IMG/VR virus record: IMGVR_UViG_3300023179_000011
Coordinates: 62,001 to 126,000 of that record
Origin: a virus
Length of the DNA: 64,000 bases
Reading direction: 5' to 3' (one strand)
Translations under genes and position numbers: made by a program
Notes under the pieces: generated by a model
What the model was told of the DNA's origin: nothing
Seen by the model: the letters and a program-made list of their open reading frames with translations, nothing else
The model's database searches: none
Shown: positions 1 through 64,000 of the stretch, one piece after another
How positions within the stretch are numbered: position 1 is the stretch's first letter
Layout: each line of letters opens with the position of its first letter

Positions 1-328
1 TACCTTCGCCCTTACCCTGCACGACGCGGTTTGCAAGTGCCTGCAGCACTTCCGGGTTGCCGAGAAACCGGTGAAAGTTCTTTAGCACAATAAGCATGGG
101 CTGCTTGGGTTGCGGCTGATCAAGAAACCGCAACGCCTGCAGCGGACCGGGAGCCTGTGCGTTCCCCGAATAAAGCTGGCGGTCGATGTCCCAGACATCG
201 AATCCCCATTCCTTCTCTTCCGTTACACGACGAATCGACGCAATCGCGTCGTCGCACTCCTGCGATTCAACCCAGATGCCGGAGAAGCCGGCGCATACCA
301 GCTCCTTGATTTCTTTTTCGAGCGACAC
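1..328 (-). CDS. Ycf46-like AAA+ ATPase, N-terminal part (cut by window edge)
   Basis: Partial gene; the 3' end lies beyond the left edge. Translating the minus strand from a GTG at 328, with AAAGG six bases upstream, gives about 109 open codons. The visible part reads SLEKEIKELVCAGFSGIWVE, then a segment ending in DVWDIDRQL, then MLIVLKNFHRFLGNPEV. This matches my memory of the N-terminal domain of Ycf46-type AAA+ ATPases, which have a degenerate P-loop-like fold and an LKDFHPFL-type motif before the true Walker motifs. The Walker A and B motifs would lie outside the window, so ATPase activity cannot be confirmed. It follows DUF1257 and DUF2997 genes in the same operon, which supports the call. 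Confidence 0.6.
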   Translation of the reverse strand, partial: MSLEKEIKELVCAGFSGIWVESQECDDAIASIRRVTEEKEWGFDVWDIDRQLYSGNAQAPGPLQALRFLDQPQPKQPMLIVLKNFHRFLGNPEVLQALANRVVQGKGEG

Positions 329-367
329 TTGTGACCTTTGATGTTGTGTTGTGGGTACTAGTTACTG

Positions 368-559
368 TCAGTTGCTTTCGGCGATCTGCTCGTCGTTACT
401 GGTTGTGTAAAACTCGCCGGTTAGCTGCTCGTCTACCTTTGCGCCCAGCGCCTGCTCCAGCGCGCGGGTTGCGTCCTGACAAGAGCTGCCCGTAAAGCCG
501 CTCGTTTCAATCTTGGTGCCGCCCTTCGGGTCAACAATGATTTCGATAGTCTTCGACAT
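368..559 (-). CDS. DUF2997 small protein
   Basis: A 63-residue protein starting MSKTIEIIVDPKGGTKIET and containing GFTGSSCQDATRALEQALG. This is the pattern of DUF2997: a beta-hairpin with a P-x-G motif, then G-x-x-G-x-x-C and a short helix ending in LEQALG. Its biochemical role is unknown. It lies two bases downstream of the DUF1257 gene and upstream of the Ycf46-like ATPase, so the three are almost certainly co-transcribed. The single conserved Cys (about residue 27) could bind a metal or a partner, but that is inference. Confidence 0.75.
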   Translation of the reverse strand: MSKTIEIIVDPKGGTKIETSGFTGSSCQDATRALEQALGAKVDEQLTGEFYTTSNDEQIAESN

Positions 560-561
560 GT

Positions 562-927
562 TTAGAAACCTCCCGTCAGGCTGAGTTTGACCGAACCGTC
601 CGGCAGCATTTCCTCAAACACCGAGTAGCCGCCCTTCTGCGCCTCATAAATCGCTTTCTCGACCGCATACGCCTGCAGGAACCTGTCCAGCTCTTCCTGC
701 TTGCCCCACGCGCCGTTGTAGTTGTCATAGTTCGCGGCGCCGGTTTCCGTATTGAACACAGCCGGGAACTGCCAGCCGGGAAGCTTTACAGCGAGACCGT
801 CCGCCGACTGCCCGGCGAAAAGAACGTGATGACCGGCCTTCGGCGCCTCAAGGCCGAGACGCTTGCAGGCCGCTTCGACGGCAGCCGCGTCTTTTACTTC
901 CGTCTTGATTTGAACGATATGAGACAT
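562..927 (-). CDS. DUF1257 / Ycf35-like protein
   Basis: A 121-residue protein. The start MSHIVQIKTEVKDAAAVEAA, central GWQFPAVFNTETG and YDNYNGAWGK segments, and the C-terminal half with LDRFLQAYAVEKA and GGYSVFEEMLPDGSVKL are typical of DUF1257, the family of the chloroplast and cyanobacterial Ycf35 protein. Function is unknown; the family also occurs in bacteria and viruses. It sits directly upstream of a DUF2997 gene and a Ycf46-like ATPase, forming a three-gene module. No signal peptide or membrane segment is seen, so the protein is probably cytoplasmic. Confidence 0.8.
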   Translation of the reverse strand: MSHIVQIKTEVKDAAAVEAACKRLGLEAPKAGHHVLFAGQSADGLAVKLPGWQFPAVFNTETGAANYDNYNGAWGKQEELDRFLQAYAVEKAIYEAQKGGYSVFEEMLPDGSVKLSLTGGF

Positions 928-928
928 G

Positions 929-1249
929 TTAGCCTCGATGATCCTTTTCTTTTAGGTAGTGTTGAAGTGCGCACACAATTGTGCTTTCAAATATCTCGGG
1001 CGTTATGTAGTCAGTGCCCGCAAAATACGCTAATACTGCGACCGCAGCGTCGCGGTCATATATCGATTTAAAAACGCGCGGACCGTGCGGCGTGTCCAGC
1101 CGATACTCTGCGATGTCGTGTAGCGTAACGACTTCGGGTACGGCTATTATTTCGCCGTGTTTACGCCGCAACTCGTTTAATTCATCGAGTGCCGACAAGA
1201 TCCGTTCGCGATCGTCGTCGAAACTGCTCTCGTCGGTATATGGCGTCAT
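929..1249 (-). CDS. hypothetical protein, 106 aa
   Basis: I do not recognise a family. The start MTPYTDESSFDDDRERILSA was chosen because its ATG overlaps the stop of the upstream gene as ATGA (1246-1249); the longer reading adds an Arg/Cys-rich leader that looks non-coding. The protein is acidic at its N-terminus and largely helical, with a central EVVTLHDIAEYRLDTPHG segment. It is one base from the DUF1257 gene, so it probably belongs to the same operon as the Ycf35/46 module. Confidence 0.65.
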   Translation of the reverse strand: MTPYTDESSFDDDRERILSALDELNELRRKHGEIIAVPEVVTLHDIAEYRLDTPHGPRVFKSIYDRDAAVAVLAYFAGTDYITPEIFESTIVCALQHYLKEKDHRG

Positions 1250-1554
1250 CGATACGCCACAACCTCTGCGCGCGTTTCCACCCAGACATGCGCGCCACAA
1301 GCAAGCGGAGCGTCAGGAGAGTAGACCACGCAAGACTTGCCGCGCACGTCTACGTTTTTTGCCGCGTACGTTTTGTTTCGCCATTTTATTGTTAGCGGCG
1401 GAACACGTATGTTTTGCTTTTTATTGTCGCGAATAATGTGCTGGTTAACGTGAATACGTTTGATCGTACCAGCCGGCATTGTCATTTCATCAGCGTCGCC
1501 CGGGAAACGCAGCGGAATACGGGGCTCAAGTAGGCAGACGTCTTCTGTCGCCAT
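1246..1554 (-). CDS. hypothetical protein, 102 aa
   Basis: A basic, beta-rich protein with the motif GTIKRIHVNQHIIRDN, then PPLTIKWRNKTYAAKNVDVRG, and a C-terminal CGAHVWVETRAEV segment. Small proteins with this I-K-R-I-H-V-N-x-H and CGA-x-V-W-I/V-E-T pattern are familiar from phage and bacterial hypothetical proteins, but I know of no assigned function. The stop overlaps the next start by four bases. No clear ribosome binding site is seen; a strong stem-loop (1570-1611) lies just upstream. Confidence 0.65.
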   Translation of the reverse strand: MATEDVCLLEPRIPLRFPGDADEMTMPAGTIKRIHVNQHIIRDNKKQNIRVPPLTIKWRNKTYAAKNVDVRGKSCVVYSPDAPLACGAHVWVETRAEVVAYR

Positions 1555-1569
1555 TGGTAAAGATATTTA

Positions 1570-1611
1570 TCCGCGTCGGTGCGGTCGTCCGTGACCGCCA
1601 CCGCCCGCGGA
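1570..1611 (-). other. Strong intergenic stem-loop
   Basis: Nested complementary blocks: 1570-1575 with 1606-1611, 1577-1581 with 1599-1603, and 1582-1586 with 1593-1597, around a six-base loop. Sixteen base pairs in total with small bulges. It lies between the stop of the acidic protein gene (1620) and the next gene start (1554). No U-run follows on the minus strand, so it may be an mRNA stability or processing element rather than a classical intrinsic terminator. Confidence 0.5.
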
Positions 1612-1619
1612 AAACTTTA

Positions 1620-2498
1620 CTAAGACATCATGGAGCGCAGCTGCTTGTGCTCCGCCAAGATTTCTCCGGCGGTGTCGTAGCAACCGTCGCACGCCGCCAG
1701 AAACGCCGTGGCAGCCTTCAGCTGGTCCATCGGCAGCGTTGTCGAGCCGGTCGGGCCCTTCGCTACCGGGCGCTTCGGCGCAACCTTGGCGGGTTCCGCC
1801 TTGGCGTGCTTCCTACGCGCCGCGTCGCGGCTACGTTCTTCTCCGGCCGCAACAGCAGTCGCCGGGCCGCGCTTTCCAGAAGCGACGCCCGCCTTTTTCA
1901 ACAGCTGGCTCACCTGAGCCGGGCTGACCGTTACACGCTTCTTGGCGAGCGCTGCCACGATATCAACACCGCGGAGCGAATCGCCAGACTCCTGCCGACG
2001 CTCGATCTCCTCGCGGATGTGATCGGCGCCGCTCTTCTTCTCGGCCATGTCCTTCACCTTCCTTTTTGTGGTCTTCGTCGCCTTTGGCGATTCGACCGGG
2101 TCATCGTCTTCGTCGGCCTCCACAGCGGAGTCGACAGTATCGTCAGAAACCTCGTCGCCGTCTTCTGGCGCATATTCGGTTTCATCGTCGTCAGCATCCG
2201 CAATTTCGTCTTCGGGCAGTTTTGCTGCCGTCTCGCGGATGTCTTCATTACCTTCGTCTTCGTATTCGGTCTCTGCTTCAGCGTACGCAGCGTCGTCGTC
2301 GACCGAATCCTCTTCAAGCTCGGCGTCGACGTCCGCGTCGACCTCCTCGTCGTCATAATCTTCTGGCGTTGCGAACCGCATCCGTGTGGCTCCTTTCTCC
2401 TTCTTCTTCTCTTTCTCTGCAGGTGCCTTGCTGGTTGCGCCCGGCAGTGGTTTCCCCCACAGATTAGCCGGACTCACAAACTTTTCAGCCTTGGCCAT
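1620..2498 (-). CDS. Acidic protein with helical DNA-binding-like module, 292 aa
   Basis: The start MAKAEKFVSPANLWGK is supported by GGAGAGG seven bases upstream; the longer reading is rejected. Residues about 50-150 are an Asp/Glu-rich low-complexity tract. A basic linker (TKTTKRK) follows, then a helical unit (GADHIREEIERRQESGDS, VDIVAALAKKRVTVSPAQVS) that looks like a winged-helix or HTH-like domain, a Lys/Ala/Pro-rich linker, and a last helix pair starting PMDQLKAATAFLAACDG. This layout resembles small transcription-factor-like proteins I associate with Planctomycetota genomes. DNA binding is inference; the acidic tract could instead mimic nucleic acid. Confidence 0.7.
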   Translation of the reverse strand: MAKAEKFVSPANLWGKPLPGATSKAPAEKEKKKEKGATRMRFATPEDYDDEEVDADVDAELEEDSVDDDAAYAEAETEYEDEGNEDIRETAAKLPEDEIADADDDETEYAPEDGDEVSDDTVDSAVEADEDDDPVESPKATKTTKRKVKDMAEKKSGADHIREEIERRQESGDSLRGVDIVAALAKKRVTVSPAQVSQLLKKAGVASGKRGPATAVAAGEERSRDAARRKHAKAEPAKVAPKRPVAKGPTGSTTLPMDQLKAATAFLAACDGCYDTAGEILAEHKQLRSMMS

Positions 2499-2586
2499 AG
2501 CGTCCTCTCCTAAAGCGCCGCCAGTCGAAACACTTCGACAATGTGTGCGGCTAAATGAAAAATACACGGCCGAAAACAAAAATCAA

Positions 2587-3006
2587 CTAGCGTGACTTTT
2601 TTCGGCGTCGCGGTTTCTTTTTAACCGCGAGTTTCGGCTGGGTTTTCGCGCCAATGTTGTATTTTGGCGGGACGACGCAATTCTGCTCGCGCAGTGTTCC
2701 GTCATTTAAGTGGGGCCACTTTTCAAGCGAGTGGATCGCGCCGATTAGATTCCACGTGGCGTGCCCGAGATGGTCTTCAGACCGATCTCCGCCCAAGAAG
2801 TTGTAGATGTGCGCAATGGCATGATTTAGTAGATCTGCCACCGGCATTCCATTTTCCCAGTTATAGGGACCAAACTTTTCTGCACCTTCGTTATAGGTTT
2901 GTGCCAATGCGCGAAGACCTATTGGCGATATCAAGTCGTAGCGCACCGCGTCGCAATCTGCACTGCGTACGGCGCCTGTGGTGTACTCGTGGCGTTCGTT
3001 GCTCAT
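2587..3006 (-). CDS. dATP/dGTP diphosphohydrolase-like protein
   Basis: A 139-residue protein with the features of the phage dATP/dGTP diphosphohydrolase N-terminal family (formerly DUF5664, related to MazG-type hydrolases): TGAVRSADCDAVRYDLISPI, YNEGAEKFGPYNWENGMP, LLNHAIAHI, GDRSEDHLGHATWN. The repeated E-x-x-x-(E/D/H) helices supply the metal-binding residues. Such enzymes trim dNTP pools; in phages with diaminopurine DNA the MazZ relative removes dATP/dGTP. The basic tail (KKKPRRRKKSR) could bind nucleic acid. The start overlaps the upstream stop as ATGA. No PurZ or DpoZ is seen in this window. Confidence 0.75.
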   Translation of the reverse strand: MSNERHEYTTGAVRSADCDAVRYDLISPIGLRALAQTYNEGAEKFGPYNWENGMPVADLLNHAIAHIYNFLGGDRSEDHLGHATWNLIGAIHSLEKWPHLNDGTLREQNCVVPPKYNIGAKTQPKLAVKKKPRRRKKSR

Positions 3007-3314
3007 TCGAGAAAACTTTCTGGCCGAAAGGCGAAATAGAAACGCGGATCGTCGTTGAACGCAACTGTGCCTCGTACGCCGTCCACCTTGCGAATTACGT
3101 GCACATACGGCGGATCGAAGTGTGATACCTCGAACGTGTCGAGCAGTTGCGCACTATTCCAGACTTGTTCGCCGTATTGCGTTTGCAGTACGGTGCGGAT
3201 TTCATCTGGCCCGCGAAGGGCAATCTGGTCTTTGATAACATTGCGCAGCATTACGTGCCCAATGTCCAGCGGGATCTGCGCGGCAAGTTCTTTAGCTTTG
3301 GGTGGTGTCGGCAT
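3003..3314 (-). CDS. hypothetical protein, 103 aa
   Basis: Not recognised. The ATG at 3314 (MPTPPKAKELAAQIPLDIGH) is preferred over an in-frame TTG four codons upstream. It has a helical N-terminal half (VIKDQIALRGPDEIRTVLQ) and a beta-rich C-terminal half (PPYVHVIRKVDGVRGTVAF). It overlaps the end of the preceding gene by about 20 bases and the start of the diphosphohydrolase gene by four, so it is translationally coupled within a small operon. Confidence 0.6.
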   Translation of the reverse strand: MPTPPKAKELAAQIPLDIGHVMLRNVIKDQIALRGPDEIRTVLQTQYGEQVWNSAQLLDTFEVSHFDPPYVHVIRKVDGVRGTVAFNDDPRFYFAFRPESFLE

Positions 3315-3690
3315 TTGGTTGTACAAGCTTGTCCAGTTCTTCTTTCTGTTGTTTTATTTGCTCAGCGACATGCGCCGCGTACTGGTCAAGCATCCGAAGC
3401 TGTCCGACAAGATCTTTGTGCACGTCGACACTGAATAGCGAGAGCCGCCGAAGCAGCATAAGCAAGCTGGCGGTGAACGGCGGCTCTTTGCTGCGCAGAC
3501 TTAGAAGGCCGGGCGGCGCATTTTCTGGCTGCGAAGTCCACAAGGGCACAAGGGCAAGACCGTGTAATTCTGGCACGGCAGCCATGACTTCGTTGCAGAA
3601 TTCTTCTCCGCGCCGCATAAACTCTACGTCGAACGGTAAACGGTCAGATTGAATTTCAGGTTGCTGTTCAGGTTGCTGCGGCGTATCCAT
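3292..3690 (-). CDS. hypothetical protein with C-terminal coiled coil, 132 aa
   Basis: Not recognised. A Gln/Pro-rich N-terminus (MDTPQQPEQQPEIQ) leads into a mixed domain with a PPFTASLLMLLRRLS helix. The C-terminal 50 residues (LRMLDQYAAHVAEQIKQQKE) form a likely coiled coil. It sits between small membrane-protein genes and the diphosphohydrolase operon; nothing in the sequence fixes a role. Confidence 0.6.
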   Translation of the reverse strand: MDTPQQPEQQPEIQSDRLPFDVEFMRRGEEFCNEVMAAVPELHGLALVPLWTSQPENAPPGLLSLRSKEPPFTASLLMLLRRLSLFSVDVHKDLVGQLRMLDQYAAHVAEQIKQQKEELDKLVQPNADTTQS

Positions 3691-3703
3691 TAAACATCCT
3701 TTG

Positions 3704-4051
3704 TTACTGCGCGTAGCGCGATTCTTTTGGGAGCATGCCGTCGATTACGTTACCGAGGCGTGTCGCGGCGAGACTGTACACCACTACGCGAATGGCAGTC
3801 TCGACCATACCGCCAATTCCTGTTCCTGCCAATAGCAGCAAAAACAGGTAAAATGGCGCGTGATATGACTTGCAAAACGGGCAATTGATCAGCTCTAAAA
3901 GCTTTCCCTTTGCCGTATTGTAGGGTGTCACATCTTGGAGTGCTTGCGCGTATGCTCGCGCCGTTTCAAACAGCGACCCCTTATGCCACACTTCGATGAT
4001 TGCCCCGGCGGCAAGTGTGACCGCTAAAAAGTCTAGAGCAGTTATTGTCAT
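3704..4051 (-). CDS. DUF1360-like membrane protein
   Basis: A 115-residue protein with a hydrophobic N-terminal segment (ALDFLAVTLAAGAIIEVW), a central INCPFCKSYHAPFYLFLLLL segment and a further hydrophobic stretch (MVETAIRVVVYSLAATRL). The C-P-F-C-x-S motif placed immediately before a membrane helix is characteristic of the DUF1360 family of small membrane proteins, whose function is unknown. The start overlaps the stop of a second small membrane-protein gene (ATGA). A role in the cell envelope is possible, but a lysis role is not shown. Confidence 0.6.
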   Translation of the reverse strand: MTITALDFLAVTLAAGAIIEVWHKGSLFETARAYAQALQDVTPYNTAKGKLLELINCPFCKSYHAPFYLFLLLLAGTGIGGMVETAIRVVVYSLAATRLGNVIDGMLPKESRYAQ

Positions 4052-4230
4052 CGCCGTCTGCGCTTAGGTTGATTTGCAGTGTAGCCGTTCATAAAACAAG
4101 CGCCGCTATAGATTGCGCCAGCGGCCATAAGCAAGCCGGCAATACCGACCTGCGACATTGAGCAAATACCGGCAAAAAGCATTAGAGCAACGTAACCTGA
4201 AAAAGTTGCGTGGGAATCTGACTGCGACAT
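4048..4230 (-). CDS. Small two-helix membrane protein, 60 aa
   Basis: A short protein with two hydrophobic segments (YVALMLFAGICSMSQVGIAG and a second one running LLMAAGAIYSGACF) and a very basic tail (PKRRRR). This is a holin-like topology by size and charge. No family is recognised, and no endolysin is visible next to it, so a lysis function is only a guess. Coupled by four-base overlap to the DUF1360-like gene downstream. Confidence 0.55.
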   Translation of the reverse strand: MSQSDSHATFSGYVALMLFAGICSMSQVGIAGLLMAAGAIYSGACFMNGYTANQPKRRRR

Positions 4231-4455
4231 TTATGGTGCCTGACTGTCGCCGTGCGGCCACACCTGTGTACGAGTTGTGTCCGGCGCGGCAGAATTGAAT
4301 TGATAGTAGGGTAGCGGCAACGGCGCCTCAAGTTTAAGATGGTTCACGGCATTATCCGGGAAGTAAACCTGCGGGCCGGGCCCGCGCCGGGTTCCTTCAA
4401 TGTAACGCTGTTTGCGTTCTTGATACAGTTTTGCAGAGCGTCCGACGTTAGCCAT
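4231..4455 (-). CDS. hypothetical protein, 74 aa
   Basis: The start MANVGRSAKLYQERKQRYIE at 4455 is chosen because GGAGG lies four bases upstream; a longer reading starts at 4485 inside a regulatory inverted repeat. The protein is basic at the N-terminus and Pro/Tyr-rich at the C-terminus (LPLPYYQFNS). No family recognised. A TATACT box 36 bases upstream of the start may be its promoter. Its stop abuts the next gene start. Confidence 0.6.
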   Translation of the reverse strand: MANVGRSAKLYQERKQRYIEGTRRGPGPQVYFPDNAVNHLKLEAPLPLPYYQFNSAAPDTTRTQVWPHGDSQAP

Positions 4456-4468
4456 ATAACCTCCAATA

Positions 4469-4509
4469 GTACGCGCTTGGGTCACCGTTTAGTATACCCA
4501 AGCGCGCAC
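4469..4509 (-). promoter_or_regulatory. Long inverted repeat with TATACT box in its loop
   Basis: Fourteen-base arms (4469-4482 and 4496-4509), with one G-U pair in the RNA, flank a 13-base loop. The minus-strand TATACT at 4491-4496 spans the loop and one arm base. The gene at 4455 starts 36 bases downstream with a GGAGG. This could be an operator over a promoter, or a terminator-like hairpin after the 54-residue gene that is reused as a promoter. No -35 TTGACA is visible at normal spacing. Confidence 0.4.
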
Positions 4510-4512
4510 CGA

Positions 4513-4677
4513 TCACTTGCGAGTTGTTTCTTTGACCGCCGCCGCAGCAACTTGACACATGTAACCAAGCACATTTGCCAGTCCCGCGAGGCCGTAAACG
4601 AAAACATGCCCCGTATATTTGAGGCTGTCTTCGACCCATTGAAACTCTGACTCGCTACCGCTGTTATTGTGGTTCAT
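4513..4677 (-). CDS. Small membrane protein, 54 aa
   Basis: A short reading frame starting MNHNNSGSESEFQWVEDSLK, followed by a hydrophobic segment (VFVYGLAGLANVLGYMCQVA) and a short basic end (KETTRK). It fits a single-pass membrane protein, and its position next to other small membrane genes supports it being real. Its ATG (4677-4675) shares the palindrome CATG with the terminase ATG (4676-4678) on the other strand. A weak AGG lies about seven bases upstream. Confidence 0.55.
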   Translation of the reverse strand: MNHNNSGSESEFQWVEDSLKYTGHVFVYGLAGLANVLGYMCQVAAAAVKETTRK

Positions 4678-6592
4678 GGATAAACCTGATCAAACAATTA
4701 TTGAAGCAATTGACATGCCTTCCACGGGCGTGCAAGCACTTCTACAAGAATTAATCTCTATCGACGTGACGGATGTGCAGTCTGTTCACGCGCGCGCTGC
4801 AGTTTTGCAGCAGCTCGCGGGGCAGCACGCGTTTCCATCACTCGAACCTATTTTGCCGTTGGTTCTGAATCTAAATGGACGCCCGTACAGTATTCAGAAC
4901 CATATGCCTTTTTCCCCACTTTTTCGGCTGCTGACGCCGAAAAATCAGGTGTGGTGTACGGGACGTCAGGTATCAAAATCGACCAGCCTAGCAGCGCACG
5001 GAGTTGTTGTTGCCAACTCTATCCCGTTTTTCAAAACGTTATTCATTACACCGCTATACGAACAGATACGGCGGTTTTCAAATAATTACGTTCGTCCGTT
5101 TATCGATCAGTCCCCTGTGAAGTCGCAATGGAGCGGCACGACTACCGAGAATTCAGTTCTGCAAAGATCTTTTAAGAACAACTCAATGATGTTGTTCAGC
5201 TTTGCGCTTTTGGATGCGGATCGTGTGCGTGGTGTTTCTGCAGACCGCGTGTGTATTGACGAAGTTCAGGATATGGATCCCGATCACGTGCCAATCATTC
5301 AAGAAACGATGTCTTACTCCAGATGGGCGACTAGTTATTACACAGGAACTCCGAAGACCCTTGATAACTTAATTTACGGATTGTATAAACGATCATCACA
5401 GGCCGAATGGTTTATACCTTGTCACTCTTGCAAGCATTGGAGCATTCCAGCGCTTGAGTATGACTTAGATAAAATGATCGGCCCATACAGCGTTCATATC
5501 AGCGAGAAGTATCCCGGCACCGTCTGCGCTAAATGTCAGAAACCGATCAGCCCAAGGCATGGTCGGTGGGTGCATAGATATCCCGAACGCCGCTGGCAAT
5601 TTGCCGGGTATCACGTACCACAGATGATACTGCCGCTTCATTTCTCTGACCCTGAAAAGTGGTCAACTCTATTGTTGAAGAGAGAGGGTTTTGGGAATAT
5701 GACCCAAGCCCAGTTCTACAACGAAGTAATGGGAGAAAGCGTCGATACCGGTCAGAAGCTCATCAGCGAAACTGATTTGAAGGCTGCGTGCGTGCTAGAC
5801 TGGGAAAACAAGAAAGAACCAGACCCTAAATGCTTTACAAATCTCTCGCAATACAAACATCGCATTCTCGCGATCGACTGGGGCGGCGGCGGAGAAGCAG
5901 GTATTAGTTTCACCGTGCTTGCTGTGCTGGGGTTCCGCCCGGATGGGACTATCGACACGCTGTGGGCCAAGCGCCTGCTTATCGGCGGCGATCATTTGGC
6001 CGAAGCTGTTGAATGTATGCGCTGGTCTAACTTGTTTAATTGCGATTTTGTCGCTCACGATTACACCGGTGCCGGCACGGTCCGCGAAACAGTCATGGTG
6101 CAGGCAGGGTTTAACCTAGAGCGAGTCATGGCCATGCGGCTTGTTCGTTCCGCATCCCAAGATTTGATGGTCTTCAAACCACCTACAGAAATCAATCATC
6201 GAGCGCACTATAGCCTCGACAAAACGCGGTCGTTGCTGTACACGTGTCAGGCGATCAAACTGAAGCAAGTCCGTTTCTTCCAGTATGACTGGTCGTCGCA
6301 GGACTCGCCGGGCTTGGTGTCGGACTTTCTTGCGTTGGTTGAAAATAAAGCCGAGTCTAGACTAGGCGGCGATATTTATACCATTACAAGGAACACGTTG
6401 TTGACTGACGACTTCGCGCAAGCTGTTAACCTAGGCTGCGCCGCTCTTTGGCACGTGAATAACGCGTGGCCCAATTTCGCGGAGATCGCTGGCGTAGCGC
6501 GGTTAAGCGAGCGTACTGTCAAGGCAGAGACGCCCGTAGATGACGACTGGGCGGATGACCCCATCGGACGAAACTATTTCGGCGGATACTAG
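4676..6592 (+). CDS. terL: Terminase large subunit
   Basis: The packaging motor ATPase/nuclease, 638 aa from the ATG at 4676 (an in-frame TTG lies three codons upstream). Walker A is GRQVSKST at about residues 96-103, Walker B IDEVQD at 194-199, and a TGTPKT segment fits the coupling motif. Paired cysteines (PCHSC near 249-252 and CAKC near 284-287) form a zinc-ribbon-like insert. The C-terminal RNase H-like nuclease starts at LAIDWGGGGEAG (Asp about 401) and continues with VAHDYTGAGTVRE. It is a single plus-strand gene in a minus-strand region and overlaps the end of the convergent gene by four bases. No small subunit was identified. Confidence 0.93.
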   Translation: MDKPDQTIIEAIDMPSTGVQALLQELISIDVTDVQSVHARAAVLQQLAGQHAFPSLEPILPLVLNLNGRPYSIQNHMPFSPLFRLLTPKNQVWCTGRQVSKSTSLAAHGVVVANSIPFFKTLFITPLYEQIRRFSNNYVRPFIDQSPVKSQWSGTTTENSVLQRSFKNNSMMLFSFALLDADRVRGVSADRVCIDEVQDMDPDHVPIIQETMSYSRWATSYYTGTPKTLDNLIYGLYKRSSQAEWFIPCHSCKHWSIPALEYDLDKMIGPYSVHISEKYPGTVCAKCQKPISPRHGRWVHRYPERRWQFAGYHVPQMILPLHFSDPEKWSTLLLKREGFGNMTQAQFYNEVMGESVDTGQKLISETDLKAACVLDWENKKEPDPKCFTNLSQYKHRILAIDWGGGGEAGISFTVLAVLGFRPDGTIDTLWAKRLLIGGDHLAEAVECMRWSNLFNCDFVAHDYTGAGTVRETVMVQAGFNLERVMAMRLVRSASQDLMVFKPPTEINHRAHYSLDKTRSLLYTCQAIKLKQVRFFQYDWSSQDSPGLVSDFLALVENKAESRLGGDIYTITRNTLLTDDFAQAVNLGCAALWHVNNAWPNFAEIAGVARLSERTVKAETPVDDDWADDPIGRNYFGGY

Positions 6593-6924
6593 AAAATCCG
6601 CCAGCAATAGTCTTCGATAAATTTTTTCATCGGACGGTGGTCACGAATCTTTGCGTTCTCGATAACGTCGATTACTTCGCGCGCCGCGTCAGCCAGCGCC
6701 GCCGCAGCTTCCGTACAATCCATAGACGAGTCGTATAGGTCCCAACCGGCGCCCGACCGGGGTATTGCCGGTTCTTTGCCTTCAAACGCGTCAGCAATCA
6801 GTCGCTGAAACACGCCGTCCGGTTCAGTGTCGAGCGCGCCGAACTGCCGGTACTTTGTCTGAGTGTGCTCAAATCGCCGAATCGCTTCTTGAAGTTTCTC
6901 CACCGTCAGCGTCATTGGAGTCAT
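6589..6924 (-). CDS. hypothetical protein, 111 aa
   Basis: Not recognised. An acidic, mostly helical protein (LQEAIRRFEHTQTKYRQFG; AAAALADAAREVIDVIEN). Three in-frame starts are possible (TTG 6939, ATG 6924, ATG 6915); the middle one is reported. It overlaps the 3' end of the upstream gene by about 56 bases whichever is used. It converges on the terminase gene with a four-base overlap. Confidence 0.5.
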   Translation of the reverse strand: MTPMTLTVEKLQEAIRRFEHTQTKYRQFGALDTEPDGVFQRLIADAFEGKEPAIPRSGAGWDLYDSSMDCTEAAAALADAAREVIDVIENAKIRDHRPMKKFIEDYCWRIF

Positions 6925-7357
6925 TAATAGAGTTGACAAGCTCCATTCCCTTTTCGGTTATTGAGAAGTTGAAATCGTTTTTCTCGCAGTCGTACTCGGC
7001 GTCGAGAAAACCGCGCTGCACACCGACGCGCATGACGTTCGATATGACGCGCGCACCAAGCGCACGAAATAGTCGAAGCATTTTTGTCTTGTACTCTTCG
7101 AACGAGTTGGCGCCGATACCGTACGCGCCGTCGGCTTGCACGTCCGACAGCTCGCGCACGATTTGTTCGACTTCCCAGACTTCCAAAAACTGTCGCTGGT
7201 ACTCAAGCGAACATTCACTTTCGGTCGGCTCTTCGTTCTGCAGCTTGGCTATAAAACCGGCGAACATGATTAAAACGTGATCGCGCAGATCTTCGATCGA
7301 CCCGCAAATACGCCGCGCGGGTTGTTCTTCGTTTTCGTCTTCGTAGTCTTCGAACAT
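6869..7357 (-). CDS. hypothetical protein, 162 aa
   Basis: The start MFEDYEDENEEQPARRICG is supported by GAGG five bases upstream. The protein is acidic and mainly helical (IEDLRDHVLIMFAGFIAKLQ; VEQIVRELSDVQ); the C-terminal part (NFSITEKGMELVN) looks like the wing of a winged-helix domain. No family is recognised. It follows the 104-residue gene by seven bases. Confidence 0.6.
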   Translation of the reverse strand: MFEDYEDENEEQPARRICGSIEDLRDHVLIMFAGFIAKLQNEEPTESECSLEYQRQFLEVWEVEQIVRELSDVQADGAYGIGANSFEEYKTKMLRLFRALGARVISNVMRVGVQRGFLDAEYDCEKNDFNFSITEKGMELVNSINDSNDADGGETSRSDSAI

Positions 7358-7364
7358 GACTACC

Positions 7365-7679
7365 TCAAGCCGTCTCTGCGGCCAGACGAGCGGTAGCGAG
7401 CGCGGCGTCGTAATTGCCGCGCGCAATCATACGCGCGTGAGCAGCGTCGCGGCACTGCCCTAGATAATCGGAGTAGTCGGAATCAGTGTTGACGAGCGCT
7501 TCCGCCGAGCTGAAGCTGTGCGGCTTGCCCGTGAGCGGATTGTCGCCGCTCTTCATGATTCGCTCGACCGCCGCCATCTTGACGGAAATCCTGTTGTCCT
7601 CAAGCTCCGACTCGCGGCGCACAGCGTCAGCGAGGGCCGCCGCTGCGGCGATAATGTTATCAGCAAAGTTCTTAGCCAT
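7365..7679 (-). CDS. hypothetical protein, 104 aa
   Basis: Not recognised. Ala-rich and helical (NIIAAAAALADAVRRESELE; DAALATARLAAETA) with a central PLTGKPHSFSSAEALVN segment. Small helical proteins with an N-PLTGKPHS-x-SSAE pattern are, to my memory, found in other phages near single-strand-binding or recombination genes, but no function can be assigned here. Confidence 0.6.
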   Translation of the reverse strand: MAKNFADNIIAAAAALADAVRRESELEDNRISVKMAAVERIMKSGDNPLTGKPHSFSSAEALVNTDSDYSDYLGQCRDAAHARMIARGNYDAALATARLAAETA

Positions 7680-7695
7680 GATAATTCCTTACGTG

Positions 7696-8118
7696 TTAAA
7701 GAGTATGCCTTCTACGAAAACCGTGATCTAATTCCATTTGCCGCGCATCAACTGGCTCGGCGTCTGGGTGTTTTTCTTTGACGTGCATGCTCAGCGCTAC
7801 CGCTGAACGAAATTTTGTTTTGCACGTGTCGCAGCTAAACGGCTTTTCACCAAGATTAGCTGCGGCTACTTTTTCTGCTTTTTTGTACGAGCAACCTGTG
7901 CGGCGTTTGTAGCTTTCTTCAATTTCCATTAACCCGCCACCGCAAGCGTTGCATCGCGGCGCCGCGGCGCGCTGCGTTTCAAGAAATCCAACATAGTTGA
8001 GCTTGTTGCACGAGATGCAGCGCATGCTGATTAGATTGTGCCCCGTGAGAAGCACGCTGCGCTTGCCGTCGCCGGCCGCGCTTTTTCCACCGAAATCGTT
8101 TATTCGTTTTCGGGCCAT
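7696..8118 (-). CDS. Zinc-ribbon and C2H2 zinc-finger protein, 140 aa
   Basis: Three metal-binding clusters are visible: Cys34-x2-Cys37 paired with Cys56-x2-Cys59 (a zinc ribbon), and a classical C2H2 finger Cys96-x2-Cys99-x12-His112-x4-His117 with GEKPFSCDTC and LSMHVKEKH. The GEKPF linker-like lead-in is exactly that of eukaryotic C2H2 fingers, which is uncommon in phages. A nucleic-acid-binding role is likely; the target is unknown. The gene overlaps the Cys-rich gene upstream by 19 bases. Confidence 0.7.
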   Translation of the reverse strand: MARKRINDFGGKSAAGDGKRSVLLTGHNLISMRCISCNKLNYVGFLETQRAAAPRCNACGGGLMEIEESYKRRTGCSYKKAEKVAAANLGEKPFSCDTCKTKFRSAVALSMHVKEKHPDAEPVDARQMELDHGFRRRHTL

Positions 8119-8357
8119 TGTTGGCGTTCTTGCCTCGTAGGAATCCTTTTAGGGTACTTCTCGGGATGACAGACCTGACAGCGCGCGCGAGTGCATCCGC
8201 CGCAGCGCAAAGCTTTACGATAGTGGCCGTCATCAATAACGTGCGCCGGTTTGCCGTCTTGCAGGCTTTGCCGCCACGCATCCATACCGGCGTTAATCTG
8301 TTTACGCTGTTTGATTCGGCGTTCGATGATATGTTTTTCAGCGTGGTAACGTTTCAT
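8100..8357 (-). CDS. Small basic Cys/His-rich protein, 85 aa
   Basis: A very basic protein (MKRYHAEKHIIERRIKQRKQ) with a compact cluster CGGCTRARCQVCHPEKYPKR, which can bind one zinc ion, and a C-terminal Arg/Gln-rich helix. No family recognised. It overlaps the following zinc-finger gene, so the two may act together in nucleic-acid binding. Confidence 0.55.
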   Translation of the reverse strand: MKRYHAEKHIIERRIKQRKQINAGMDAWRQSLQDGKPAHVIDDGHYRKALRCGGCTRARCQVCHPEKYPKRIPTRQERQQWPENE

Positions 8358-8360
8358 GTT

Positions 8361-8813
8361 TTACCTGCCGTCTGTTTCGCAATAGATTACAAATGTGCAG
8401 CCGCACTGTTGCGCAAGTTTTACGACGTTTGGCGCGTACACAGAGACGATTTTTGTTTTGTCTATTTTGTTATCAGCGATTAACGCCAAAAGACCCAGCT
8501 TTGCAATTCCGCGTCGCCGGTATTCGGGGTCTACAAAACACTCGACTGTTTGTACAACTGTCGGGCGGCCTTTGAAATTTTCGGTCCACGGGCGCGTTCC
8601 AACCCAGCCGGCTAGTGTTTCGTCTACCCAGATAAGCGCAAGCGCCATTTCTGGATGCGGCTGCGCGTGATTGACGTGCAGATAACGCTTAGCGAGTTCT
8701 TTTTGAATTGAGCTGTCGCTGCCAGAATCGGGCCACGACAATCTTGTCATGATTGCCGTCACATCGACCAGACCCAGCCGGTTGATGTCTTTGATTTTGA
8801 TAACAAATTCCAT
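8361..8813 (-). CDS. GNAT-family N-acetyltransferase
   Basis: A 150-residue protein from the ATG at 8813, preceded by GGAGG at seven-base spacing. It has the GNAT fold signature: a central strand TVECFVDPEYRRRGIAKLGL, where R-R-R-G-I-A is the acetyl-CoA pyrophosphate-binding Q/R-x-x-G-x-A motif, preceded by ALALIWVDETLAGWVGTRPW, and a final strand CTFVIY. Substrate unknown; it could acetylate a host protein or a small molecule. A TATACT box 27 bases upstream follows the RNA genes, suggesting its own promoter. Confidence 0.8.
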   Translation of the reverse strand: MEFVIKIKDINRLGLVDVTAIMTRLSWPDSGSDSSIQKELAKRYLHVNHAQPHPEMALALIWVDETLAGWVGTRPWTENFKGRPTVVQTVECFVDPEYRRRGIAKLGLLALIADNKIDKTKIVSVYAPNVVKLAQQCGCTFVIYCETDGR

Positions 8814-8839
8814 GGCAGGTCCTCCGTGACCAACCATGG

Positions 8840-8845
8840 AGTATA
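8840..8845 (-). promoter_or_regulatory. Candidate -10 box (TATACT) for the acetyltransferase gene
   Basis: TATACT on the minus strand, 27 bases upstream of the GNAT start and eight bases downstream of the end of the tRNA-like RNA. The same hexamer occurs in two other intergenic spots (4491 and 55971) at a similar distance from a well-supported start. No consensus -35 is visible, so a host sigma-70 promoter is not certain. Confidence 0.35.
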
Positions 8846-8852
8846 CATTAGC

Positions 8853-9055
8853 GCGGTAGGCGGGAGTCGAACCCGCTGCAGTAGATTTTCGGCCCGTCCG
8901 TCATTTCGGCAATTAAGTATGCGCACTTTTGCACACCGGAGATCAGTCCGGCGGTAAATCACTCGCTCGCATACACCGGCTTCGTCCGCTCAGGTGATCA
9001 ACCCATATCCGTCTACTGCATCAAGCGTTAAGCGCGCGCCCCGCGCATCTACCGC
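8853..9055 (-). ncRNA. 203-nt tRNA-like structured RNA of unknown class
   Basis: The two ends pair as a seven-base acceptor stem (9049-9055 with 8853-8859). A perfect T-arm (8860-8876: GCGGG, TTCGACT, CCCGC) lies beside it. Directly next to the T-arm a nine-base helix joins 9012-9020 with 8877-8885, enclosing about 126 bases that contain a seven-base helix (8968-8974 with 8917-8923) and a five-base hairpin (8936-8951). No canonical anticodon arm is found. The layout of acceptor, T-arm and long helix closing an insert recalls tmRNA, but it is too short, has no G3-U70 pair, and I see no tag ending in AA-stop. No CCA is encoded. Confidence 0.6.
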
Positions 9056-9060
9056 AAAGA

Positions 9061-9130
9061 GCCCCCAGAAGGAATCAAACCCTCATCGGCTGATTACAAA
9101 TCAGCTGCATTATCATTATGCTATGGGGGC
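9061..9130 (-). tRNA. tRNA-Thr (anticodon TGT)
   Basis: A full cloverleaf of 70 bases read on the minus strand: acceptor GCCCCCA/TGGGGGC, D-stem GCAT/ATGC, anticodon stem GCTGA/TCAGC with loop TTTGTAA (anticodon TGT, 9096-9098), a four-base variable loop, and T-stem GAGGG/CCTTC with loop TTTGATT. CCA is not encoded. Its first 15 bases overlap the last codons of the glycosylase-like gene, and the tRNA-like RNA begins six bases downstream, so both may be processed from one transcript. Confidence 0.88.
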
Positions 9131-9586
9131 AGTTATTAAACCCGCGGGCCAGTAGTATGGCAAATCGATTGGCTCCCGCCAACCGAACCGCGAATAGTGG
9201 CGAAAGTCTTTGCGCAATAAGTTGCTGCGATGACTGGCGTGAAACCGTGCGTCGCCAAACCAATGTGGGTAGCGATTGTGCTCTGTTTCGGGGCGGAGTT
9301 TGTGATAAACATCCATAAACTGCGCGAGAAGAGTGTCTTTAAAGCCGCGACGGCGCCACTCACGGCAGATCACAATTGCATAAACAGCGAGTTGTAATTC
9401 ATATCCCGCCCACATGCGGACTGCAGGATGATTGCGCCATCCGCGTTTGCCGGGTGTATGCTCACCTACTGAGACGCCTAAACATAGAAGCGTTTGTTTG
9501 CATTCAAGTCGTTGTTTTCCGGTTCTTCTATTATCAAGCACAGCCGCCGACGCGCGAAAACTCGGTAACGGCAAAAACGTGTTCAA
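9116..9586 (-). CDS. Pyrimidine-dimer DNA glycosylase-type protein (MSMEG_6728-like)
   Basis: A 156-residue protein with the family pattern NTFLPLPSF, AAVLDNRRTGKQRLECKQ, GWRNHPAVRMWAGYE, HWFGDARFHASHRSNLLRKD and FGWREPIDLPYYWP. This is the group annotated as pyrimidine dimer DNA glycosylase/endonuclease V-related; activity of this subgroup is uncertain. The start is taken as TTG at 9586, which overlaps the stop of the HNH gene as TTGA and places the protein start at the family's usual NTFLP position. The 3' end overlaps tRNA-Thr. Confidence 0.75.
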   Translation of the reverse strand: MNTFLPLPSFRASAAVLDNRRTGKQRLECKQTLLCLGVSVGEHTPGKRGWRNHPAVRMWAGYELQLAVYAIVICREWRRRGFKDTLLAQFMDVYHKLRPETEHNRYPHWFGDARFHASHRSNLLRKDFRHYSRFGWREPIDLPYYWPAGLITAPIA

Positions 9587-10236
9587 GTATTTTCTTTCTT
9601 TTTGTGCTCGTGTGGTATTTTGAGTCCGTGCGCTGCGATAAATGTTTCTAACTCTTTTATGCGCGCGACTAAATTGCGCCAGCATTTCATACGTAATAAA
9701 TTCTCACACTGCGTTACAATTTGCAGGTGGTCTGGATTAACGCAACGCGGGTTTCTACATACGTGATCTAGTTGTACGCCGGGCGGTAGCGGTCCGTTGA
9801 CGCGCGCCCACGAATAACGGTGCGCCATGTGTTTTTTTCCGCGCCACCAAAACTGCCCGTATCCTGCTTTTTTCTTTGCGCCACGACCAGAGCCGCGACC
9901 GTTTTTTATGAAATTCCAGCAACCGGTGTTTTGGTCAACGGCAAACGAGCGCAACCAGCGTTCGTCTTCTGTCTCGTCGTTAATAATTATTGATAAAAAT
10001 CCGCGACGATTATTTTGCGCCCAGTGAGTACTGCACAGATTTTTTGCGATCGGTTTTCGCGCGCAACCGGGAAATACACATGTCGTACCGTTTGCTCCTA
10101 GAGTAGCAATTTTTTTAAGCGGTACGCCGGCACGAAACTGATCGTAGTGGCGCTGACAAAGATTTGCGGCTTTTACTTTTCGCCCGCAGTCTGAAAACGA
10201 GCAAATTCGTTCTGTTATTTTTACGTTATTCGTCAT
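9583..10236 (-). CDS. HNH endonuclease with two N-terminal zinc modules
   Basis: A 217-residue protein from the ATG at 10236 (MTNNVKITERICSF). Two small zinc modules (Cys12, Cys17, Cys27, His30, and Cys53, Cys58, Cys68, His71) precede a linker and an HNH domain: KHMAHRYSWARVNG, VQLDHVCRNPRCVNPDHLQI (Asp157-His158, Cys160, Cys165, His170). This is the HNH_3 type found in phage homing endonucleases. The longer reading adds a Thr/Lys-rich leader that is the antisense-frame echo of the upstream acidic gene, so it is rejected. A free-standing homing enzyme is the likely role. Confidence 0.8.
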   Translation of the reverse strand: MTNNVKITERICSFSDCGRKVKAANLCQRHYDQFRAGVPLKKIATLGANGTTCVFPGCARKPIAKNLCSTHWAQNNRRGFLSIIINDETEDERWLRSFAVDQNTGCWNFIKNGRGSGRGAKKKAGYGQFWWRGKKHMAHRYSWARVNGPLPPGVQLDHVCRNPRCVNPDHLQIVTQCENLLRMKCWRNLVARIKELETFIAAHGLKIPHEHKKKENT

Positions 10237-10543
10237 CGTTGTCGTCGAAATCTTCTTCGTATTCGGGGTCGTCATCCTCTTCGTCCTCGTATTCTTCGTC
10301 CCAGTCTTCGTCGTCGTCACCCCATTCTTCGTCCTCGTCTTCCTCGTCGTCTTCTTCGTCATCGTCGTCCGTGAAAACGTAGTTTGGTTTTGAAAAATCG
10401 CTATCTTTGTCTTCGTCGTCGTTTTCTTCATCGTTTACGAACTGCCACTCTTCTTCAATAAAATCATCGTCTAATCCGTCGTCGTGGCGTGCGGCTTTCT
10501 CATCTCTGTGTCGACGAAACGAAGCAGGCTCAAAGTAGCGCAT
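10226..10543 (-). CDS. Very acidic low-complexity protein, 105 aa
   Basis: The ATG at 10543 follows the stop of the primase-like gene by two bases. The N-terminal 20 residues are basic (MRYFEPASFRRHRDEKAARH); from about residue 25 on the chain is almost only Asp and Glu with a few Trp, Tyr and Phe. Such tracts can mimic DNA or act as histone-like chaperones, but no family is recognised. It overlaps the HNH start by 11 bases. Confidence 0.6.
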   Translation of the reverse strand: MRYFEPASFRRHRDEKAARHDDGLDDDFIEEEWQFVNDEENDDEDKDSDFSKPNYVFTDDDDEEDDEEDEDEEWGDDDEDWDEEYEDEEDDDPEYEEDFDDNDDE

Positions 10544-10545
10544 AG

Positions 10546-13179
10546 TTATCCAGTTTCCCGGGCAAGATTGGCGGCTGGTAATAAATATTGATCGCACCAA
10601 CTACTGTCAACAAGAATGCCCGGGAGATTGCGTACAGCCTCTTCTCCGGCGAGAACTCCACGTTGCGCCAATAGTTTAACAAGCCACGACCAATTTGGGG
10701 CTATGGCTTTTCTATCATAAAAATAGCGATCAATTGCCCGCTGGTTCAACCACCAGTGCGTTTTTTTACGCACTATGTAATTTCCGGGCTGCCCGATATT
10801 TCGGGCCCGCGGCAAAACCGACAGATCGCCGTTTTGAATGGCTGCTGTTAACGCCGTAAAAAACGCTGTATCAGCCGAGTTTTGCGTAATTAGATGGTTG
10901 TTTGCGTATTCAAGTTGGAACGCGTTTCCGTATGTTTCTGTCAACCATGCGTGCATATCTGCCAGCACGGCTATGGTAGTTATCGGGTGCGTGAGGCTGA
11001 CGCGCATACGCTGCCGGAGCGTGCGCTGGATGTACGCTGGCAGTATGTAAGTAAGCGGCGCAAAATCTGTCGCCGGGCTCGCCGTCCCATTGACTATTTG
11101 CCAGCCGTATGTCGGCGCGACGCTGGCCGTCTGCGGTGACAAGTGCGCAAGTATAGGCCGATTATGGCAGCGCGGAACTATTGGGCTTAGACTGGTGGCG
11201 TCGAATACGCTAGCAATTGTTGTTGGCCAGTCTAGCGCCGTTGTGCGGTCATACACGGCGGCGCACGCATTTGATCGTCGCAAAATATCAATACGCTGAT
11301 GTGCGCAACCAAGCGTTTCAGCGATTTTGATTGCGGTTAAAAAACTGTCGTCGGTAAGCCCGGTCGCCGCTGAGTCGCGCCGCAAAATTGGGGCAATCAG
11401 GTCTGCTGTAATTACCGCGACAACCGTCCATATAAATGCGTTCTCGGGGCTTGGTGTTAGAAACTGCCTTATCGCGGGCGGCGCAACAGCCACGGGTTCT
11501 GGGAAAACTACGTGTTTGTTTTTTTCGCTGGGTTGTGCGGGGGCTGACGGCGTACCATCTACCGCCAACTCGTAGTTTGCGAAACGAAATGCGTTTGCGC
11601 GGTCGTCCCACCCGAGACAATTAGATACGCATACAAGTTCTGGTTTGCTTAGCGCTATCGCTATCAGGTGACTGCGGCTGTTCCAACGACTGTCGTACAG
11701 CATTACTTTTTTATGCGCGGCAACAACGCCAGCTGTGTACGCCAATAATCCCGCGCGTTCTATTTTAACGGCATTATCCGCAAATGGTATTTCTTCGCCG
11801 TTAAGGTAGATGACGCCGGTATAAGTTTTCTCGCCGTCGTCGGCTTGCATAATTTTGCTAATGACAATGTTTGCGTCACAAATGTGATGATTTGTAACAC
11901 TCCACCAACCGTCAGCTTTTGGAACGACAGTTCGCTGCCACGGTTGTTGCACCGTCGGCGTAATATTTTTCGACGTCTTGACGTGCGTCAACACGCGGTC
12001 AGAAAAACCCGGCGAAAAATTATCGCCGATTTTATTTAGAAACGGTACAAGTTTATCGGTCGAAATTGTGAGCCGTGTTGCAAATGAGTGCGCCGCTATT
12101 TCGTTCATTTGACCAAGCGTGCTGGTTAAACGCGTCTGCCACGTCTCGGCGTTTTTGCGCAGCGACACGAGGCGGCTCATTGCGTTTGTCGCAAGTCTTT
12201 TTTGCAGGCGCTGGTTTTGTGCGGCTACCGTTACGTAGCCCCGTGCATTTGCCGCGCGGCTAATCAATTCAGGCGACACCACGTGACTTTGAAAAATACG
12301 AGGCACCGGAGTAAACGCGCACCAACTCCCGCCCCAGCTGTTTGCCTCAACGCCTGTATAGCTCGCCATGAGCGGCAAAAGAGACAGCCCGCGGCGCAGC
12401 ATCTCGCACTGCAAGCTCAAAGCCCACATAGGGTCATCGACAATAAATTGCGTGCTTTTTAGCAGCTCTCCTGCCGGCAAAAGCGCGGTGCGTAATAAAA
12501 AGTATCCTGCTTCTGGCCTGTTTCTTTTGTACTGGCTGACGGCGATAAAATTTTGTTTTGCCGTAAACTGTTCGTCGTATTGCGCTATTAAAAACCCGGT
12601 TAACCTACCGGGAAGATCGTAGTACGGGAATACAAGGCTGGCGCCGTTATCGCGTATAGGGTTTATCAATGGCCGGCGGACAAATCGTTGTAGCGTGTCT
12701 AGCTGTTCTTTGTACGCCACGCCGACTAGCCCAGCCGCGTTTATTTCTGGATATACGCCAAGTTCCCGCAGGCGACAGGCAATGATATCATCGTGGTGCC
12801 CCCAAATCTGCGCCTCAGCGTCAAACCAGAACTGCTCAAATTTTTCGACGCGTTCGACGGTCCGGGCGTATTCATTAACCGCGTTATCTTTTTCGGCGGC
12901 ATTTATGGCGTTTAATTCGATAAACCGGGCGATCGCCACATCCGGGCTTGTATTCCATAATGCCGCGCCAAACGTTATGATATCTCCATGGGCTAAGCAC
13001 GCATTACAGTGCAGCCAGATACCGTTAGTACTTGCGTCGTCGAACAGGTGTAGCGTATTTTTTTGACACAGCGGACAACCGACGACGGCTGGAAAAACCA
13101 ACTGGTCAGGTGCAATGCCCAACGCCGACAGGGCAATCGCGTGGTGTTGGCGGCTAATTAAACAGGTAGGAAATCCCAT
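10546..13179 (-). CDS. Divergent primase-like protein with N-terminal zinc ribbon, 877 aa
   Basis: A zinc-binding domain (Cys35, Cys38, Cys58, Cys61; GCPLCQ and HCNACLAHGDIITF) is like that of DnaG/T7-type primases. It is followed by a segment with DNGASLVFPYYDLPGRLTGF and STQFIVDDPMWALSLQ, which resembles the primase core and a TOPRIM-like acidic motif. The middle is helical; the C-terminal half has a CLGWDDRANAFRF segment reminiscent of DUF927-type primase-helicases, but I find no intact Walker A. It may be a primase with an inactivated helicase part. Its ATG and the plus-strand gene's ATG share one CATG. Confidence 0.55.
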   Translation of the reverse strand: MGFPTCLISRQHHAIALSALGIAPDQLVFPAVVGCPLCQKNTLHLFDDASTNGIWLHCNACLAHGDIITFGAALWNTSPDVAIARFIELNAINAAEKDNAVNEYARTVERVEKFEQFWFDAEAQIWGHHDDIIACRLRELGVYPEINAAGLVGVAYKEQLDTLQRFVRRPLINPIRDNGASLVFPYYDLPGRLTGFLIAQYDEQFTAKQNFIAVSQYKRNRPEAGYFLLRTALLPAGELLKSTQFIVDDPMWALSLQCEMLRRGLSLLPLMASYTGVEANSWGGSWCAFTPVPRIFQSHVVSPELISRAANARGYVTVAAQNQRLQKRLATNAMSRLVSLRKNAETWQTRLTSTLGQMNEIAAHSFATRLTISTDKLVPFLNKIGDNFSPGFSDRVLTHVKTSKNITPTVQQPWQRTVVPKADGWWSVTNHHICDANIVISKIMQADDGEKTYTGVIYLNGEEIPFADNAVKIERAGLLAYTAGVVAAHKKVMLYDSRWNSRSHLIAIALSKPELVCVSNCLGWDDRANAFRFANYELAVDGTPSAPAQPSEKNKHVVFPEPVAVAPPAIRQFLTPSPENAFIWTVVAVITADLIAPILRRDSAATGLTDDSFLTAIKIAETLGCAHQRIDILRRSNACAAVYDRTTALDWPTTIASVFDATSLSPIVPRCHNRPILAHLSPQTASVAPTYGWQIVNGTASPATDFAPLTYILPAYIQRTLRQRMRVSLTHPITTIAVLADMHAWLTETYGNAFQLEYANNHLITQNSADTAFFTALTAAIQNGDLSVLPRARNIGQPGNYIVRKKTHWWLNQRAIDRYFYDRKAIAPNWSWLVKLLAQRGVLAGEEAVRNLPGILVDSSWCDQYLLPAANLARETG

Positions 13180-14356
13180 GACAAACATCCCGCTCGATCA
13201 GGCGCATGACGTCAGTGGCCGCGAAACACACAGGCTTACGACTCTGTATCCGCAGCCCGACTTTGTAAAAAATGCCGCGCACGAAAAACTGAGTGGTGCC
13301 GCGGATTTACCACGCCATCTATACGCCGATCAGCGCCATAAACTTTATCCGTGCCATACCGCCCCTGCAACATGGATGTCCGCTCTTTTCTTCGCGGACA
13401 AGCAGGCGCAGTTCGACGCCAGGGAGGCTGCGGCTATTCAATCTAGAATACACCAAGCCGCCGAGTATTTCGGTATTCGCGGGGCGGTCACTGAATTAGA
13501 AGAGAAAGTCGCGGCTAGCGCGGCGCAGGATATTAATAGCCTACCTGATTCCGAGTTTGCCATTGTCTGGGTGAGCGACGTCGGGGGGAAAGAACGCCAT
13601 TGGCCGCTGCGCAACGCCGAAGAAGTCAAGTTTGCGGCCGCGCATTTTAAGACTTTCCGCGACAACTTTGTTTTTGACGACCGACACGTAATTGCCACAA
13701 AGATCCTCGAAAAGGCCGCGCAATACGACGCAGACGTTTCGGGGGCTGAGGGCTCGCTAGAGCTGGCCGCTGGGCTGGGTGCCTGCGCGGCCAAAGTAGC
13801 GAGCGATATGATCAAAGACCGCGTACGGCTCACCCGCCGGCAGCATGCGCAGCTGGCAGTAGAGTTGTCCAAGTTAGCAGAAGCGGTCGACCAGAACCCC
13901 GAAATGGCGCGTACGGTTGACATGCGGCTAAAGTTGGCGAGCGCGGTCGATAATTTTGATAGAAATACTAACCTCTATCGCCTGTACGACGCCGGCGGCC
14001 TTCCGCGCCCCGAAGAAGTTCTGTTCGCCATTACCGAAAAGGTGGCGCGGGACTTCATGGCGCAGAATGTCGAAACCACTACGGGCAACGTATATGCTCT
14101 CGATGATCTTGAGAAGCTAGCCGTTGATGATGTGCGCGAGTGGCTTGGCGACGACTTCGCTGACGCGGTAAGCGCCGGCGGCGTGTACATGGACCGCGAA
14201 AAACTGGCCGCGATTGTACCCACGCTTGATCGCGGTATGGCGGCTATGCTCGACCGACTTATGTCTGAGAAGAGCGCCGGGGCGGTTGTTAAGTCAGCGT
14301 CGGCTGACAGCCTTCTTTCGCTTGCCCGGCTTCATGAGCTTGCGGCTGGCGGCTGA
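13178..14356 (+). CDS. hypothetical protein, 392 aa (plus-strand island)
   Basis: The start MTNIPLDQAHDVSGRETHRL follows AGGTAGG by seven bases. The central part (SEFAIVWVSDVGGKERHWPL, then KFAAAHFKTFRDNFVFDDRH) is a pattern I have seen in uncharacterised proteins of other large phages; the remainder is helical and rich in Ala, Asp and Glu. No catalytic motif is seen. It could be a virion or replication-associated protein. It is one of three isolated plus-strand genes and converges with the next minus-strand gene with a 63-base overlap. Confidence 0.7.
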   Translation: MTNIPLDQAHDVSGRETHRLTTLYPQPDFVKNAAHEKLSGAADLPRHLYADQRHKLYPCHTAPATWMSALFFADKQAQFDAREAAAIQSRIHQAAEYFGIRGAVTELEEKVAASAAQDINSLPDSEFAIVWVSDVGGKERHWPLRNAEEVKFAAAHFKTFRDNFVFDDRHVIATKILEKAAQYDADVSGAEGSLELAAGLGACAAKVASDMIKDRVRLTRRQHAQLAVELSKLAEAVDQNPEMARTVDMRLKLASAVDNFDRNTNLYRLYDAGGLPRPEEVLFAITEKVARDFMAQNVETTTGNVYALDDLEKLAVDDVREWLGDDFADAVSAGGVYMDREKLAAIVPTLDRGMAAMLDRLMSEKSAGAVVKSASADSLLSLARLHELAAGG

Positions 14357-14800
14357 CGCTTTCTTTTTTGGCTTTCGCTTTTTTACCGGCGGATTAAATA
14401 GCGTCCGTATACGGTTCAGCACGAACCTATCGGTAGTCCGCTTATAGTTTACGTCGTCCCACGCTTGATCGACTTGCTCGATACCGCGCCGCGAGGCTTC
14501 GATGTCGTGGGCTAAACTGTAGGCGGGGTTGTGCCATTTAAACGCCGCCTCTTTTTTCTCGCGCGTGTCGCACACCGACATTTCAAATACTTCGTGTGTG
14601 CGCCGGTCGATGATCATTTGCGCGCTGGCGACGATACCAAATATACCCTGATGTTTTGCTTCGTAGACTGCGTCAACAATCGCCGCGTTGTCGCCGTAAC
14701 ACGACCAGCAGTAGTCCACGACTTCTTGAATGCTGTAGTTGCAGGCACGAAAAAATTCAGCTATTCGCGCCAGACCGGCGTGATCTATTTTGATGCTCAC
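14294..14800 (-). CDS. hypothetical protein with basic tail, 168 aa
   Basis: Starts with GTG in a four-base overlap (GTGA) with the upstream stop. A helical N-terminal domain (IAEFFRACNYSIQEVVDYCW, DAVYEAKHQGIFGIVASAQM) is followed by a long Lys/Arg-rich tail (PVKKRKPKKKASAA and further), suggesting nucleic-acid binding. No family recognised. Its 3' end overlaps the convergent plus-strand gene by 63 bases. Confidence 0.6.
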   Translation of the reverse strand: MSIKIDHAGLARIAEFFRACNYSIQEVVDYCWSCYGDNAAIVDAVYEAKHQGIFGIVASAQMIIDRRTHEVFEMSVCDTREKKEAAFKWHNPAYSLAHDIEASRRGIEQVDQAWDDVNYKRTTDRFVLNRIRTLFNPPVKKRKPKKKASAASRKLMKPGKRKKAVSRR

Positions 14801-15045
14801 TTGAAAACTAACTCCTTCAATTTTGTTATCAATTCGCGCACACCCCGCCGGGTTGGCGCCGGCACTGCGCGCGCCGGCACTTCGCCCGGCTCAACGTTTT
14901 GAGAAGATAAGCCGCCCGACTTCTCGGCTAACTCGCTTCGACAGTATTCGAGGTAGAGTTGCCAGTTGTCGTAAGAATCTCTGTCTTCGGCTCGTTCGTA
15001 TGGGATGTAGGGTGGTGCGTCTGGGACTCTGTCGTTCCAGCCCAT
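14797..15045 (-). CDS. hypothetical protein, 82 aa
   Basis: An aromatic, acidic N-terminus (MGWNDRVPDAPPYIPYERAE, then NWQLYLEYCRSELAEK) and a Pro/Arg-rich C-terminal part. The W-N-D-x-x-P...P-Y-E-R-A-E-D pattern looks like a conserved small phage protein, so I consider it real although it overlaps the C-terminal tail of csrA by 118 bases. Function unknown. Confidence 0.55.
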   Translation of the reverse strand: MGWNDRVPDAPPYIPYERAEDRDSYDNWQLYLEYCRSELAEKSGGLSSQNVEPGEVPARAVPAPTRRGVRELITKLKELVFK

Positions 15046-15218
15046 TGCTGTTTGTCCTTCTTTTTAGTTCCGCCAATTAACTCGCCCCGCACTATCGTTG
15101 TTGTTTGCGGCGCTGTTAAACCAATCTTGACTCGATCGCCTGTGATTCCCAAAACTTTCACAACGATTCCGTCGCCAATTACAACTTCTTCTTCCTTCTT
15201 CCTTGACAGTACAAGCAC
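14928..15218 (-). CDS. csrA: CsrA-family RNA-binding regulator with extended tail
   Basis: Residues 1-50 are a full CsrA domain: MLVLSRKKEEEVVIGDGIVV, then KVLGITGDRVKIGLTAP and IVRGEL, with Leu4, Arg6 and Arg44 at the RNA-binding positions of the bacterial protein. CsrA dimers bind GGA motifs in 5' leaders and alter translation or stability of mRNA. The start is GTG with no strong ribosome site. After residue 50 the chain continues for 46 Thr/Ser/Lys-rich residues that overlap the next gene, so the tail may be an accident of overlap. It could target host metabolism or phage mRNAs. Confidence 0.85.
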   Translation of the reverse strand: MLVLSRKKEEEVVIGDGIVVKVLGITGDRVKIGLTAPQTTTIVRGELIGGTKKKDKQQWAGTTESQTHHPTSHTNEPKTEILTTTGNSTSNTVEAS

Positions 15219-15228
15219 CGTGTCACCA

Positions 15229-15900
15229 TCATGATGTAGCTGAACCTTGTAACATTTTTACGACATACTCCGTGTTGCCGTTTTTTAGGTCCAGCGCGGT
15301 CAATTGTTTGATAAGTAAATTCGTTTTTAATCGAATCGACTGGTTGATGTCTTCTGTTTTGTCGGCTTCGAAATCGTAGACCGCGTTAAACATCGCCGGG
15401 TCGTCTGAAAAGTCTGTGATGTTGGGGCTGACCCGGGCAGCCCGCAGAGCAACGCGCAAGATATCTGGCGCGTTAATAATCCCTTCGCTGTCAAGCACTG
15501 CGCCGATATAACCGCGCACTTCGTCGGTAAACGGTTCGTTATCGTCATCTTCGGGCGGGCTGATGAGCAGCGCTTCGGTAATTCCCCACGCCGCCTCTTC
15601 GGCGTCAGCTGGATCCCACATATCGGGGCGGTATGTGTCGCCGCCCATCACGTTGCAGAACGTCACAAAGTCCGGCAGGCTTTTGAAAAACTTGTCGGTT
15701 GTGAGGATCTGAATTGCGACGAGGAGCTTATCGAGCGCAAGCTGCGGCAGTTCAACGTCGAACTCTTCCTCGATTTCGAGCGTGATTGTCGCCGGATCCC
15801 AGTCCAGCGCTTCGACGCCGAACTTATCCAGAAACAGAGTCAGTAGGACGCTCGCAAACGTCTCCCTGCTTTTCCAAGCTTCCTGCGCTATTGTCGACAT
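15229..15900 (-). CDS. hypothetical protein, 223 aa
   Basis: The start MSTIAQEAWKSRETFASVLL is preferred over a longer reading with a Cys/Ser-rich leader. It contains FGVEALDWDPATITLEIEEE, TTDKFFKSLPDFVTFCNVM, DPADAEEAAWGITEALL and EVRGYIGAVLDSEGI. This pattern recurs, to my memory, in uncharacterised phage proteins, but no function is known. It overlaps the 3' end of the upstream gene by 77 bases and ends ten bases before csrA. Confidence 0.65.
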   Translation of the reverse strand: MSTIAQEAWKSRETFASVLLTLFLDKFGVEALDWDPATITLEIEEEFDVELPQLALDKLLVAIQILTTDKFFKSLPDFVTFCNVMGGDTYRPDMWDPADAEEAAWGITEALLISPPEDDDNEPFTDEVRGYIGAVLDSEGIINAPDILRVALRAARVSPNITDFSDDPAMFNAVYDFEADKTEDINQSIRLKTNLLIKQLTALDLKNGNTEYVVKMLQGSATS

Positions 15901-16387
15901 TAAGGCCGTTCCTACTCTTGATGATCTGCACACCCCGGCGGTACAGCTCACTTAGATTATACGCGATCGTCTCCAGCGGGCGGCGCGGAAGAAAATCGCG
16001 CGGCTCGCCGGACTCCAGCGCAAGCCAGCCCATAGAGCCGGTCCACGTGACGTACCGTCCGTCTGCGAAAGCGAGCGTGGCGGAGCAGTCACCTTGTATG
16101 TCTTCGATGGGTAGGTCCAGCTCCTGCCGTGTTTGCCGCAGCATCTCGCCGATCATGAGCCGCTGTTCACCGGACAAGAAGTTTAGATTCTCAAGCATGT
16201 CGGCAAGGAGCAGGTAAAATACCGCCTCCGTGTCGACAACCATGGCCGGGTTATACGTCCACTGGCGCTTTAAAACGGTCGTGAAAACGTTGCGAATTTG
16301 CAACTTGCTTATTTTTACGACGCGCACTACCATATCGAGCGTCGGGTTTATTTCTTCACTGGAGGTATTTATGTCTGTTTCCATCAT
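15824..16387 (-). CDS. hypothetical protein, 187 aa
   Basis: The start MMETDINTSSEEINPTLDMV at 16387 has AAAGG six bases upstream; the longer reading is the shadow of the plus-strand gene. The domain contains VVKISKLQIRNVFTTVL, EAVFYLLLADMLENLNFLSG and DGRYVTWTGSMGWLALESG. No family recognised. Its start region overlaps that of the divergent gene at 16371 by 17 bases. Confidence 0.6.
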   Translation of the reverse strand: MMETDINTSSEEINPTLDMVVRVVKISKLQIRNVFTTVLKRQWTYNPAMVVDTEAVFYLLLADMLENLNFLSGEQRLMIGEMLRQTRQELDLPIEDIQGDCSATLAFADGRYVTWTGSMGWLALESGEPRDFLPRRPLETIAYNLSELYRRGVQIIKSRNGLNVDNSAGSLEKQGDVCERPTDSVSG

Positions 16388-16649
16388 CGACAACCTTTCT
16401 AATATCACGCAAGGACGAGCTGAGTTTGTCGTCAGCGGTGATGGTATCGAGGAACTGCTGTCGTCTGCAACCGCGAACGCTGTGCTGCAGAAAGCAGCCG
16501 AGGCTGGCTTGCACCGGCCGGGCGTTTCTAGTGCCAGCGGCCCGTACCCGGTTGACGGCGAGGGCAAGACCGACGACGAACTGCTCATGGGCAAGCGCGG
16601 CCCTGTTGCGGGCTACCGCCGAGATTTTGTTATCTTGGCGTCGCTCTGA
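16371..16649 (+). CDS. hypothetical protein, 92 aa (plus-strand island)
   Basis: The start MSVSIIDNLSNITQGRAEFV has a perfect GGAGG seven bases upstream (after CACT), which decides it. The rest is Ala/Glu-rich with a GPYPVDGEGKTDDELLMGKR segment. No family recognised. It is the third isolated plus-strand gene; it ends at 16649, one base before the stop of the convergent gene. Confidence 0.65.
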   Translation: MSVSIIDNLSNITQGRAEFVVSGDGIEELLSSATANAVLQKAAEAGLHRPGVSSASGPYPVDGEGKTDDELLMGKRGPVAGYRRDFVILASL

Positions 16650-17009
16650 TCAGGCGTCGTCTGCCCGGTCCACGACGATCATCTTGCCGGGCTGACCAAA
16701 CATAAACGGGACAACGGCGAAGCACACCGGTGTGCGGCAGTCGACGTCTAGGCGCTTGGCGCACGCATAGCCGGTGCGGAAGCTTATGTTTTTTGCTGCC
16801 GCGATCGCTGCCTCCTTGGTTCCAAACAAACCGACAGGCACGTCATCCATGGTGTGGCGCCAAACGACGAGATAGCCGTGCAGACCGCCGGCGATCGTCT
16901 CGCGTGAATAGCTCCACGTCTTCTTTTGTGCTGTTGTCTTTCTACCCGAGGCGCGCGGAGCGCGCCTCTTCTTTTGTGTTTTTGATACTTTCAATGTCAA
17001 AGTGGTCAT
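16650..17009 (-). CDS. hypothetical protein with basic N-terminus, 119 aa
   Basis: A Lys/Arg-rich N-terminal tail (TQKKRRAPRASGRKTTAQKK) precedes a small alpha/beta domain (GYLVVWRHTMDDVPVGLFGT; TPVCFAVVPFMFGQPGKM). The tail suggests nucleic-acid or ribosome binding. No family recognised. It lies five bases downstream of the SET gene. Confidence 0.55.
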   Translation of the reverse strand: MTTLTLKVSKTQKKRRAPRASGRKTTAQKKTWSYSRETIAGGLHGYLVVWRHTMDDVPVGLFGTKEAAIAAAKNISFRTGYACAKRLDVDCRTPVCFAVVPFMFGQPGKMIVVDRADDA

Positions 17010-17014
17010 TCCTC

Positions 17015-17584
17015 TTAGGGGAGCGGATTGTTCTCTGTTGGTTCTGCTGATGTGTCATCGGCGTCTGTGTCGACCACAATTTTTGTACGGCCATTGCTGA
17101 AATAGCGCGAACCGTAACTGGTAAAAATTTCATCTCCGGCGGCTATGTCTTTTTGCGCGATAAGATCTGCTACGTTTGCCGGCCAGTTAAAACTCCAGTT
17201 GGCGTTTGGCGAGTCTTGGTGGTTGTATAGCATTCCGTACCCAAGCACCATGTACATGTGGCTTCCGTGCCGTTTGCACTCCTCGCAGGGACACGAACTG
17301 TTTGTATACAGGTAATTAAATAACTGCGGGTCTTTGTGATACTTTGTGCGAAACGCCAGCTGAATCATCGGACACCGCTCGACCAGCTCGCCTTTTTTGA
17401 TATCGTTTGTCGCAAAAACACCGCGACCGTGTACGCCGGAATAACCAAGCTCAATTTTTGTCGGTCGAAACAACGGTACCCGCTCTGGTTCTGTTTTTTC
17501 TACCGAGACTTCTTTTTCGGTGGCTTCGGTTTCGGGCGCGTTTTGGATTTTTTCGGCGGGTCCTTCTGTCTTGTCTTCCGACAT
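17015..17584 (-). CDS. SET-domain protein (putative protein lysine methyltransferase)
   Basis: A 189-residue protein: a 40-residue acidic N-terminal tail, then a compact SET domain with GVHGRGVFATNDIKKGELVE (residues about 50-69), the AdoMet-site motif LYNHQDSPNAN (119-129, equivalent to N-H-S-x-x-P-N) and GDEIFTSYG (150-158) with the expected catalytic Tyr158. Cys98, Cys100 and Cys103 form a small Cys cluster. SET proteins methylate lysines; in a phage the target could be a host ribosomal or nucleoid protein or a phage protein. The start has a GAGG-like site at a distance. Confidence 0.85.
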   Translation of the reverse strand: MSEDKTEGPAEKIQNAPETEATEKEVSVEKTEPERVPLFRPTKIELGYSGVHGRGVFATNDIKKGELVERCPMIQLAFRTKYHKDPQLFNYLYTNSSCPCEECKRHGSHMYMVLGYGMLYNHQDSPNANWSFNWPANVADLIAQKDIAAGDEIFTSYGSRYFSNGRTKIVVDTDADDTSAEPTENNPLP

Positions 17585-17604
17585 GTCATTACCTCGTGTG
17601 TGAG

Positions 17605-18078
17605 TTATTCTTCGGGGCCAAATTTATCGATGTGGGCAAGTCTAGCGCAATAAAATTCTGCGACAAGACCAGCCACGTGCTCAAAACGTTTCACTATGTC
17701 AGGAAGAACCTGCTCGTTGAATACGCGCACAATGACGCGGCGAAATTTGGCTATCGCTTCTTTTGTGTAACCCTCTTCTCGCGCTTTTTCGGCGGCTTTG
17801 CGAATATCCGCGTTGCCGTCAAACTGCAATTGAAGATAAGCCGGGTTTACAAACTCAATTATGTGTCCGTACACTTGCCTGACTTCGTAGGCGCAGGGCA
17901 CGTCAAATACGCCGGCGCCGGGCCATCGCTCGCCGTCTACTTCGTCCTCTGACAGGTATCGCAGCTTTCCCAGCGTCCAACCGAATGCCGCTGCGTCATC
18001 ATTCGGTTCAGCCATGGTAAAGGCTGGTTTTGGCGCTGGCGGTTTTTTGTCGAGTTTTACTTTGCTTTTACGCGCCAT
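17605..18078 (-). CDS. hypothetical protein, 157 aa
   Basis: A Lys/Pro-rich N-terminal tail (MARKSKVKLDKKPPAPKPAF) precedes a helical domain (YGHIIEFVNPAYLQLQFDGN; EAIAKFRRVIVRVFNEQVLP). No family recognised. A large inverted repeat lies directly upstream of the start. Confidence 0.6.
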   Translation of the reverse strand: MARKSKVKLDKKPPAPKPAFTMAEPNDDAAAFGWTLGKLRYLSEDEVDGERWPGAGVFDVPCAYEVRQVYGHIIEFVNPAYLQLQFDGNADIRKAAEKAREEGYTKEAIAKFRRVIVRVFNEQVLPDIVKRFEHVAGLVAEFYCARLAHIDKFGPEE

Positions 18079-18113
18079 GATTCACAATAGCTAAGGAAAA
18101 TTGGGACAGTTTT

Positions 18114-18188
18114 GTTCTGACCGTGTAGCCGGGAGTCACATCAGCCGCCATAAGACGATTAGATGTGTCCCGACTACACAGTCAGAAC
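18114..18188. repeat. Long imperfect inverted repeat (hairpin of about 25 bp)
   Basis: Arms 18114-18142 and 18162-18188 pair in blocks GTTCTGAC/GTCAGAAC, GTGTAG/CTACAC, CGGG/CCCG and CACATC/GATGTG, separated by single mismatches and a small bulge, around a 19-base loop. It fills the gap between the genes ending at 18199 and starting at 18078. No U-run follows on either strand, so it does not look like a simple terminator; an RNase III-type processing site, a small structured RNA or a protein-binding site are alternatives. Confidence 0.75.
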
Positions 18189-18198
18189 ACGCCGGCGA

Positions 18199-18573
18199 TC
18201 AGTCGCCAGCGGTGCAAGCAAGGTACGCATGATAGCGTGCTATTTCCTCAATGTTAGGATCGATCTCTTTAAACACCGGCTCATCCTCCATAGTAGCCAG
18301 CTCACCTCGAAACATCGCGGTTGTATATTCGTGATACAGCCGTGCCATATCTCCGCGAAGTTTCTTCTTGGTGAATTTAAGCACGCGTGCCTTCAGAAAG
18401 GCGGCGCGTTCCCAGAAGTTCGGTAGCTCATCCAGCGTGTCCCGAAACTTCTCTGCAGTTTTCTCAAAAAGTTTATGCGCCCGATCAGGAACAATCTGAA
18501 ACTCAGGCGCTGTCTTCTTGCATCGAGAGGTGACTGCAAGGCGGATTTTCTCCGCCGGGGGCGAAAGAAGCAT
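18199..18573 (-). CDS. hypothetical helical protein, 124 aa
   Basis: The start MLLSPPAEKIRLAVTSRCKK is supported by GGAG seven bases upstream. The chain is helical and charged (AHKLFEKTAEKFRDTLDELP; AAFLKARVLKFTKKKLRGDM). No family recognised. A 289-base gap upstream may hold its promoter; AT-rich candidates there are not convincing. Confidence 0.6.
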   Translation of the reverse strand: MLLSPPAEKIRLAVTSRCKKTAPEFQIVPDRAHKLFEKTAEKFRDTLDELPNFWERAAFLKARVLKFTKKKLRGDMARLYHEYTTAMFRGELATMEDEPVFKEIDPNIEEIARYHAYLACTAGD

Positions 18574-18778
18574 GCGTTAACTCCGTTGTAACGCGGTCGA
18601 GAAGGGCCGCTAATACGATATAGCAGCGACAATAAATATGCCGCGTTTTTGGCAAAAATTTAGCCGCTATTCGGAGTTCGCGAATTGCGAAAGTGCCTGT
18701 CATTGCAGGACTTACGGCGCAATAAGTCATGTTCTGGAAAATGGAAAATGCAACCGCCGCCGCGCGCTGCCTGAGAGC

Positions 18779-18815
18779 CTGAAGCCCGCGGGTCACGTGG
18801 TACGTGACCCTTCAG
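18779..18815 (-). terminator. Perfect hairpin in the 289-base gap 18574-18862
   Basis: An eight-base perfect stem (18790-18797 with 18803-18810, GGGTCACG/CGTGACCC) with a five-base loop, flanked by CTGAAG/CTTCAG. It lies about 50 bases downstream of the stop at 18863. There is no U-run, so it may be a Rho-dependent or processing-type 3' end. I see no convincing gene in the rest of this gap; short frames on both strands lack ribosome sites. Confidence 0.4.
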
Positions 18816-18862
18816 CAGTCGCAGGACGGCGGAAGATCGTAACCTACGCGTGGCAGGTGCGG

Positions 18863-19168
18863 CTAGAAGGTTAGCTGGACAACTTGGCCACCGGCGTTCA
18901 CATAGATGACACGCACTTTTTTAGCGTCCAGCAGCGATTTGAGCTGTGTCTTTTTTTCGCTACTCATACCGGCAAGGCACGATTTAATCTGCGCCATTGC
19001 GTTACGGCGCCTTTCTTGGCGTTTGTGGGCACACGCGCTGCAGCCGCCAGACTCATTACTTTTGAGGATTTCTCTCTTGTTGTAAAAACACGGGATCGAT
19101 TCGGAGTACGTAGGGTCGTTCAGTAATGATATTATTGTGCTGTCTTCTAGCACTACCATGTCGCGCAT
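18863..19168 (-). CDS. hypothetical Cys-containing protein, 101 aa
   Basis: The start MRDMVVLEDSTIISLLNDPT has GAGG five bases upstream; the longer reading runs through the previous gene in another frame. It contains GGCSACAHKRQERRRNAMAQ, a C-x-x-C-x-H cluster that may bind zinc, and a final strand RVIYVNAGGQVVQLTF. It follows the fibre-side genes and may be virion-associated, but that is unproven. Confidence 0.6.
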   Translation of the reverse strand: MRDMVVLEDSTIISLLNDPTYSESIPCFYNKREILKSNESGGCSACAHKRQERRRNAMAQIKSCLAGMSSEKKTQLKSLLDAKKVRVIYVNAGGQVVQLTF

Positions 19169-19175
19169 ATAGACC

Positions 19176-19706
19176 TCACGGGGACGGCGCTTGTTCGGGC
19201 GGCGTTCCAATCCACAGTTCGCCGGCCGGGAGCAGGGTGTCTGCGACATCCAAAGTGGACTTGAGCCGCTGCACGTCGTCAATAACTTCTTCAATAAACG
19301 CTTTGACTTCTGCGCGCGAGCGAAGCAGCACGTCGACATAATCTAACCGAAACCATGCCGGGCGGTAATTTGGGATCGGGTCGTCTTCTGGGTACTCTTC
19401 GAGGTCTGTCGGCGAGCAGACGTGATCAAATGCGCCTACTCGTTCGTTTGCGCCGGGTTTGAGCGGCAGCATTTGGTAGGCAAAGATCTTTGTCGGCATC
19501 TGTGTCGCGTTACTAGCTGTGATTCGCACCCGGATGCCGTCTGTTGTCTCGTAGTTATATCTGCTGACCTGCCACGTTAATTTGACGTTACGCTCGCTTC
19601 CGGTCGGTGGCGGCGGGTCTATTTCAGGAATGTAGAAATTCAACCCCAGCGTGTCCGGCAGCTGAATTGGTTCTTCTTGTGGGCCCTGTGAGCAGCAATC
19701 TGTCAT
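19176..19706 (-). CDS. hypothetical protein, 176 aa
   Basis: Starts MTDCCSQGPQEEPIQLPDTL; a beta-rich central domain (KLTWQVSRYNYETTDGIRVR; ITASNATQMPTKIFAYQMLP) and a helical C-terminal end (RAEVKAFIEEVIDDVQRLKS). It lies one base after a Big_1-like gene and may form part of the fibre/adhesin set. No family recognised. Confidence 0.6.
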   Translation of the reverse strand: MTDCCSQGPQEEPIQLPDTLGLNFYIPEIDPPPPTGSERNVKLTWQVSRYNYETTDGIRVRITASNATQMPTKIFAYQMLPLKPGANERVGAFDHVCSPTDLEEYPEDDPIPNYRPAWFRLDYVDVLLRSRAEVKAFIEEVIDDVQRLKSTLDVADTLLPAGELWIGTPPEQAPSP

Positions 19707-19707
19707 G

Positions 19708-19986
19708 TTATTCTTGCTCCGGTAATACGATAGCTGTGATGTTTACTGGTCCAGGCGTTGTCGATCGCACATAAGCGAGCGCTAAACCTTCATTGTCGGT
19801 CGGACCGGGTTGTGTGATCTGCGCTGTTTCAACATCAGCAGAAATTTCAACTTGTCGTCCGGGTACTGGGCGGTCGCAGTCATCGCGTAAACGGATTTTG
19901 ACGACGGCTGCTTTTGTGCCGTTTGCCAGTACTTGCGGTTTTGACCCGTACAAGATTTTGGAGTTTTGCGGACTAACGTAGCTCAT
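19708..19986 (-). CDS. Small Big_1-like Ig-domain protein, 92 aa
   Basis: The start MSYVSPQNSKILYGSKPQVL is set by a four-base ATGA overlap with the upstream stop. The chain is one bacterial Ig-like domain of group 1: LANGTKAAVVKIRLRDDCDR, PVPGRQVEISADV, then NEGLALAYVRSTTPGPVNIT. This fold is used in invasins and phage surface proteins and can bind sugars or act as a spacer. A virion decoration or fibre-attached role is likely given the collagen gene 400 bases upstream. Confidence 0.7.
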   Translation of the reverse strand: MSYVSPQNSKILYGSKPQVLANGTKAAVVKIRLRDDCDRPVPGRQVEISADVETAQITQPGPTDNEGLALAYVRSTTPGPVNITAIVLPEQE

Positions 19987-20339
19987 GGAAACACATACCG
20001 TGCGGGCGTCGATGAATTTGGCGGTACGTAATAGATTGTAACTTTTGTGTTTGCGATGTCGTCTGCTTTTGCGACATATCGCACAAATTGATGCACGATT
20101 TCCGGGTTCGTTGTTTTGGCTTCTTCTAGCGTGTTGATAAACGTTGATATACATTTGAACAGCAGATTTGTATCAGCGCGGCACCGGCAACCTTGTTTTT
20201 TTGCCGACTCTTCAAACGCCGCGCGGCACGCATCCATTGATTCTTTTACCGATATCAGCTGCGGATTTTTTTCAAAAAAATCGGGTTGCGCCACCATGTG
20301 CATGATGTTGTCGCGCGAAATAGAAACCATGCGTGTCAT
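19983..20339 (-). CDS. hypothetical protein, 118 aa
   Basis: The ATG follows GGAAG six bases upstream. The protein is helical with a Cys-containing segment (KKQGCRCRADTNLLFKCIST) and a C-terminal beta-like end (TKVTIYYVPPNSSTPARYVF). No family recognised. First gene after a likely terminator at the end of the collagen gene, coupled to the Big_1-like gene. Confidence 0.6.
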   Translation of the reverse strand: MTRMVSISRDNIMHMVAQPDFFEKNPQLISVKESMDACRAAFEESAKKQGCRCRADTNLLFKCISTFINTLEEAKTTNPEIVHQFVRYVAKADDIANTKVTIYYVPPNSSTPARYVFP

Positions 20340-20383
20340 TTTTTTTTCTTCCGTTGCCGTTTGGTCGTATTCTAATCGGTCTG

Positions 20384-20411
20384 AAAAAAAATGCTACGAC
20401 ACTGATGTAGC
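20384..20411 (-). terminator. Likely intrinsic terminator after the collagen-like gene
   Basis: On the minus strand GCTAC (20411-20407) pairs with GTAGC (20397-20393), followed by A and eight U residues (20391-20384). The stem overlaps the stop codon of the collagen-like gene. The stem is only five base pairs, so termination may be partial. Confidence 0.5.
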
Positions 20412-21431
20412 TGCGTTTTTAATTGCTGCGCGAAGTTGTGCGTTTGTTGCAATTTCAACTAGTAGCTGCGCGAGCGTTAATTCACCAGACGGACCAGTTG
20501 GACCTGTCGGGCCCATGTTTCCGCACGGACCGGTAGCGCCGGCTGGCCCGATCGCGCCAGTTACACCAGTTGCGCCGGTCGGTCCTGTTATACCGATGGG
20601 CCCTGTAACGCCGGTCTGTCCCTTCGGTCCGGTAGATCCGGTGTCGCCTTTTAAACCTCTATTACCTTGCGGGCCGGTAGCTCCTTGCGCGCCCTGCGGT
20701 CCTTGCGTGCCTTGCGGTCCTTGCGGGCCCATCAAACCCTGCGCGCCCATCAAACCCTGTAAACCACGCAGACCCTGTAAACCCTGATCACCTTTCGGGC
20801 CCGTGGCTCCGCGAGCGCCAGATGGCCCTGTTGAGCCGGTAGGCCCTGATGCTCCGGTTGGGCCTGTTTGGCCTTTGGCGCCTGTCGGGCCCGTGACGCC
20901 GGTTTGGCCTTTCATGCCTGTAGCGCCGGTATCACCTTTAAAGCCGCGCAGACCGGTGGCGCCTGTGGGCCCCGTATGGCCGGTCGGGCCAGATGCGCCT
21001 GTCGGGCCGGTCTGCCCTTTAATTCCTGTTGGCCCAGAAGGCCCTGTTGGGCCTGTAGGGCCTGTTTGACCTTTAGGGCCGCTAGGACCCGTTAAACCAG
21101 TTGCGCCGGTCTGTCCGGTGGGCCCAGAGGGCCCTACTGGGCCTGTAAGCCCGGTTTGACCTCTAAGCCCGGTCTGGCCCGTTGCGCCGACTGGGCCTGC
21201 CGGGCCGGTAGAGCCTCTGTCTCCTTTGTCGCCTTTGTCTCCCTTAAGTCCCTGCGGACCGACGGGACCTCTTGGGCCTTGCGGGCCAACAGGGCCTGCG
21301 GGGCCCGCAGGACCCTCCGGGCCAGCCGGGCCGGGCGGGCATACGCCACAATCACCGCTGCCAACGGCTAATACTGGGCCGGCGTATGGCTCCATTTGAA
21401 TTTCGTCGTTATTTTTTTGTTCGTCGGCCAT
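20394..21431 (-). CDS. Collagen-like fibre protein, 345 aa
   Basis: After an acidic 32-residue N-terminus, residues about 33-315 are uninterrupted Gly-X-Y triplets ([19 protein letters not shown] and so on; many GPTG and GATG). The C-terminal 35 residues ([20 protein letters not shown]) are a helical cap that may trimerise. Such proteins form triple-helical rods in phage fibres. Thr at the Y position is frequent, a bacterial/phage habit in place of hydroxyproline. The C-terminal cap resembles that of the giant fibre upstream ([17 protein letters not shown]), so the two may be related or co-assemble. Confidence 0.9.
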
Positions 21432-21434
21432 GGT

Positions 21435-24400
21435 TTAGTTATTTATTGCGGCGCGGAGGGCGTTGCGTAAGCCGCTGTTAGTGTTGAGTTGATTAATGAA
21501 CTCGTTTAAAAACGCTGCCGTTTTCACAAGCTCTGCGGGGTTGATTACAATCGCGCCATTAATTTCTGTGTTTGTGGCTGTAATGGTGCCCGAGCCAAGC
21601 GTGTTTGGCGTAAATTGAATTATACCGCCGGCGGGTATAACTCCTGTCGCGCCGACAGGGCCTGCTGGCCCGGTTGCGCCGGTATTACCGCACGGACCTG
21701 TTGCGCCGCTGGGGCCCGTTGCGCCTGTAATACCCGTGGGTCCTGTTACGCCAGTTGCGCCTGTTATGCCTTGTAACCCAGTTGGACCACGCGGACCTGT
21801 TGGACCGGCTAAACCGCGTAAACCGCTAATACCAGTCGCGCCCTTCGCGCCGGTAGCGCCAGCGACGCCAGTCGGGCCCGTAACGCCAGTTTGCCCACGT
21901 GGTCCTGTTGCGCCGGCAACACCTGTTGCGCCGGTGGGTCCGCTGGGGCCGGTGATACCGGTTGGGCCGAGCGGGCCTGTTTGCCCGCGTACACCAGACG
22001 GCCCTGTCGGTCCTGCTTCGCCGCGAGGGCCCGTCGAACCGCGTTGACCAGCTACACCCGTAGCGCCCGGAAGACCTGTTACGCCGGTTTGACCGCGCGG
22101 ACCGGTAGCGCCTACTACACCAGTTGGACCGGTGGCGCCGGCCATGCCGGTTGGTCCCGACGCTCCAGTTGGACCTGTTTGACCTTTGACGCCTGTAGCG
22201 CCGGTCTGACCTGTTGGACCGGTCGGGCCCGTTTGCCCGCGAGCACCCGACGGGCCAGTTAAACCCGTAACGCCGGTTTGCCCGCGCGGGCCAGACATAC
22301 CCGTCGAACCCTTTTCGCCTGTGTCGCCTTTGTCTCCCTTCAGCCCGCGTTGGCCTGTTAAACCAATTGGACCCTGTGGACCTGTAACACCAATAGGTCC
22401 ACGCGCGCCGACAGGGCCAGTTACGCCGGTTACACCAGTGTCGCCTTTGTCGCCTTTATCGCCCGTGTTACCTTTCTCGCCACGGTCGCCTTGATCTCCT
22501 TTATCTCCTTTGCAACCTTGCGGCCCTGTTGCCCCTGTTTGGCCAATTACACCTTGCGGACCAATAATACTTACACCAGTAGCGCCCACCGGCCCGGCCA
22601 CGCCGGTCATGCCGGTTACACCCTTTTCGCCCCTTTCGCCGCGCTCTCCTTTTTCGCCGGGCACGCCATCGCCGCCGGCAGGACCCGCCGGGCCCATGAG
22701 GCCGGGCACTCCCGGGAAACCCTGCAGACCGCGCGGACCAGTAGCGCCCGGATCGCCCTTGTCGCCCTTATCGCCTTTAGGCCCCTGCGGACCGGGTACA
22801 CCGCCACCGCCGCCACCTGTCGGGCAGTCTGTAGCGTTTAGGTTTATTTCTCCGCTTATTTGGTTGCCTTGAATTTTGAGAAATCCATTCCCAACTGTCG
22901 TGCCGCCGGCTCGGACGGTTATGTCGCCTGCCGTTAACGCATTAACCTCCAAACTGCCATTAATAATGTAGTAACAAATACCAGACGCAGTATTCGATAT
23001 GACCTCGATTTTTGCGCTTTTAATTGGCGTATAACTGTCGCCGTACGACGCACCCCCGCCCGACACAGAAAAGGACCCACCCTGTATTACCGGACAATCC
23101 GTCAGCGCCCTGACAGAGACGTAAGACGCGATTGAATACGAGCACTCATCAAGCTGCGAAATAACAGTTTGAATTTTATTCGGTAGATTTGGTCCAGACG
23201 CAACCCCACCACCACTGCTCGAAATTCGCGTTACGCACGGTTTAGGAATTTGAAGATCGAGGAACAGTTCGATTGCGCACGAGTCGCCCGAACTGGATAC
23301 GCCGCCAGTGAATGAACCACTCGGGCTTGACGAGGCCGAGACTGTTTGCAAATTTAAAACGGCGCTAACAGTCGGGCACGGCGGTCGCGGAATTTTAACG
23401 TAAAGATCAAACGTGATATCAAAGTTACACTGCGGCGGAGAATTTGATCCGCTATTAATCTGATGGTTTGGTGTAACTTGAAATATGAGATTTGACTCAG
23501 GGCAGTCGTACCCGACGCAAATATTGCTGTTCGTTGTGATAATCGGACACGGCGGCCGCGGGTAGTCAATATCTACGTTGATATCAAAAATGTAAGTGCA
23601 TGACCCCGGATCATTGCATGACGGAGGACTTTCTATTTTGATAACTTGGAATGACGACGGACCGCGCGGGCTGGGTGCGTCTGAATAATGCCCCGAGGCT
23701 GTACCCAGAATGCTGATCTCGGGGCACTTCGGGCGCGGAATTGGAACGAGTATTTCCAGCTCGATTTCAAAATCGCATGTTTCTGGCTGATCGCAACCGC
23801 TGGCTGGCGTCGTAGTTTTTGTGATAGAAAATTTTGACGAGCCGGATACGCACGATGAACCCGCAAAACCTGTTTTTACGTTAAACGATTTAGACGTAAG
23901 AGAGATACACGGCGGCGCGGGAATTGGAACAACGATCTCTAACTCAACGTCAAAAGCACATTGCGTAGGGTTGTCGCAGTCGCCGGGCGTTATCGTCGGC
24001 GTAATCTCAAACCTATTTTCCTTACCAGCAACGCAATAAGAGTCTGAATATCCGCTGTTAACCTCAAACGTTTTGATGTTTATTTCGGGGCATGGTGGCT
24101 GCGGTATCGGTATGACCAGATTGAGATCAAAATCAAAATCACACGTGTCAGGCGTGTTGCAACTGCCGGGCGTTACAGTCGATGTAATTTTGAAAGTAGA
24201 TTCTTCAGACAACGAACACGTCTGATTTAATAACACTGTTTTTACAGACAGTGTTGGCGCGTTTAATGTCGGGCACGGAGTGCGCGGGATTGGTACGGCG
24301 ATCTCTAGATTGAAATCAAACTCACACTTGTCCGGTGTGTTGCAGTCGCCCGGGGTAATTTTTGTGGTGATTTCAAACAAATTCTCCCCAATACAATCAT

Positions 24401-26240
24401 CGCCGCCGTCACTAAAACCACTCGTGACTTTAAACGTCGGCGAGTTCAGTATTGGGCACGGCGGCTTAGGAATCGGAATCAGGATCTCTAGATTGAAATC
24501 AAACTCACACGTGTCTGGCGTGTTGCAATCACCCGGAGTGATTGTCGTAATGATTTCAAACTTATTTTCGCCCGTTAAACAGTTGTCTCCGTCATAGCCG
24601 CTGGTAACTTTAAACGTCGGCGAGTTCAGTATTGGGCACGGCGGCTTAGGAATCGGGATGAGGATTTCCAGATTGAAATCAAACTCACATTTATCCGGCG
24701 TGTTGCAATCACCCGGAGTGATTGTCGTAATGATTTCAAACTTATTCTCGCCCGTTAAACAGTTGTCTCCGTCATAGCCGCTGGTAACTTTAAACGTCGG
24801 TGAATTAAGTATTGGGCACGGCGGCTTAGGAATCGGAATCAGGATCTCTAGATTGAAATCGTATTCGCACGTATCTAATGTGTTGCAGTCGCCGGGCGTG
24901 ACTGTCGTAATGATTTCAAACTTATTCTCGCCCGTTAAACAGTTGTCGCCGTCGTAACCGCTGGTGACTTTAAATGTTGGCGGGTTTAACGTCGGGCATA
25001 CTGGCCGCGGGATTGGAATGAAAATTTCCAGATTGAAATCAAACTCACACGTGTCTGGCGTGTTGCAATCACCCGGCGTGATTGTGGTGATGATTTCAAA
25101 CTTGTTTTCGCCAGTAAGACACGCTTTGTTGTCATATGCGCCATCGTAGCCGCTGGTAACTTTAAACGTCGGCGAGTTCAGTATCGGGCACGGTGGTTTT
25201 GGAATTGGAATCAGGATCTCTAGATTGAAATCAAACTCACACGTGTCCGGCGTGTTGCAATCGCCCGGCGTGATTGTGGTAATGACTTCAAACTTGTTTT
25301 CGCCCGTAAGGCACCCATCACCGTCGTAACCGCTGGTGACTTTAAAGACAGGAATATTAATCAGCGGGCACTGCGGGCGCGGGATCGGCACCAGTATTTC
25401 AATTTCAACGTCAAAGGCGCACTGGTCTGGAGTGTTGCAGTCGCCCGGGATGTGAGACGTTGTGATACTGGCGTAATTACGCTTGTCTACGAGACAACCG
25501 TCGCCTTCATAGCCACTATCAACTGTGAACGTTTTAAGGTTGATGATAGGGCACGGCGGGCGCGGGATCGGAACCGAAATCTCAACGTCAAACTCAAAGC
25601 GGCACTGATCCGCGGTGTCGCAGTCGCCGGGTGTGATTACCGGGTCAATTACGAACTTGTTTTGTTTGTTTTGCATGCAGGTTGAGTCTGCATACCCGGA
25701 ATTCACCGAAAAAGTGCGCGTAACAATGTCTGGGCACGGAGTGCGCGGGATTGGAATTTTTACGTCGCAATCAATGATGAACTCGCACTGATCTTGCGTT
25801 TCGCAATCACCGGGCGTGATGTTCGGCGTTATACGAATAACGCTGTTTTGCGTTAAACAATCTTGATACCCAACTTCAACGCCAAACTCGCCCGCAGTGA
25901 TCGTAGTGCAGGGGGCTCGCGGAACCTGCACGTTCACGTCAAGTGCGACGTCGTACTTACACGGATCTACGTCGCGCCGATCGATCTTCAGTTCTATTTT
26001 TGACTCGTTGCAGCCGTTGTCTTGGCCCGACAACGAAACACCTAGCGTTGTATCTGTCAAAAAAACAGGACATTTGTTGCCGACTTCTGTTGGCGGCTCG
26101 CGCGCGATGACGGGCGCCGTGCAGCCGAAGATCGGCGGCGGCAGCGGCATAATCTCGCACACCGACGAAATAAAATCGAACTCGACTTTTGGTGTCGGTT
26201 CGATCGGGCACGACGAGTTTTCAAACAGATTCTTCGACAT
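21435..26240 (-). CDS. Giant fibre: about 15 beta repeats followed by a collagen-like rod, 1601 aa
   Basis: The start [20 protein letters not shown] directly follows the upstream stop. Residues about 60-1000 are tandem units of roughly 60 residues, each with an F-K-V-T-S-G-Y-like segment, a [11 protein letters not shown]-x-C-x-F-D motif and an ending I-P-I-P-x-P-P-C-P; the central units are nearly identical. Conserved Cys pairs suggest disulfides or metal sites. A Gly-rich beta domain follows, then about 385 residues of Gly-X-Y repeats (about 1147-1533) and a helical cap like that of the next gene. A long host-recognition fibre is the likely role. Repeat DNA may recombine. Confidence 0.85.
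24400..25400. repeat. Near-identical tandem DNA repeats of about 180 bp within the giant fibre gene
   Basis: Blocks such as GTCGGCGAGTTCAGTATTGG (near 24430, 24615 and 25165) and GTGTTGCAATCACCCGG recur at intervals of about 180 bases with only a few changes. They encode the 60-residue beta units. Such near-identity suggests recent duplication or gene conversion and would allow the number of units to change by slippage or recombination. Confidence 0.85.
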
Positions 26241-26241
26241 G

Positions 26242-27255
26242 TTATGTGCAGGTGTTTTGTGCGTTTGGTTTTTTCTGCACGACGAGCGCGCCGTCATCGT
26301 TTATTAAAATGTTTACCCCCGGACCGCCGATGATGTTCACATTTGGCCCGCCCAAGCCGTTGATCGTTGAAATCAGTTGATTGCACGCAGGTCCGCCGCT
26401 GAAAAAACCTGTTACTTCATCAAACGGTTCATCTGGATATAGCGGTACTTCGCTTCCGTGTTGGCACAGTTCACTGGTGTTAGTGGCAACGCCTGCGCCA
26501 ACGGCGGCAGTAATTAAAAGTTCTTTGGACCTATCAGTTTGTGTAATTAGGCAGTTATAACCTTCCTTCAAACGAATGTCGCCCTTTAAACAGCGCGCGT
26601 TTAAAACAATCGGGCGGTCGTTGTTCGTCCCGGTGACGTCGCACGGGGGAACTTTTACGCGCTCATAGTTTCCGAGGCTTATGGACCGTAAATAACCTTT
26701 GTCTAGATTTTGAATCAATGCTGGTTCGATTTGATATGCGTTCTGGATAAATTGCGTGCTCGCAGCAGCCGGAAGGCTCGACAAATTACTTGTGGCTAAA
26801 AATCCCGACCATACGGGTTCAGTGGCGCACGGATTATCAGGTTCTGGCACGGACTCGGCGTAGTCGTTTACCCACTCGGCTGTGGCCGCGTCGCGAAAAA
26901 AAGAAAGTGTGATGGGGGTGGCGTTTGTTTTGAATACAAACTCAAACGTGGAACCCGTTTTATTGATTGCGGATAGCCAAATAGAATGCTGATTAGGATC
27001 AAAGCGCGCGTCGAGGCCCATAATGAAACCAGCGTCAACGATTACACTATTTTGAATAGTGGGCGTTGTGTTTGTTGTTTCAACGTATGTTTGCCCAGTC
27101 CAATAATATTTTTTATCTGTGTCGCGGGTTATGTACACAGCTTTTTTAAGGCCGACAACAGGTAACTCAGCGTACGCAGACACGATCACGGTGTCTTTGT
27201 GCACGAACGGATACGCGCGATACTCGTTGTCGTTATAAAAACCCGGACGCGGCAT
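26242..27255 (-). CDS. Fibre/adhesin family protein, 337 aa
   Basis: Starts [20 protein letters not shown], with the Y-R-A-Y-P-F form of an R-x-Y-P-(F/L) N-terminal motif shared with three neighbouring genes. The middle is beta-rich ([20 protein letters not shown]). The C-terminal part has [20 protein letters not shown], a variant of the I-N-G-V module of the family. It directly precedes the giant fibre gene and may link it to the baseplate, but no partner can be shown. Confidence 0.65.
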
Positions 27256-28052
27256 TACAAAATACTCCGACCAGCAGTATCGATCACGAGCGCGCCGTTG
27301 TCGACATATACACGTAACACAGCATCTGGCGCAAACCTGTTTGACGCTGTTATTGTGAAGTTTCCAAAATCATCTGCGGAACAACCATTGATTGTTGCGG
27401 AACAACCATTGATTGTTTTCAAAAAGCGCTTCGTCGGAAAGTCCTCGCTTTTTGGTTCACAGATTGCTCGTTTGAACAGCGGCACGCCAACGATGTCAAA
27501 TCGCACGATGTTTGTGCCGTCGAGTCTTACTACCACGCCTTGATCGCCAATTAACCAAACATCGCCGGTCATCAGTTGTTTTGTTTCTGGTTGTAAGGCT
27601 CTAACGCCCGGCTCGTTTGCGGGTATGCTTACGCTGGCGACAAACTCAGTCTGCGTGCGTGTAAACTCATACGTGCCAATTTCCCAAGAAGAAAAAAGTG
27701 CGAGAGCAGCGGGTGTAGATAGCAATACACCGCCCGGTCGACCGTAGACGTCGACAAAATTTAACACGCCGTCTTCTGGCGGTTGTAGCGGGTTGTACGT
27801 TGCCGACAACCGATTAGTTAAATCATCGTCGCCAATAATAATAGTGATTGTCTGCGTCGCGATGTCGATTGCTGATATAAACGTTCTTGCGCCGCCGCCG
27901 ATAGCAAAAAAACTAGCGTCCAAAAATGTGTCTGCCGCGATTTGAATTGTCGCGTTTGTGGTGTTTCGCAATGTTGCAGTGTCGGCAAACGGATAGCGTG
28001 ACGCGCGTTGCTCGTCGCGAAACTCGGGAAATAGAATGCGCGCGCTGCTCAT
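27255..28052 (-). CDS. Fibre/adhesin family protein, 265 aa
   Basis: ATG at 28052 in a TGATG overlap with the upstream stop (a GTG one codon earlier is possible). Carries the R-x-Y-P-F motif (FRDEQRASRYPFADTATL) and near its C-terminus TINGCSADDFGNFTITAS, the family's I-N-G-x-D-G-N-F module. Immediately before it the seven residues TINGCSA are repeated exactly because of a 21-bp tandem duplication. The rest is beta-rich. Likely a tail-fibre or baseplate appendage. Confidence 0.65.
   Translation of the reverse strand: MSSARILFPEFRDEQRASRYPFADTATLRNTTNATIQIAADTFLDASFFAIGGGARTFISAIDIATQTITIIIGDDDLTNRLSATYNPLQPPEDGVLNFVDVYGRPGGVLLSTPAALALFSSWEIGTYEFTRTQTEFVASVSIPANEPGVRALQPETKQLMTGDVWLIGDQGVVVRLDGTNIVRFDIVGVPLFKRAICEPKSEDFPTKRFLKTINGCSATINGCSADDFGNFTITASNRFAPDAVLRVYVDNGALVIDTAGRSIL
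27376..27417. repeat. Exact 21-bp tandem duplication
   Basis: The 21-base unit at 27376-27396 is repeated exactly at 27397-27417, in frame, adding seven residues (TINGCSA) to the fibre protein. Zero mismatches between copies suggests a recent event. Confidence 0.95.
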
Positions 28053-29785
28053 CACTGCACCACAAACTTGTTGAAAAACGTTGACGACTGGTTTGCAAAC
28101 AAACCCGCAGCGCCGGTTACAGGGCCGGGATTAATGATATCTGTAAACCCGCTTATCGGTTGTGTGCCGTCTAATTGTGCGGCTGAAAAATGCACTGAGA
28201 GATTGCTGCCGTTTGTGTTTAAATTGGCGTACAGCCGATACCACTTGTTGACTTTAACGTTGTAGTTTACTTCAAACTCTGGAGTAAAAATACCGTCTGT
28301 ATAGCGCAGGATACGCGCTTTTGCTTTTGTAGCGTCGAGGACAATGGCGATAAACGTAGTAATAACGCGGCCGGTGTCTAGCGTTTCAAGATAATTCAAA
28401 ACAACGCCACCGTTTCTGGCTACGCCGTCAACGCCGATTTTGAATTCTGTCATAAGCGTTTTGCTTAGTGCCCAGTCTGTTGCGCAATTTTTTAGTAGCG
28501 CGATATTTCGGCCGCCGATACCAGCTGCAACGTATGTGTTGTGCTCTGTCAACTCTGCGCCCAAATTTGGTTCAAACTCGCTTATTGAGCAGTTACCGCA
28601 TACTGGCGGCGCTAACGTTTGTCTGGCGTTAAAGATGCCGACTTTTGTTACAAAATACTCGCTCGGCTGGCAGGAGTCGAAATCAAGACAAAGCGGCGCG
28701 TTCAGGCACGGATAATTTCTGGGGTCTAGCGTTTCGTTATCGATGATGTCGATTGCGGTGGTTGGATCTGGCCAGCAGTATGCGTCAACGACGATGTCTG
28801 TTTCTTCGTAATCTGCGCCGTTCCACCTGTATACTTTGTTTGAGTCAAACGCTAAATAAAGCTGGTCTAACTCCCCAACCGACGGGAAAGACGCGCGATC
28901 AGCAAACGTGAAGATATTTTTACCGTCAAACGAGCAGCATATGTCTTGGAACTCTTGCGGTTTTTTTGGTTTGTTCGCGGCGCACGTAGCGCTCAAACTG
29001 ATATCTGTCGTGACGTCGAGTCCGCCGCAGTTTTCAAACATCGCTGACGTAAATCCGTCAAACACAATGTCAATGTTTCCGTCGCAATCTGGTGCAACCC
29101 CGTTTATTGTTTCGATAGGCGGTTTTGGGCACGTACCGCTTTCCGGTCGTTGACCACACGAACCTAAGAATTTCTCTAACGCGTTATAGTTTGTCGTAGC
29201 TAAATTTTCGTCTAAACGAAACACGATGGCTGGATATTCTTGACTGTCGTACGTGATCGTTTTGTATTCAGCCTTTATGGGCGACGAGCCGACTACACTT
29301 ACGACATCTTGCAACGCCGTACCGACGTTTAATTTTCCTATAGTTGGAATTGGAAGCGGCTCGTACGGGCGCGCATTGCGCGGTTGAATGATTGTTTGCC
29401 GCGCCGCCGTATATCGGCCTGAAAAAGCGGTGTCTATTCCCGGGCCAAAAATAACCCAACCGGAAACACCAGCGATAAGCGGTGTCACGCGGTAGTGCAC
29501 GTACGCCGCGGCTGGTTGAATAACACTGACCGCGCAAACTGTGTTGCCGGCTACGTCATTAATGTCGTTTACAGCGCCAAACACTACCGTAACTATTCCG
29601 GGTGAAACAGTCAGGCCCTGTACGTATAAATACTTACCGGCAGTGTTTGGAAAACGGATGTGGCAATCAACGATAATGTCGTCGCGAATAAAGGCGCCGC
29701 TGTCGTCTAGTCCGGTAGACAGATCGTCTAGCGGATAACGACGTGTCGATTGCAGGTTGTACCAGTTTTGATTACGTATAGCCAT
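28052..29785 (-). CDS. Fibre protein with C-terminal lectin-like domain, 577 aa
   Basis: Begins NQNWYNLQSTRRYPLDDLST with the family R-R-Y-P-L motif. Mid-chain it has ETINGVAPDCDGNIDIVF, the family I-N-G-V/D-G-N module. The C-terminal 190 residues (NIALLKNCATDWALSKTLMT, VVLNYLETLDTGRVITTFIA, KVNKWYRLYANLNTNGSNLS) resemble a concanavalin-A/LamG-like sugar-binding jelly roll. This suggests glycan recognition on the host surface. The stop overlaps the next start. Confidence 0.7.
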   Translation of the reverse strand: MAIRNQNWYNLQSTRRYPLDDLSTGLDDSGAFIRDDIIVDCHIRFPNTAGKYLYVQGLTVSPGIVTVVFGAVNDINDVAGNTVCAVSVIQPAAAYVHYRVTPLIAGVSGWVIFGPGIDTAFSGRYTAARQTIIQPRNARPYEPLPIPTIGKLNVGTALQDVVSVVGSSPIKAEYKTITYDSQEYPAIVFRLDENLATTNYNALEKFLGSCGQRPESGTCPKPPIETINGVAPDCDGNIDIVFDGFTSAMFENCGGLDVTTDISLSATCAANKPKKPQEFQDICCSFDGKNIFTFADRASFPSVGELDQLYLAFDSNKVYRWNGADYEETDIVVDAYCWPDPTTAIDIIDNETLDPRNYPCLNAPLCLDFDSCQPSEYFVTKVGIFNARQTLAPPVCGNCSISEFEPNLGAELTEHNTYVAAGIGGRNIALLKNCATDWALSKTLMTEFKIGVDGVARNGGVVLNYLETLDTGRVITTFIAIVLDATKAKARILRYTDGIFTPEFEVNYNVKVNKWYRLYANLNTNGSNLSVHFSAAQLDGTQPISGFTDIINPGPVTGAAGLFANQSSTFFNKFVVQ

Positions 29786-29788
29786 AAT

Positions 29789-31393
29789 TTAACACGGCGC
29801 TTCTGTTTTACCGTCTGAGTTGCAATACAACGTTTGTGTTGTTTCAGCGATTGCCGCCGGAGGTTCGGTTTGATCGTCGAGCGGATCTCCGCAATTAGTT
29901 AGCAGAGGAGAATTGTCGCTCAAATACACGCCGGTTAATACACCATTAATGACATACGGCCCGCGCGGTTTAACAACTGAATTTTCTGTGGCTGTTAAAT
30001 CTATTTGGTCAAACCGCAAGCGAAATTGCGCGTAGGCTGATTCTCCGGGTTTTACCGTCGGAAACGCCACCGAATACTGCAGGCCGTTCGGCGACACGGT
30101 TATTCCGACGCCGGCACCGCGCACGCCGGGGGCGCGCATAAACGTGTATCCGCACTCTAATGACGGCCGCACGGCAAGTGTTGCCGGGTCTTGACCGGGC
30201 GCCGGTACAAAATCACCGGATACGTCAACGGTAAGTGTTAACCGCGTGGGCGCAACACATATCTGACACGGATTGCAAAGCATCATAACAATGTCAACGT
30301 ACGCGCAGCGCTGCGGGACCATAAACAGGCGTAATGGACGTTGTACGCTGCAGGCGCGCTGATCCAGCCACCGCGCGATATTATTTTCGTGCTCTGTTCG
30401 CACTTTCTCTGCACGTTGTCCGATTAGCTTGTAACGGTAGCTGGTGTCGTTCATGTACTTTGCGGTGTCTGAGTAATCGGAACACGCGCAGCACGGGTCG
30501 CAGTTGGCGCCAATTTGTTGATGCGACGTCAACGACGGATTTGTACTGTGCGGCTCGTTTACACTTACTGTGACACCGCGGCGAATAAACAGGCAGTCTT
30601 TTGCCGACAAATTAAAATCACCGTTTGCGCCAGTTACGCCGTTTATTTTTGAAATCGGCACTGCCGGTGTTTCTGGGCAGTTGCCATAGCGCCCTAGTCC
30701 GGTGCCAGCAACGGCGCTGAATTTAATCTCCGTGTTTATCCGAAAGTTTTTTACTTCTGCTTTTTCCGCCGCTATTTCAGTGTTGTAGCCGTTTACAAAA
30801 TTAACCGCGTCAACGTATCGATTGCTTATTGTTTGCCCGTTTTGTACTCGCAGCGTAAGTAACCGTTTGGGCATTTTATAGACGGCGCGCGCATCTAGCT
30901 GCGCGTTTACTGGCGTTAAATACTTGTTGTAGTTTCGTGGAGCGTCGTCGTCTCCTTGATCGGCCATTGGCCATGTTTTGTGCGCAACAAGTCGACAGAC
31001 GCTGTTTGCTGTTTTCCACGTATAAATTTTGTAGTCTTGGCTCCAGTCAGCCTGATCAAATGTTGTCGGTTGCGTTGTGGTATCCAAAACAACGCGATTA
31101 AGTGCATCTACTAAAACAATATCTGCGTCGTGCGCCGGCGTAGGAAAATTTGCGGCTGGCATATTTTCAACGCAACCCACGCCGTACAGGTGGCGAATTG
31201 AGATCGGGTTTTTAACCGGTGCGACGCTATTGTTGTATTCGCCGATGTCGTCGTATTCGAAATGAAAATCGGCGATAAGATATTCGATATCGGCTGTTGG
31301 ATTAACAAGCGGGTAGTTCAATCCGCTTTGTGGTTGAACAACTCCCAGTCCTTGGCGTCCGGTAGTCGATAGTTGAAAATCGGGGCACGGCAT
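29789..31393 (-). CDS. Fibre-related protein with Cys-rich module, 534 aa
   Basis: The N-terminus (MPCPDFQLSTTGRQGLGVVQ, then GLNYPLVNPTADI) has only the Y-P-L part of the family motif. Residues about 245-320 carry KINGVTGANGDFNLSAKDC and then CDPCCACSD, matching the order seen in the next upstream gene. The C-terminal half is beta-rich with several Cys (LCNPCQICVAPTRLTLTVDV). Probably a structural adhesin; no enzymatic motif seen. Confidence 0.6.
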   Translation of the reverse strand: MPCPDFQLSTTGRQGLGVVQPQSGLNYPLVNPTADIEYLIADFHFEYDDIGEYNNSVAPVKNPISIRHLYGVGCVENMPAANFPTPAHDADIVLVDALNRVVLDTTTQPTTFDQADWSQDYKIYTWKTANSVCRLVAHKTWPMADQGDDDAPRNYNKYLTPVNAQLDARAVYKMPKRLLTLRVQNGQTISNRYVDAVNFVNGYNTEIAAEKAEVKNFRINTEIKFSAVAGTGLGRYGNCPETPAVPISKINGVTGANGDFNLSAKDCLFIRRGVTVSVNEPHSTNPSLTSHQQIGANCDPCCACSDYSDTAKYMNDTSYRYKLIGQRAEKVRTEHENNIARWLDQRACSVQRPLRLFMVPQRCAYVDIVMMLCNPCQICVAPTRLTLTVDVSGDFVPAPGQDPATLAVRPSLECGYTFMRAPGVRGAGVGITVSPNGLQYSVAFPTVKPGESAYAQFRLRFDQIDLTATENSVVKPRGPYVINGVLTGVYLSDNSPLLTNCGDPLDDQTEPPAAIAETTQTLYCNSDGKTEAPC

Positions 31394-31396
31394 AGC

Positions 31397-32338
31397 TCAC
31401 CCCGCATTACAGCCAGAGTCACCGAGCTGGCTGCCCAACACAACAAGGCTCATTTGCGTTACTTCAGAGCCAAGTCGGGTAACGAAGTTTTGTAGCGTCG
31501 TTACACCGTCTCCAAATCGATTGATTTGATCGATGATTGCGTCTAGTTCTGTGCACCCACAACATGGTTGCGCGCATGTATCGGCGAACTTCAAACCGTT
31601 GCTCATTGGCGTAATTTGAACACAGTCATCGGGCGCAATAATAAAATTTCCGTCGCTGCTACATACGCCATTGATACAACGAATGCAATCGCCAATATCA
31701 GGAACGGCGCAATAGCACTCTTCGTTTAGATTGGCGTTTGCGATAGCGTCAAACAAAATTTGCGTTTCATTGCCGACTGTTGCCGCTGTAATCCGCATAT
31801 TGGTGCCGGCAACAAGTGTGACGTCGCCGTAGATTGGCTCGCTCAGTTCGCCGTTATTGAGCACACGCAAACGAGTAACAGCCCGCAACATCGGCCGAAT
31901 TGCGTCTGTTTCAAGTTCGCCCCCGGCCTGATCAAACTCATATAGTCCGGGAGGCAACTTATCAATTTCGTCTAGTCGGCCAAGAACTATTTGGCCGACG
32001 CAATCGTCATATGCCCCGATACCGCCGAGCGCGTATGAACGATTTTCTTGATAGTTGCTGCGAACAATGTTAGCGGCGGCGACATCTACGGTCTGCCCGT
32101 CTGCGGCGTAGCCAACCGTAACATTAAAACCAGTCGGGGCGATCAGTACGCTTTTGATATGAAAATTGCTGGGCGCAAAATCAAGCCCCGAATGAATTGG
32201 TAGATACAGCGCGACAATAAAACTATCAGGTAATCTTATTGTGCCGTCTAACGATAATTTTGTGGCGCGTTCTGTGAGCGGGTACGACCGCTGTGAGTTG
32301 TGGTTGAGCCACTGTAGATTCCAATTTCCGATTGGCAT
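31397..32338 (-). CDS. Fibre/adhesin family protein with Cys-rich module, 313 aa
   Basis: Starts with NWNLQWLNHNSQRSYPLTER, the family R-S-Y-P-L motif. The C-terminal third has CINGVCSSDGNFIIAPDDC followed by CAQPCCGCTELDAIIDQINR, the full I-N-G-V / D-G-N-F / D-D-C / C-C-x-C module, then a helical end (TTLQNFVTRLGSEVTQMSLV). The central beta domain has no recognised fold. Role as above: tail appendage. Confidence 0.65.
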   Translation of the reverse strand: MPIGNWNLQWLNHNSQRSYPLTERATKLSLDGTIRLPDSFIVALYLPIHSGLDFAPSNFHIKSVLIAPTGFNVTVGYAADGQTVDVAAANIVRSNYQENRSYALGGIGAYDDCVGQIVLGRLDEIDKLPPGLYEFDQAGGELETDAIRPMLRAVTRLRVLNNGELSEPIYGDVTLVAGTNMRITAATVGNETQILFDAIANANLNEECYCAVPDIGDCIRCINGVCSSDGNFIIAPDDCVQITPMSNGLKFADTCAQPCCGCTELDAIIDQINRFGDGVTTLQNFVTRLGSEVTQMSLVVLGSQLGDSGCNAG

Positions 32339-32351
32339 GGCCGCTCACCTA

Positions 32352-34205
32352 TCATGTTGCGCTGTAAATAATTCCGGTGACGCGCAATACGCCAATCTCT
32401 CCATAAACGCTGTCTTCAACGCGACCAATTGTGACTAATACTGTATCGCCTTCTTCCACGGCAAAAGAATCGCTTTCACGTTGAATGACGTGGTCGATGT
32501 ATAAGCTTGCCGCGGAGTTGAACGTCAGCGCTGTATCTGTGGTTGGTAATTCTTGTCCGCCCGCGATTCCGACTGGCGGCGCCGGCAATACACGACGCGT
32601 CATGTATAGCGACGGCATAATCTTTGCCTGCGTGGGCGTTCCGTCGCGTCCAAATAACTGGACGCTTATTTTCATTTGCAGATTGTCGCCTAGATTGCTG
32701 CCGGGCACGTTAAACCGTAGCCGCAGTAAAGACGCCTGTCCGCCCGGAAAACCTAAATACGGAATGTCCATATACAGGCGTTCGACGGTATCGCTTAGTC
32801 TGATGATCTGCGGCGAAAGCTCGCGCTCGACAAGCTGATCAGTGTAATCGATTTTTAGAACACCTTGATGCAGCGTAATTGGCTCTGTTGTTTGAATATC
32901 AAAAGCGTCTTTTTCTGCTTGCGTGAGCGTTCGCGGTGTTTCACGAGAACCAGTTATCGAGATTTGATTCGACAGCGTGAAAGCGCCTTCGGTAATCCAG
33001 CCGCGAGTAAGTTGGTGGCGGTTAATGACGCCTTTCAGCGCACGCCCGCCAATCGCTTCGGAAGCTGCGATTTGTAAGTCGAGATTTAATTGCAGGTCGC
33101 CGGTAGATGCCGCGTCATCCGCGCAGTTCGTAACGGCGATAGGGCTGGTGACGGTTGCAGCCGTTGGTGTGGGTTGCGTTTCTTCTTGTGTGCCGTCAAC
33201 ATCTTTGACTATGCTCGTCACTACGCTGCGGTCGTTTCCAGAGAGCATTCGCAAATAAACGACCGATACGCGCATGGTCTCGTAGCGCGGGCATTCGGCC
33301 GTGCCGGATGGGTGTGTTGTAGGTTCCGTAAATGGAACGTCACCTACGCAGTCGCTCATCCACCAAATGCCGTTCGTGTCACAAATAGCTAAGCCATTCG
33401 GACCTAGTGGAATTTCTGTGGCCCCTACGTGGTCCAAACCCTTATCCCACAACATCGCGACAGACTGGATCGGCAAGGGAGGCCATACGTTTGATAGCGC
33501 CGGATGTTTGCTGAGGTTGTAACCAAACACAGCGCCATTAGGTGCTTTACCGTTAAACACTGCGTGATCTGCCGGCAACCATCCAGCGTCGTTTTGCGTG
33601 GCTGCCTGCTCTGTAATTAAATCAAAACGATAGTGCGTGTGATCATCAATAAAGTCGCGGATGTGGGGCATAACCACAACGCGCGGGATTGTTGTGCAGC
33701 TGTCTTTTGGCCCCTGCACATGACACACACTCACAGTCACAGCCGGCCGTTGTTTTACGAGCTTTCCCGCTTCAGACGCGGACAAGTAATATCGCCCCGG
33801 AGTTATTGGGCCGACGATTGCGTTTGCCAGATCCGGGATATCGACGATCCCGCGAAGAACGATGTCGCCAAGCGTCTCTGACCGTTTTTTTAAGCAAATG
33901 CCGACACAGTCAGATGACGGTTGTACAACAAGCGTTTGTGTATTCGCGTCTGGCTCTACGGCTGCCAGCGCGGGTTCGTATCGTTTCTCAACCCAGTTCC
34001 AATAAACCGGCTGCCCGGGTAACACAGAGCTGCAAATTGTCGCATCGCTGTCGACAAGAATTTTTCCAAGTGCAGACGCGTCTAAACGATCTTTGAGATA
34101 ATCCGTGCGGTCTTCGAGCGTGCGGTCTGGGCGTGAAACGACACCAGCCTGTACGGGCTCGCCGGGATTGACGTGTTTAATATTGTGCAGCCAGTTACCG
34201 GACAT
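32352..34205 (-). CDS. Tail fibre / baseplate-attached protein, 617 aa
   Basis: The N-terminus (NIKHVNPGEPVQAGVVSRPD, LEDRTDYLKDRLDASALGKI) has the pattern seen at the start of fibre proteins that bind a baseplate in other large myophages. The remainder is beta-rich (PGRYYLSASEAGKLVKQRPA; SLLRLRFNVPGSNLGDNLQM). No catalytic motif. Position next to baseplate genes supports a proximal fibre or short-tail-fibre-like role. Confidence 0.65.
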   Translation of the reverse strand: MSGNWLHNIKHVNPGEPVQAGVVSRPDRTLEDRTDYLKDRLDASALGKILVDSDATICSSVLPGQPVYWNWVEKRYEPALAAVEPDANTQTLVVQPSSDCVGICLKKRSETLGDIVLRGIVDIPDLANAIVGPITPGRYYLSASEAGKLVKQRPAVTVSVCHVQGPKDSCTTIPRVVVMPHIRDFIDDHTHYRFDLITEQAATQNDAGWLPADHAVFNGKAPNGAVFGYNLSKHPALSNVWPPLPIQSVAMLWDKGLDHVGATEIPLGPNGLAICDTNGIWWMSDCVGDVPFTEPTTHPSGTAECPRYETMRVSVVYLRMLSGNDRSVVTSIVKDVDGTQEETQPTPTAATVTSPIAVTNCADDAASTGDLQLNLDLQIAASEAIGGRALKGVINRHQLTRGWITEGAFTLSNQISITGSRETPRTLTQAEKDAFDIQTTEPITLHQGVLKIDYTDQLVERELSPQIIRLSDTVERLYMDIPYLGFPGGQASLLRLRFNVPGSNLGDNLQMKISVQLFGRDGTPTQAKIMPSLYMTRRVLPAPPVGIAGGQELPTTDTALTFNSAASLYIDHVIQRESDSFAVEEGDTVLVTIGRVEDSVYGEIGVLRVTGIIYSAT

Positions 34206-34229
34206 CCTTGTCCTCCGGCAGTTAGTTGA

Positions 34230-34862
34230 TTACAGGAACGCGACATCCCACGTGATGCCGATTTGAGATGACGCTTCCTTGGTCACCTGATGCGAGCTGT
34301 CGAATACAGTGCGCGCAAATACCACGTCTTTCGAGCGATCGTTGAGTGCCGGAGCAGCAACAAGCGCGGCAGCATATACACGACTGTTGTTGGCGCTGTT
34401 AAATTGTTTTTCTTCGCCGGCATGCACAACGCGCGCCTCCGAAGTTTGCGCGAAAAACGTCAGCTGGTTGCCAGATTGATTGACCGGCAAATTTGCTTCG
34501 TAACCCGTTGAAACACTAAGCGCCGGCTCAATGCTCAACGGTACTCGGATAAAATTTCGCGTGGCTGAATCGATTAATGAGTTGTAGTACGTGATATCGA
34601 CATTACGCCCAAAACTTGGCGTAGAAATTTCTAACGACGGGTCCAGATTTTCGTACTCGATGTACATTGCCGAAATGTGGTAGTCGGGTCGGTCCGGCTG
34701 CCGACGATAGCCAAGTTGTTTGGCCGCTATAAATCCCCAGCCATATTGAATCTGATTGGCCTGCGAGAACAGCGGCAGCTTAAGCCCGGTCTTCTCGTCA
34801 ATGCGCCACACCGACACGTGTCCGCGTACGCCAAAAGCGGGGGTAATGTTATCGGCAGCCAT
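34230..34862 (-). CDS. hypothetical virion protein, 210 aa
   Basis: Starts MAADNITPAFGVRGHVSVWR; a beta-rich protein with QIQYGWGFIAAKQLGYRRQP and ISAMYIEYENLDPSLEISTP. I recall similar sequences next to baseplate genes in uncultured phages but no function. It lies between a fibre gene and a baseplate-wedge-like gene, so a baseplate or fibre-attachment role is inferred. Confidence 0.6.
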   Translation of the reverse strand: MAADNITPAFGVRGHVSVWRIDEKTGLKLPLFSQANQIQYGWGFIAAKQLGYRRQPDRPDYHISAMYIEYENLDPSLEISTPSFGRNVDITYYNSLIDSATRNFIRVPLSIEPALSVSTGYEANLPVNQSGNQLTFFAQTSEARVVHAGEEKQFNSANNSRVYAAALVAAPALNDRSKDVVFARTVFDSSHQVTKEASSQIGITWDVAFL

Positions 34863-34871
34863 GTGTTGTCC

Positions 34872-36593
34872 TTATTGGCAAGTACCGGACACGAGTCTGG
34901 CAGTGGCGCCCAAATCATGCACCAAAGACACCGGTACGTCGTCGTTTGCGGGGTTCATTCCTGTAAAGCGCGTTACGGCCTCAAAAACGGCGTCCTCTGG
35001 CATTATCTTATCTTTATCGGCCGCCAGCTCGAAAATAACGATCATTGCCGTTTGCGGCGGTAATAACTGGCGTAGATGCCTAATATTGTACAGTCCCAAA
35101 TGATTTAGCCCTAGCGCGCTTACCGAAATTCTGACTACAAATACGTTGTTTCGCAGTACATTTTCAACAAGAAAACGCAAGGGGTTAATTGTCTTCGGTA
35201 AATGGGCGGCGATAGGTTCTGTGGCGGCGTTAACGCGTTTATCGAGTAACTGCGCCAACGTGCCGATTTTGAGCCGCGGGGAGCATTCCGGCTGCGCTTT
35301 GCGAAACTCCGCTGCCTGCACGCCGCGTTCGTGAATCTCGTCAAAAAACTGCTGCACGTCTGCTGGGTAACCACCTAAGCGAAATTTTACATATGTGTAA
35401 CCGGTGTGGTGCGCAGTGTTTACTTCGAGCGGTACATTTTGATTTTCAAAGACAAGATCGCCATAAAAGCAAGACGCGAGAAACCCGCTGTCAAGCGCTA
35501 ACGCCGCAATAGCGCGACGAACAGGGCGGCAATCATCTGCGTTCGGATCGAGCAGTAATTCTTCTTCTGTTTCGGTCGCCAGCGGTTCCCACGCGTTGCT
35601 GGTCAAAATATTGTTTGGCGGCGGACAGCAGATAACTTCGCCCGGCGTTTCGCGCGCGTATGTGTTTCCAACAAAGAATTCGTATACATCTATGCCGTGG
35701 ACTAACGGCGTGCCGGCGTGGATTGTTTGACCGACCTCTACGCGCGGAACCGTGTTTTCTGCAAAACGGTAAACCGCCTTGTCCGTCACGATAAGCAGGC
35801 CGCGAGCGTCGTCGTCAACAAGCTCGACAGTTTCTACCGGTCCAACGCTAACTGGTACGCCACAGATGGCCGCAATAGCGGCATCAAGCATTGCAGCGGT
35901 AGCTCCACCCTCGACGAGACCAGAAATAATAGCGTTCGTTAGATCTTTGTATGCCTGACTTGTGCGTAGTTTGATTCCGACCGCGTAAGCAAACTGATTG
36001 AACACTGTGTTGTAATCAAACTGTCCGCAAAACCCCCACAACGTCATCTCTTCGTCGTCAGCGTTGTCAGGTGACGGTCGTTTTGTGAACACTGGGTTTT
36101 CAAACGGATCTTTAGCAAAAACAATTGCGCCGCGCGTTGTGTCGATCAGGAAATCCGAGTTTTTGATCAGTACACCCGTGGGATACGTAATACGGTTAAA
36201 CAACTGCATAACGTCGGTCAAATCGGTTGGCAGCGGAAACGAGAAAAAAGTTGTCGTTGGCGGCACGTCAAACCGCAGGCCAGAATCAAACGCCGCCGAG
36301 CTGCGATCAAACTGCGTAATCGTCGTGCGCGCTGTATTCCTCTCGGATTTCTTTAACACAATTGGTGTCAGCGTTTCAGTGTGCAGCAACGGTACGTCAA
36401 AGCGACTTAACGCCTCAATCGTTTCAATGAGGTTTTGATACGTTTGATTGACAATCTGTGCGGTTGCAATTGCGTACGAGTGCACCTGATCTACGCCCGT
36501 GTAGGTACGCGCCCAGAAACTACCCAAAGCCGCAATCAGGTTGCGGCTGCGGTCGAAATCAGACCCCGGGTACACGAATTCTGGTTTGTTCAT
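34872..36593 (-). CDS. Baseplate-associated protein, 573 aa
   Basis: A large protein just downstream of the J-like gene, overlapping in layout with gp7/gp53-type wedge genes of T4-like phages, though no clear homology can be shown. The N-terminal part is helical (GSFWARTYTGVDQVHSYAIA); the middle has beta segments (GLLIVTDKAVYRFAENTVPR; GQTIHAGTPLVHGIDVYEFF). Assigned to the baseplate by position and size only. Confidence 0.55.
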   Translation of the reverse strand: MNKPEFVYPGSDFDRSRNLIAALGSFWARTYTGVDQVHSYAIATAQIVNQTYQNLIETIEALSRFDVPLLHTETLTPIVLKKSERNTARTTITQFDRSSAAFDSGLRFDVPPTTTFFSFPLPTDLTDVMQLFNRITYPTGVLIKNSDFLIDTTRGAIVFAKDPFENPVFTKRPSPDNADDEEMTLWGFCGQFDYNTVFNQFAYAVGIKLRTSQAYKDLTNAIISGLVEGGATAAMLDAAIAAICGVPVSVGPVETVELVDDDARGLLIVTDKAVYRFAENTVPRVEVGQTIHAGTPLVHGIDVYEFFVGNTYARETPGEVICCPPPNNILTSNAWEPLATETEEELLLDPNADDCRPVRRAIAALALDSGFLASCFYGDLVFENQNVPLEVNTAHHTGYTYVKFRLGGYPADVQQFFDEIHERGVQAAEFRKAQPECSPRLKIGTLAQLLDKRVNAATEPIAAHLPKTINPLRFLVENVLRNNVFVVRISVSALGLNHLGLYNIRHLRQLLPPQTAMIVIFELAADKDKIMPEDAVFEAVTRFTGMNPANDDVPVSLVHDLGATARLVSGTCQ

Positions 36594-36595
36594 GG

Positions 36596-38317
36596 TCAGT
36601 TAGCCCAGCCAGCAGAGACAACAGACACCGACACGTCTTGAGGCCCCGTTAAAAACACAGTCGTTCGGCCGGTGACTAAGCGTGCTGCGTCCGTTGGTAG
36701 TTTCAAAATTGTGTTGTCACGTACATATGTGATGCTGCCGTCAGGGCGCCTAATGCGGCCAAACATATCAATACCGCCAAGCGCTTGCTGGCTCGACAGG
36801 TGTTTGTGCGCCGCGTTACTGATAACCGACGCATGCAGCTGGCCGGAGAAACCGACGCCAGCAACGGCAGCGCTGACGCTCTTTTGAATGGCTTCAATAT
36901 CGGGCGTAGCGGCGGCGGGGCTTTTACGGATCTCAAACGAAATTTTTGTGAAACACGGTACGGCGGCTTTTATAAGCACGTCAGCAGCGCGCGGGCGAGT
37001 GTCGCGTCCGGCAAAATAATCTTGCAGCTCACCGATCAGAGGCATGCCCGTCGTTGTGACGGCGTACCATTTTTTTGTCTGGTTTGGAATTAACGCAGCC
37101 GCGGGCTGAATGTCGGTGTTCACAAAACGAATAATTGCCGCCTGATATCGTGTATATGCGCTTTCGTGGAGATACAGCACATCTGGCACGAAGTCCAGCT
37201 CTAAAAAATCGGCTGTTCGTGTATCTTGCAGCACAGAGTAATTTGCTTGCGGCGAGCCGGCTAGCGCCGGATCTACAACCCGTGTAACCTCATAAAATCC
37301 GGGTGCCGCGTTTCGACCAATCGACACTTGCCATACCGTGCCAGTGGGCGTACCGCCGACCAGCGCCTGTTCGTCGCAGTTCCCGGTCTGGTTTGTCGGC
37401 GGCGTGTACGGACCAACGTAAGTTGCCTCTAGCAAATGCTCGATTTCTTGTGCGTACGCATTAGTCTGTGCGTAGATGTCAACTTTTCCGCCGCTAGAGA
37501 TCGGAAAAAGCGAGTGCTGATCGCGCTGCTGCTCGGCGTCACCGCACCCCAGTACAGACAAATGCTTAGTGTTTTTAAAGACTGGCTGCGCCATGACCGC
37601 GGCAACATAACTGGCGCGGCTTCCAACAGTCTTAGCCGCTAACCCTGTTGCCAGCCGGGCTAAATACTCTTCGTTGGTGGCCGGGTCGCGTCCGTCGATA
37701 AAATCTGTAGCGGCAAAAGCAGCTGCCACATTATTTAAAAGGTTGTCAGGAATCAGATTAACGCCACGCTTGATGTTACCCGCCGCGCCAATTGAAAGCG
37801 CCACTACGTTAACAGTGGCTGCAAAAGTACCGTCACCAACCGGGATCATTTTGCGTTGATTCGCGTTGGTTAGTACGTCGGTCGTTGTTGTAGGCAATAC
37901 AAGAAAAGACCCGGTCGGCACAAAAATAGTTTCAGCGTCTTCGGCTGTAAATCGCACATTGTCAGGAATCTCAGTGCGTACGTCCGAATTGAAAATGAGC
38001 GTAATTGACCCGACAGCGGGCGTGCCGTTGTCGCGCGGCACATTAAAATTAGACAACACTTGATCGACAATCTCTGGGTCGGCGAGCGTTGGGTCTTGTG
38101 TGATTTTTAATAGGCTGTTGCTTTGCTGGACGCGTGCGATATTTTCTTGAATAGCGGCGTTTAACAAACCGTCAAAATACAGCACAAGGTCGTGGAATAC
38201 ACCGCGTGTCAGCTCAACCTCTGGGTGGCGCTCCGCCATAAGCTGCGACAACGTCGCAACCATTTCTTGCACCTTAGTCGGGCTAAGCTGCGTTAAACTA
38301 GTTATTTCAATCGGCAT
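36596..38317 (-). CDS. Baseplate J-like protein (gp6-type wedge)
   Basis: 573 aa. The N-terminal helix (VQEMVATLSQLMAERHPEVE), then GTPAVGSITLIFNSDVRTEI and TVNVVALSIGAAGNIKRGVN followed by DFIDGRDPATNEEYLARLAT, is the standard pattern of the Baseplate_J/gp6 family: a beta domain, a G-x-x-x-N-I-x-x-G turn, then the G-R-D-x-E-T-D-E-E-Y-R-like motif. It forms the ring linking wedge and hub. Next to a gp25-like gene, as in other contractile tails. Confidence 0.85.
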   Translation of the reverse strand: MPIEITSLTQLSPTKVQEMVATLSQLMAERHPEVELTRGVFHDLVLYFDGLLNAAIQENIARVQQSNSLLKITQDPTLADPEIVDQVLSNFNVPRDNGTPAVGSITLIFNSDVRTEIPDNVRFTAEDAETIFVPTGSFLVLPTTTTDVLTNANQRKMIPVGDGTFAATVNVVALSIGAAGNIKRGVNLIPDNLLNNVAAAFAATDFIDGRDPATNEEYLARLATGLAAKTVGSRASYVAAVMAQPVFKNTKHLSVLGCGDAEQQRDQHSLFPISSGGKVDIYAQTNAYAQEIEHLLEATYVGPYTPPTNQTGNCDEQALVGGTPTGTVWQVSIGRNAAPGFYEVTRVVDPALAGSPQANYSVLQDTRTADFLELDFVPDVLYLHESAYTRYQAAIIRFVNTDIQPAAALIPNQTKKWYAVTTTGMPLIGELQDYFAGRDTRPRAADVLIKAAVPCFTKISFEIRKSPAAATPDIEAIQKSVSAAVAGVGFSGQLHASVISNAAHKHLSSQQALGGIDMFGRIRRPDGSITYVRDNTILKLPTDAARLVTGRTTVFLTGPQDVSVSVVSAGWAN

Positions 38318-38318
38318 A

Positions 38319-38792
38319 TTACACCTGTGGCAGCGTGGCTACCGGTAAAATCACAACCCGCTCGTCGCCGGCGATGCTTGTAATCATAACACGCATGTTT
38401 AAATATCCCGGCAGGATTGCGACAGATAATAATTCGGCGTCATCAAACCGCTCGTCGTCCGGCATTCCTTCGTATTCTTCGTTTTGCAGTGTGGCGCGTA
38501 ATCGTAGATTTGCGGCGTAAAAATTCTGGGTAACATCGAGCTGGTTGCGCATTTGTCCTTGCCGGACCAGCGTCATAAAGTCGGTGCCGCGGTTTGGTAG
38601 CCCGGGCATGGAGCCGATCTCTGTCAAAAACTCTAGCGCCCAGCGTTGTGCTAGCTTTTGAATGCCGACACAAATAAGCCCGCTGTTGTCTTCGTCATAT
38701 AAAACGAGACCGAGTTTGTTGTCGCGCGCAGTGTTGACGTTCTGTAGCGCGAGATAGTCATATTTGCGGTTTGCAAAGTCAGCTAGACTCAT
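38319..38792 (-). CDS. gp25-like baseplate wedge protein
   Basis: 157 aa. The stretch GIQKLAQRWALEFLTEIGSM, PGLPNRGTDF, then a beta-rich second half (YLNMRVMITSIAGDERVVIL) fits the gp25/W family, whose members have an E-I-G/G-E-x-x-x-x-P-x-x-G-T-D-F motif at the sheath-wedge junction. It sits directly upstream of the J-like gene, the usual order. Confidence 0.65.
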   Translation of the reverse strand: MSLADFANRKYDYLALQNVNTARDNKLGLVLYDEDNSGLICVGIQKLAQRWALEFLTEIGSMPGLPNRGTDFMTLVRQGQMRNQLDVTQNFYAANLRLRATLQNEEYEGMPDDERFDDAELLSVAILPGYLNMRVMITSIAGDERVVILPVATLPQV

Positions 38793-38794
38793 TG

Positions 38795-39277
38795 TTAACC
38801 TCCGGCCGCGCCGGCATCGATATGCGTCTGTACGTTGTCTTTGAAGAACGAAAACACGCTGACTTTCGCCTTACCGTGCCCGTTCAGGCGTCCGTGCATG
38901 AACGACATACACCGCGCGTAGCTTGCATGTCGCGTCCGCCACGCGCGCTCTTCTACCGCCATAAAGTCTGCCTGCCACTTCATCGCGATTAAATCGCCGG
39001 TTGTTCCGCCCTGCTTCTCTGGTCCGGCAAGCACAGAGTCCGAGTAAATCTGATTAATGTTGTTGCGGTCCCAGCTCGGAAAACTCATACCGGGAACGTC
39101 AAGCAGTTCTTTTGTTTTAATCTCGTCTGGTGTGTGCCAAGGGCGCCACTCCGTCATGTAGTTTTTGAAGACTTCAGCCATTTTCTTGGCGCGTTCTTCC
39201 AGCTGGTCGATACGGGCCTGAAACTTCCCGTCAACCTGCCCCTTTTTTGCGCCGAGGCCGGGTTTTTCTTCTGCCAT
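38795..39277 (-). CDS. hypothetical virion protein, 160 aa
   Basis: A charged N-terminal helix (KFQARIDQLEERAKKMAEVF) precedes a Trp-rich domain (YMTEWRPWHTPDEIKTKELL; MAVEERAWRTRHASYARCMS). No family recognised. It lies two bases before the gp25-like gene and downstream of the sigma-like gene, so it is probably a baseplate component or assembly factor. Confidence 0.55.
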   Translation of the reverse strand: MAEEKPGLGAKKGQVDGKFQARIDQLEERAKKMAEVFKNYMTEWRPWHTPDEIKTKELLDVPGMSFPSWDRNNINQIYSDSVLAGPEKQGGTTGDLIAMKWQADFMAVEERAWRTRHASYARCMSFMHGRLNGHGKAKVSVFSFFKDNVQTHIDAGAAGG

Positions 39278-39286
39278 GACCGCTCC

Positions 39287-40108
39287 TTAAAAATTGCCCT
39301 GCGTATATTGTTTATCGAGCATCGCTTGAATCTTGGCCGCGCGTTGACTTACCGCGCCCGGCGTGATATTTAATCGGCGCGCAATTTCTTGCGTGCTTGT
39401 TTTTCTTCGCCCATTTCGGCCGAGCGTCATATCTGCAATTAACTTGTCAACCGGGCCGAGATCTTCGTAAACAAAGTTAAACCAAGCGTCGGCTGATCGG
39501 TTACTGTTTGGAATCGTGCTGGCGACATCGCCGCCATAGCTTTCTTCGTCGGTGACTTCGCGCGTCGTCATACCCTCTGACACTGGCTGGTTAAACGCGC
39601 GTATTTTTTGAATGCGGCGTTTTGACAAACCGGTGTGATCGGCCAGTTCGTCGTCGGTAGGGTCGCGACCTAGCTGGTCGTATAGCTCCGATTCGCTCTC
39701 TGTTAGCCGGCCGTAATCAAGCCCGACTTGCTCAGGAATCGAAATGATGTTTTGCGCCTGTGCAGACATGCGGCGCAAACTCTGCAGCTGTGACAGCAGG
39801 TGCGTGCGCACATTGCCACGTTGCGGATCGTAGCTATCCAGCGCCTTGAGTGCCATAAGCCGCGCCTTAGATTTAATTGTCGGGCTGGCGTTTTGTCCGG
39901 CGTAGCTCATCACGGCCGTGTCAATAACCGGCTGAAGTGTTCCTAGCAGCGCCGTATTTGTTTCCGGCGTTTTAGTGTGCTGCCACTGAGCGTACGCGTT
40001 ATCAAAGTCGGTACTGACGCCGGTCGGCCTACGGGTCGAGAAGGGCGCCGGTACGTCGCCCAGAATAGACGGCATGCCCGCTGGCGTACTGGTTTTGTTA
40101 TCAGCCAT
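39287..40108 (-). CDS. Sigma-70-family-like RNA polymerase sigma factor
   Basis: 273 aa with AAAGG before the ATG. Residues about 50-115 (GTLQPVIDTAVMSYAG, KALDSYDPQRGNVRTHLLSQ) look like region 2. Residues 137-172 (ESELYDQLGRDPTDDELADH, TGLSKRRIQKIRAF) are a clear region 3 helix-turn-helix of the G-R-x-P-T-x-x-E-L type. Residues 215-266 (DLGPVDKLIADMTLG, STQEIARRLNITPGAVSQRA) are region 4. Region 1 and parts of region 2.4 cannot be recognised, so promoter preference may differ from the host. It sits among baseplate genes, which suggests late expression, use in transcription of late genes, or packaging in the virion. Confidence 0.8.
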   Translation of the reverse strand: MADNKTSTPAGMPSILGDVPAPFSTRRPTGVSTDFDNAYAQWQHTKTPETNTALLGTLQPVIDTAVMSYAGQNASPTIKSKARLMALKALDSYDPQRGNVRTHLLSQLQSLRRMSAQAQNIISIPEQVGLDYGRLTESESELYDQLGRDPTDDELADHTGLSKRRIQKIRAFNQPVSEGMTTREVTDEESYGGDVASTIPNSNRSADAWFNFVYEDLGPVDKLIADMTLGRNGRRKTSTQEIARRLNITPGAVSQRAAKIQAMLDKQYTQGNF

Positions 40109-40120
40109 GATGCGCCGCCT

Positions 40121-41743
40121 TTAAATGTTACCTAATGGCCCGCCGGGCCACTTTGATTCTTCGCGATAAAGCGGCGGGTACGTTTGTGATATGTATTTTG
40201 TGTCTTCATCTTCTTCTTCAGTGCGCGTGTATGAGAGCGCAAAGGACGTTCCCGCCAGCGCCCGCTCAGCGTTGATCGCGTACGATACTTGTGTTACTGC
40301 GGCAATTATCGCGCCATCTGATTGAATTTCTGAGTCGGGCAGCTCAATTCTAACAATACTGCCCGGAGCAATATCAAACCGTAACTTGCCTGAGAGTTCT
40401 CCGTAACGTTGGCTCAAAAACTCGGTTTTGTAAAAGTGTTCTGCAAAACGTTCGCCGGCGCCATCGTAAATTTGTTGCGCTACGTCGGGCGCTAAATACC
40501 AATCCGGCGGCGGCGAGTCCTTGGCTTCGCCGCGGGCTAGACAATCACCGGGCGCAGGGCCTTTAATGCCGGTAGTGGGTCCCGTAAAAATTGGCCACGG
40601 CGCCATGCTAGCCAGCCACGACGGCAAATCTTTAAACAGCTTTAAACCCGCACGTTCTTCGTCAAAGTTTTCTGGCGGCGGGTACTGCCCGGCGGGGTTA
40701 GTAAAAAGGGCGGAGTTTTTTACCTTTCCGCCTATGCCGAGCATTGGATCCATCTGCCACGGCCAAAACGCAACTACGCTGTCAATCAATTGACTCATAG
40801 TTGCGTTAAAATTTGCATAACTGTAGTCGTCCGCTTTGATTACATATGTTTTATTTCCGTCGTGTTTTAATCCACCAAAAAACGGAATCACAGACGCGTG
40901 CTCGATTGCCGGCGACACGGCAAAGAAAAATTGCGGCGCATATTCGCCAACAAGTTTGCCCCAAAACGATGTATAAGCGAAAGACTCTAGCGCGTCTTTT
41001 GTGAGCGCTGAGCGCATCGCTAGTGTTATGTTGTTGCCTTCTAAGCCCGCTAAATTCAAACCTAGCGGCGGCGCGCCGGTTTTTCCTCCAGCTACAGCCA
41101 TTTTTTCAAGCGCTTTGAGCGCGGCGTCGTTTTTTCGTCCATTTGATAAGTCGTACGTGCATAGTGCTTCAAAAATAGGTTTAATCACTAGTGCCCATAA
41201 ATCATTGGCGATGTTGGCAATTTTGATAATATCCCCGTTAGCGTCGATGATTGGTACTGGAGATGTAGTTGTTCCTTCTTTTTGAAGCGACAAAAATGCG
41301 GCATTTGTCGCCATTAAAAAAGGAGCGTTTTGAAACCACTTGCCGTTGAGCGCCGACGAGTTGTTTAAATCGTCAAGCCAATGAATAAGCTGCAGCACAT
41401 AGTTAGCGCTATTATGGGAGCGCTGATACCCGATGCCGGCAACCATGCCTTCAAATATCAAAAACGTATCCGATTCCATCTTGTCTGTCTGGCCCGCCTC
41501 GGTAGATATATCGAGCCACACCTTAACGCGATCACGCGGTTTGATTTGTTTACGTAGCTTATGAATTGTAGCTTCGCGCGTGCCGCCCGATGCGGCGTCG
41601 TATCCGACGGCAACCGTGAGCGACGCAGTTGGAATACTGTTCAACCCAAACGTCGCGGAAATTGCGACAATGTCGTCAAACACGGTTCCTGCAATTTCTG
41701 CAGTTATTCGAAACTTCGAGTAGACGTACGGAGCCTTAGCCAT
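40121..41743 (-). CDS. Baseplate hub-type protein (gp27/gpD-like), 540 aa
   Basis: N-terminal KFRITAEIAGTVFDDIVAIS and TASLTVAVGYDAASGG resemble the tube-like barrel of hub proteins; the C-terminal LRFDIAPGSIVRIELPDSEI and GAIIAAVTQVSYAINAERAL, with a final ALSYTRTEEEDE, resembles the second barrel of gpD/gp27 proteins. Position between tube-initiator and wedge genes fits. The two-barrel interpretation is inference. Confidence 0.6.
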   Translation of the reverse strand: MAKAPYVYSKFRITAEIAGTVFDDIVAISATFGLNSIPTASLTVAVGYDAASGGTREATIHKLRKQIKPRDRVKVWLDISTEAGQTDKMESDTFLIFEGMVAGIGYQRSHNSANYVLQLIHWLDDLNNSSALNGKWFQNAPFLMATNAAFLSLQKEGTTTSPVPIIDANGDIIKIANIANDLWALVIKPIFEALCTYDLSNGRKNDAALKALEKMAVAGGKTGAPPLGLNLAGLEGNNITLAMRSALTKDALESFAYTSFWGKLVGEYAPQFFFAVSPAIEHASVIPFFGGLKHDGNKTYVIKADDYSYANFNATMSQLIDSVVAFWPWQMDPMLGIGGKVKNSALFTNPAGQYPPPENFDEERAGLKLFKDLPSWLASMAPWPIFTGPTTGIKGPAPGDCLARGEAKDSPPPDWYLAPDVAQQIYDGAGERFAEHFYKTEFLSQRYGELSGKLRFDIAPGSIVRIELPDSEIQSDGAIIAAVTQVSYAINAERALAGTSFALSYTRTEEEDEDTKYISQTYPPLYREESKWPGGPLGNI

Positions 41744-42629
41744 TTGTATGCCTTCTTACGCTTTCCATACGGTAAATAAACGCCAGCACTAACCCGGCAA
41801 GTCGGTATGCCGGGAGCGGATGATCAAACCACAGATTTTTGAATGTCGCATATGGTTGCGCGTCGTCAAGGCCAAACAGCTCAATAAACACAGGCTCGCC
41901 GATCAGCTCCAGTGTCGGAAGCAGCGTTGTGATCGCGGGCGCCGGGTTGGCGTTTAAAGCGATGTACCAACGACCATTAAATGTTGTTGGATCTGTCGTC
42001 AACCGCTCTAGCCTTAATTTGATATCTGTTTCCGGTAGGGTAATGACGGGCAGCTCGCCAGCCGACCGTTCTCGTGTGCGGGGTGCGGGGTCGTATACGG
42101 TTTGCGTCGTTAAAAACACCTCAGCGTCTGGATCAAGTTCTTTGAGCAGCACACCGCGATTGTTTTCTAGCGTTAAAAAATCGTCTTCTTCCGTCTCCAG
42201 TGGTTCGGGCGGGGCTGGATACAAACCCATTGTGTACTGGCGGTTTGCGCGCCCTGTGCTGTTGCTAGCAATAAACTCACCACCAATTGCAACACTTCTC
42301 GTCGCACCGGCCATTTGCGTGACGCGTAACGACGGCTGATATTTAAACTCGTTTTCTGCGGGTTCTGGCCAATACGTCACGCGGTTGTCGAGTTTATACA
42401 AATATTCGACCGCGGGGGTTTGATGAATATAGCTGAGTAGTTCTCGTGCGCGCAGATTCAAAAACCGCTGATCTGGGCTGCTGCCAAACAATACGCGGCG
42501 CACCGTGCTCAGTACGGTCGGCAGCACCAGCGGCCGAAACGTTGGCGGAATGTACTCATATCCTGCCTGTTGTTTCTGCGCGCTTTGCGCCCAGATGTTT
42601 AAAAGTAGTGTTCGGCCGTGATTGATCAT
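41736..42629 (-). CDS. Baseplate/hub protein, 297 aa
   Basis: The start MINHGRTLLLNIWAQSAQKQ was chosen because its ATG follows the upstream stop by one base. A compact protein with GYEYIPPTFRPLVLPTVLST at the N-terminus, and a C-terminal PAITTLLPTLELIGEPVFIE plus LAGLVLAFIYRMESVRR. No family recognised. Small overlap with the next hub-like gene suggests co-assembly in the baseplate. Confidence 0.6.
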   Translation of the reverse strand: MINHGRTLLLNIWAQSAQKQQAGYEYIPPTFRPLVLPTVLSTVRRVLFGSSPDQRFLNLRARELLSYIHQTPAVEYLYKLDNRVTYWPEPAENEFKYQPSLRVTQMAGATRSVAIGGEFIASNSTGRANRQYTMGLYPAPPEPLETEEDDFLTLENNRGVLLKELDPDAEVFLTTQTVYDPAPRTRERSAGELPVITLPETDIKLRLERLTTDPTTFNGRWYIALNANPAPAITTLLPTLELIGEPVFIELFGLDDAQPYATFKNLWFDHPLPAYRLAGLVLAFIYRMESVRRHTNG

Positions 42630-42630
42630 G

Positions 42631-43095
42631 TTAATTTTTTGGCACAATGTTGAAACGGAGCGACCACTGGCCAACCAGTGTCTGCGGGTCCTGCAACTCT
42701 AAACGCATGCCAGTTAGAAACGCCCAAAACGTAGAGTTCGCGCAGTCACCAATTGTGACGGACATTTTGCCGTTTTTTTTGATTCGATTTTTTTGATAGA
42801 AGTCATAGACGTTACAGAGTTTTGCACTGTTAGCCCCGGGACACGGTTTTACAAAACCGAAGCCAGATACGGTTAGCTCGCCGACGCGGTCACCAAACGC
42901 GTACACGTAAATGAAATCATTGACCGTGTGAAGGAATTGATAATTACCGTTCAGTTCCAACGCGAAACCGCTGGTCGGCGCAGTTAACTGGCCGCCATTT
43001 ACATCGTTAAATTTGATTTTGAATACATCACCGGTGCAATTCTTGGGCTTGATAATTGCCACTGCCCCGGCGCATGGAGTAAAAGCTACTGGCAT
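42631..43095 (-). CDS. Tail tube-like/tube-initiator protein, 154 aa
   Basis: A small beta-rich protein (KIKFNDVNGGQLTAPTSGFA; DFIYVYAFGDRVGELTVSGF; GKMSVTIGDCANSTFWAFLT; MRLELQDPQTLVGQWSLRFN). The combination of a beta barrel and a helix with a V-T-I-G...F-L-x-G-M-x-L pattern resembles tail tube and tube-initiator (gp48/54-type) proteins. It lies between tape measure and hub genes, the expected location of an initiator. Not proven. Confidence 0.5.
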   Translation of the reverse strand: MPVAFTPCAGAVAIIKPKNCTGDVFKIKFNDVNGGQLTAPTSGFALELNGNYQFLHTVNDFIYVYAFGDRVGELTVSGFGFVKPCPGANSAKLCNVYDFYQKNRIKKNGKMSVTIGDCANSTFWAFLTGMRLELQDPQTLVGQWSLRFNIVPKN

Positions 43096-43098
43096 GTG

Positions 43099-46000
43099 TT
43101 ACTTTCCGTAGTTTGCGCCGGTACCGCCAGCCATGTCGACCGACGGCCCGTTATCTGGTGTATCTTCCATGCGATAACCGGTGGCAGCCAGCACGGCCTC
43201 TGAAAGTCCGTGCAGCGTCAACGTGCCGTTCACATTCATATCGCCGCCGCCGCCACCCGCGCCGCGCGCCGCTTTCGCGGAATCGTATTGCGCAATCGTG
43301 TCGCTGAGGTAGTTGTACCGGGCTTGGTCTTTGTCATCATCAAAATAGTCGCCGCCGCCGCGGATCCACCAGTGTTTTTTCTTTTTCTTTTCTAGCTCTT
43401 TGAGGCGGCCGCGCGCGGACTGAATCGGGTTTGGGCCGGCTTGCATGTCCAACAATGCCTGCTCAGCCACTAATCGCATGTGTGGTTTTTCAACAACTTG
43501 TTGCACAGATCCGTCTGCGCCAGTAATGTTTACTTTTTTCGCACCGCCACGATTGTTAAATTCTCTTTTTTCTTCTTCCGTGCCGTATCGTTCTACGTCG
43601 TGCGCGGCGTCTTTTTCGGTGTAGTTTGGGTTGTATGGAAAAAATACGCGCTCGGAAACATCTTGATTTCCGCCCGCATACGTCCATTCACTCTCGCCGC
43701 GAATTCGGCGCAGTGATAAAGACGTTCCCGGCATCTCACCCATTTTGTTAAACGGATCGTGTACGGTCAGTTTGTTTCCTATGCGAACGTTGTGTCGCAA
43801 CTTGCTTTGTCGGTCTGTAAGATCGTCATATCGCGCCTTGTCCTCGGCCGAATACTTCCACCGCCCCTGTTTTTTATTGCGGTCCGCGAGCGCGGCAAGC
43901 TCGGCATCAATTTGTGCAAGTTCGGTGTCGCGACTAACGGTGCGCGTAACTCCGGGCGGCGGGGCGTCAGATGCCGGCGCGTGCCCGTCGCGATTTAGCT
44001 GCTGTACCTGCTCTGGTGTAATGTTTTGCGACGAAACTCCCGCGCCTGTTTTACTTTCAGAAATGGCGGCATGAATTCGGCGCATGTTTGCAAGATCGTC
44101 GTCGGTCAGCTCTTTCATTTTTTTGACAAGCTCGGGCGGCGCGGACAGCGCTGTTTTAAACTGATCCATTGCGGTTTTTTGCGCTGCCGGATCCATTTTG
44201 TTGAAAAGTTTTACCGCGTCTGCCGCCGGCAGCGTTAGCAGTTGTTGTCTTTTTTCTTTGTCAGCAAACGCGGTCGCAAACGCTGCGCCCGTCGGATCTT
44301 TACCTACTTCGTCTAATACCGCTTGCTGGTCTGCGGTAACTTTTTCAGTGGCAGAGGCGACACCTTGTCCGTGGGCGCGTTTTGCTTCTTCAGCTATTTT
44401 TAACGCACTGTTTGTTCGGCGCACGATAGCGTCTTTGTCGCTACCTAGAACAGCCGTTAACTGTTTACGCGCTTCCGCCTTGGCTGTCTCTGGATCCATA
44501 CCCTCCATAACAAATTGATCGGTCAACTGCTGCGTCATACGACTTGTCATTATCAGCGCGCGATCTTCATCGGATTTTCCAAGCGTATCGTCCATGTTTA
44601 CGGCGACGTTTGACATGGCGAGGCTGATCTGCCGCAACCGCTTTTTGCGGTGTGTGTCAAACTGCGAGTCAGACATACCTTTTGGGCGCAATTTTTCGTA
44701 CTCGGCTTTGTCGTAATTCTTTTCGAGCGTGTCGTAAATGCTTTTGCCGACGTCAGCGGAAATACGATTTGAAGTTGCGGTTCCACGTTTTTGCGCTTTG
44801 GCGACATCAACCGGTGTCTGCTCTAAACCAGCGCCAGCCAGTCCGCCAATATCGCGCGCAACGCGCAACCCCTGTCTGTGCGCGCGAACTTCTTGTTTTT
44901 GCTCATCAGACAACGCGCCAAAACCGAAAAAGTTTCCAGCCATTTGTTTTTCGAGTGTTTCGGCGTCATCTGCCAGCATCGTTGTTGCAAATTTTTCAAT
45001 TTGTTCTGTTGTTGCTTTTTCGCCAAGAACTTTTTTTGCGGTAGCTCTAGCGGCCGCCATTACGTCTTCAGCTTTACCTGTGTTGTAACCGCGTATGATT
45101 ATGGAGGCGAGATCGCGCTGCCGCTGATTTTTTGCTTTTTCTGCGTCTGTGCTACCGGCGGCGGTATCTGCTGACTCCATCTTGGCCGCGCCGCGTAACT
45201 GCCCCAACTCGTCAGCCGTTAGTTTCTTGCCGGGATCGACGCCGGCCATAATTTTGAGTTGCTTGGCTTCGTTTCCGTCCGGGTTCTTTTGCGCCGCGTC
45301 AGCCAAAGTATCGATTTGTTTTTCAGTAACGCTTGCCTGCGTATACATACGCGCTGCCGCTACAAGCCCTTCTTGCATGTCGGGCGCGTAGCTCTGCAGC
45401 AGCGAATCTTCAGACGCGATTGCAAATAGGCGTTTGAGCGAGCCTTCTTGTATGCCGGCATTTTCGCTGGCTAGGTTTTCTAGTTCGTCGCCAAATCGTT
45501 GTGCAATCTTAGATTCGGTTCCGGCGCCGGCTATTTTAAATCGCGCAGCGCGGCGCTTGTTCATTTCTTCTTTTACGGCCGAGTCGGTAAGCATTTTTTT
45601 ATCATAGGATTGCCGCAATGCTGCTGAAGACACTCCCGTTATATCTTGCGCGTCTGTATCTATTTCTGAGATCGCTGTCAGCAGCCGTTCTTGCCTCTCC
45701 GCAGGTGTTTGGCCGTAAATTGCATTAAAAAATTGTTCTGCTTGGCGCTCAGCGTCTTTTTGTGCCATGCTGCCGCCGGGTTTGCTGGTAAAAACTTTGG
45801 TCAATTCTTCTTTTCCGCGCCGCTCCATTGTTTTAATACGTTCTTCCTGCGTCATGTCGGCCGTTTCTTCTAATAATATGCCCGTCATTTTATTTGCAAA
45901 ACTACCAGACAACCCACTGCGCAATTCCCGAAACTTCTCATCTGACATGCCAGCTGGCTTGAGGTTACGCACCGCTGCGCTGCGCAAACGTTCGCCGATT

Positions 46001-47772
46001 TTGAATTCTTGTCGTTGCGAAATATCTCGCTGTATTTCGTAGGGTTGTCCTTTGTAAGCGTATCCGGCATTCATGTACTCTTCAGTTCCAATGCGATCGG
46101 TCATATAAGCTGTAAATAACTGCTCGCTAGCGCCGCTTTCGCGCGCTAATGCGTACAACCCTTTTACGCCCTGACGGCCCGCCAACTCAGCTAAGTTAAA
46201 CGTTTGTCCTTTGTACTCGTATTTGTCTTTTCCGCGGCGATACGCTGCCACAGCCGCGGCAAGTTGCGTGTTTTGATATTTATCCGGACTTTCTGATACG
46301 AGTCTGTTAAGTGCCGCAAGTGCGCGACCGCCAGCAGACGCGTCCCCGCGGGTAGACATAGCCGACATGCGGGCTTCAGCTTCGGCGCGGTTTAGCTTGC
46401 CAAAACCGGGCTTGTCAAACACGCCGGCGTCAGCCATGGCTTGCCCGCGCAATAGATCGCCGGCAAGTCCTTTTTCAGCTGTAACTTCCTGCAACCCCAT
46501 ACCGCGGGCCATGGCCTTCTTTTCGGCAGCGATGGCGTTCAAGTTTTGCAGGTCGGTATTTGTGTCGCGAGCGGCTAATCGAATTTCGCGCACGAGCGAT
46601 TCAACTTTGCCGCCGCTCATACTAGTTTGAGCGCCGTTTGTTAAATGTTGCAAATTAGCAATAAGTTGCTGAATCGGGGCATTTGGATTGCCGTTGTCGC
46701 CAAAAATTTCTCTAATCGCAGACACGGCGCCGTTGTATTCTTTAACGGCGCGCGATACGTTTTTTGCGTCCAGCGCGTTCGCCGCCAGCCCAAAGCCGCT
46801 TAGCTGTTCGATTTCTTCCGCGGACTTAGCCCGCGGATCTTTAGCTTGAAATTTGTCTACTTCGCCCAGCGTGGCGTCTAACCGTTTTCGAAATGCTGGT
46901 AACTTATCCGCCAGCATGATTTTTTGTTCTTCTTCGCTGGCGGACGCGTAAGCGGCGTCACGCGACATCAACTCCGAGTGCCCAAACTGTCTCGACAACT
47001 CGTTCATTGTTTTGTCGTCGCGCTTAGTGCGGCTGATCGCTTTGACACGATCCGCGGCTGACAGCGCACCAATGCTCTGCGGTAGGCGACCCTGCTGGAA
47101 CAGAGTCTCCATCATCTCGCCGCTAGCCACCGCCCCGAACCCGTGCATTTCCGCAAGATTGGCATCTTCACCGTACAGATTTTGATATACATTCTGCGAG
47201 AACTGCTTTAACGAGTCTGATGACATGCGCGGCCCTTGGCCGGCCGCGTCCGGTCTAAAAAACCCGATACGGTTGGTGGCCGCAGCGATCGCCGTCGGGT
47301 CGCCCCGGCGGCCGAACATAATGCCTTCAAGGTTCTCGGCGCCGATCTGCGACGCGGCAAACTGTTTAAATATTGGGTTGTTTAATACGCGAGCGCCGAT
47401 ATTTGCATGCTCGCGGTCTAGGTCTGTTACGGGTTGCCCGCCGTTAACAAGACGCTGCGCGCCAATTAACTTTTGCGCCACCTGCGAATTGCCGGCCATG
47501 TTCGCGGCTTCAATTGCCGCGACACCGTGACGCTGATAACGAGCGGCCGTGAACTGGTCCAGAAGGGCCTGCCCGGGCGCCTGATGCGCCAAAAACGCGT
47601 CCGGCCCGAACATGCTTTTTACCAGTCCGGGGGCGTACATGTTGGCCATATAGCCAAACGCGTCGTCTACGTGGGCGGCGTTTTGAAACGGAGAGTATAC
47701 GGGCGGAGCGTATGGGTTACCCGTATAATTTTGCGTAAAGCCAGCGGCGTTTTGTGTGTGATATTGAGCCAT
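43099..47772 (-). CDS. Tape measure protein, 1557 aa
   Basis: The longest helical protein in the virion block: Ala/Lys/Glu/Gln/Arg-rich almost throughout, with helices such as AERQAEQFFNAIYGQTPAER and QLTDQFVMEGMDPETAKAEA, and a glycine-rich end. It lies downstream of the chaperone-like pair, the canonical tape-measure position. No lysozyme or peptidase motif and no clear membrane segment seen. Using the usual rule of about 0.15 nm per residue, the tail would be roughly 230 nm, which fits a large myovirus; this is inference. Confidence 0.85.
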   Translation of the reverse strand: MAQYHTQNAAGFTQNYTGNPYAPPVYSPFQNAAHVDDAFGYMANMYAPGLVKSMFGPDAFLAHQAPGQALLDQFTAARYQRHGVAAIEAANMAGNSQVAQKLIGAQRLVNGGQPVTDLDREHANIGARVLNNPIFKQFAASQIGAENLEGIMFGRRGDPTAIAAATNRIGFFRPDAAGQGPRMSSDSLKQFSQNVYQNLYGEDANLAEMHGFGAVASGEMMETLFQQGRLPQSIGALSAADRVKAISRTKRDDKTMNELSRQFGHSELMSRDAAYASASEEEQKIMLADKLPAFRKRLDATLGEVDKFQAKDPRAKSAEEIEQLSGFGLAANALDAKNVSRAVKEYNGAVSAIREIFGDNGNPNAPIQQLIANLQHLTNGAQTSMSGGKVESLVREIRLAARDTNTDLQNLNAIAAEKKAMARGMGLQEVTAEKGLAGDLLRGQAMADAGVFDKPGFGKLNRAEAEARMSAMSTRGDASAGGRALAALNRLVSESPDKYQNTQLAAAVAAYRRGKDKYEYKGQTFNLAELAGRQGVKGLYALARESGASEQLFTAYMTDRIGTEEYMNAGYAYKGQPYEIQRDISQRQEFKIGERLRSAAVRNLKPAGMSDEKFRELRSGLSGSFANKMTGILLEETADMTQEERIKTMERRGKEELTKVFTSKPGGSMAQKDAERQAEQFFNAIYGQTPAERQERLLTAISEIDTDAQDITGVSSAALRQSYDKKMLTDSAVKEEMNKRRAARFKIAGAGTESKIAQRFGDELENLASENAGIQEGSLKRLFAIASEDSLLQSYAPDMQEGLVAAARMYTQASVTEKQIDTLADAAQKNPDGNEAKQLKIMAGVDPGKKLTADELGQLRGAAKMESADTAAGSTDAEKAKNQRQRDLASIIIRGYNTGKAEDVMAAARATAKKVLGEKATTEQIEKFATTMLADDAETLEKQMAGNFFGFGALSDEQKQEVRAHRQGLRVARDIGGLAGAGLEQTPVDVAKAQKRGTATSNRISADVGKSIYDTLEKNYDKAEYEKLRPKGMSDSQFDTHRKKRLRQISLAMSNVAVNMDDTLGKSDEDRALIMTSRMTQQLTDQFVMEGMDPETAKAEARKQLTAVLGSDKDAIVRRTNSALKIAEEAKRAHGQGVASATEKVTADQQAVLDEVGKDPTGAAFATAFADKEKRQQLLTLPAADAVKLFNKMDPAAQKTAMDQFKTALSAPPELVKKMKELTDDDLANMRRIHAAISESKTGAGVSSQNITPEQVQQLNRDGHAPASDAPPPGVTRTVSRDTELAQIDAELAALADRNKKQGRWKYSAEDKARYDDLTDRQSKLRHNVRIGNKLTVHDPFNKMGEMPGTSLSLRRIRGESEWTYAGGNQDVSERVFFPYNPNYTEKDAAHDVERYGTEEEKREFNNRGGAKKVNITGADGSVQQVVEKPHMRLVAEQALLDMQAGPNPIQSARGRLKELEKKKKKHWWIRGGGDYFDDDKDQARYNYLSDTIAQYDSAKAARGAGGGGGDMNVNGTLTLHGLSEAVLAATGYRMEDTPDNGPSVDMAGGTGANYGK

Positions 47773-47781
47773 ACGCCACCG

Positions 47782-48192
47782 TTATTTTCCGCCATTCAGT
47801 TCTTTGTATCGTTCAATAAGTTCCTGCGCTGATTTATCAGCTATTATAGCTTTTTTAGGGCTCGCTTTTGGTGTGTCTTTTGCTGCGTCTTTCTGCTCTT
47901 CTTTTGTATGATCCCACGGAAAAAGCGCAGTTTGAATATTTTCTAACAGTTCGATTGCTCTCGTTTTGGCGTTACCAAAACTCTCTTCGGTCAGGCTGCC
48001 GTGCGCGACAAGAGCGAGCCAGTGCCTGTGAGCTGCTTGCATGAGTTCATAATTTTCTCGTCGCGCCATTTCTGTAAGCGTTAACAGGTGCTTTATTCGC
48101 CATTGTCTATTTTTGGGATCGGCACCGGTGTAATCAATCACACCGGAAACGGCAGCCCGCACCATAAAGGCCGCTACCCGATCCCGTTCCAA
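47782..48192 (-). CDS. Tail-chaperone-like second frame, 136 aa
   Basis: A helical protein (RVAAFMVRAAVSGVIDYTGA; HLLTLTEMARRENYELMQAA; ENIQTALFPWDHTKEEQKDA). It follows the 331-residue gene in the -1 frame, overlaps it by 19 bases and lies just before the tape measure gene. This is the location of the second, frameshifted tail assembly chaperone in many tailed phages. As a separate gene it would use TTG at 48192 or ATG at 48165. A run of five T in the overlap might serve as the slip site. Confidence 0.55.
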   Translation of the reverse strand: MERDRVAAFMVRAAVSGVIDYTGADPKNRQWRIKHLLTLTEMARRENYELMQAAHRHWLALVAHGSLTEESFGNAKTRAIELLENIQTALFPWDHTKEEQKDAAKDTPKASPKKAIIADKSAQELIERYKELNGGK

Positions 48193-49169
48193 AAACTTGG
48201 TTCAAGCGCCATAGCTTCCATCGCTTCAACCAGCCGCTGAAACTTGCGCAAGTGCGTAGCAGCCAAACGCCGCGTTACTTCGTGCGAGAGTGCTTTGCTG
48301 TGCACAAACTCGCGCGCACCCGGGAGCGCGGTATGGTTAGGTTTATCTGGGTTTGCGACGACTTTGAACTCTTTTAGCTCAGGCACGATTACGAGCGGCT
48401 TTCCGTTGGCGTCGTAGACCGCGGCGAGCGAGCAGGCCATGCGGTATTCGAACATCCGTAGAAACCACTCGGCTTCTGACAGGATCAGGCCGTCATTCTG
48501 ATCAAGCAACAACTGACGCTGCACATCGAAATTCTCGTCAGCCAGCATGCTGCGGAATTCCAACACAATCTTGCCGCCCATTAACTCAAACTTACGTGTA
48601 AACCGCGAGCCGCCCAAAATCGTAACGAGAAAGTCTTCTTTATCACGATCCGTCACTTCAACGTCGAACTTCTGCTGCATATCCCAACCGCAGCGCGGGC
48701 AAAACGGCAGAATAGCCATCGGCGGCACGATGTTCTCTTCTGGCGCTGCTGGCGCTTCGGTCTCTGCCGTCTCTGGCGTGGCCGTGTCTGCTGCCGGGAC
48801 AGCGTCTTCTGCTGCCGGCGCCTCTCTGTCGTCGATGATTTCAGTGTCAGTGTTCTGAAGCTGCGCATACATCTCACGCACGCTGTCGGGCATGTTTTCT
48901 GTCTCTTCTTCAAACTGTTCTTTCTGCGCTTTTTTCTTAGCTACTTCTTTGGCCTCGCGCAGCATGGTTTTGATATTTTCAACGTCTTCTTCTTTCATCG
49001 CGTCTTTGTCAATAAGGACGTCGACACGCGAAGACGGCGGCAGCGTGTCTTTAATTCGCAGCATAAGCGGCCCAAGCTCGGCTGGAATTGGATCGTCTTT
49101 ACGCCAACCAAACTGCTCTAGCGTTTTCTTTGTGAAATCGGACACGTAAACGTTTTCAACCAGTTCCAT
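48174..49169 (-). CDS. Tail assembly chaperone-like protein with zinc motif, 331 aa
   Basis: A helical, Glu/Ala/Lys-rich protein (ENIKTMLREAKEVAKKKAQK) with an Ala/Thr/Pro-rich linker, a C-x-x-C motif (LPFCPRCGWDMQQKF) and a C-terminal domain with LILSEAEWFLRMFEYRMACS and PELKEFKVVANPDKPNHTA. It lies between hub/spike and tape measure genes and may produce a fusion with the next frame by -1 frameshifting. Chaperone role is by position; no family recognised. Confidence 0.55.
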   Translation of the reverse strand: MELVENVYVSDFTKKTLEQFGWRKDDPIPAELGPLMLRIKDTLPPSSRVDVLIDKDAMKEEDVENIKTMLREAKEVAKKKAQKEQFEEETENMPDSVREMYAQLQNTDTEIIDDREAPAAEDAVPAADTATPETAETEAPAAPEENIVPPMAILPFCPRCGWDMQQKFDVEVTDRDKEDFLVTILGGSRFTRKFELMGGKIVLEFRSMLADENFDVQRQLLLDQNDGLILSEAEWFLRMFEYRMACSLAAVYDANGKPLVIVPELKEFKVVANPDKPNHTALPGAREFVHSKALSHEVTRRLAATHLRKFQRLVEAMEAMALEPSFWNGIG

Positions 49170-49183
49170 GGTTATCTCCTTCG

Positions 49184-52066
49184 TCAGGGGCGCGGGATGA
49201 TGGGGTAGTTGCCGTTAATGATCTTGGGCGTGTTGGATTTGAATTCGGGCTCCTTGTACTCTGCCGCAAGGCCGGGCGCTTCGTTGCGCCGTTTGTCGAT
49301 GTAGCCGCCCTCGTTCTGTACAATTTTCAAATCCTGCTCGACATAAGCGGGTTCTGAGTTAAGCCACTTGTCGCCGGGGAACGGCCATGTCGGCCCGCAG
49401 GTTTTTGCGCTAACAGGTCGCTCTGTCCATTTCTCTGTGCTCTTACCGCCGATTCGCGCCATCTGCTGCCATCGGTCTTCATACAACATGAAATCTGGAA
49501 TCTTGTAGTCGTCGTCGCGCCGAAACGAGAATTCAATTTTGTTGATTGTGTCATCGTTGCCGGCGCGTTTTTCTTTGTACCACAACTCTTGCAGCAGCTT
49601 CTCGTCGATGTCGTCACCAACCTGCGGAATGTCGTTGTCGATGAGCTGCTTGAAAATATCAATCGCCGCACGCACCTGTCCCTGACAATCTCCGTCGCAC
49701 GGACCGACGAATATTGCGCCGCGCGCGGCTTGCTCGGTAAGAATGTGGCCCTTTGATACAAGCACGCTGCCGTTGCACAGTACATTCCCGTCGCAAAAGA
49801 TGTCGCCGTCTGTGCCGATGGGCCCGCAAAGCAACGTCTGCTCAGATCGGAACATATTCGCTTTGTTTGTTCCACCGACCTTTTGCCCACCAAAGAAGTG
49901 GTAAACCTCGCCAGCTTCTTTTAGGTAGTTAAACAAATTGTTCGATTTGGTGACAATGTCTTTTGAGCCCGTAGACGCGTCGATCACGATGTCGCCCGGT
50001 TTAATGTCGCCGCCGCCCGTGCGCAAATAAATTTGATGCGCCAGCCCCACCACGTTTGAATAGGGAGCGCGCGCAACGACACCGGCAAACTTAATTTCAT
50101 CACCGCACTGCTCGAAGTCGTATTCGATTGTCTTCCCGCGCGACTCAAGCAAAATGCCGCCTTCTCGATCAGACGTTTCGTTACCGGCAAACACGAGAAC
50201 GTTGCGCTCGGCTTTGATGCGCACGTTCTTTTCGGTTGCAGAAATGTCTACCGACTTGTTTGAGCGCAGAATCACATCGTTACCGCCCCACGCCTGAACG
50301 TCTCGGCCGCCCTTGAGCCACACGTCGCCCGGAGCCGAGATGATTACACAACCCGCCACCATGCGGATCTCGCCACCGTATCCGTCACCAATTACCACGC
50401 CGCCGTCTTCTAGCAGTGAGATATACGACTCCTGCTCGTAGAATTTTTGTTCGTTATACCGGTGATCAATTTTCCACTCTTTAGGCGTCGGTTCTTTGAG
50501 GTACATCGAACCTTTGAGCTGGTCGAACTCGGGGATTTTTTGATTAACGTCGGCGTAGCCTTCACTTTTCAGATCTTGTTCTTCCCACGTCTTGTAGTCC
50601 TTAGCGTGCCAGTAAAACGGGTGCAGTCCGGCGTAATTAAACAGGTACCCGTGTAGATCGAGAACAGCCGTGGCGCGCTGCATGTTCGGCCACTTGCTGT
50701 CGGTGGTTTTGATATCACCGGTAATCTTGTGCTCTGGGCCGCTACCGTATTTACTGGCCGCTTTGTAATTGCGCTCTGTGTCGTCACCTTCGCCAGACTC
50801 GGGTCTGCGGAGACGTTGCGGCATGGGCAGTAGAATGCGTTTAGATAACACAATGCCCTTGGACGACGTAATGAATCGGCGGCCGTCTAGTGCTGTGTTA
50901 TCTTCTTGTAGGCCGTAAACAGGTTTTTCGTCGTGGTCTTTGGTTTTTTCACCGCCGCCACAATCAGGTGAAAAACCGTCTTTACCTTGAATACTGGACT
51001 CGTACGGTTTGATCGCTGCGCCGGCGCTCCCGGGTTTGTACGTCCATCGCTGTACACCTTTCGGCGGCGCGTGCGTAATGGTGCGAGAACCTTGCCCTAA
51101 ATAACCAAAGAATTTTTGCGTGCGGTGATATGGCTGTTGAAACTCGTTTTTATTTTCCCAGTGCGAGTAATAAGGCACGCCAAGCGGGCACTGATAATCT
51201 TTTGGTTGAAATTCCTGCACCATAGGCAGGCCGGGTTCGATCATGCCGGCCGCTTCCCACGGATACGGCGAATATCCGGTACTATCGTTGCACTCCGCCT
51301 GATCCATATAGGCGTCGCGCTCGCTGCCGGCTGTCCAAACCTGCATGTTGTAACCGGCTACGCGCAGCATCTGGTCGTGGTAGAACCCGTAAATCCCGCA
51401 AAACTCGTTAACCGATGCGCGCAGCATGAAGTCATCAACAGAAATGCCGATACCCGTGGTTGATACTGCGCCCCACTCACTCGCAAGTGTCGCGTCCCAA
51501 GGGCGCCAACACGACCAGTCAACCATCTGCCCGTTGAGCTTTTCCTTGATGTACTTCTTGTGGCAGTCATCTACGCGTTTGCGGCTAGCCTGCGAGATAT
51601 AATCGTGATAGGCGCGCGTGCCGATATCTAAAACGCTCGGCACACAACCGACGATATACGCCTGCCCAAGCCGGTCGTGAATCATGACGACAACGGGTGT
51701 ACCGGGAGCGTACGTGTTAATAGCAGACGCGCCGAAACACACCTGACTTGTCGTAGACAGGGCTGCTGCGATAATTGGCGCCCGAGACTTCTCTACAAAA
51801 ACTTTGTAGCAGTTAGCGATCGCCGTGCCGTCGACAATCAAACCGGTGCACAGGCGCCCGGTGTCCTGAAAGCCGGCTTTGTAGCCGTGCAGTTTAGAGA
51901 AGGGGTCGGCTACCGCCTGCACCTGCGAGCCGTAAGCCGCCGTTCCGGTGCGGGTAGCTAACTGTTTTTGCGCAACAAGCCGGGCAGCAGACGCAAGATC
52001 GTAGGAGTGTTGTTGCCCAGTTTGTGGTGTATTACTGACCGGTTTACCCGGCGGGGTAACGCCCAT
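49184..52066 (-). CDS. Baseplate hub / central spike protein (gp5-like), 960 aa
   Basis: Residues about 75-170 (FQDTGRLCTGLIVDGTAIAN; GTPVVVMIHDRLGQAYIVGC) look like the OB-fold domain of gp5/gpV/VgrG spikes. The middle lacks a recognisable lysozyme. Residues about 555-635 (EDGGVVIGDGYGGEIRMVAG; KGGRDVQAWGGNDVILRSNK; ATEKNVRIKAERNVLVFAG) are a repetitive beta region typical of the triple-stranded spike. A helical C-terminal part with Cys pairs follows. It is the membrane-piercing end of the tail tube. Confidence 0.75.
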   Translation of the reverse strand: MGVTPPGKPVSNTPQTGQQHSYDLASAARLVAQKQLATRTGTAAYGSQVQAVADPFSKLHGYKAGFQDTGRLCTGLIVDGTAIANCYKVFVEKSRAPIIAAALSTTSQVCFGASAINTYAPGTPVVVMIHDRLGQAYIVGCVPSVLDIGTRAYHDYISQASRKRVDDCHKKYIKEKLNGQMVDWSCWRPWDATLASEWGAVSTTGIGISVDDFMLRASVNEFCGIYGFYHDQMLRVAGYNMQVWTAGSERDAYMDQAECNDSTGYSPYPWEAAGMIEPGLPMVQEFQPKDYQCPLGVPYYSHWENKNEFQQPYHRTQKFFGYLGQGSRTITHAPPKGVQRWTYKPGSAGAAIKPYESSIQGKDGFSPDCGGGEKTKDHDEKPVYGLQEDNTALDGRRFITSSKGIVLSKRILLPMPQRLRRPESGEGDDTERNYKAASKYGSGPEHKITGDIKTTDSKWPNMQRATAVLDLHGYLFNYAGLHPFYWHAKDYKTWEEQDLKSEGYADVNQKIPEFDQLKGSMYLKEPTPKEWKIDHRYNEQKFYEQESYISLLEDGGVVIGDGYGGEIRMVAGCVIISAPGDVWLKGGRDVQAWGGNDVILRSNKSVDISATEKNVRIKAERNVLVFAGNETSDREGGILLESRGKTIEYDFEQCGDEIKFAGVVARAPYSNVVGLAHQIYLRTGGGDIKPGDIVIDASTGSKDIVTKSNNLFNYLKEAGEVYHFFGGQKVGGTNKANMFRSEQTLLCGPIGTDGDIFCDGNVLCNGSVLVSKGHILTEQAARGAIFVGPCDGDCQGQVRAAIDIFKQLIDNDIPQVGDDIDEKLLQELWYKEKRAGNDDTINKIEFSFRRDDDYKIPDFMLYEDRWQQMARIGGKSTEKWTERPVSAKTCGPTWPFPGDKWLNSEPAYVEQDLKIVQNEGGYIDKRRNEAPGLAAEYKEPEFKSNTPKIINGNYPIIPRP

Positions 52067-52093
52067 TTTTATGCCACCAAATAGGTGTGGTTA

Positions 52094-52164
52094 CGGGCAT
52101 TACGCCCAAGGCTTTACAGCCTAATACCATAAGCGGCGGTTGGTTTTTACGCAACCGCCGCTTA
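52094..52164 (-). other. Stem-loop cluster between tail tube and spike genes
   Basis: Three hairpins in the 125-base gap: GGGC/GCCC around 52094-52108, AGGCT/AGCCT at about 52109-52122, and a perfect 13-base stem (52130-52142 with 52152-52164) with a nine-base loop. None is followed by a clear U-run on the minus strand. They may stabilise the tail-tube mRNA, which needs to be abundant, or weaken read-through into the spike gene. Confidence 0.6.
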
Positions 52165-52191
52165 CTCAACTACCGATATTACCGCCTAAAA

Positions 52192-52635
52192 TCAATCGTC
52201 TTCAAGGTCTGAGAAGATGAAGCCGAGATTTTCAGTCAGCACGATTTCCTGCGCTGTAATGCTCGCGCCAATCGACGTGAGCGTCGCGTCAAGCATCGTG
52301 TACGTGCGCTTGGCCTGCGAGCACTTCTGGCCGCCACGACCAGTAGCTTTCAGCACCAGCGTATCCGGCTGACACATGTTGCCGAACTTTGTAATGAGCT
52401 GACGCATGCTGGAGTTGCCACCAACAACGCGACTCATCTGGCACTGACCCTGCCGGCGGTTACCGACATAGTACACGTTATTCGACCCGATCTCGTACAG
52501 CATGTTCACGGTGCGGTTGCACGTGAATTGAACCTGCTGCACCAGCACCGCCTTCTGTCCGCCGAGCGTAAGTTCTAGGTCTTCCGCGCGGAACGAACCG
52601 ACGTGCGTCTGCTTATTTCCGAAACTAGCTGGCAT
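52192..52635 (-). CDS. Tail tube protein, 147 aa
   Basis: ATG preceded by AAGG. Starts MPASFGNKQTHVGSFRAEDL and runs TLGGQKAVLVQQVQFTCNRT, NNVYYVGNRRQGQCQMSRVV, with a Cys-containing second half (PDTLVLKATGRGGQKCSQAK). Size, beta-rich character and position directly downstream of the sheath gene identify it as the major tail tube subunit. The paired Cys residues are unusual for a tube protein. Confidence 0.75.
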   Translation of the reverse strand: MPASFGNKQTHVGSFRAEDLELTLGGQKAVLVQQVQFTCNRTVNMLYEIGSNNVYYVGNRRQGQCQMSRVVGGNSSMRQLITKFGNMCQPDTLVLKATGRGGQKCSQAKRTYTMLDATLTSIGASITAQEIVLTENLGFIFSDLEDD

Positions 52636-52687
52636 AGCTCACCTTAACCTTTGTTGTTGGTGTGTACTTTAACTTTGGTCAATTACG

Positions 52688-55600
52688 TCAGACAACTAAG
52701 TGCAGCTCAATGTTATTGAGCGGCGCCGGAACAACAAGGTCGAGCACGATTTCGATGCGGTCCTTGAGCAGAGGATGAATCTGCAGGGTACGGATCTCAC
52801 CAGAAATCAGCTGCGAGCCGAGTTCTTCTGTAGTGCCATTAGTCGAGAGGAAGTTAATCACACTCTTCACTTGGTACTCAAGAACCGAAAGCATGCCCGG
52901 CTGCGCGTTTGTGCGGCCGATGTACGGACGCAGGCGGCGATAGAACAGGTACGACATGCTGTCAACGTTACGACGAATCATTTCTTCGCGGCGGTTCAGA
53001 TCGAGGTTGTCGGTCGTGAGCGCGTGCCGCGTGTGCGGGGTGCCGTCACGATCTTCAGTCACAATCCAGACGCCAGCTTCAGCCATACGGTTCAACTGCG
53101 TTTCGTTGAGGTACTTGTAGGACCGCGAGAAGTCATCGAAACCAGCGACCTCGACGTTTGTCAGCGGCTGGTGCGGCACCACGCCGCTCACGAGGCCCGC
53201 GAGGGCCGCCGCGAGATAGTAACCGGGCTGGATCGTACCGGCTTCGCCGACCTGATCCGGCCACACAGCGCACACACGCCGGTTCGAGAGCGAACCACCT
53301 TGCTGCGCAATGTCTTCGACAATTTCGTTGCGGTTGCGGTTGTGCCAGATCTCGACGCGCTGCGGAACTGTTACCGCGGCGTCGGCGCCGGAGTACAGCA
53401 GCAGAGTCGATTCAGACACCACCTGATCAACGACATACTCTTCGTACTGCTCTTCGCCGAAGCCGTCTACGGCGTAGTTATAACGCACGATGTCGCCGGG
53501 GCGGACGTCATTTGTGATAAAGTAGCCGTTGCCCGACGTAACGGTAAGCCGCGTGTACTGCGTGTTCGTGGCGTTCGGATCGTCGGAGAGCGTAGCAAGA
53601 ACCGGCTCGTTTACCGTTTCGCCAAGCACACCTTTGATATTGACGCCTTCACCAACAACCTTTATAGTCGGCACCGCCTTGAGGGCGAAGAAGCCGGCCT
53701 TCCAGTTGTTCGCGTACTCGTTCGACTCGGCGCCGATGTGCGCAGCCCACAGGTTTTGCACCCAGCGGTCAAACGTCATCGGAACGAGGTTGTACAGGTC
53801 GTCGCGGCCCTTAAGCCGCTCAAGCACCTGCGTCCACTTGTCGAGATCCGGGCCGAGCGAACGACCGTCTTCGTCGTACTTCTCGGGATCGGCGACGGCG
53901 GTGTACTTTACAACGGTGCCGTTGCTGTTGCTGAGCGCCTTGTAAACGCCCCACTTCAGCGGGTTATCGGGATCGAGCTGGCCCTTGATTTGATCGAGAT
54001 CGGCGACGTCGCTGATCGAGTTGACCTGATCGGCCAGCTCAGACAGCCACTCGCGATACTCGACGTAAACTTTGCCAGACATGACAGGCAGCGGTTGCTC
54101 GGCGCCGGCGCTTGTCCACTCGGGGTGGTAAGCAACGATGCCTTCTTGCACGCAGATCTGCGTGTCTTCGTACCAGAAGTTGGTCATCGGAGCGTATCCG
54201 ATCCGATTCTTCGAGATCTGGATATCGTCCTTGATGAACAGCTTGAGGTCCATGTCCTTGCCGCTGATCAGCTGGCAGGTCGCTGTGGCTGTGGTGCCCC
54301 CCTCGCTGCCCGGAGCGGCGATCGTGATGGTCGGGGCGGCGGTATAACCAGCGCCACGATTGGTCACGGTGATGGCAACAACCTTACCCGCGTTCTCACC
54401 TGTGCCGAGTACCGCAACACCTGTGGCAGTTTGATTCTGCACAAGGTTGCCTGTCGGCGCAGAGAACGTAACTGTCGGGGGCGTCACATAGCCGGAACCG
54501 GCGTTTGTGATGCTAACCGGACCAACCTTGTCGACCGGCGCGCCGTCTTGTGTGAGCAGCGAGGTCGGAAGGTCGTCGCGCAGGATGAGCTTGCGCACCG
54601 GACCAGCCTTGCTCGAATTCACTGTGATGTACCACTTGTCACCCTTGCGCAGGCCGTCAACAGCGTAGTTATCTGCTTGATCGGTCGCGCCGGTGAAGCG
54701 AACCTTTACGCCGTTAGTGCCGATCGCTACGCCGACCGCGTTGAGGCCAACGCCGTCGCCAGTCACCTCGGTCGGACCCGAGAAGTCTAGACCCTTGACG
54801 GTGCGCACGGTGATCTCAGGGAGCTGAGCCCACGTACCGCCCTTGGTGCACTCGATCACGTACGTGTCGTTCTTCGCGCCAACGTACTTGGCCAGAATGT
54901 CAACCGCGCCGTTGACGCCGTTCACAGACTCTTCGGTCTGGTAGGGGCCGTCGGCTTCCGATACCGCCTTGACCTTTTCATAGGTCTGGTGAATGTCGAA
55001 CTTCCACTTCTGGCCAACGACGAAGTTGTCGTTGCCGGTCGTGGTGAAACGCACCGACAGGCCGCGCGTGCCGACAAAGGTCACGCCGTCAGCATCGTCG
55101 AAATCGTTCGGCTGGATTTCAGCCTGATCGTCAGTGCCGCTGGCCGAAGTGACACGCAGACGGGCAGCGTTGCAACCCGAAATTGTGCTCTTGATAACTT
55201 CGACAACGTACTCTTCTTCAACGTAGCCGTCGACAAGGCCGTCGTAATCATTGGCGCCTTCGTCTTCGGCTGTCAGCACCGTGACCGCAACAGCGTTATC
55301 AACACCCTCGATCTGCGTGACGGTTACGTCAACGCCGTTCGGGCTGGTAGCTGTGTAGCTGTCTTGATTGTTAACGTCGGCTGTGGCGGGCAGGATGCGC
55401 GACGGAACAAGATCGCTCGCGAAACCTGTGACGTATGTCTCAAGCACGGTCTCTTCGCAATCGTTGTCCGCGCTTACAGTGCGAAGTTGCACAACGTCAC
55501 CGAGCTGCACGTCGCGGTCGAGGAACGCACTCGAACGCGGGTAAGCTGCGCCGTTTGACTTGAACGACAGCGTGCTGGACTGAATCCAGTTAGTCTTACC

Positions 55601-55915
55601 GGGAACAGCTGTGATCGTCGTGTCGCCTTCGTCCATGTTGTGGACGTAGTACTGCAGCATCGCGTCGTCAACGTAAACCTTTACATAAGGCAGGTCGACA
55701 ACGGAGCCGGGCTTACGTTGCGGCCACGGATAGCAGGTATCGTTGAGACGATCGTATTGACCAAGAAGCGAGTGCTGCTTCTCGTCTGTATTACCATAGC
55801 GGTGAAGGATAGCGTGCGGACCAGCGATGTGGGCGCGCAGCGGCTCCGTGATCTCCGTGGGGACGATACGGAACTCTTGGAAAACGAGTACTTGCGGTTT
55901 TACGTAGCTCGACAT
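52688..55915 (-). CDS. Tail sheath protein, 1075 aa
   Basis: The C-terminal third carries the sheath signature (FDDFSRSYKYLNETQLNRMA, GVWIVTEDRDGTPHTRHALT, REEMIRRNVDSMSYLFYRRL, then MLSVLEYQVKSVINFLSTNG). The N-terminal domain (KPQVLVFQEFRIVPTEITEP) fits. At 1075 residues it is far longer than T4 gp18 (about 660); the extra length sits in the middle, including two copies of a G-x-G-Y-x-x-(A/P)-P-T-(V/I)-T-(F/I) repeat at about residues 472-542. These are likely surface domains on the sheath. Start supported by GGAGG. Confidence 0.9.
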   Translation of the reverse strand: MSSYVKPQVLVFQEFRIVPTEITEPLRAHIAGPHAILHRYGNTDEKQHSLLGQYDRLNDTCYPWPQRKPGSVVDLPYVKVYVDDAMLQYYVHNMDEGDTTITAVPGKTNWIQSSTLSFKSNGAAYPRSSAFLDRDVQLGDVVQLRTVSADNDCEETVLETYVTGFASDLVPSRILPATADVNNQDSYTATSPNGVDVTVTQIEGVDNAVAVTVLTAEDEGANDYDGLVDGYVEEEYVVEVIKSTISGCNAARLRVTSASGTDDQAEIQPNDFDDADGVTFVGTRGLSVRFTTTGNDNFVVGQKWKFDIHQTYEKVKAVSEADGPYQTEESVNGVNGAVDILAKYVGAKNDTYVIECTKGGTWAQLPEITVRTVKGLDFSGPTEVTGDGVGLNAVGVAIGTNGVKVRFTGATDQADNYAVDGLRKGDKWYITVNSSKAGPVRKLILRDDLPTSLLTQDGAPVDKVGPVSITNAGSGYVTPPTVTFSAPTGNLVQNQTATGVAVLGTGENAGKVVAITVTNRGAGYTAAPTITIAAPGSEGGTTATATCQLISGKDMDLKLFIKDDIQISKNRIGYAPMTNFWYEDTQICVQEGIVAYHPEWTSAGAEQPLPVMSGKVYVEYREWLSELADQVNSISDVADLDQIKGQLDPDNPLKWGVYKALSNSNGTVVKYTAVADPEKYDEDGRSLGPDLDKWTQVLERLKGRDDLYNLVPMTFDRWVQNLWAAHIGAESNEYANNWKAGFFALKAVPTIKVVGEGVNIKGVLGETVNEPVLATLSDDPNATNTQYTRLTVTSGNGYFITNDVRPGDIVRYNYAVDGFGEEQYEEYVVDQVVSESTLLLYSGADAAVTVPQRVEIWHNRNRNEIVEDIAQQGGSLSNRRVCAVWPDQVGEAGTIQPGYYLAAALAGLVSGVVPHQPLTNVEVAGFDDFSRSYKYLNETQLNRMAEAGVWIVTEDRDGTPHTRHALTTDNLDLNRREEMIRRNVDSMSYLFYRRLRPYIGRTNAQPGMLSVLEYQVKSVINFLSTNGTTEELGSQLISGEIRTLQIHPLLKDRIEIVLDLVVPAPLNNIELHLVV

Positions 55916-55967
55916 ACGTCTCGGCCTCCGTGCCTAAATTTACGTGTGTGCGGTAGGGCGTTCAGGT

Positions 55968-55986
55968 CGTAGTATACACAACTACG
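55968..55986 (-). promoter_or_regulatory. Inverted repeat with TATACT box upstream of the sheath gene
   Basis: Six-base arms CGTAGT/ACTACG flank a seven-base loop; the minus-strand TATACT (55971-55976) is part of it, 56 bases upstream of the sheath ATG. This resembles the arrangement at 4469-4509. A -35 consensus is missing; only a T-rich run is present upstream. Candidate promoter for the sheath-tube unit, possibly read by the phage sigma-like factor. Confidence 0.35.
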
Positions 55987-56016
55987 GGTTTGCAAAAAAA
56001 CACCCTTTGAAAATTC

Positions 56017-56727
56017 TTAACAAGACAATAAATCCGATGCCTTGAAGACAATCCGCTTTAGGCGCGGCGCATACGGCTGGAGCGACCAAGCTTCCTCGGC
56101 AACGTATGCAACAGTCACAGGGACGGCATATCCCTGAGCGACCTCTTGAACTTCTCCTATGCCGCCTACTTCGGCGACGTAAAAGCGAAACAAATCCATT
56201 TGCTCTCGGATCAGCGGCGAGAAGTTGATTAAAAACTTCAACACCTCTGTCGCGAGAAATTCGGTTTCAGCGCCGGCAGAACTTAGGCAGTATATGGTGT
56301 GGCTGCCTTCCCACATGCCGGCGTAACTTACTTCTCCAGTATAGAGGTTTGCGCCTGCAATGTCACCAATAGTTTGTTTTTGCCAGCGCCACCCATTTCG
56401 TTTAATAAGTATGGCCGGCCGTTTGTCCGCCGTGTTGGGCGACCACCGGGTAATACTTTCTATCAAAATACCGCCTTTGTTGTCACCGGCGTCGGCTGGG
56501 CGCCACGCGCCGAGCGTTTCTATATGCCGGCGAATACGCGGTTCCTCTATGTTTTCAGGGTCGGCGAAGTGCCCCATTAACAACTGCCGTAAAAAACCGG
56601 TCATGACGTGCGGACGCATTCCGTACGAACAAAGTGCGCTAACTTTGTCGACGCGGTTTTCTGGTTTACTGCCGGCAGGAAATTGCGCTTCAATTTCCGG
56701 CGGATTCGGATCGTCGCAAATACTCAC
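56017..56727 (-). CDS. Head-tail connector / tail-completion protein, 236 aa
   Basis: GTG start preceded by AAAGGA. Contains MRPHVMTGFLRQLLMGHFAD, ILIESITRWSPNTADKRPAI, VSYAGMWEGSHTIYCLSSAG and EFLATEVLKFLINFSPLIRE. This is a pattern seen in neck/tail-terminator proteins of large myophages lying just upstream of the sheath gene. No direct family match is claimed. Confidence 0.6.
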   Translation of the reverse strand: MSICDDPNPPEIEAQFPAGSKPENRVDKVSALCSYGMRPHVMTGFLRQLLMGHFADPENIEEPRIRRHIETLGAWRPADAGDNKGGILIESITRWSPNTADKRPAILIKRNGWRWQKQTIGDIAGANLYTGEVSYAGMWEGSHTIYCLSSAGAETEFLATEVLKFLINFSPLIREQMDLFRFYVAEVGGIGEVQEVAQGYAVPVTVAYVAEEAWSLQPYAPRLKRIVFKASDLLSC

Positions 56728-56842
56728 TGAACTGTTCCTTTAATTTTTGGTCGTAAACCTTGGCGGGAGCTGACAAACTTATTTTCGGAGGCAGTAACCG
56801 AATTTTGTCGAGTTTCGGTTCGGCTGGATTTTTACGCGCCAT
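56690..56842 (-). CDS. Small basic protein, 50 aa
   Basis: A short frame starting MARKNPAEPKLDKIRLLPPK and ending LKEQFSEYLRRSESAGN. Its ATG overlaps the upstream stop by one base (TAATG), and its 3' part overlaps the next gene start by 38 bases. The basic composition and tight coupling suggest it is real, perhaps a small neck or assembly protein. Confidence 0.45.
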   Translation of the reverse strand: MARKNPAEPKLDKIRLLPPKISLSAPAKVYDQKLKEQFSEYLRRSESAGN

Positions 56843-58164
56843 TAGATGTCCCAAAAATTATCGGGAGCGCGTTGTTGCGCTGCCGGAGGATTGTTGTCGC
56901 ATATCTTAAATTCGTCCGCGGTCGTCAGTGTTTTGCCGTCTTCGGTCGCAAGCTGAAAACCGTCGCCGTCGGCTTCCGGCGCCACGATCGGCAATGTTGG
57001 GGCCCACGTGCACAGTTGCGGTTCGCCGACGCTGACCACATTAACAAAATCGACGTCTGGGCCGTACTCACCTAACTTCTCGTATACGATAGCATAATCA
57101 CCGGGGTCGAGCGCGATTGATTGCACCCACCGCCCGTTAGCAGTTGTGGATGTAACACCCAGCGCAAGGTTTTTTGGCGTATCAAACCCACTGACGTCAA
57201 ACACGTCTTTTGCATAAATATGAATAGTCGCGCCTTGAATCGGGCAGCCGTCTTCGGTTTTGTAAACAAACCTATCGTTACCGCCATAGTTTTGATCTAC
57301 CGGTACGGCGCCGCAGCCCTCAATCGGCAAAGTTGGTCCGACGCGCTCCGCAGGTTCTCCCCCGACCTCAATCGCATACGCCGTATTGCTGAACGGCAAC
57401 AGGCCCATTTTAATCTGATAGACAAGCGGCACGTTACGAATAGCGGCGGCAATCTGAATTGTTTCTACCAGCCAGCGTTCGTCGCTAGAACCGTTGACCC
57501 AGATGTCGTTTTTATTAATAGCCGGAAAACCTATAACACGCGCCGTGATATACGGGTTTTCTCGCGTTATGCCTTTTAATTGCGCGTCGACGCCTTCCTG
57601 AATCGTTTGCGTCGATAAGTCCCAACACTGCAGCGATAGCGGCGGGTGATAACCTACCTCAAAACCCGTGCCATTACAGACAGGACAATCAGAATCAAGA
57701 ACTTCTTGTGTTAATTGATCGCGGCAACGTGTGCACGGTTTTCCGAAACGAAACGGTTTTACTAGATAACCCGGCACAGCAACGTACTTAAACCGCAGCT
57801 GCTCTTTGCGGATAATCTCGCGAGCGATAACCCAGTCTTTTTCTGGAAGATCGCCGTAGCAGTTGGCGGCCTGTGAAACGTAAACACTAGTCGGCGTCGT
57901 TAAAACAACGCGATAATGATCAAGCAGGTCGTAGCCGGTTTCGCGCCATTCGGGGTCGTAGGCGTTGTAGCCGTTTAATACGGGCGGGCCAATGTTAACC
58001 CAGTCGACCGCGTCTCGAAGCCCGGTTTTGCCAAGCTGAAGTTGAAAAACATACGGCCCCGGATCGTTAAACGTGCGTTCAAGCTGCCACCAAACACGCG
58101 TGGTGCCGCGAACCATATGATCCACGGACACGCGGCGAAATGGAAAAATGCGAGACTGTGGCAT
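56842..58164 (-). CDS. Neck/virion protein with zinc ribbon and Ig-like C-terminal domain, 440 aa
   Basis: N-terminal part RVWWQLERTFNDPGPYVFQL, then a zinc ribbon CTRCRD ... CPVCNGTGFEVG like the DnaJ type, a beta-rich middle, and a C-terminal domain DGCPIQGATIHIYAKDVFDV plus NGRWVQSIALDPGDYAIVYE. The latter resembles a Cna-B or carboxypeptidase-regulatory-like Ig fold often found on phage surfaces. It lies between connector genes, suggesting a neck decoration or head-tail joining protein with an exposed binding domain. Confidence 0.6.
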   Translation of the reverse strand: MPQSRIFPFRRVSVDHMVRGTTRVWWQLERTFNDPGPYVFQLQLGKTGLRDAVDWVNIGPPVLNGYNAYDPEWRETGYDLLDHYRVVLTTPTSVYVSQAANCYGDLPEKDWVIAREIIRKEQLRFKYVAVPGYLVKPFRFGKPCTRCRDQLTQEVLDSDCPVCNGTGFEVGYHPPLSLQCWDLSTQTIQEGVDAQLKGITRENPYITARVIGFPAINKNDIWVNGSSDERWLVETIQIAAAIRNVPLVYQIKMGLLPFSNTAYAIEVGGEPAERVGPTLPIEGCGAVPVDQNYGGNDRFVYKTEDGCPIQGATIHIYAKDVFDVSGFDTPKNLALGVTSTTANGRWVQSIALDPGDYAIVYEKLGEYGPDVDFVNVVSVGEPQLCTWAPTLPIVAPEADGDGFQLATEDGKTLTTADEFKICDNNPPAAQQRAPDNFWDI

Positions 58165-58216
58165 TGATGTTTTGAGCGGTTTGACCTAAAAAACTTGTGT
58201 AAATGCCAACATTTTA

Positions 58217-59209
58217 TCAATAGCGAATTCGCAGGGCGTCGGTGTAGGCCGAATACTTGTAAGTAGACGAAACCTCGCCATAACCGCCTTCGAGATTAAT
58301 GCTCGCTTTCGTGGCGCGTACCCATTCGCGATATGCCTGCCAGCGCATCTGTCCGGCGCGCTCGTAGCTAGATTCTTTGTTCTGGTCGTTTACGGTTAAG
58401 CCAGCCGCCGAATAGTCGAACTGGTTACGGCGGAATTGTTCGGCCACCATCATGAACAGGTTGGCGCAAATGCCTTCTAGCCAGTGATATCTAAACGGAA
58501 AAGACTGCGTGTTGTATACAGCGTCAATCGGCGGCGGTACTTCGTTCCAGTACATCACGGGGCGCGCAATCGCCAGCGCAATCTCAGCGTCGTCAAACAT
58601 TAAGTTATCAAGTAAGAAGCTCTCGCCCGGCGCTGAGTCGCGAAGATGCAGCCGGATCTCTGCGATGCTTGGCGGCCCTCCGGGCTGATTAACGCTAGAA
58701 AACGTACTACGCGCAATCACGACCGAAAACGTATTTGAAAAAACCACGCACGGCTGATTGCTGCTTTGCGCTGGAATACTTACAAGCGCCACTTCGCCGT
58801 AATAGACTCCCGGTACGCTTGTGGCGTTACTGGATAACGCAGCAGCTACTTTACCGGTTTCTGGTTCTACGATCGCGGCCGGCACCTCCACTGGCGGGTT
58901 TTGGTTGCCGAGAGAAAGCTGCTCTTTCAGGCGCAACACTACTTTAAAGTCTTGCGCGTTCGTGCACGCTGTAAGGCTAACAGGGCGACCTTCGCGATCG
59001 TGCATCGTCCATTCGATCGTGGCGCACTGACCCTGCGTCAGAGTAATAGCGCGCATTCTCGTTAGGATCGGCTGGCCGTTGACGCCAGAAATCGGGGCAC
59101 TAACGACGTTCTGCCCTACGCACGAAACCGGCGTAATAGCTTGGCCGTTCGTATTACCGTTGCAACACGGCACAATGGGGTGTTCGGCGGGTGTAGCGAT
59201 GACGACCAT
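58217..59209 (-). CDS. Head-tail connector protein, 330 aa
   Basis: A beta-rich N-terminal half (LTQGQCATIEWTMHDREGRP; FKVVLRLKEQLSLGNQNPPV) resembles a BppU-like domain. The C-terminal half (PSIAEIRLHLRDSAPGESFL; DDAEIALAIARPVMYWNEVP; FRYHWLEGICANLFMMVAEQ) resembles head-completion/connector proteins with a helical bundle. The combination suggests a connector with an added surface domain. A TATAAT box lies 24 bases upstream, just after a terminator. Confidence 0.6.
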   Translation of the reverse strand: MVVIATPAEHPIVPCCNGNTNGQAITPVSCVGQNVVSAPISGVNGQPILTRMRAITLTQGQCATIEWTMHDREGRPVSLTACTNAQDFKVVLRLKEQLSLGNQNPPVEVPAAIVEPETGKVAAALSSNATSVPGVYYGEVALVSIPAQSSNQPCVVFSNTFSVVIARSTFSSVNQPGGPPSIAEIRLHLRDSAPGESFLLDNLMFDDAEIALAIARPVMYWNEVPPPIDAVYNTQSFPFRYHWLEGICANLFMMVAEQFRRNQFDYSAAGLTVNDQNKESSYERAGQMRWQAYREWVRATKASINLEGGYGEVSSTYKYSAYTDALRIRY

Positions 59210-59232
59210 GTGAGCCTCCGTGTTACACCGTC

Positions 59233-59238
59233 ATTATA
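59233..59238 (-). promoter_or_regulatory. Candidate -10 box (TATAAT)
   Basis: TATAAT on the minus strand, 24 bases upstream of the connector gene start and immediately after the terminator U-run. The hexamer is a perfect sigma-70 -10, but no -35 is visible at 16-18 bases because that region is the terminator stem. Confidence 0.4.
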
Positions 59239-59275
59239 AAGAAAAACGGCTGGCCGCTTACGCAGCCAGCCGTTT
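59236..59275 (-). terminator. Intrinsic terminator after the capsid operon
   Basis: An 11-base perfect stem (59265-59275 with 59244-59254; AAACGGCTGGC/GCCAGCCGTTT) with a ten-base loop, followed on the minus strand by TTTTTCTTT. It lies 27 bases after the stop of the last small capsid-cluster gene (59302). Confidence 0.85.
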
Positions 59276-59301
59276 AGAGAGAAGTCCGACTGGGTTAAAA
59301 C

Positions 59302-59637
59302 TCAGTCCCAACCTTCCGGGGTCTTAGTGCCCAGAGTGTCTTCGCTAAGCTTCACCTGATCGATGCTACCATCGTCTTCGTCGGTGAGGTAAACGGCCGG
59401 CGACTTAGTGATAACCAGCGTGCCTTGCTCAAGTGCTTTTTCAAGCGCTTTGAAAGGACGCTGACTGCCGCGACCACCCTTGTAAGACGCATTAGCGCCA
59501 AGGGCCGCAACGAGGTCGCCGGGGACGGTGTACGTCTCGTTGTTTTCGAGACGCTTGCCGTGCGCACCGAGGAAGCCGAACACTCGGGCGGCGCCCGAAG
59601 TGTTCTTAACTGTCGTGTATAAACCGGGTACTGCCAT
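59302..59637 (-). CDS. Small virion protein, 111 aa
   Basis: Starts MAVPGLYTTVKNTSGAARVF and contains GAHGKRLENNETYTVPGDLV and GTLVITKSPAVYLTDEDDGS. A beta-rich protein of the type seen between capsid and connector genes in other phages; likely a head-completion or decoration component. No family claimed. Confidence 0.6.
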   Translation of the reverse strand: MAVPGLYTTVKNTSGAARVFGFLGAHGKRLENNETYTVPGDLVAALGANASYKGGRGSQRPFKALEKALEQGTLVITKSPAVYLTDEDDGSIDQVKLSEDTLGTKTPEGWD

Positions 59638-59656
59638 TGTTAGTTACTCCATTTCT

Positions 59657-60046
59657 TCAGGATGCGCTTTGCAGAGCCGCGGCAGCAGCAGCTTGCAGCG
59701 TCAGAACAGCCTGCGCAATCGCAGGTTGATCCGCCGCTACGCTCGCTACGTCGCCGTAAGCAGCCGCCTTTTCACCAGTGCCGCCAAAGCCCGCGGCGGC
59801 AAGCATCTCGTCCAGCTGCTGGTTGGCAGCCGAGAGCGAGGAAGCTTGCGCAGCCGCGACCTTTTCTTGCTCCGCCGTGTAGAGCACATGAAGCTTGGAA
59901 GCAGCAGACCACATTTCAGCGGCCTCGCTCTCCGAACGCGGCTGGATGCCGTGCGCGGCAAGCTTCTCGAAGAAATACGGCGCGGCAAGTTCCGACACAA
60001 TTGTGGCGTATGCTTGCTCAGCCGCTTCTTTAACAGTATCAGACAT
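59657..60046 (-). CDS. Small Ala-rich helical protein, 129 aa
   Basis: ATG with AAAGGAG upstream. The chain is Ala/Glu-rich and helical (KEAAEQAYATIVSELAAPYF; AAEMWSAASKLHVLYTAEQE; AIAQAVLTLQAAAAAALQSA). No family recognised. Location right after the major capsid gene suggests a head-associated protein. Confidence 0.6.
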   Translation of the reverse strand: MSDTVKEAAEQAYATIVSELAAPYFFEKLAAHGIQPRSESEAAEMWSAASKLHVLYTAEQEKVAAAQASSLSAANQQLDEMLAAAGFGGTGEKAAAYGDVASVAADQPAIAQAVLTLQAAAAAALQSAS

Positions 60047-60080
60047 AACGTGCTCCTTTGGGTTTAATTCCTACACGGCA

Positions 60081-61007
60081 TCACTTGAAGTTAACGCGAG
60101 CCAGACCGTTGGTATGGCCGAACGAGCCACCCGAAGTCTGATAGGCGAAGTACTCAAGCATGTAAGCTTCACGACGGATGTACATCGTGGTGGGCTCCAG
60201 CTCGTAGTTCTTGCCGATGAACTTCGGCGACGCGAACATGAACAGCGAATCATCGGGGACAAGATCGCGCTTGATCGTGACGATCCAGCGGCAGTTGAGG
60301 AAGTTAGTCTCCGCCCAACCGTTCTTGATGATGTCCTGCGAGAAGTCGCCGCCCATTTCGTCACGGCCGAACTTGAGGAGTTCCTTGATCGTGATGTTAT
60401 TCACGAGGCAGGTTTCAACCTCGAAGTGCGACGGCGTGCGGGGCATGACCTTCAGCGCGTCAACAAGGGTCTCACGGGTGATGCCGCCCGAGATCTCCTC
60501 GTACTGCACAACGCCGCTGGCGACGTTGGCAACACCCGGAGTCGGGAGCACGGCGTTGAAGGCGGCAATAAACTTGCCGTCCTCTTCAGCCAGCATGTCC
60601 TTGATCATGTTGTCGCTGAGGACCTGACGGATGTCGATCACGTACGTACGCAGCTCGTCGACGTCCTTCACAGCGCGGGGCGACACGATCCGGTCAAACA
60701 TGACGCGGTAGCGCGGGCCACGGATGTAGAAGTTAATCGGGAGCGTCGCAAACGGGAGCGACACAGCCGCCGGGGAATCGGGCTCCTTGTCCACAACCTT
60801 GACGGGCTTGTCAGTGTCAACCTGACGGTCAAGCTCGTCGTTGGTGATGGTCAGCGGCGGCATAATCCGCCGGTAGAACCCGTCTTCACGCATTTTGGTG
60901 CGCGTGAAGTCGTTAACCGCGTCGATGGCCTGCTTCTGCATGCCGGGGGTGTCAAGCTGCTCAAAGAGCGTTTCGTTGAGCAGTTGGATCTCTTGCTGAG
61001 TGGGCAT
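60081..61007 (-). CDS. Major capsid protein, 308 aa
   Basis: The start MPTQQEIQLLNETLFEQLDT at 61007 is favoured by GGAGG eight bases upstream (an ATG five codons earlier also has AAGGA). The helical N-arm, then YRRIMPPLTITNDELDRQVD, VDKEPDSPAAVSLPFATLPI and FYIRGPRYRVMFDRIVSPRA, and a C-terminal beta part (SLFMFASPKFIGKNYELEPT; TMYIRREAYMLEYFAYQTSG) fit an HK97-fold capsid protein of the type known in large phages. The position between decoration and connector genes supports it. Confidence 0.8.
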   Translation of the reverse strand: MPTQQEIQLLNETLFEQLDTPGMQKQAIDAVNDFTRTKMREDGFYRRIMPPLTITNDELDRQVDTDKPVKVVDKEPDSPAAVSLPFATLPINFYIRGPRYRVMFDRIVSPRAVKDVDELRTYVIDIRQVLSDNMIKDMLAEEDGKFIAAFNAVLPTPGVANVASGVVQYEEISGGITRETLVDALKVMPRTPSHFEVETCLVNNITIKELLKFGRDEMGGDFSQDIIKNGWAETNFLNCRWIVTIKRDLVPDDSLFMFASPKFIGKNYELEPTTMYIRREAYMLEYFAYQTSGGSFGHTNGLARVNFK

Positions 61008-61046
61008 TTTGGGAACCTCCATGTTCCTTAATTAGTTAGGGATAGG

Positions 61047-61625
61047 TCAGTCGATTGTGGCCGCAGTGCCCGCCGGCAGGTACACGCACCAGAAGGAAAG
61101 CGTGTCCACGCCATTGTGGTTCTTCGACGCGCCACTCGAAACAACACCGCAAACCGGGTTTACGTACTGCACGGCGTTGGCCTTCGTCAGCACACCCTCA
61201 ACGGCAGCGCCGCCAGTGGTGGGAGCAGTCAGAAGATCACCGGGGTTGTACGTCACCGCGCTACCGCCGGACGTCTTCACGTACTCGGTGGTGGCGATTT
61301 CATAACCACCGGTCGCAACAAGACCAGACAGCTTGCCCGAGGGCGAAACCGCTTGGTGCATGAAGTTACCGGCCGCTGTGGTACCCGGATTGCTGACGTC
61401 AGCATCCGTCGAACCGTTCAGCAAGAAGATCGCGACGCCCGTGGCCGACAGACCCGGAACGAACACGTCCTTACCGCCCTCTTTGGCGAGCGTTACGACG
61501 CGACCGCGCGGGACATCATACGTGACTGTGCTCGCCAGCTTGGCCGAGTAGTCAAGGGACGCCATATCGAACCAGCCCTTTTTAACGTCAAGGCCGTGTT
61601 CAAACATAAGATCAGGAGCAGGCAT
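61047..61625 (-). CDS. Head decoration/stabilisation-like protein, 192 aa
   Basis: Starts MPAPDLMFEHGLDVKKGWFD and is beta-rich with Gly/Ala/Thr (VTYDVPRGRVVTLAKEGGKD; GYEIATTEYVKTSGGSAVTY; GAAVEGVLTKANAVQYVNPV). Located immediately upstream of the capsid gene in reading direction, as decoration or stabilisation proteins often are. No family claimed. Confidence 0.6.
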   Translation of the reverse strand: MPAPDLMFEHGLDVKKGWFDMASLDYSAKLASTVTYDVPRGRVVTLAKEGGKDVFVPGLSATGVAIFLLNGSTDADVSNPGTTAAGNFMHQAVSPSGKLSGLVATGGYEIATTEYVKTSGGSAVTYNPGDLLTAPTTGGAAVEGVLTKANAVQYVNPVCGVVSSGASKNHNGVDTLSFWCVYLPAGTAATID

Positions 61626-61680
61626 TGTTAGACCTCCGTGTCTTTCTCAATTGGAAACGTGTTCCGTAGGGGGGACGAAC

Positions 61681-62106
61681 TCAGGTAGTGGGCGGGTTAA
61701 GACCAAGGCCCGTAAACAGCTTTACGTCGGAAGCCTTGAGGCGACCATCGCGGGCACCCACATACCCGCTCGTCAGACTGGTCGTCGGGTCGTAGCTGGC
61801 GGCCTTTGTGGCAACCGGCGTACCCAGACGAGCCATTTCAGCTGCGTTTTTATGCGCAGCTAATTTGATAACAAGTTCCATCGTGCGCACCGGATCTTGC
61901 AGGGCGGCGGCAAGCGCCTCCTTCTGGTGCGCCTCGATCCGCTCGTTTTCCACGCACGCCTTGACGGCTTCGGGGATCAGGTGAGCCAGCTTTTCGCTGA
62001 CTTCAACCTGCGCCTTTTCGGCGGCGGCGGCTTTGGTCATCGCCGCATCGGAATAACCGATGTAGTCGATGATCTTATGTACGAGCGCGTTATTTTCGGT
62101 AGACAT
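61681..62106 (-). CDS. Small virion-associated protein, 141 aa
   Basis: A helical Ala/Glu/Lys-rich protein (DAAMTKAAAAEKAQVEVSEK; ACVENERIEAHQKEALAAAL; TMELVIKLAAHKNAAEMARL), ending GYVGARDGRLKASDVKLFTG. Located between the scaffold-like and decoration-like genes. Could be part of the scaffold or internal head protein. No family recognised. Confidence 0.55.
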   Translation of the reverse strand: MSTENNALVHKIIDYIGYSDAAMTKAAAAEKAQVEVSEKLAHLIPEAVKACVENERIEAHQKEALAAALQDPVRTMELVIKLAAHKNAAEMARLGTPVATKAASYDPTTSLTSGYVGARDGRLKASDVKLFTGLGLNPPTT

Positions 62107-62122
62107 TAAAACCTCCGTGTGA

Positions 62123-63460
62123 TCAACGATTCACGAGTTCGAGAACGTGCTGCTTCATCATGTCCCGCAGCTGGCGCGAACGCTTTGTGCGGGCTTCTTT
62201 AACTTGGAACCTGCCAGCACGCTTAAAGTTTACAACAGCGCGACCGATGGCGTCTAAATCTTTAGCGGCAGCCATCTTCGGTTCTTCCATCGGCGGAGCA
62301 GCTTCAGGGGCGGGAGCGCCACCAGCAGCGTCGCCGCCGTCGGCGCCAGACAGCGCCTGCAGCAGAGCTTCCGGCGGAATGCCAAGTTCTTCTAACGCCA
62401 TCGCCAGCTCTTGCACGGCCTCGTCTTCCGACGGTTCGCCGCCGCCTACAGCAGCCGGGTCCATATCGCCGCCGCCTTCGGCGCCCATCATGGCTTCGAG
62501 CCCGGCGGGCGCGGCGTCAGCAGCCGGCGCGTCGCTGGCGCCAGAAGCAGCGTCTTCAGGCGCGGAGTGGTCCTCGCCTTCAGCGGCCTCTTCGGTCGGA
62601 TCAGCAGCCGCGGCTTTGGAATTCAGAAAACCGATGAACAGGTCAGCCATCTCGTCGGCTTCGCGAATCGTGTTAGCGCACACTTCACGAACAGACGCCT
62701 CAGCGGCTTCTTTGTTTATGCCGAGCTGCGCAGCAAGCTCGTAGCCAGCCTTGAACGCGGCAGCCTTACCCTCGCGAAGAGCAGCAAGATCAGAACCCTC
62801 GATCTTGCCGTTATCGTTTACGTCGAGCTTGTGCTGGTCGCCTTTGAGGTTGCTGCCGACGTGCTCGCTTCTCTCTTCAGCGGGGGTTTCTTTTTTTTCT
62901 TCGGCTTTTTCTTTTAGAAAAGCCGGCATCTCGGCCGCCTTCTCGTTGTTCAGTTTGCTAGTGCCGAAGTTAATGAGGTTGGCCAGAATGTCGTTACCGA
63001 GGGTGCCGGCACGTTCGCGGGCTTCCTTGAACGTAACCGAGCTGTACTTCTCGCCGTCATTGGCCTTGACCGGCGACGACGTGCCCGGGTCATCCTTATC
63101 ACCCTTGAAATCTTTTTCATTGGCCGGATCTTCACCGGTCGCTTTGGCAGAGACACCGATGTTCGTCTGCACTTCGTCTTGACGACCTTCTTGCGACATC
63201 TCCGGTGTGTTGTCTACAGCAAGAGCGCCCTGCTGCTTCTTGATGTCAGCCTCATACTCGCTTGCGCGCGCACCAGTCGAAGCGTTCTGCACGCCATTGT
63301 CGGCGCTAGTCGTCGGGTGCGAGGAGGCGCCTTGGTATCCGCCCGGATCAGCAGGCACGGGGCCGGCAGACTTCTCAGCCGCAGTCTTTACAGGACTCTG
63401 CGCAATCTCAGCGGCAAGAGCATTAAGTTGATCGAACAGTGAACGTTGCATCCGTGCCAT
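62123..63460 (-). CDS. Scaffold-like protein with EF-hand-type motif, 445 aa
   Basis: ATG with AAAGGAG upstream. A long Ala/Glu/Asp-rich, largely disordered and helical protein (EEAAEGEDHSAPEDAASGAS and more) with a basic C-terminus (KEARTKRSRQLRDMMKQHVL). This matches scaffold-protein composition, and its position upstream of the capsid gene agrees. A short motif LDVNDNGKIEGSDLAALREG has the D-x-N-x-N-G-x-I-x-x-x-D pattern of an EF-hand/dockerin calcium loop. No protease motif is visible. Confidence 0.55.
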   Translation of the reverse strand: MARMQRSLFDQLNALAAEIAQSPVKTAAEKSAGPVPADPGGYQGASSHPTTSADNGVQNASTGARASEYEADIKKQQGALAVDNTPEMSQEGRQDEVQTNIGVSAKATGEDPANEKDFKGDKDDPGTSSPVKANDGEKYSSVTFKEARERAGTLGNDILANLINFGTSKLNNEKAAEMPAFLKEKAEEKKETPAEERSEHVGSNLKGDQHKLDVNDNGKIEGSDLAALREGKAAAFKAGYELAAQLGINKEAAEASVREVCANTIREADEMADLFIGFLNSKAAAADPTEEAAEGEDHSAPEDAASGASDAPAADAAPAGLEAMMGAEGGGDMDPAAVGGGEPSEDEAVQELAMALEELGIPPEALLQALSGADGGDAAGGAPAPEAAPPMEEPKMAAAKDLDAIGRAVVNFKRAGRFQVKEARTKRSRQLRDMMKQHVLELVNR

Positions 63461-63478
63461 GACTTTCTCCTTTGGGGT

Positions 63479-63496
63479 CTAATCGTTTCCGATTAG
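63479..63496. other. Small hairpin in the gap 63461-63503
   Basis: A seven-base perfect stem CTAATCG/CGATTAG with a TTTC loop, 27 bases upstream of the scaffold-like gene start; its ribosome site (AAAGGAG) lies just after. No U-run. Confidence 0.4.
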
Positions 63497-63503
63497 CTTC
63501 CGT

Positions 63504-64000
63504 TCATGTGACATAATTTTGCAATACACAGTGGTTTGCTGTCAACCAATTGTTTCCGTATTTCTCGCAGATGGCGGCATAAGCAGCGATCTTATACAAC
63601 GCGTAATGTTGCGCAAGAGCTGTTTCTGCTTTTCCACTCGCTTGCTTGTCGGACGGAAACTCAATTGCCCGCGCGTTACGAAGTGCAGCCAAGTATGCAC
63701 GCTTCTCAACGTTAACGGGTAATACGCTATGTGTGTGTGCTACCTTTTCAGCCCACACGCGCGCACTTTGCGGCGCCGCATCAGCTGGAAAGTATACGTT
63801 GTTTTCAAGTAGCGTGACGACATCCGCGTCGTTGGCTAACTTTGAAAACACGTTAGGCAGCGCATACGCAACTGCACTAACAAGTGTGGCGTTAGCTGAC
63901 TTAACTGTCAACGCTAAAAAATCTCGCAAGGGCAAGATTACTCCAGCGTCAGCCAGCCCGCGTAACACCGCAGCCATTTTAACAGACGGAGCGTTATTTG
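63504..64000 (-). CDS. C-terminal part of an unidentified protein (cut by window edge)
   Basis: The frame stays open to the right edge (reading NNAPSVKMAAVLRGLADAGV before the first Met), so this is probably the C-terminus of a longer gene. It is Ala-rich and helical (LALTVKSANATLVSAVAYAL; ALRNARAIEFPSDKQASGKA; ETALAQHYALYKIAAYAAIC). In this position, just upstream of scaffold and capsid genes, a portal-proximal or internal virion protein is plausible, but nothing confirms it. Confidence 0.5.
   Translation of the reverse strand, partial: NNAPSVKMAAVLRGLADAGVILPLRDFLALTVKSANATLVSAVAYALPNVFSKLANDADVVTLLENNVYFPADAAPQSARVWAEKVAHTHSVLPVNVEKRAYLAALRNARAIEFPSDKQASGKAETALAQHYALYKIAAYAAICEKYGNNWLTANHCVLQNYVT

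Follow-up and report, generated by a model that had tools for sequence, protein, structure and literature searches.

What kind of RNA is encoded by a 203-nt element of a large phage genome whose ends look like those of a tRNA and whose interior does not? The original prediction held that it is neither a normal tRNA nor a normal tmRNA and offered three options: a new tRNA-like RNA, a reduced tmRNA, or a tRNA carrying a compact insertion. The headline held in every test run; the first option is the one that we favour, and the other two fared poorly. The stretch of DNA analysed (the window, 64,000 nucleotides) comprises bases 62001-126000 of a 199,845-bp virus record, and the gene lies at window 8853-9055 on the minus strand. 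The RNA runs from 9055 to 8853, and RNA position i corresponds to window 9056-i.

Layout and surroundings of the element

Read 5' to 3', the RNA is GCGGUAG AU GCGC-GGGGCGC-GCGC UUAACGCUUGA UGCAGUAGA (126 nt) UCUACUGCA GCGGG-UUCGACU-CCCGC CUACCGC (Table 1). The 7-bp acceptor stem (P1) and the T-arm are perfect, as had been described, and the 9-bp helix abutting the T-arm, here P2, was said to enclose about 126 nt and encloses exactly that number. The nested helices of 7 bp (P3) and 5 bp (CCGGA/UCCGG, in h2) are also present. The strand and the D-arm are additions to the earlier description; the latter has a GCGC/GCGC stem at RNA 10-13/21-24 and a 7-nt loop, and is conserved. As in tmRNA, P2 occupies the site of the anticodon stem, and the insert lies within it. 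The linker before it measures 11-12 nt among the copies described below, and 0-1 nt separate it from the T-arm. CCA is not encoded at the 3' end, and the same is true of the neighbouring tRNA-Thr and of the phage's own tmRNA.

Table 1. Window positions of the RNA's parts and of its two neighbouring genes.
Feature	Position	Strand	Remarks
tRNA-Thr (UGU)	9059..9130	(-)	3 nt upstream of the 203-nt RNA; ARAGORN; RF00005 64.9 bits
P1 acceptor stem, 5' strand GCGGUAG (RNA 1-7)	9049..9055	(-)	7 bp in every member; double compensatory change in 4/7 pairs
D-arm GCGC-GGGGCGC-GCGC (RNA 10-24), invariant AU before it	9032..9046	(-)	pair 10-24 changes from G-C to A-U; remaining pairs invariant
11-nt linker UUAACGCUUGA (RNA 25-35)	9021..9031	(-)	nearly invariant in alignments
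P2, 5' strand UGCAGUAGA (RNA 36-44)	9012..9020	(-)	4/9 pairs compensatory; first pair lost in L020 and L294
Hairpin h1 UGGG-UUGAUCA-CCUG (RNA 51-65)	8991..9005	(-)	present in all; sole variation U-G to C-G
Conserved core CCUGAGCGGACGAAGC (RNA 62-77)	8979..8994	(-)	1 variable base across three lineages
P3, 5' strand GUAUGCG (RNA 82-88)	8968..8974	(-)	4/7 pairs compensatory
Hairpin h2 CCGGA-CUGAUC-UCCGG (RNA 105-120)	8936..8951	(-)	stem differs by lineage yet pairs; loop always YUGAUY
P3, 3' strand CGCAUAC (RNA 133-139)	8917..8923	(-)	pairs with GUAUGCG
Hairpin h3 CCG-AAAUGA-CGG (RNA 147-158)	8898..8909	(-)	middle pair compensatory, C-G/U-A
P2, 3' strand UCUACUGCA (RNA 171-179)	8877..8885	(-)	abuts T-arm; pairs with UGCAGUAGA
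T-arm GCGGG-UUCGACU-CCCGC (RNA 180-196)	8860..8876	(-)	canonical T-loop; pair 182-194 changes from G-C to C-G
P1 acceptor stem, 3' strand CUACCGC (RNA 197-203)	8853..8859	(-)	pairs with GCGGUAG
GNAT acetyltransferase gene	8361..8837	(-)	downstream neighbour, outside the RNA; PF00583 E=1.2e-7

Two ordinary tRNAs do not explain the region: ARAGORN and Rfam call a single one, tRNA-Thr, which lies outside the element. No sigma-70-like promoter was found near the RNA gene, a result that is consistent with co-transcription and is not proof of it. A terminase gene is located 2.3 kb away. Beside tRNA-Thr, the ORF of a free-standing HNH endonuclease overlaps the beginning of a gene resembling pyrimidine-dimer glycosylase (window 9583-10431 and 9116-9685); at the matching place in the relative L020, described below, no HNH ORF was seen.

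In a chance control that kept 339 real T-arms and shuffled the upstream 300 nt, there were 0.7 cases per pass, or about 0.2% per T-arm, in which a 7-bp acceptor occurred together with a helix of 7 bp or more directly adjoining the T-arm, shuffle counts not being probabilities. The thermodynamic z-score of the element is -1.5, weak taken alone. The decisive evidence for a real RNA is comparative, namely the compensatory changes between divergent homologues.

Homologues, covariation and loss

Relatives of the phage, of about 200 kb, were located in IMG/VR through neighbouring genes. L002 carries a near-identical copy (99.5%) and L020 a divergent intact one (about 69.5% identical, repeated in L021), both in tandem with tRNA-Thr; in these two records and in the window the RNA directly follows that gene. 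A further divergent intact copy, in L294 (a 120-kb record), is about 69% identical and 186 nt long, and lies behind tRNA-Thr with an 80-aa ORF between. It was found by the covariance model R1 (137 bits, E=6e-37), which had been built from the window, L002 and L020; since L294 was outside this training set, its recovery independently bears out the predicted structure. The retrained model R2 was run over further records, bringing the phage records searched whole to 148 distinct ones. Among these, four hold intact copies, and R1 and R2 found no further intact members. Other covariance-model matches scored at most 25 bits, and those examined were ordinary tRNAs or tmRNA ends. DNA similarity searches of named phages and plasmids with the window element, L020 and L294 retrieved only ordinary tRNA-Thr, and pattern scans of IMG/VR and GTDB genomes gave, beyond the known copies, only chance matches, each read individually.

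The helices proposed from a single sequence do covary in related phages. In a four-row alignment, which was fitted to the R1 structure and somewhat favours it, 98.1% of cells are paired and 15 of the 39 pairs show double compensatory changes; moving the partners by 1-3 columns left 0-1 such pairs. The compensatory pairs fall in six of the seven helices (acceptor 4, D-arm 1, P2 4, P3 4, h3 1, T-arm 1). A structure-free MAFFT alignment of the window, L002 and L020 gave 12 compensatory pairs, already seen between the window and L020 alone, and RNAalifold, unprompted, recovered P1, D, P2, P3, h3 and T and favoured an alternative pairing at h1. The covariation rests on three independent intact sequences, and the invariant helices (most of D, and h1) are uninformative. 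An alternative fold pairing the acceptor 5' strand with the P2 3' strand (GCGGUAGAU/AUCUACUGC; window 9047-9055 and 8878-8886) has 9 bp with one G-U; this pairing is possible in the window copy and impossible in L020, and was rejected. Judged from this pattern of sequence change, the element is a structured RNA that has been kept by compensatory evolution in phages and that fits no known family.

The constraint is unevenly spread. In the scaffold it is limited to the T-arm, the D-arm and pairing: acceptor pairs 1, 2, 3 and 5 vary in their bases and remain paired. The invariant bases are concentrated in the linker and the insert, that is, in UUAACGCUUGA and in CCUGA-N-CGGACGAAGC. The linker could form a hypothetical pseudoknot, GCUU with AAGC (RNA 74-77) and UUAA with RNA 140-143, for which covariation is uninformative as the bases are invariant. 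The stem of h2 is CCGGA, GCAG or UUGC according to lineage. In all four copies the h1 and h2 loops can pair through GAUC over at least 5 bp, with a G-U needed in L020 and L294; among trials with shuffled inserts, 2.6%, 0.8% and 1.9% yielded such an h2 hairpin. This loop pairing was noticed post hoc among related sequences and is only suggestive.

The same palindromic GAUC loops raise the question of whether the insert could assemble copies of the RNA into dimers or larger RNA-only particles. Precedent comes from GOLLD and ROOL, which are also phage noncoding RNAs encoded near tRNA genes and also use kissing loops (PMC12286853). However, those RNAs are much larger, have another fold and lack tRNA-like ends, and neither has an Rfam match in the window at gathering cut-offs or in the element up to E=10. 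The loop pairing found in every copy would serve self-assembly, but it can equally form within one molecule, and in L020 and L294 it depends on the G-U; we regard self-assembly as improbable.

A fifth locus, L022:4512-4601, holds a shortened and apparently decaying remnant with a drifted T-loop. It looks like the product of a deletion between two UUAA stretches, by which P2 5', h1, P3 and h2 would have been lost. A phylogeny of 40 terminases places the four carriers and the remnant together in a single 17-row clade (support 97/81). Carriers and non-carriers interleave there; among the latter, L282 and L217 have terminases that share 96-97% identity with that of the window. Because the carriers are interleaved and share the locus, the sequences suggest one old gain followed by repeated loss, with some exchange between phages possible. 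The phage lineage itself is remote from named phages, its best terminase match being at about 30% identity. That most relatives lack the RNA, and that L022 keeps a mere deletion remnant, could mean that the gene is a decaying relic without function in its carrier. A relic would, however, gather unmatched mutations, as L022 has, whereas the helices of the window, L020 and L294 have been kept by compensatory changes; covariation, as read from the alignments, already contradicts decay for the three intact lineages, and we hold it to be very improbable.

Altogether, the comparison establishes a gene with a conserved fold that phages carry as an optional, accessory one; core roles such as packaging are therefore unlikely. 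A link to packaging through the nearby terminase was rejected, the RNA being absent from phages with a 96-97% identical terminase.

Comparison with tRNA, tmRNA and other tRNA-like RNAs

The element has the acceptor stem, D-arm and T-arm of a tRNA, all conserved with compensation. Default ARAGORN, with or without introns, calls no tRNA on it, and RF00005 does not match. An ordinary tRNA was rejected: the anticodon arm is absent, and a normal one could not be accommodated given P2 and the lengths at the junction. Could the insert instead be excised, as an atypical intron or insertion, so that a functional tRNA results? The tRNA-like arms and the tRNA context would agree with this, and at lowered thresholds ARAGORN can be forced to fit an intron; the forced fits are Pro-UGG, Ser-UGA and Arg-CCU in three homologues, with differing intron limits, and so disagree with one another. 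Rfam finds neither a group I nor a group II intron in the element, nor any other self-splicing intron or ribozyme, and the insert is only 126 nt. Together with the P2 and junction lengths, which exclude a normal anticodon arm, these results make a spliced tRNA quite unlikely. More generally, Rfam searches of the element at gathering and lax thresholds returned only a T-arm fragment and chance-level matches.

The closest known layout is that of tmRNA (RF00023), which shares the 7-bp acceptor, the T-arm and a P2 at the anticodon-stem place around a structured insert, and which likewise has no anticodon. The 203-nt RNA differs in lacking G3-U70, the tmRNA D-region and a tag frame, in having a stable 4-bp D-stem, and in its length (about 200 versus about 350 nt). 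At the third acceptor position, the window, L002 and L020 have a G-C pair and L294 has A-U; G-U does not occur in any of them, in line with what had been noted for the window copy. RF00023 matches the element in the T-arm only, at 13.8 bits against a 47-bit cut-off, and gives no match on the other members up to E=1. The absence of a recognisable tag was also borne out, no protein reading frame being conserved across the three lineages.

In favour of a reduced tmRNA that still functions, its tag being short or unusual, one can cite the position of P2 and a single ARAGORN call: at an 80% threshold, L294 alone is called a permuted tmRNA, with the tag ADHLNGRSVGASPVA. But the frame of this tag is open in L020 through the T-arm and acceptor without a stop and reads VDHLSGRSRCMRASDLPPD in the window, no member has G3-U70, and the RF00023 score stays far below its cut-off. 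A real tmRNA is moreover encoded in the same genome, outside the window, at record position 181274-181630 (G000:C1, L127); it was found by Rfam (149.5 bits) and missed by ARAGORN, and by our own reading of the sequence it appears to carry the tag frame GNTLAIAA-stop. We find a reduced tmRNA hardly credible. Many relatives also encode a tmRNA; the tags differ among them, and the gene lies in a similar tRNA cluster. The T-arm of the 203-nt RNA is one base apart from that of the phage tmRNA and near the bacterial tmRNA consensus. Kinship between the two RNAs was considered and rejected, as they share no D-region.

The main rival to the scaffold reading set out below is a decoy of the tmRNA tRNA-like domain, or of tRNA, in which the elbow and P2 would act as a mimic, titrating SmpB, EF-Tu, a defence nuclease that cuts tRNA, or some other host factor that binds tRNA. 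In favour of a decoy, the acceptor, T-arm and P2 are laid out as in tmRNA, without a tag, and the gene is accessory and often lost. The TLD-only tmRNA of mycobacteriophage DS6A, which likewise comes from a phage, has tRNA-like ends and lacks a tag, has been reported to inhibit endogenous tmRNA, and this molecule or a similar one does so strongly (PMC4131195, PMC11915505). The DS6A RNA is, however, described as little more than the TLD, whereas ours has a 126-nt insert that holds the best-conserved unpaired bases and would be superfluous for a simple elbow decoy. The tmRNA D-region and G3-U70 are absent, and blocked trans-translation would harm the phage's own full tmRNA. No SmpB gene is present in the phages, though the host may supply one. 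On balance, we consider a decoy rather unlikely, if a serious contender.

Bacterial Y RNA (YrlA, with Ro60) is another noncoding RNA with a tRNA-like module. The layout of the 203-nt RNA differs from it, there is no Rfam match, and the Ro60/TROVE gene (PF05731) is absent from the carrier and its relatives (0 of 10 phage records).

A proposed natural tRNA scaffold with a conserved payload

The reading that we favour, with moderate confidence, is that the element represents a new phage noncoding RNA family: a natural tRNA scaffold (acceptor, D and T arms) with tRNA-like processing and a conserved payload. The RNA would be transcribed together with tRNA-Thr, cut at the 5' end by RNase P and at the 3' end by tRNA 3'-processing enzymes, and completed by the host with CCA, a step that we infer because no CCA is encoded. 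Such processing would release a discrete RNA of about 203 nt that is predicted to be stable and exonuclease-resistant. tRNA end-processing enzymes read a paired acceptor, a canonical T-arm and a D-stem, while aminoacylation identity normally fixes acceptor bases. That the acceptor drifts in sequence and keeps its pairing is, as far as sequence comparison can tell, more readily explained by a role in processing and stability than by aminoacylation identity. Engineered tRNA scaffolds, in which an insert replaces the anticodon arm, undergo processing in E. coli and are stable there (PMC3753655); they share with our RNA the retained acceptor, D- and T-arms and the structured insert. Those scaffolds are man-made, whereas the phage RNA was apparently built by evolution, and its junction is different, with an 11-nt linker before P2. 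This four-way junction departs from the normal tRNA core and may make the RNA a poor RNase P substrate.

At the anticodon-stem position, P2 would bear the working part, consisting of P3, h1, h2, h3 and the near-invariant CCUGA-N-CGGACGAAGC, and the h1 and h2 loops might form a kissing pair through GAUC, either intramolecularly or between two molecules. As a guess, the probable role of the payload is accessory, for instance in counter-defence or translation control, through binding to some factor of the host or the phage. A search for a partner protein restricted to the carriers found none and gave weak shadow-ORF signals only. No antisense targets of at least 13 nt were found in the phage's own genome, apart from matches to the T-arm and one isolated 13-mer in G079.

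A locus in another phage record recalls this layout. L309:2217-2382, in a 340-kb record (G142), spans 166 nt and combines a 7-bp acceptor and a canonical T-arm, which an 8-bp helix abuts, with a long insert; a 7-bp hairpin occupies the place of the anticodon. No tRNA is called there, the fold z-score is -2.7, and a TTGACA/TATAAT-like promoter lies just upstream. By its sequence this is possibly a second, apparently unrelated tRNA-scaffold RNA, the generic scan giving about 0.7 chance matches per pass. Extra hairpin-forming inserts in the anticodon arm were seen in two phage tRNA genes, L309:1501-1603 (RF00005 62 bits over 103 nt) and L158 at about 8800-8955 (uncalled by ARAGORN). We suggest, tentatively and with low confidence, that phages hold an unrecognised class of RNAs in which tRNA ends serve as a processing and stability cassette for unrelated payloads, here a kissing-loop domain for anti-host action or RNA assembly.

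The family described here is absent from Rfam 15 and invisible to ARAGORN and to the Rfam tRNA and tmRNA models, and the tRNA islands of other large phages may hide similar overlooked RNAs. A small RNA of about 200 nt with a clear invariant core offers a handle on a new host-phage interaction. If the scaffold reading is true, it would mean that evolution uses the tRNA end-module beyond decoding or trans-translation.
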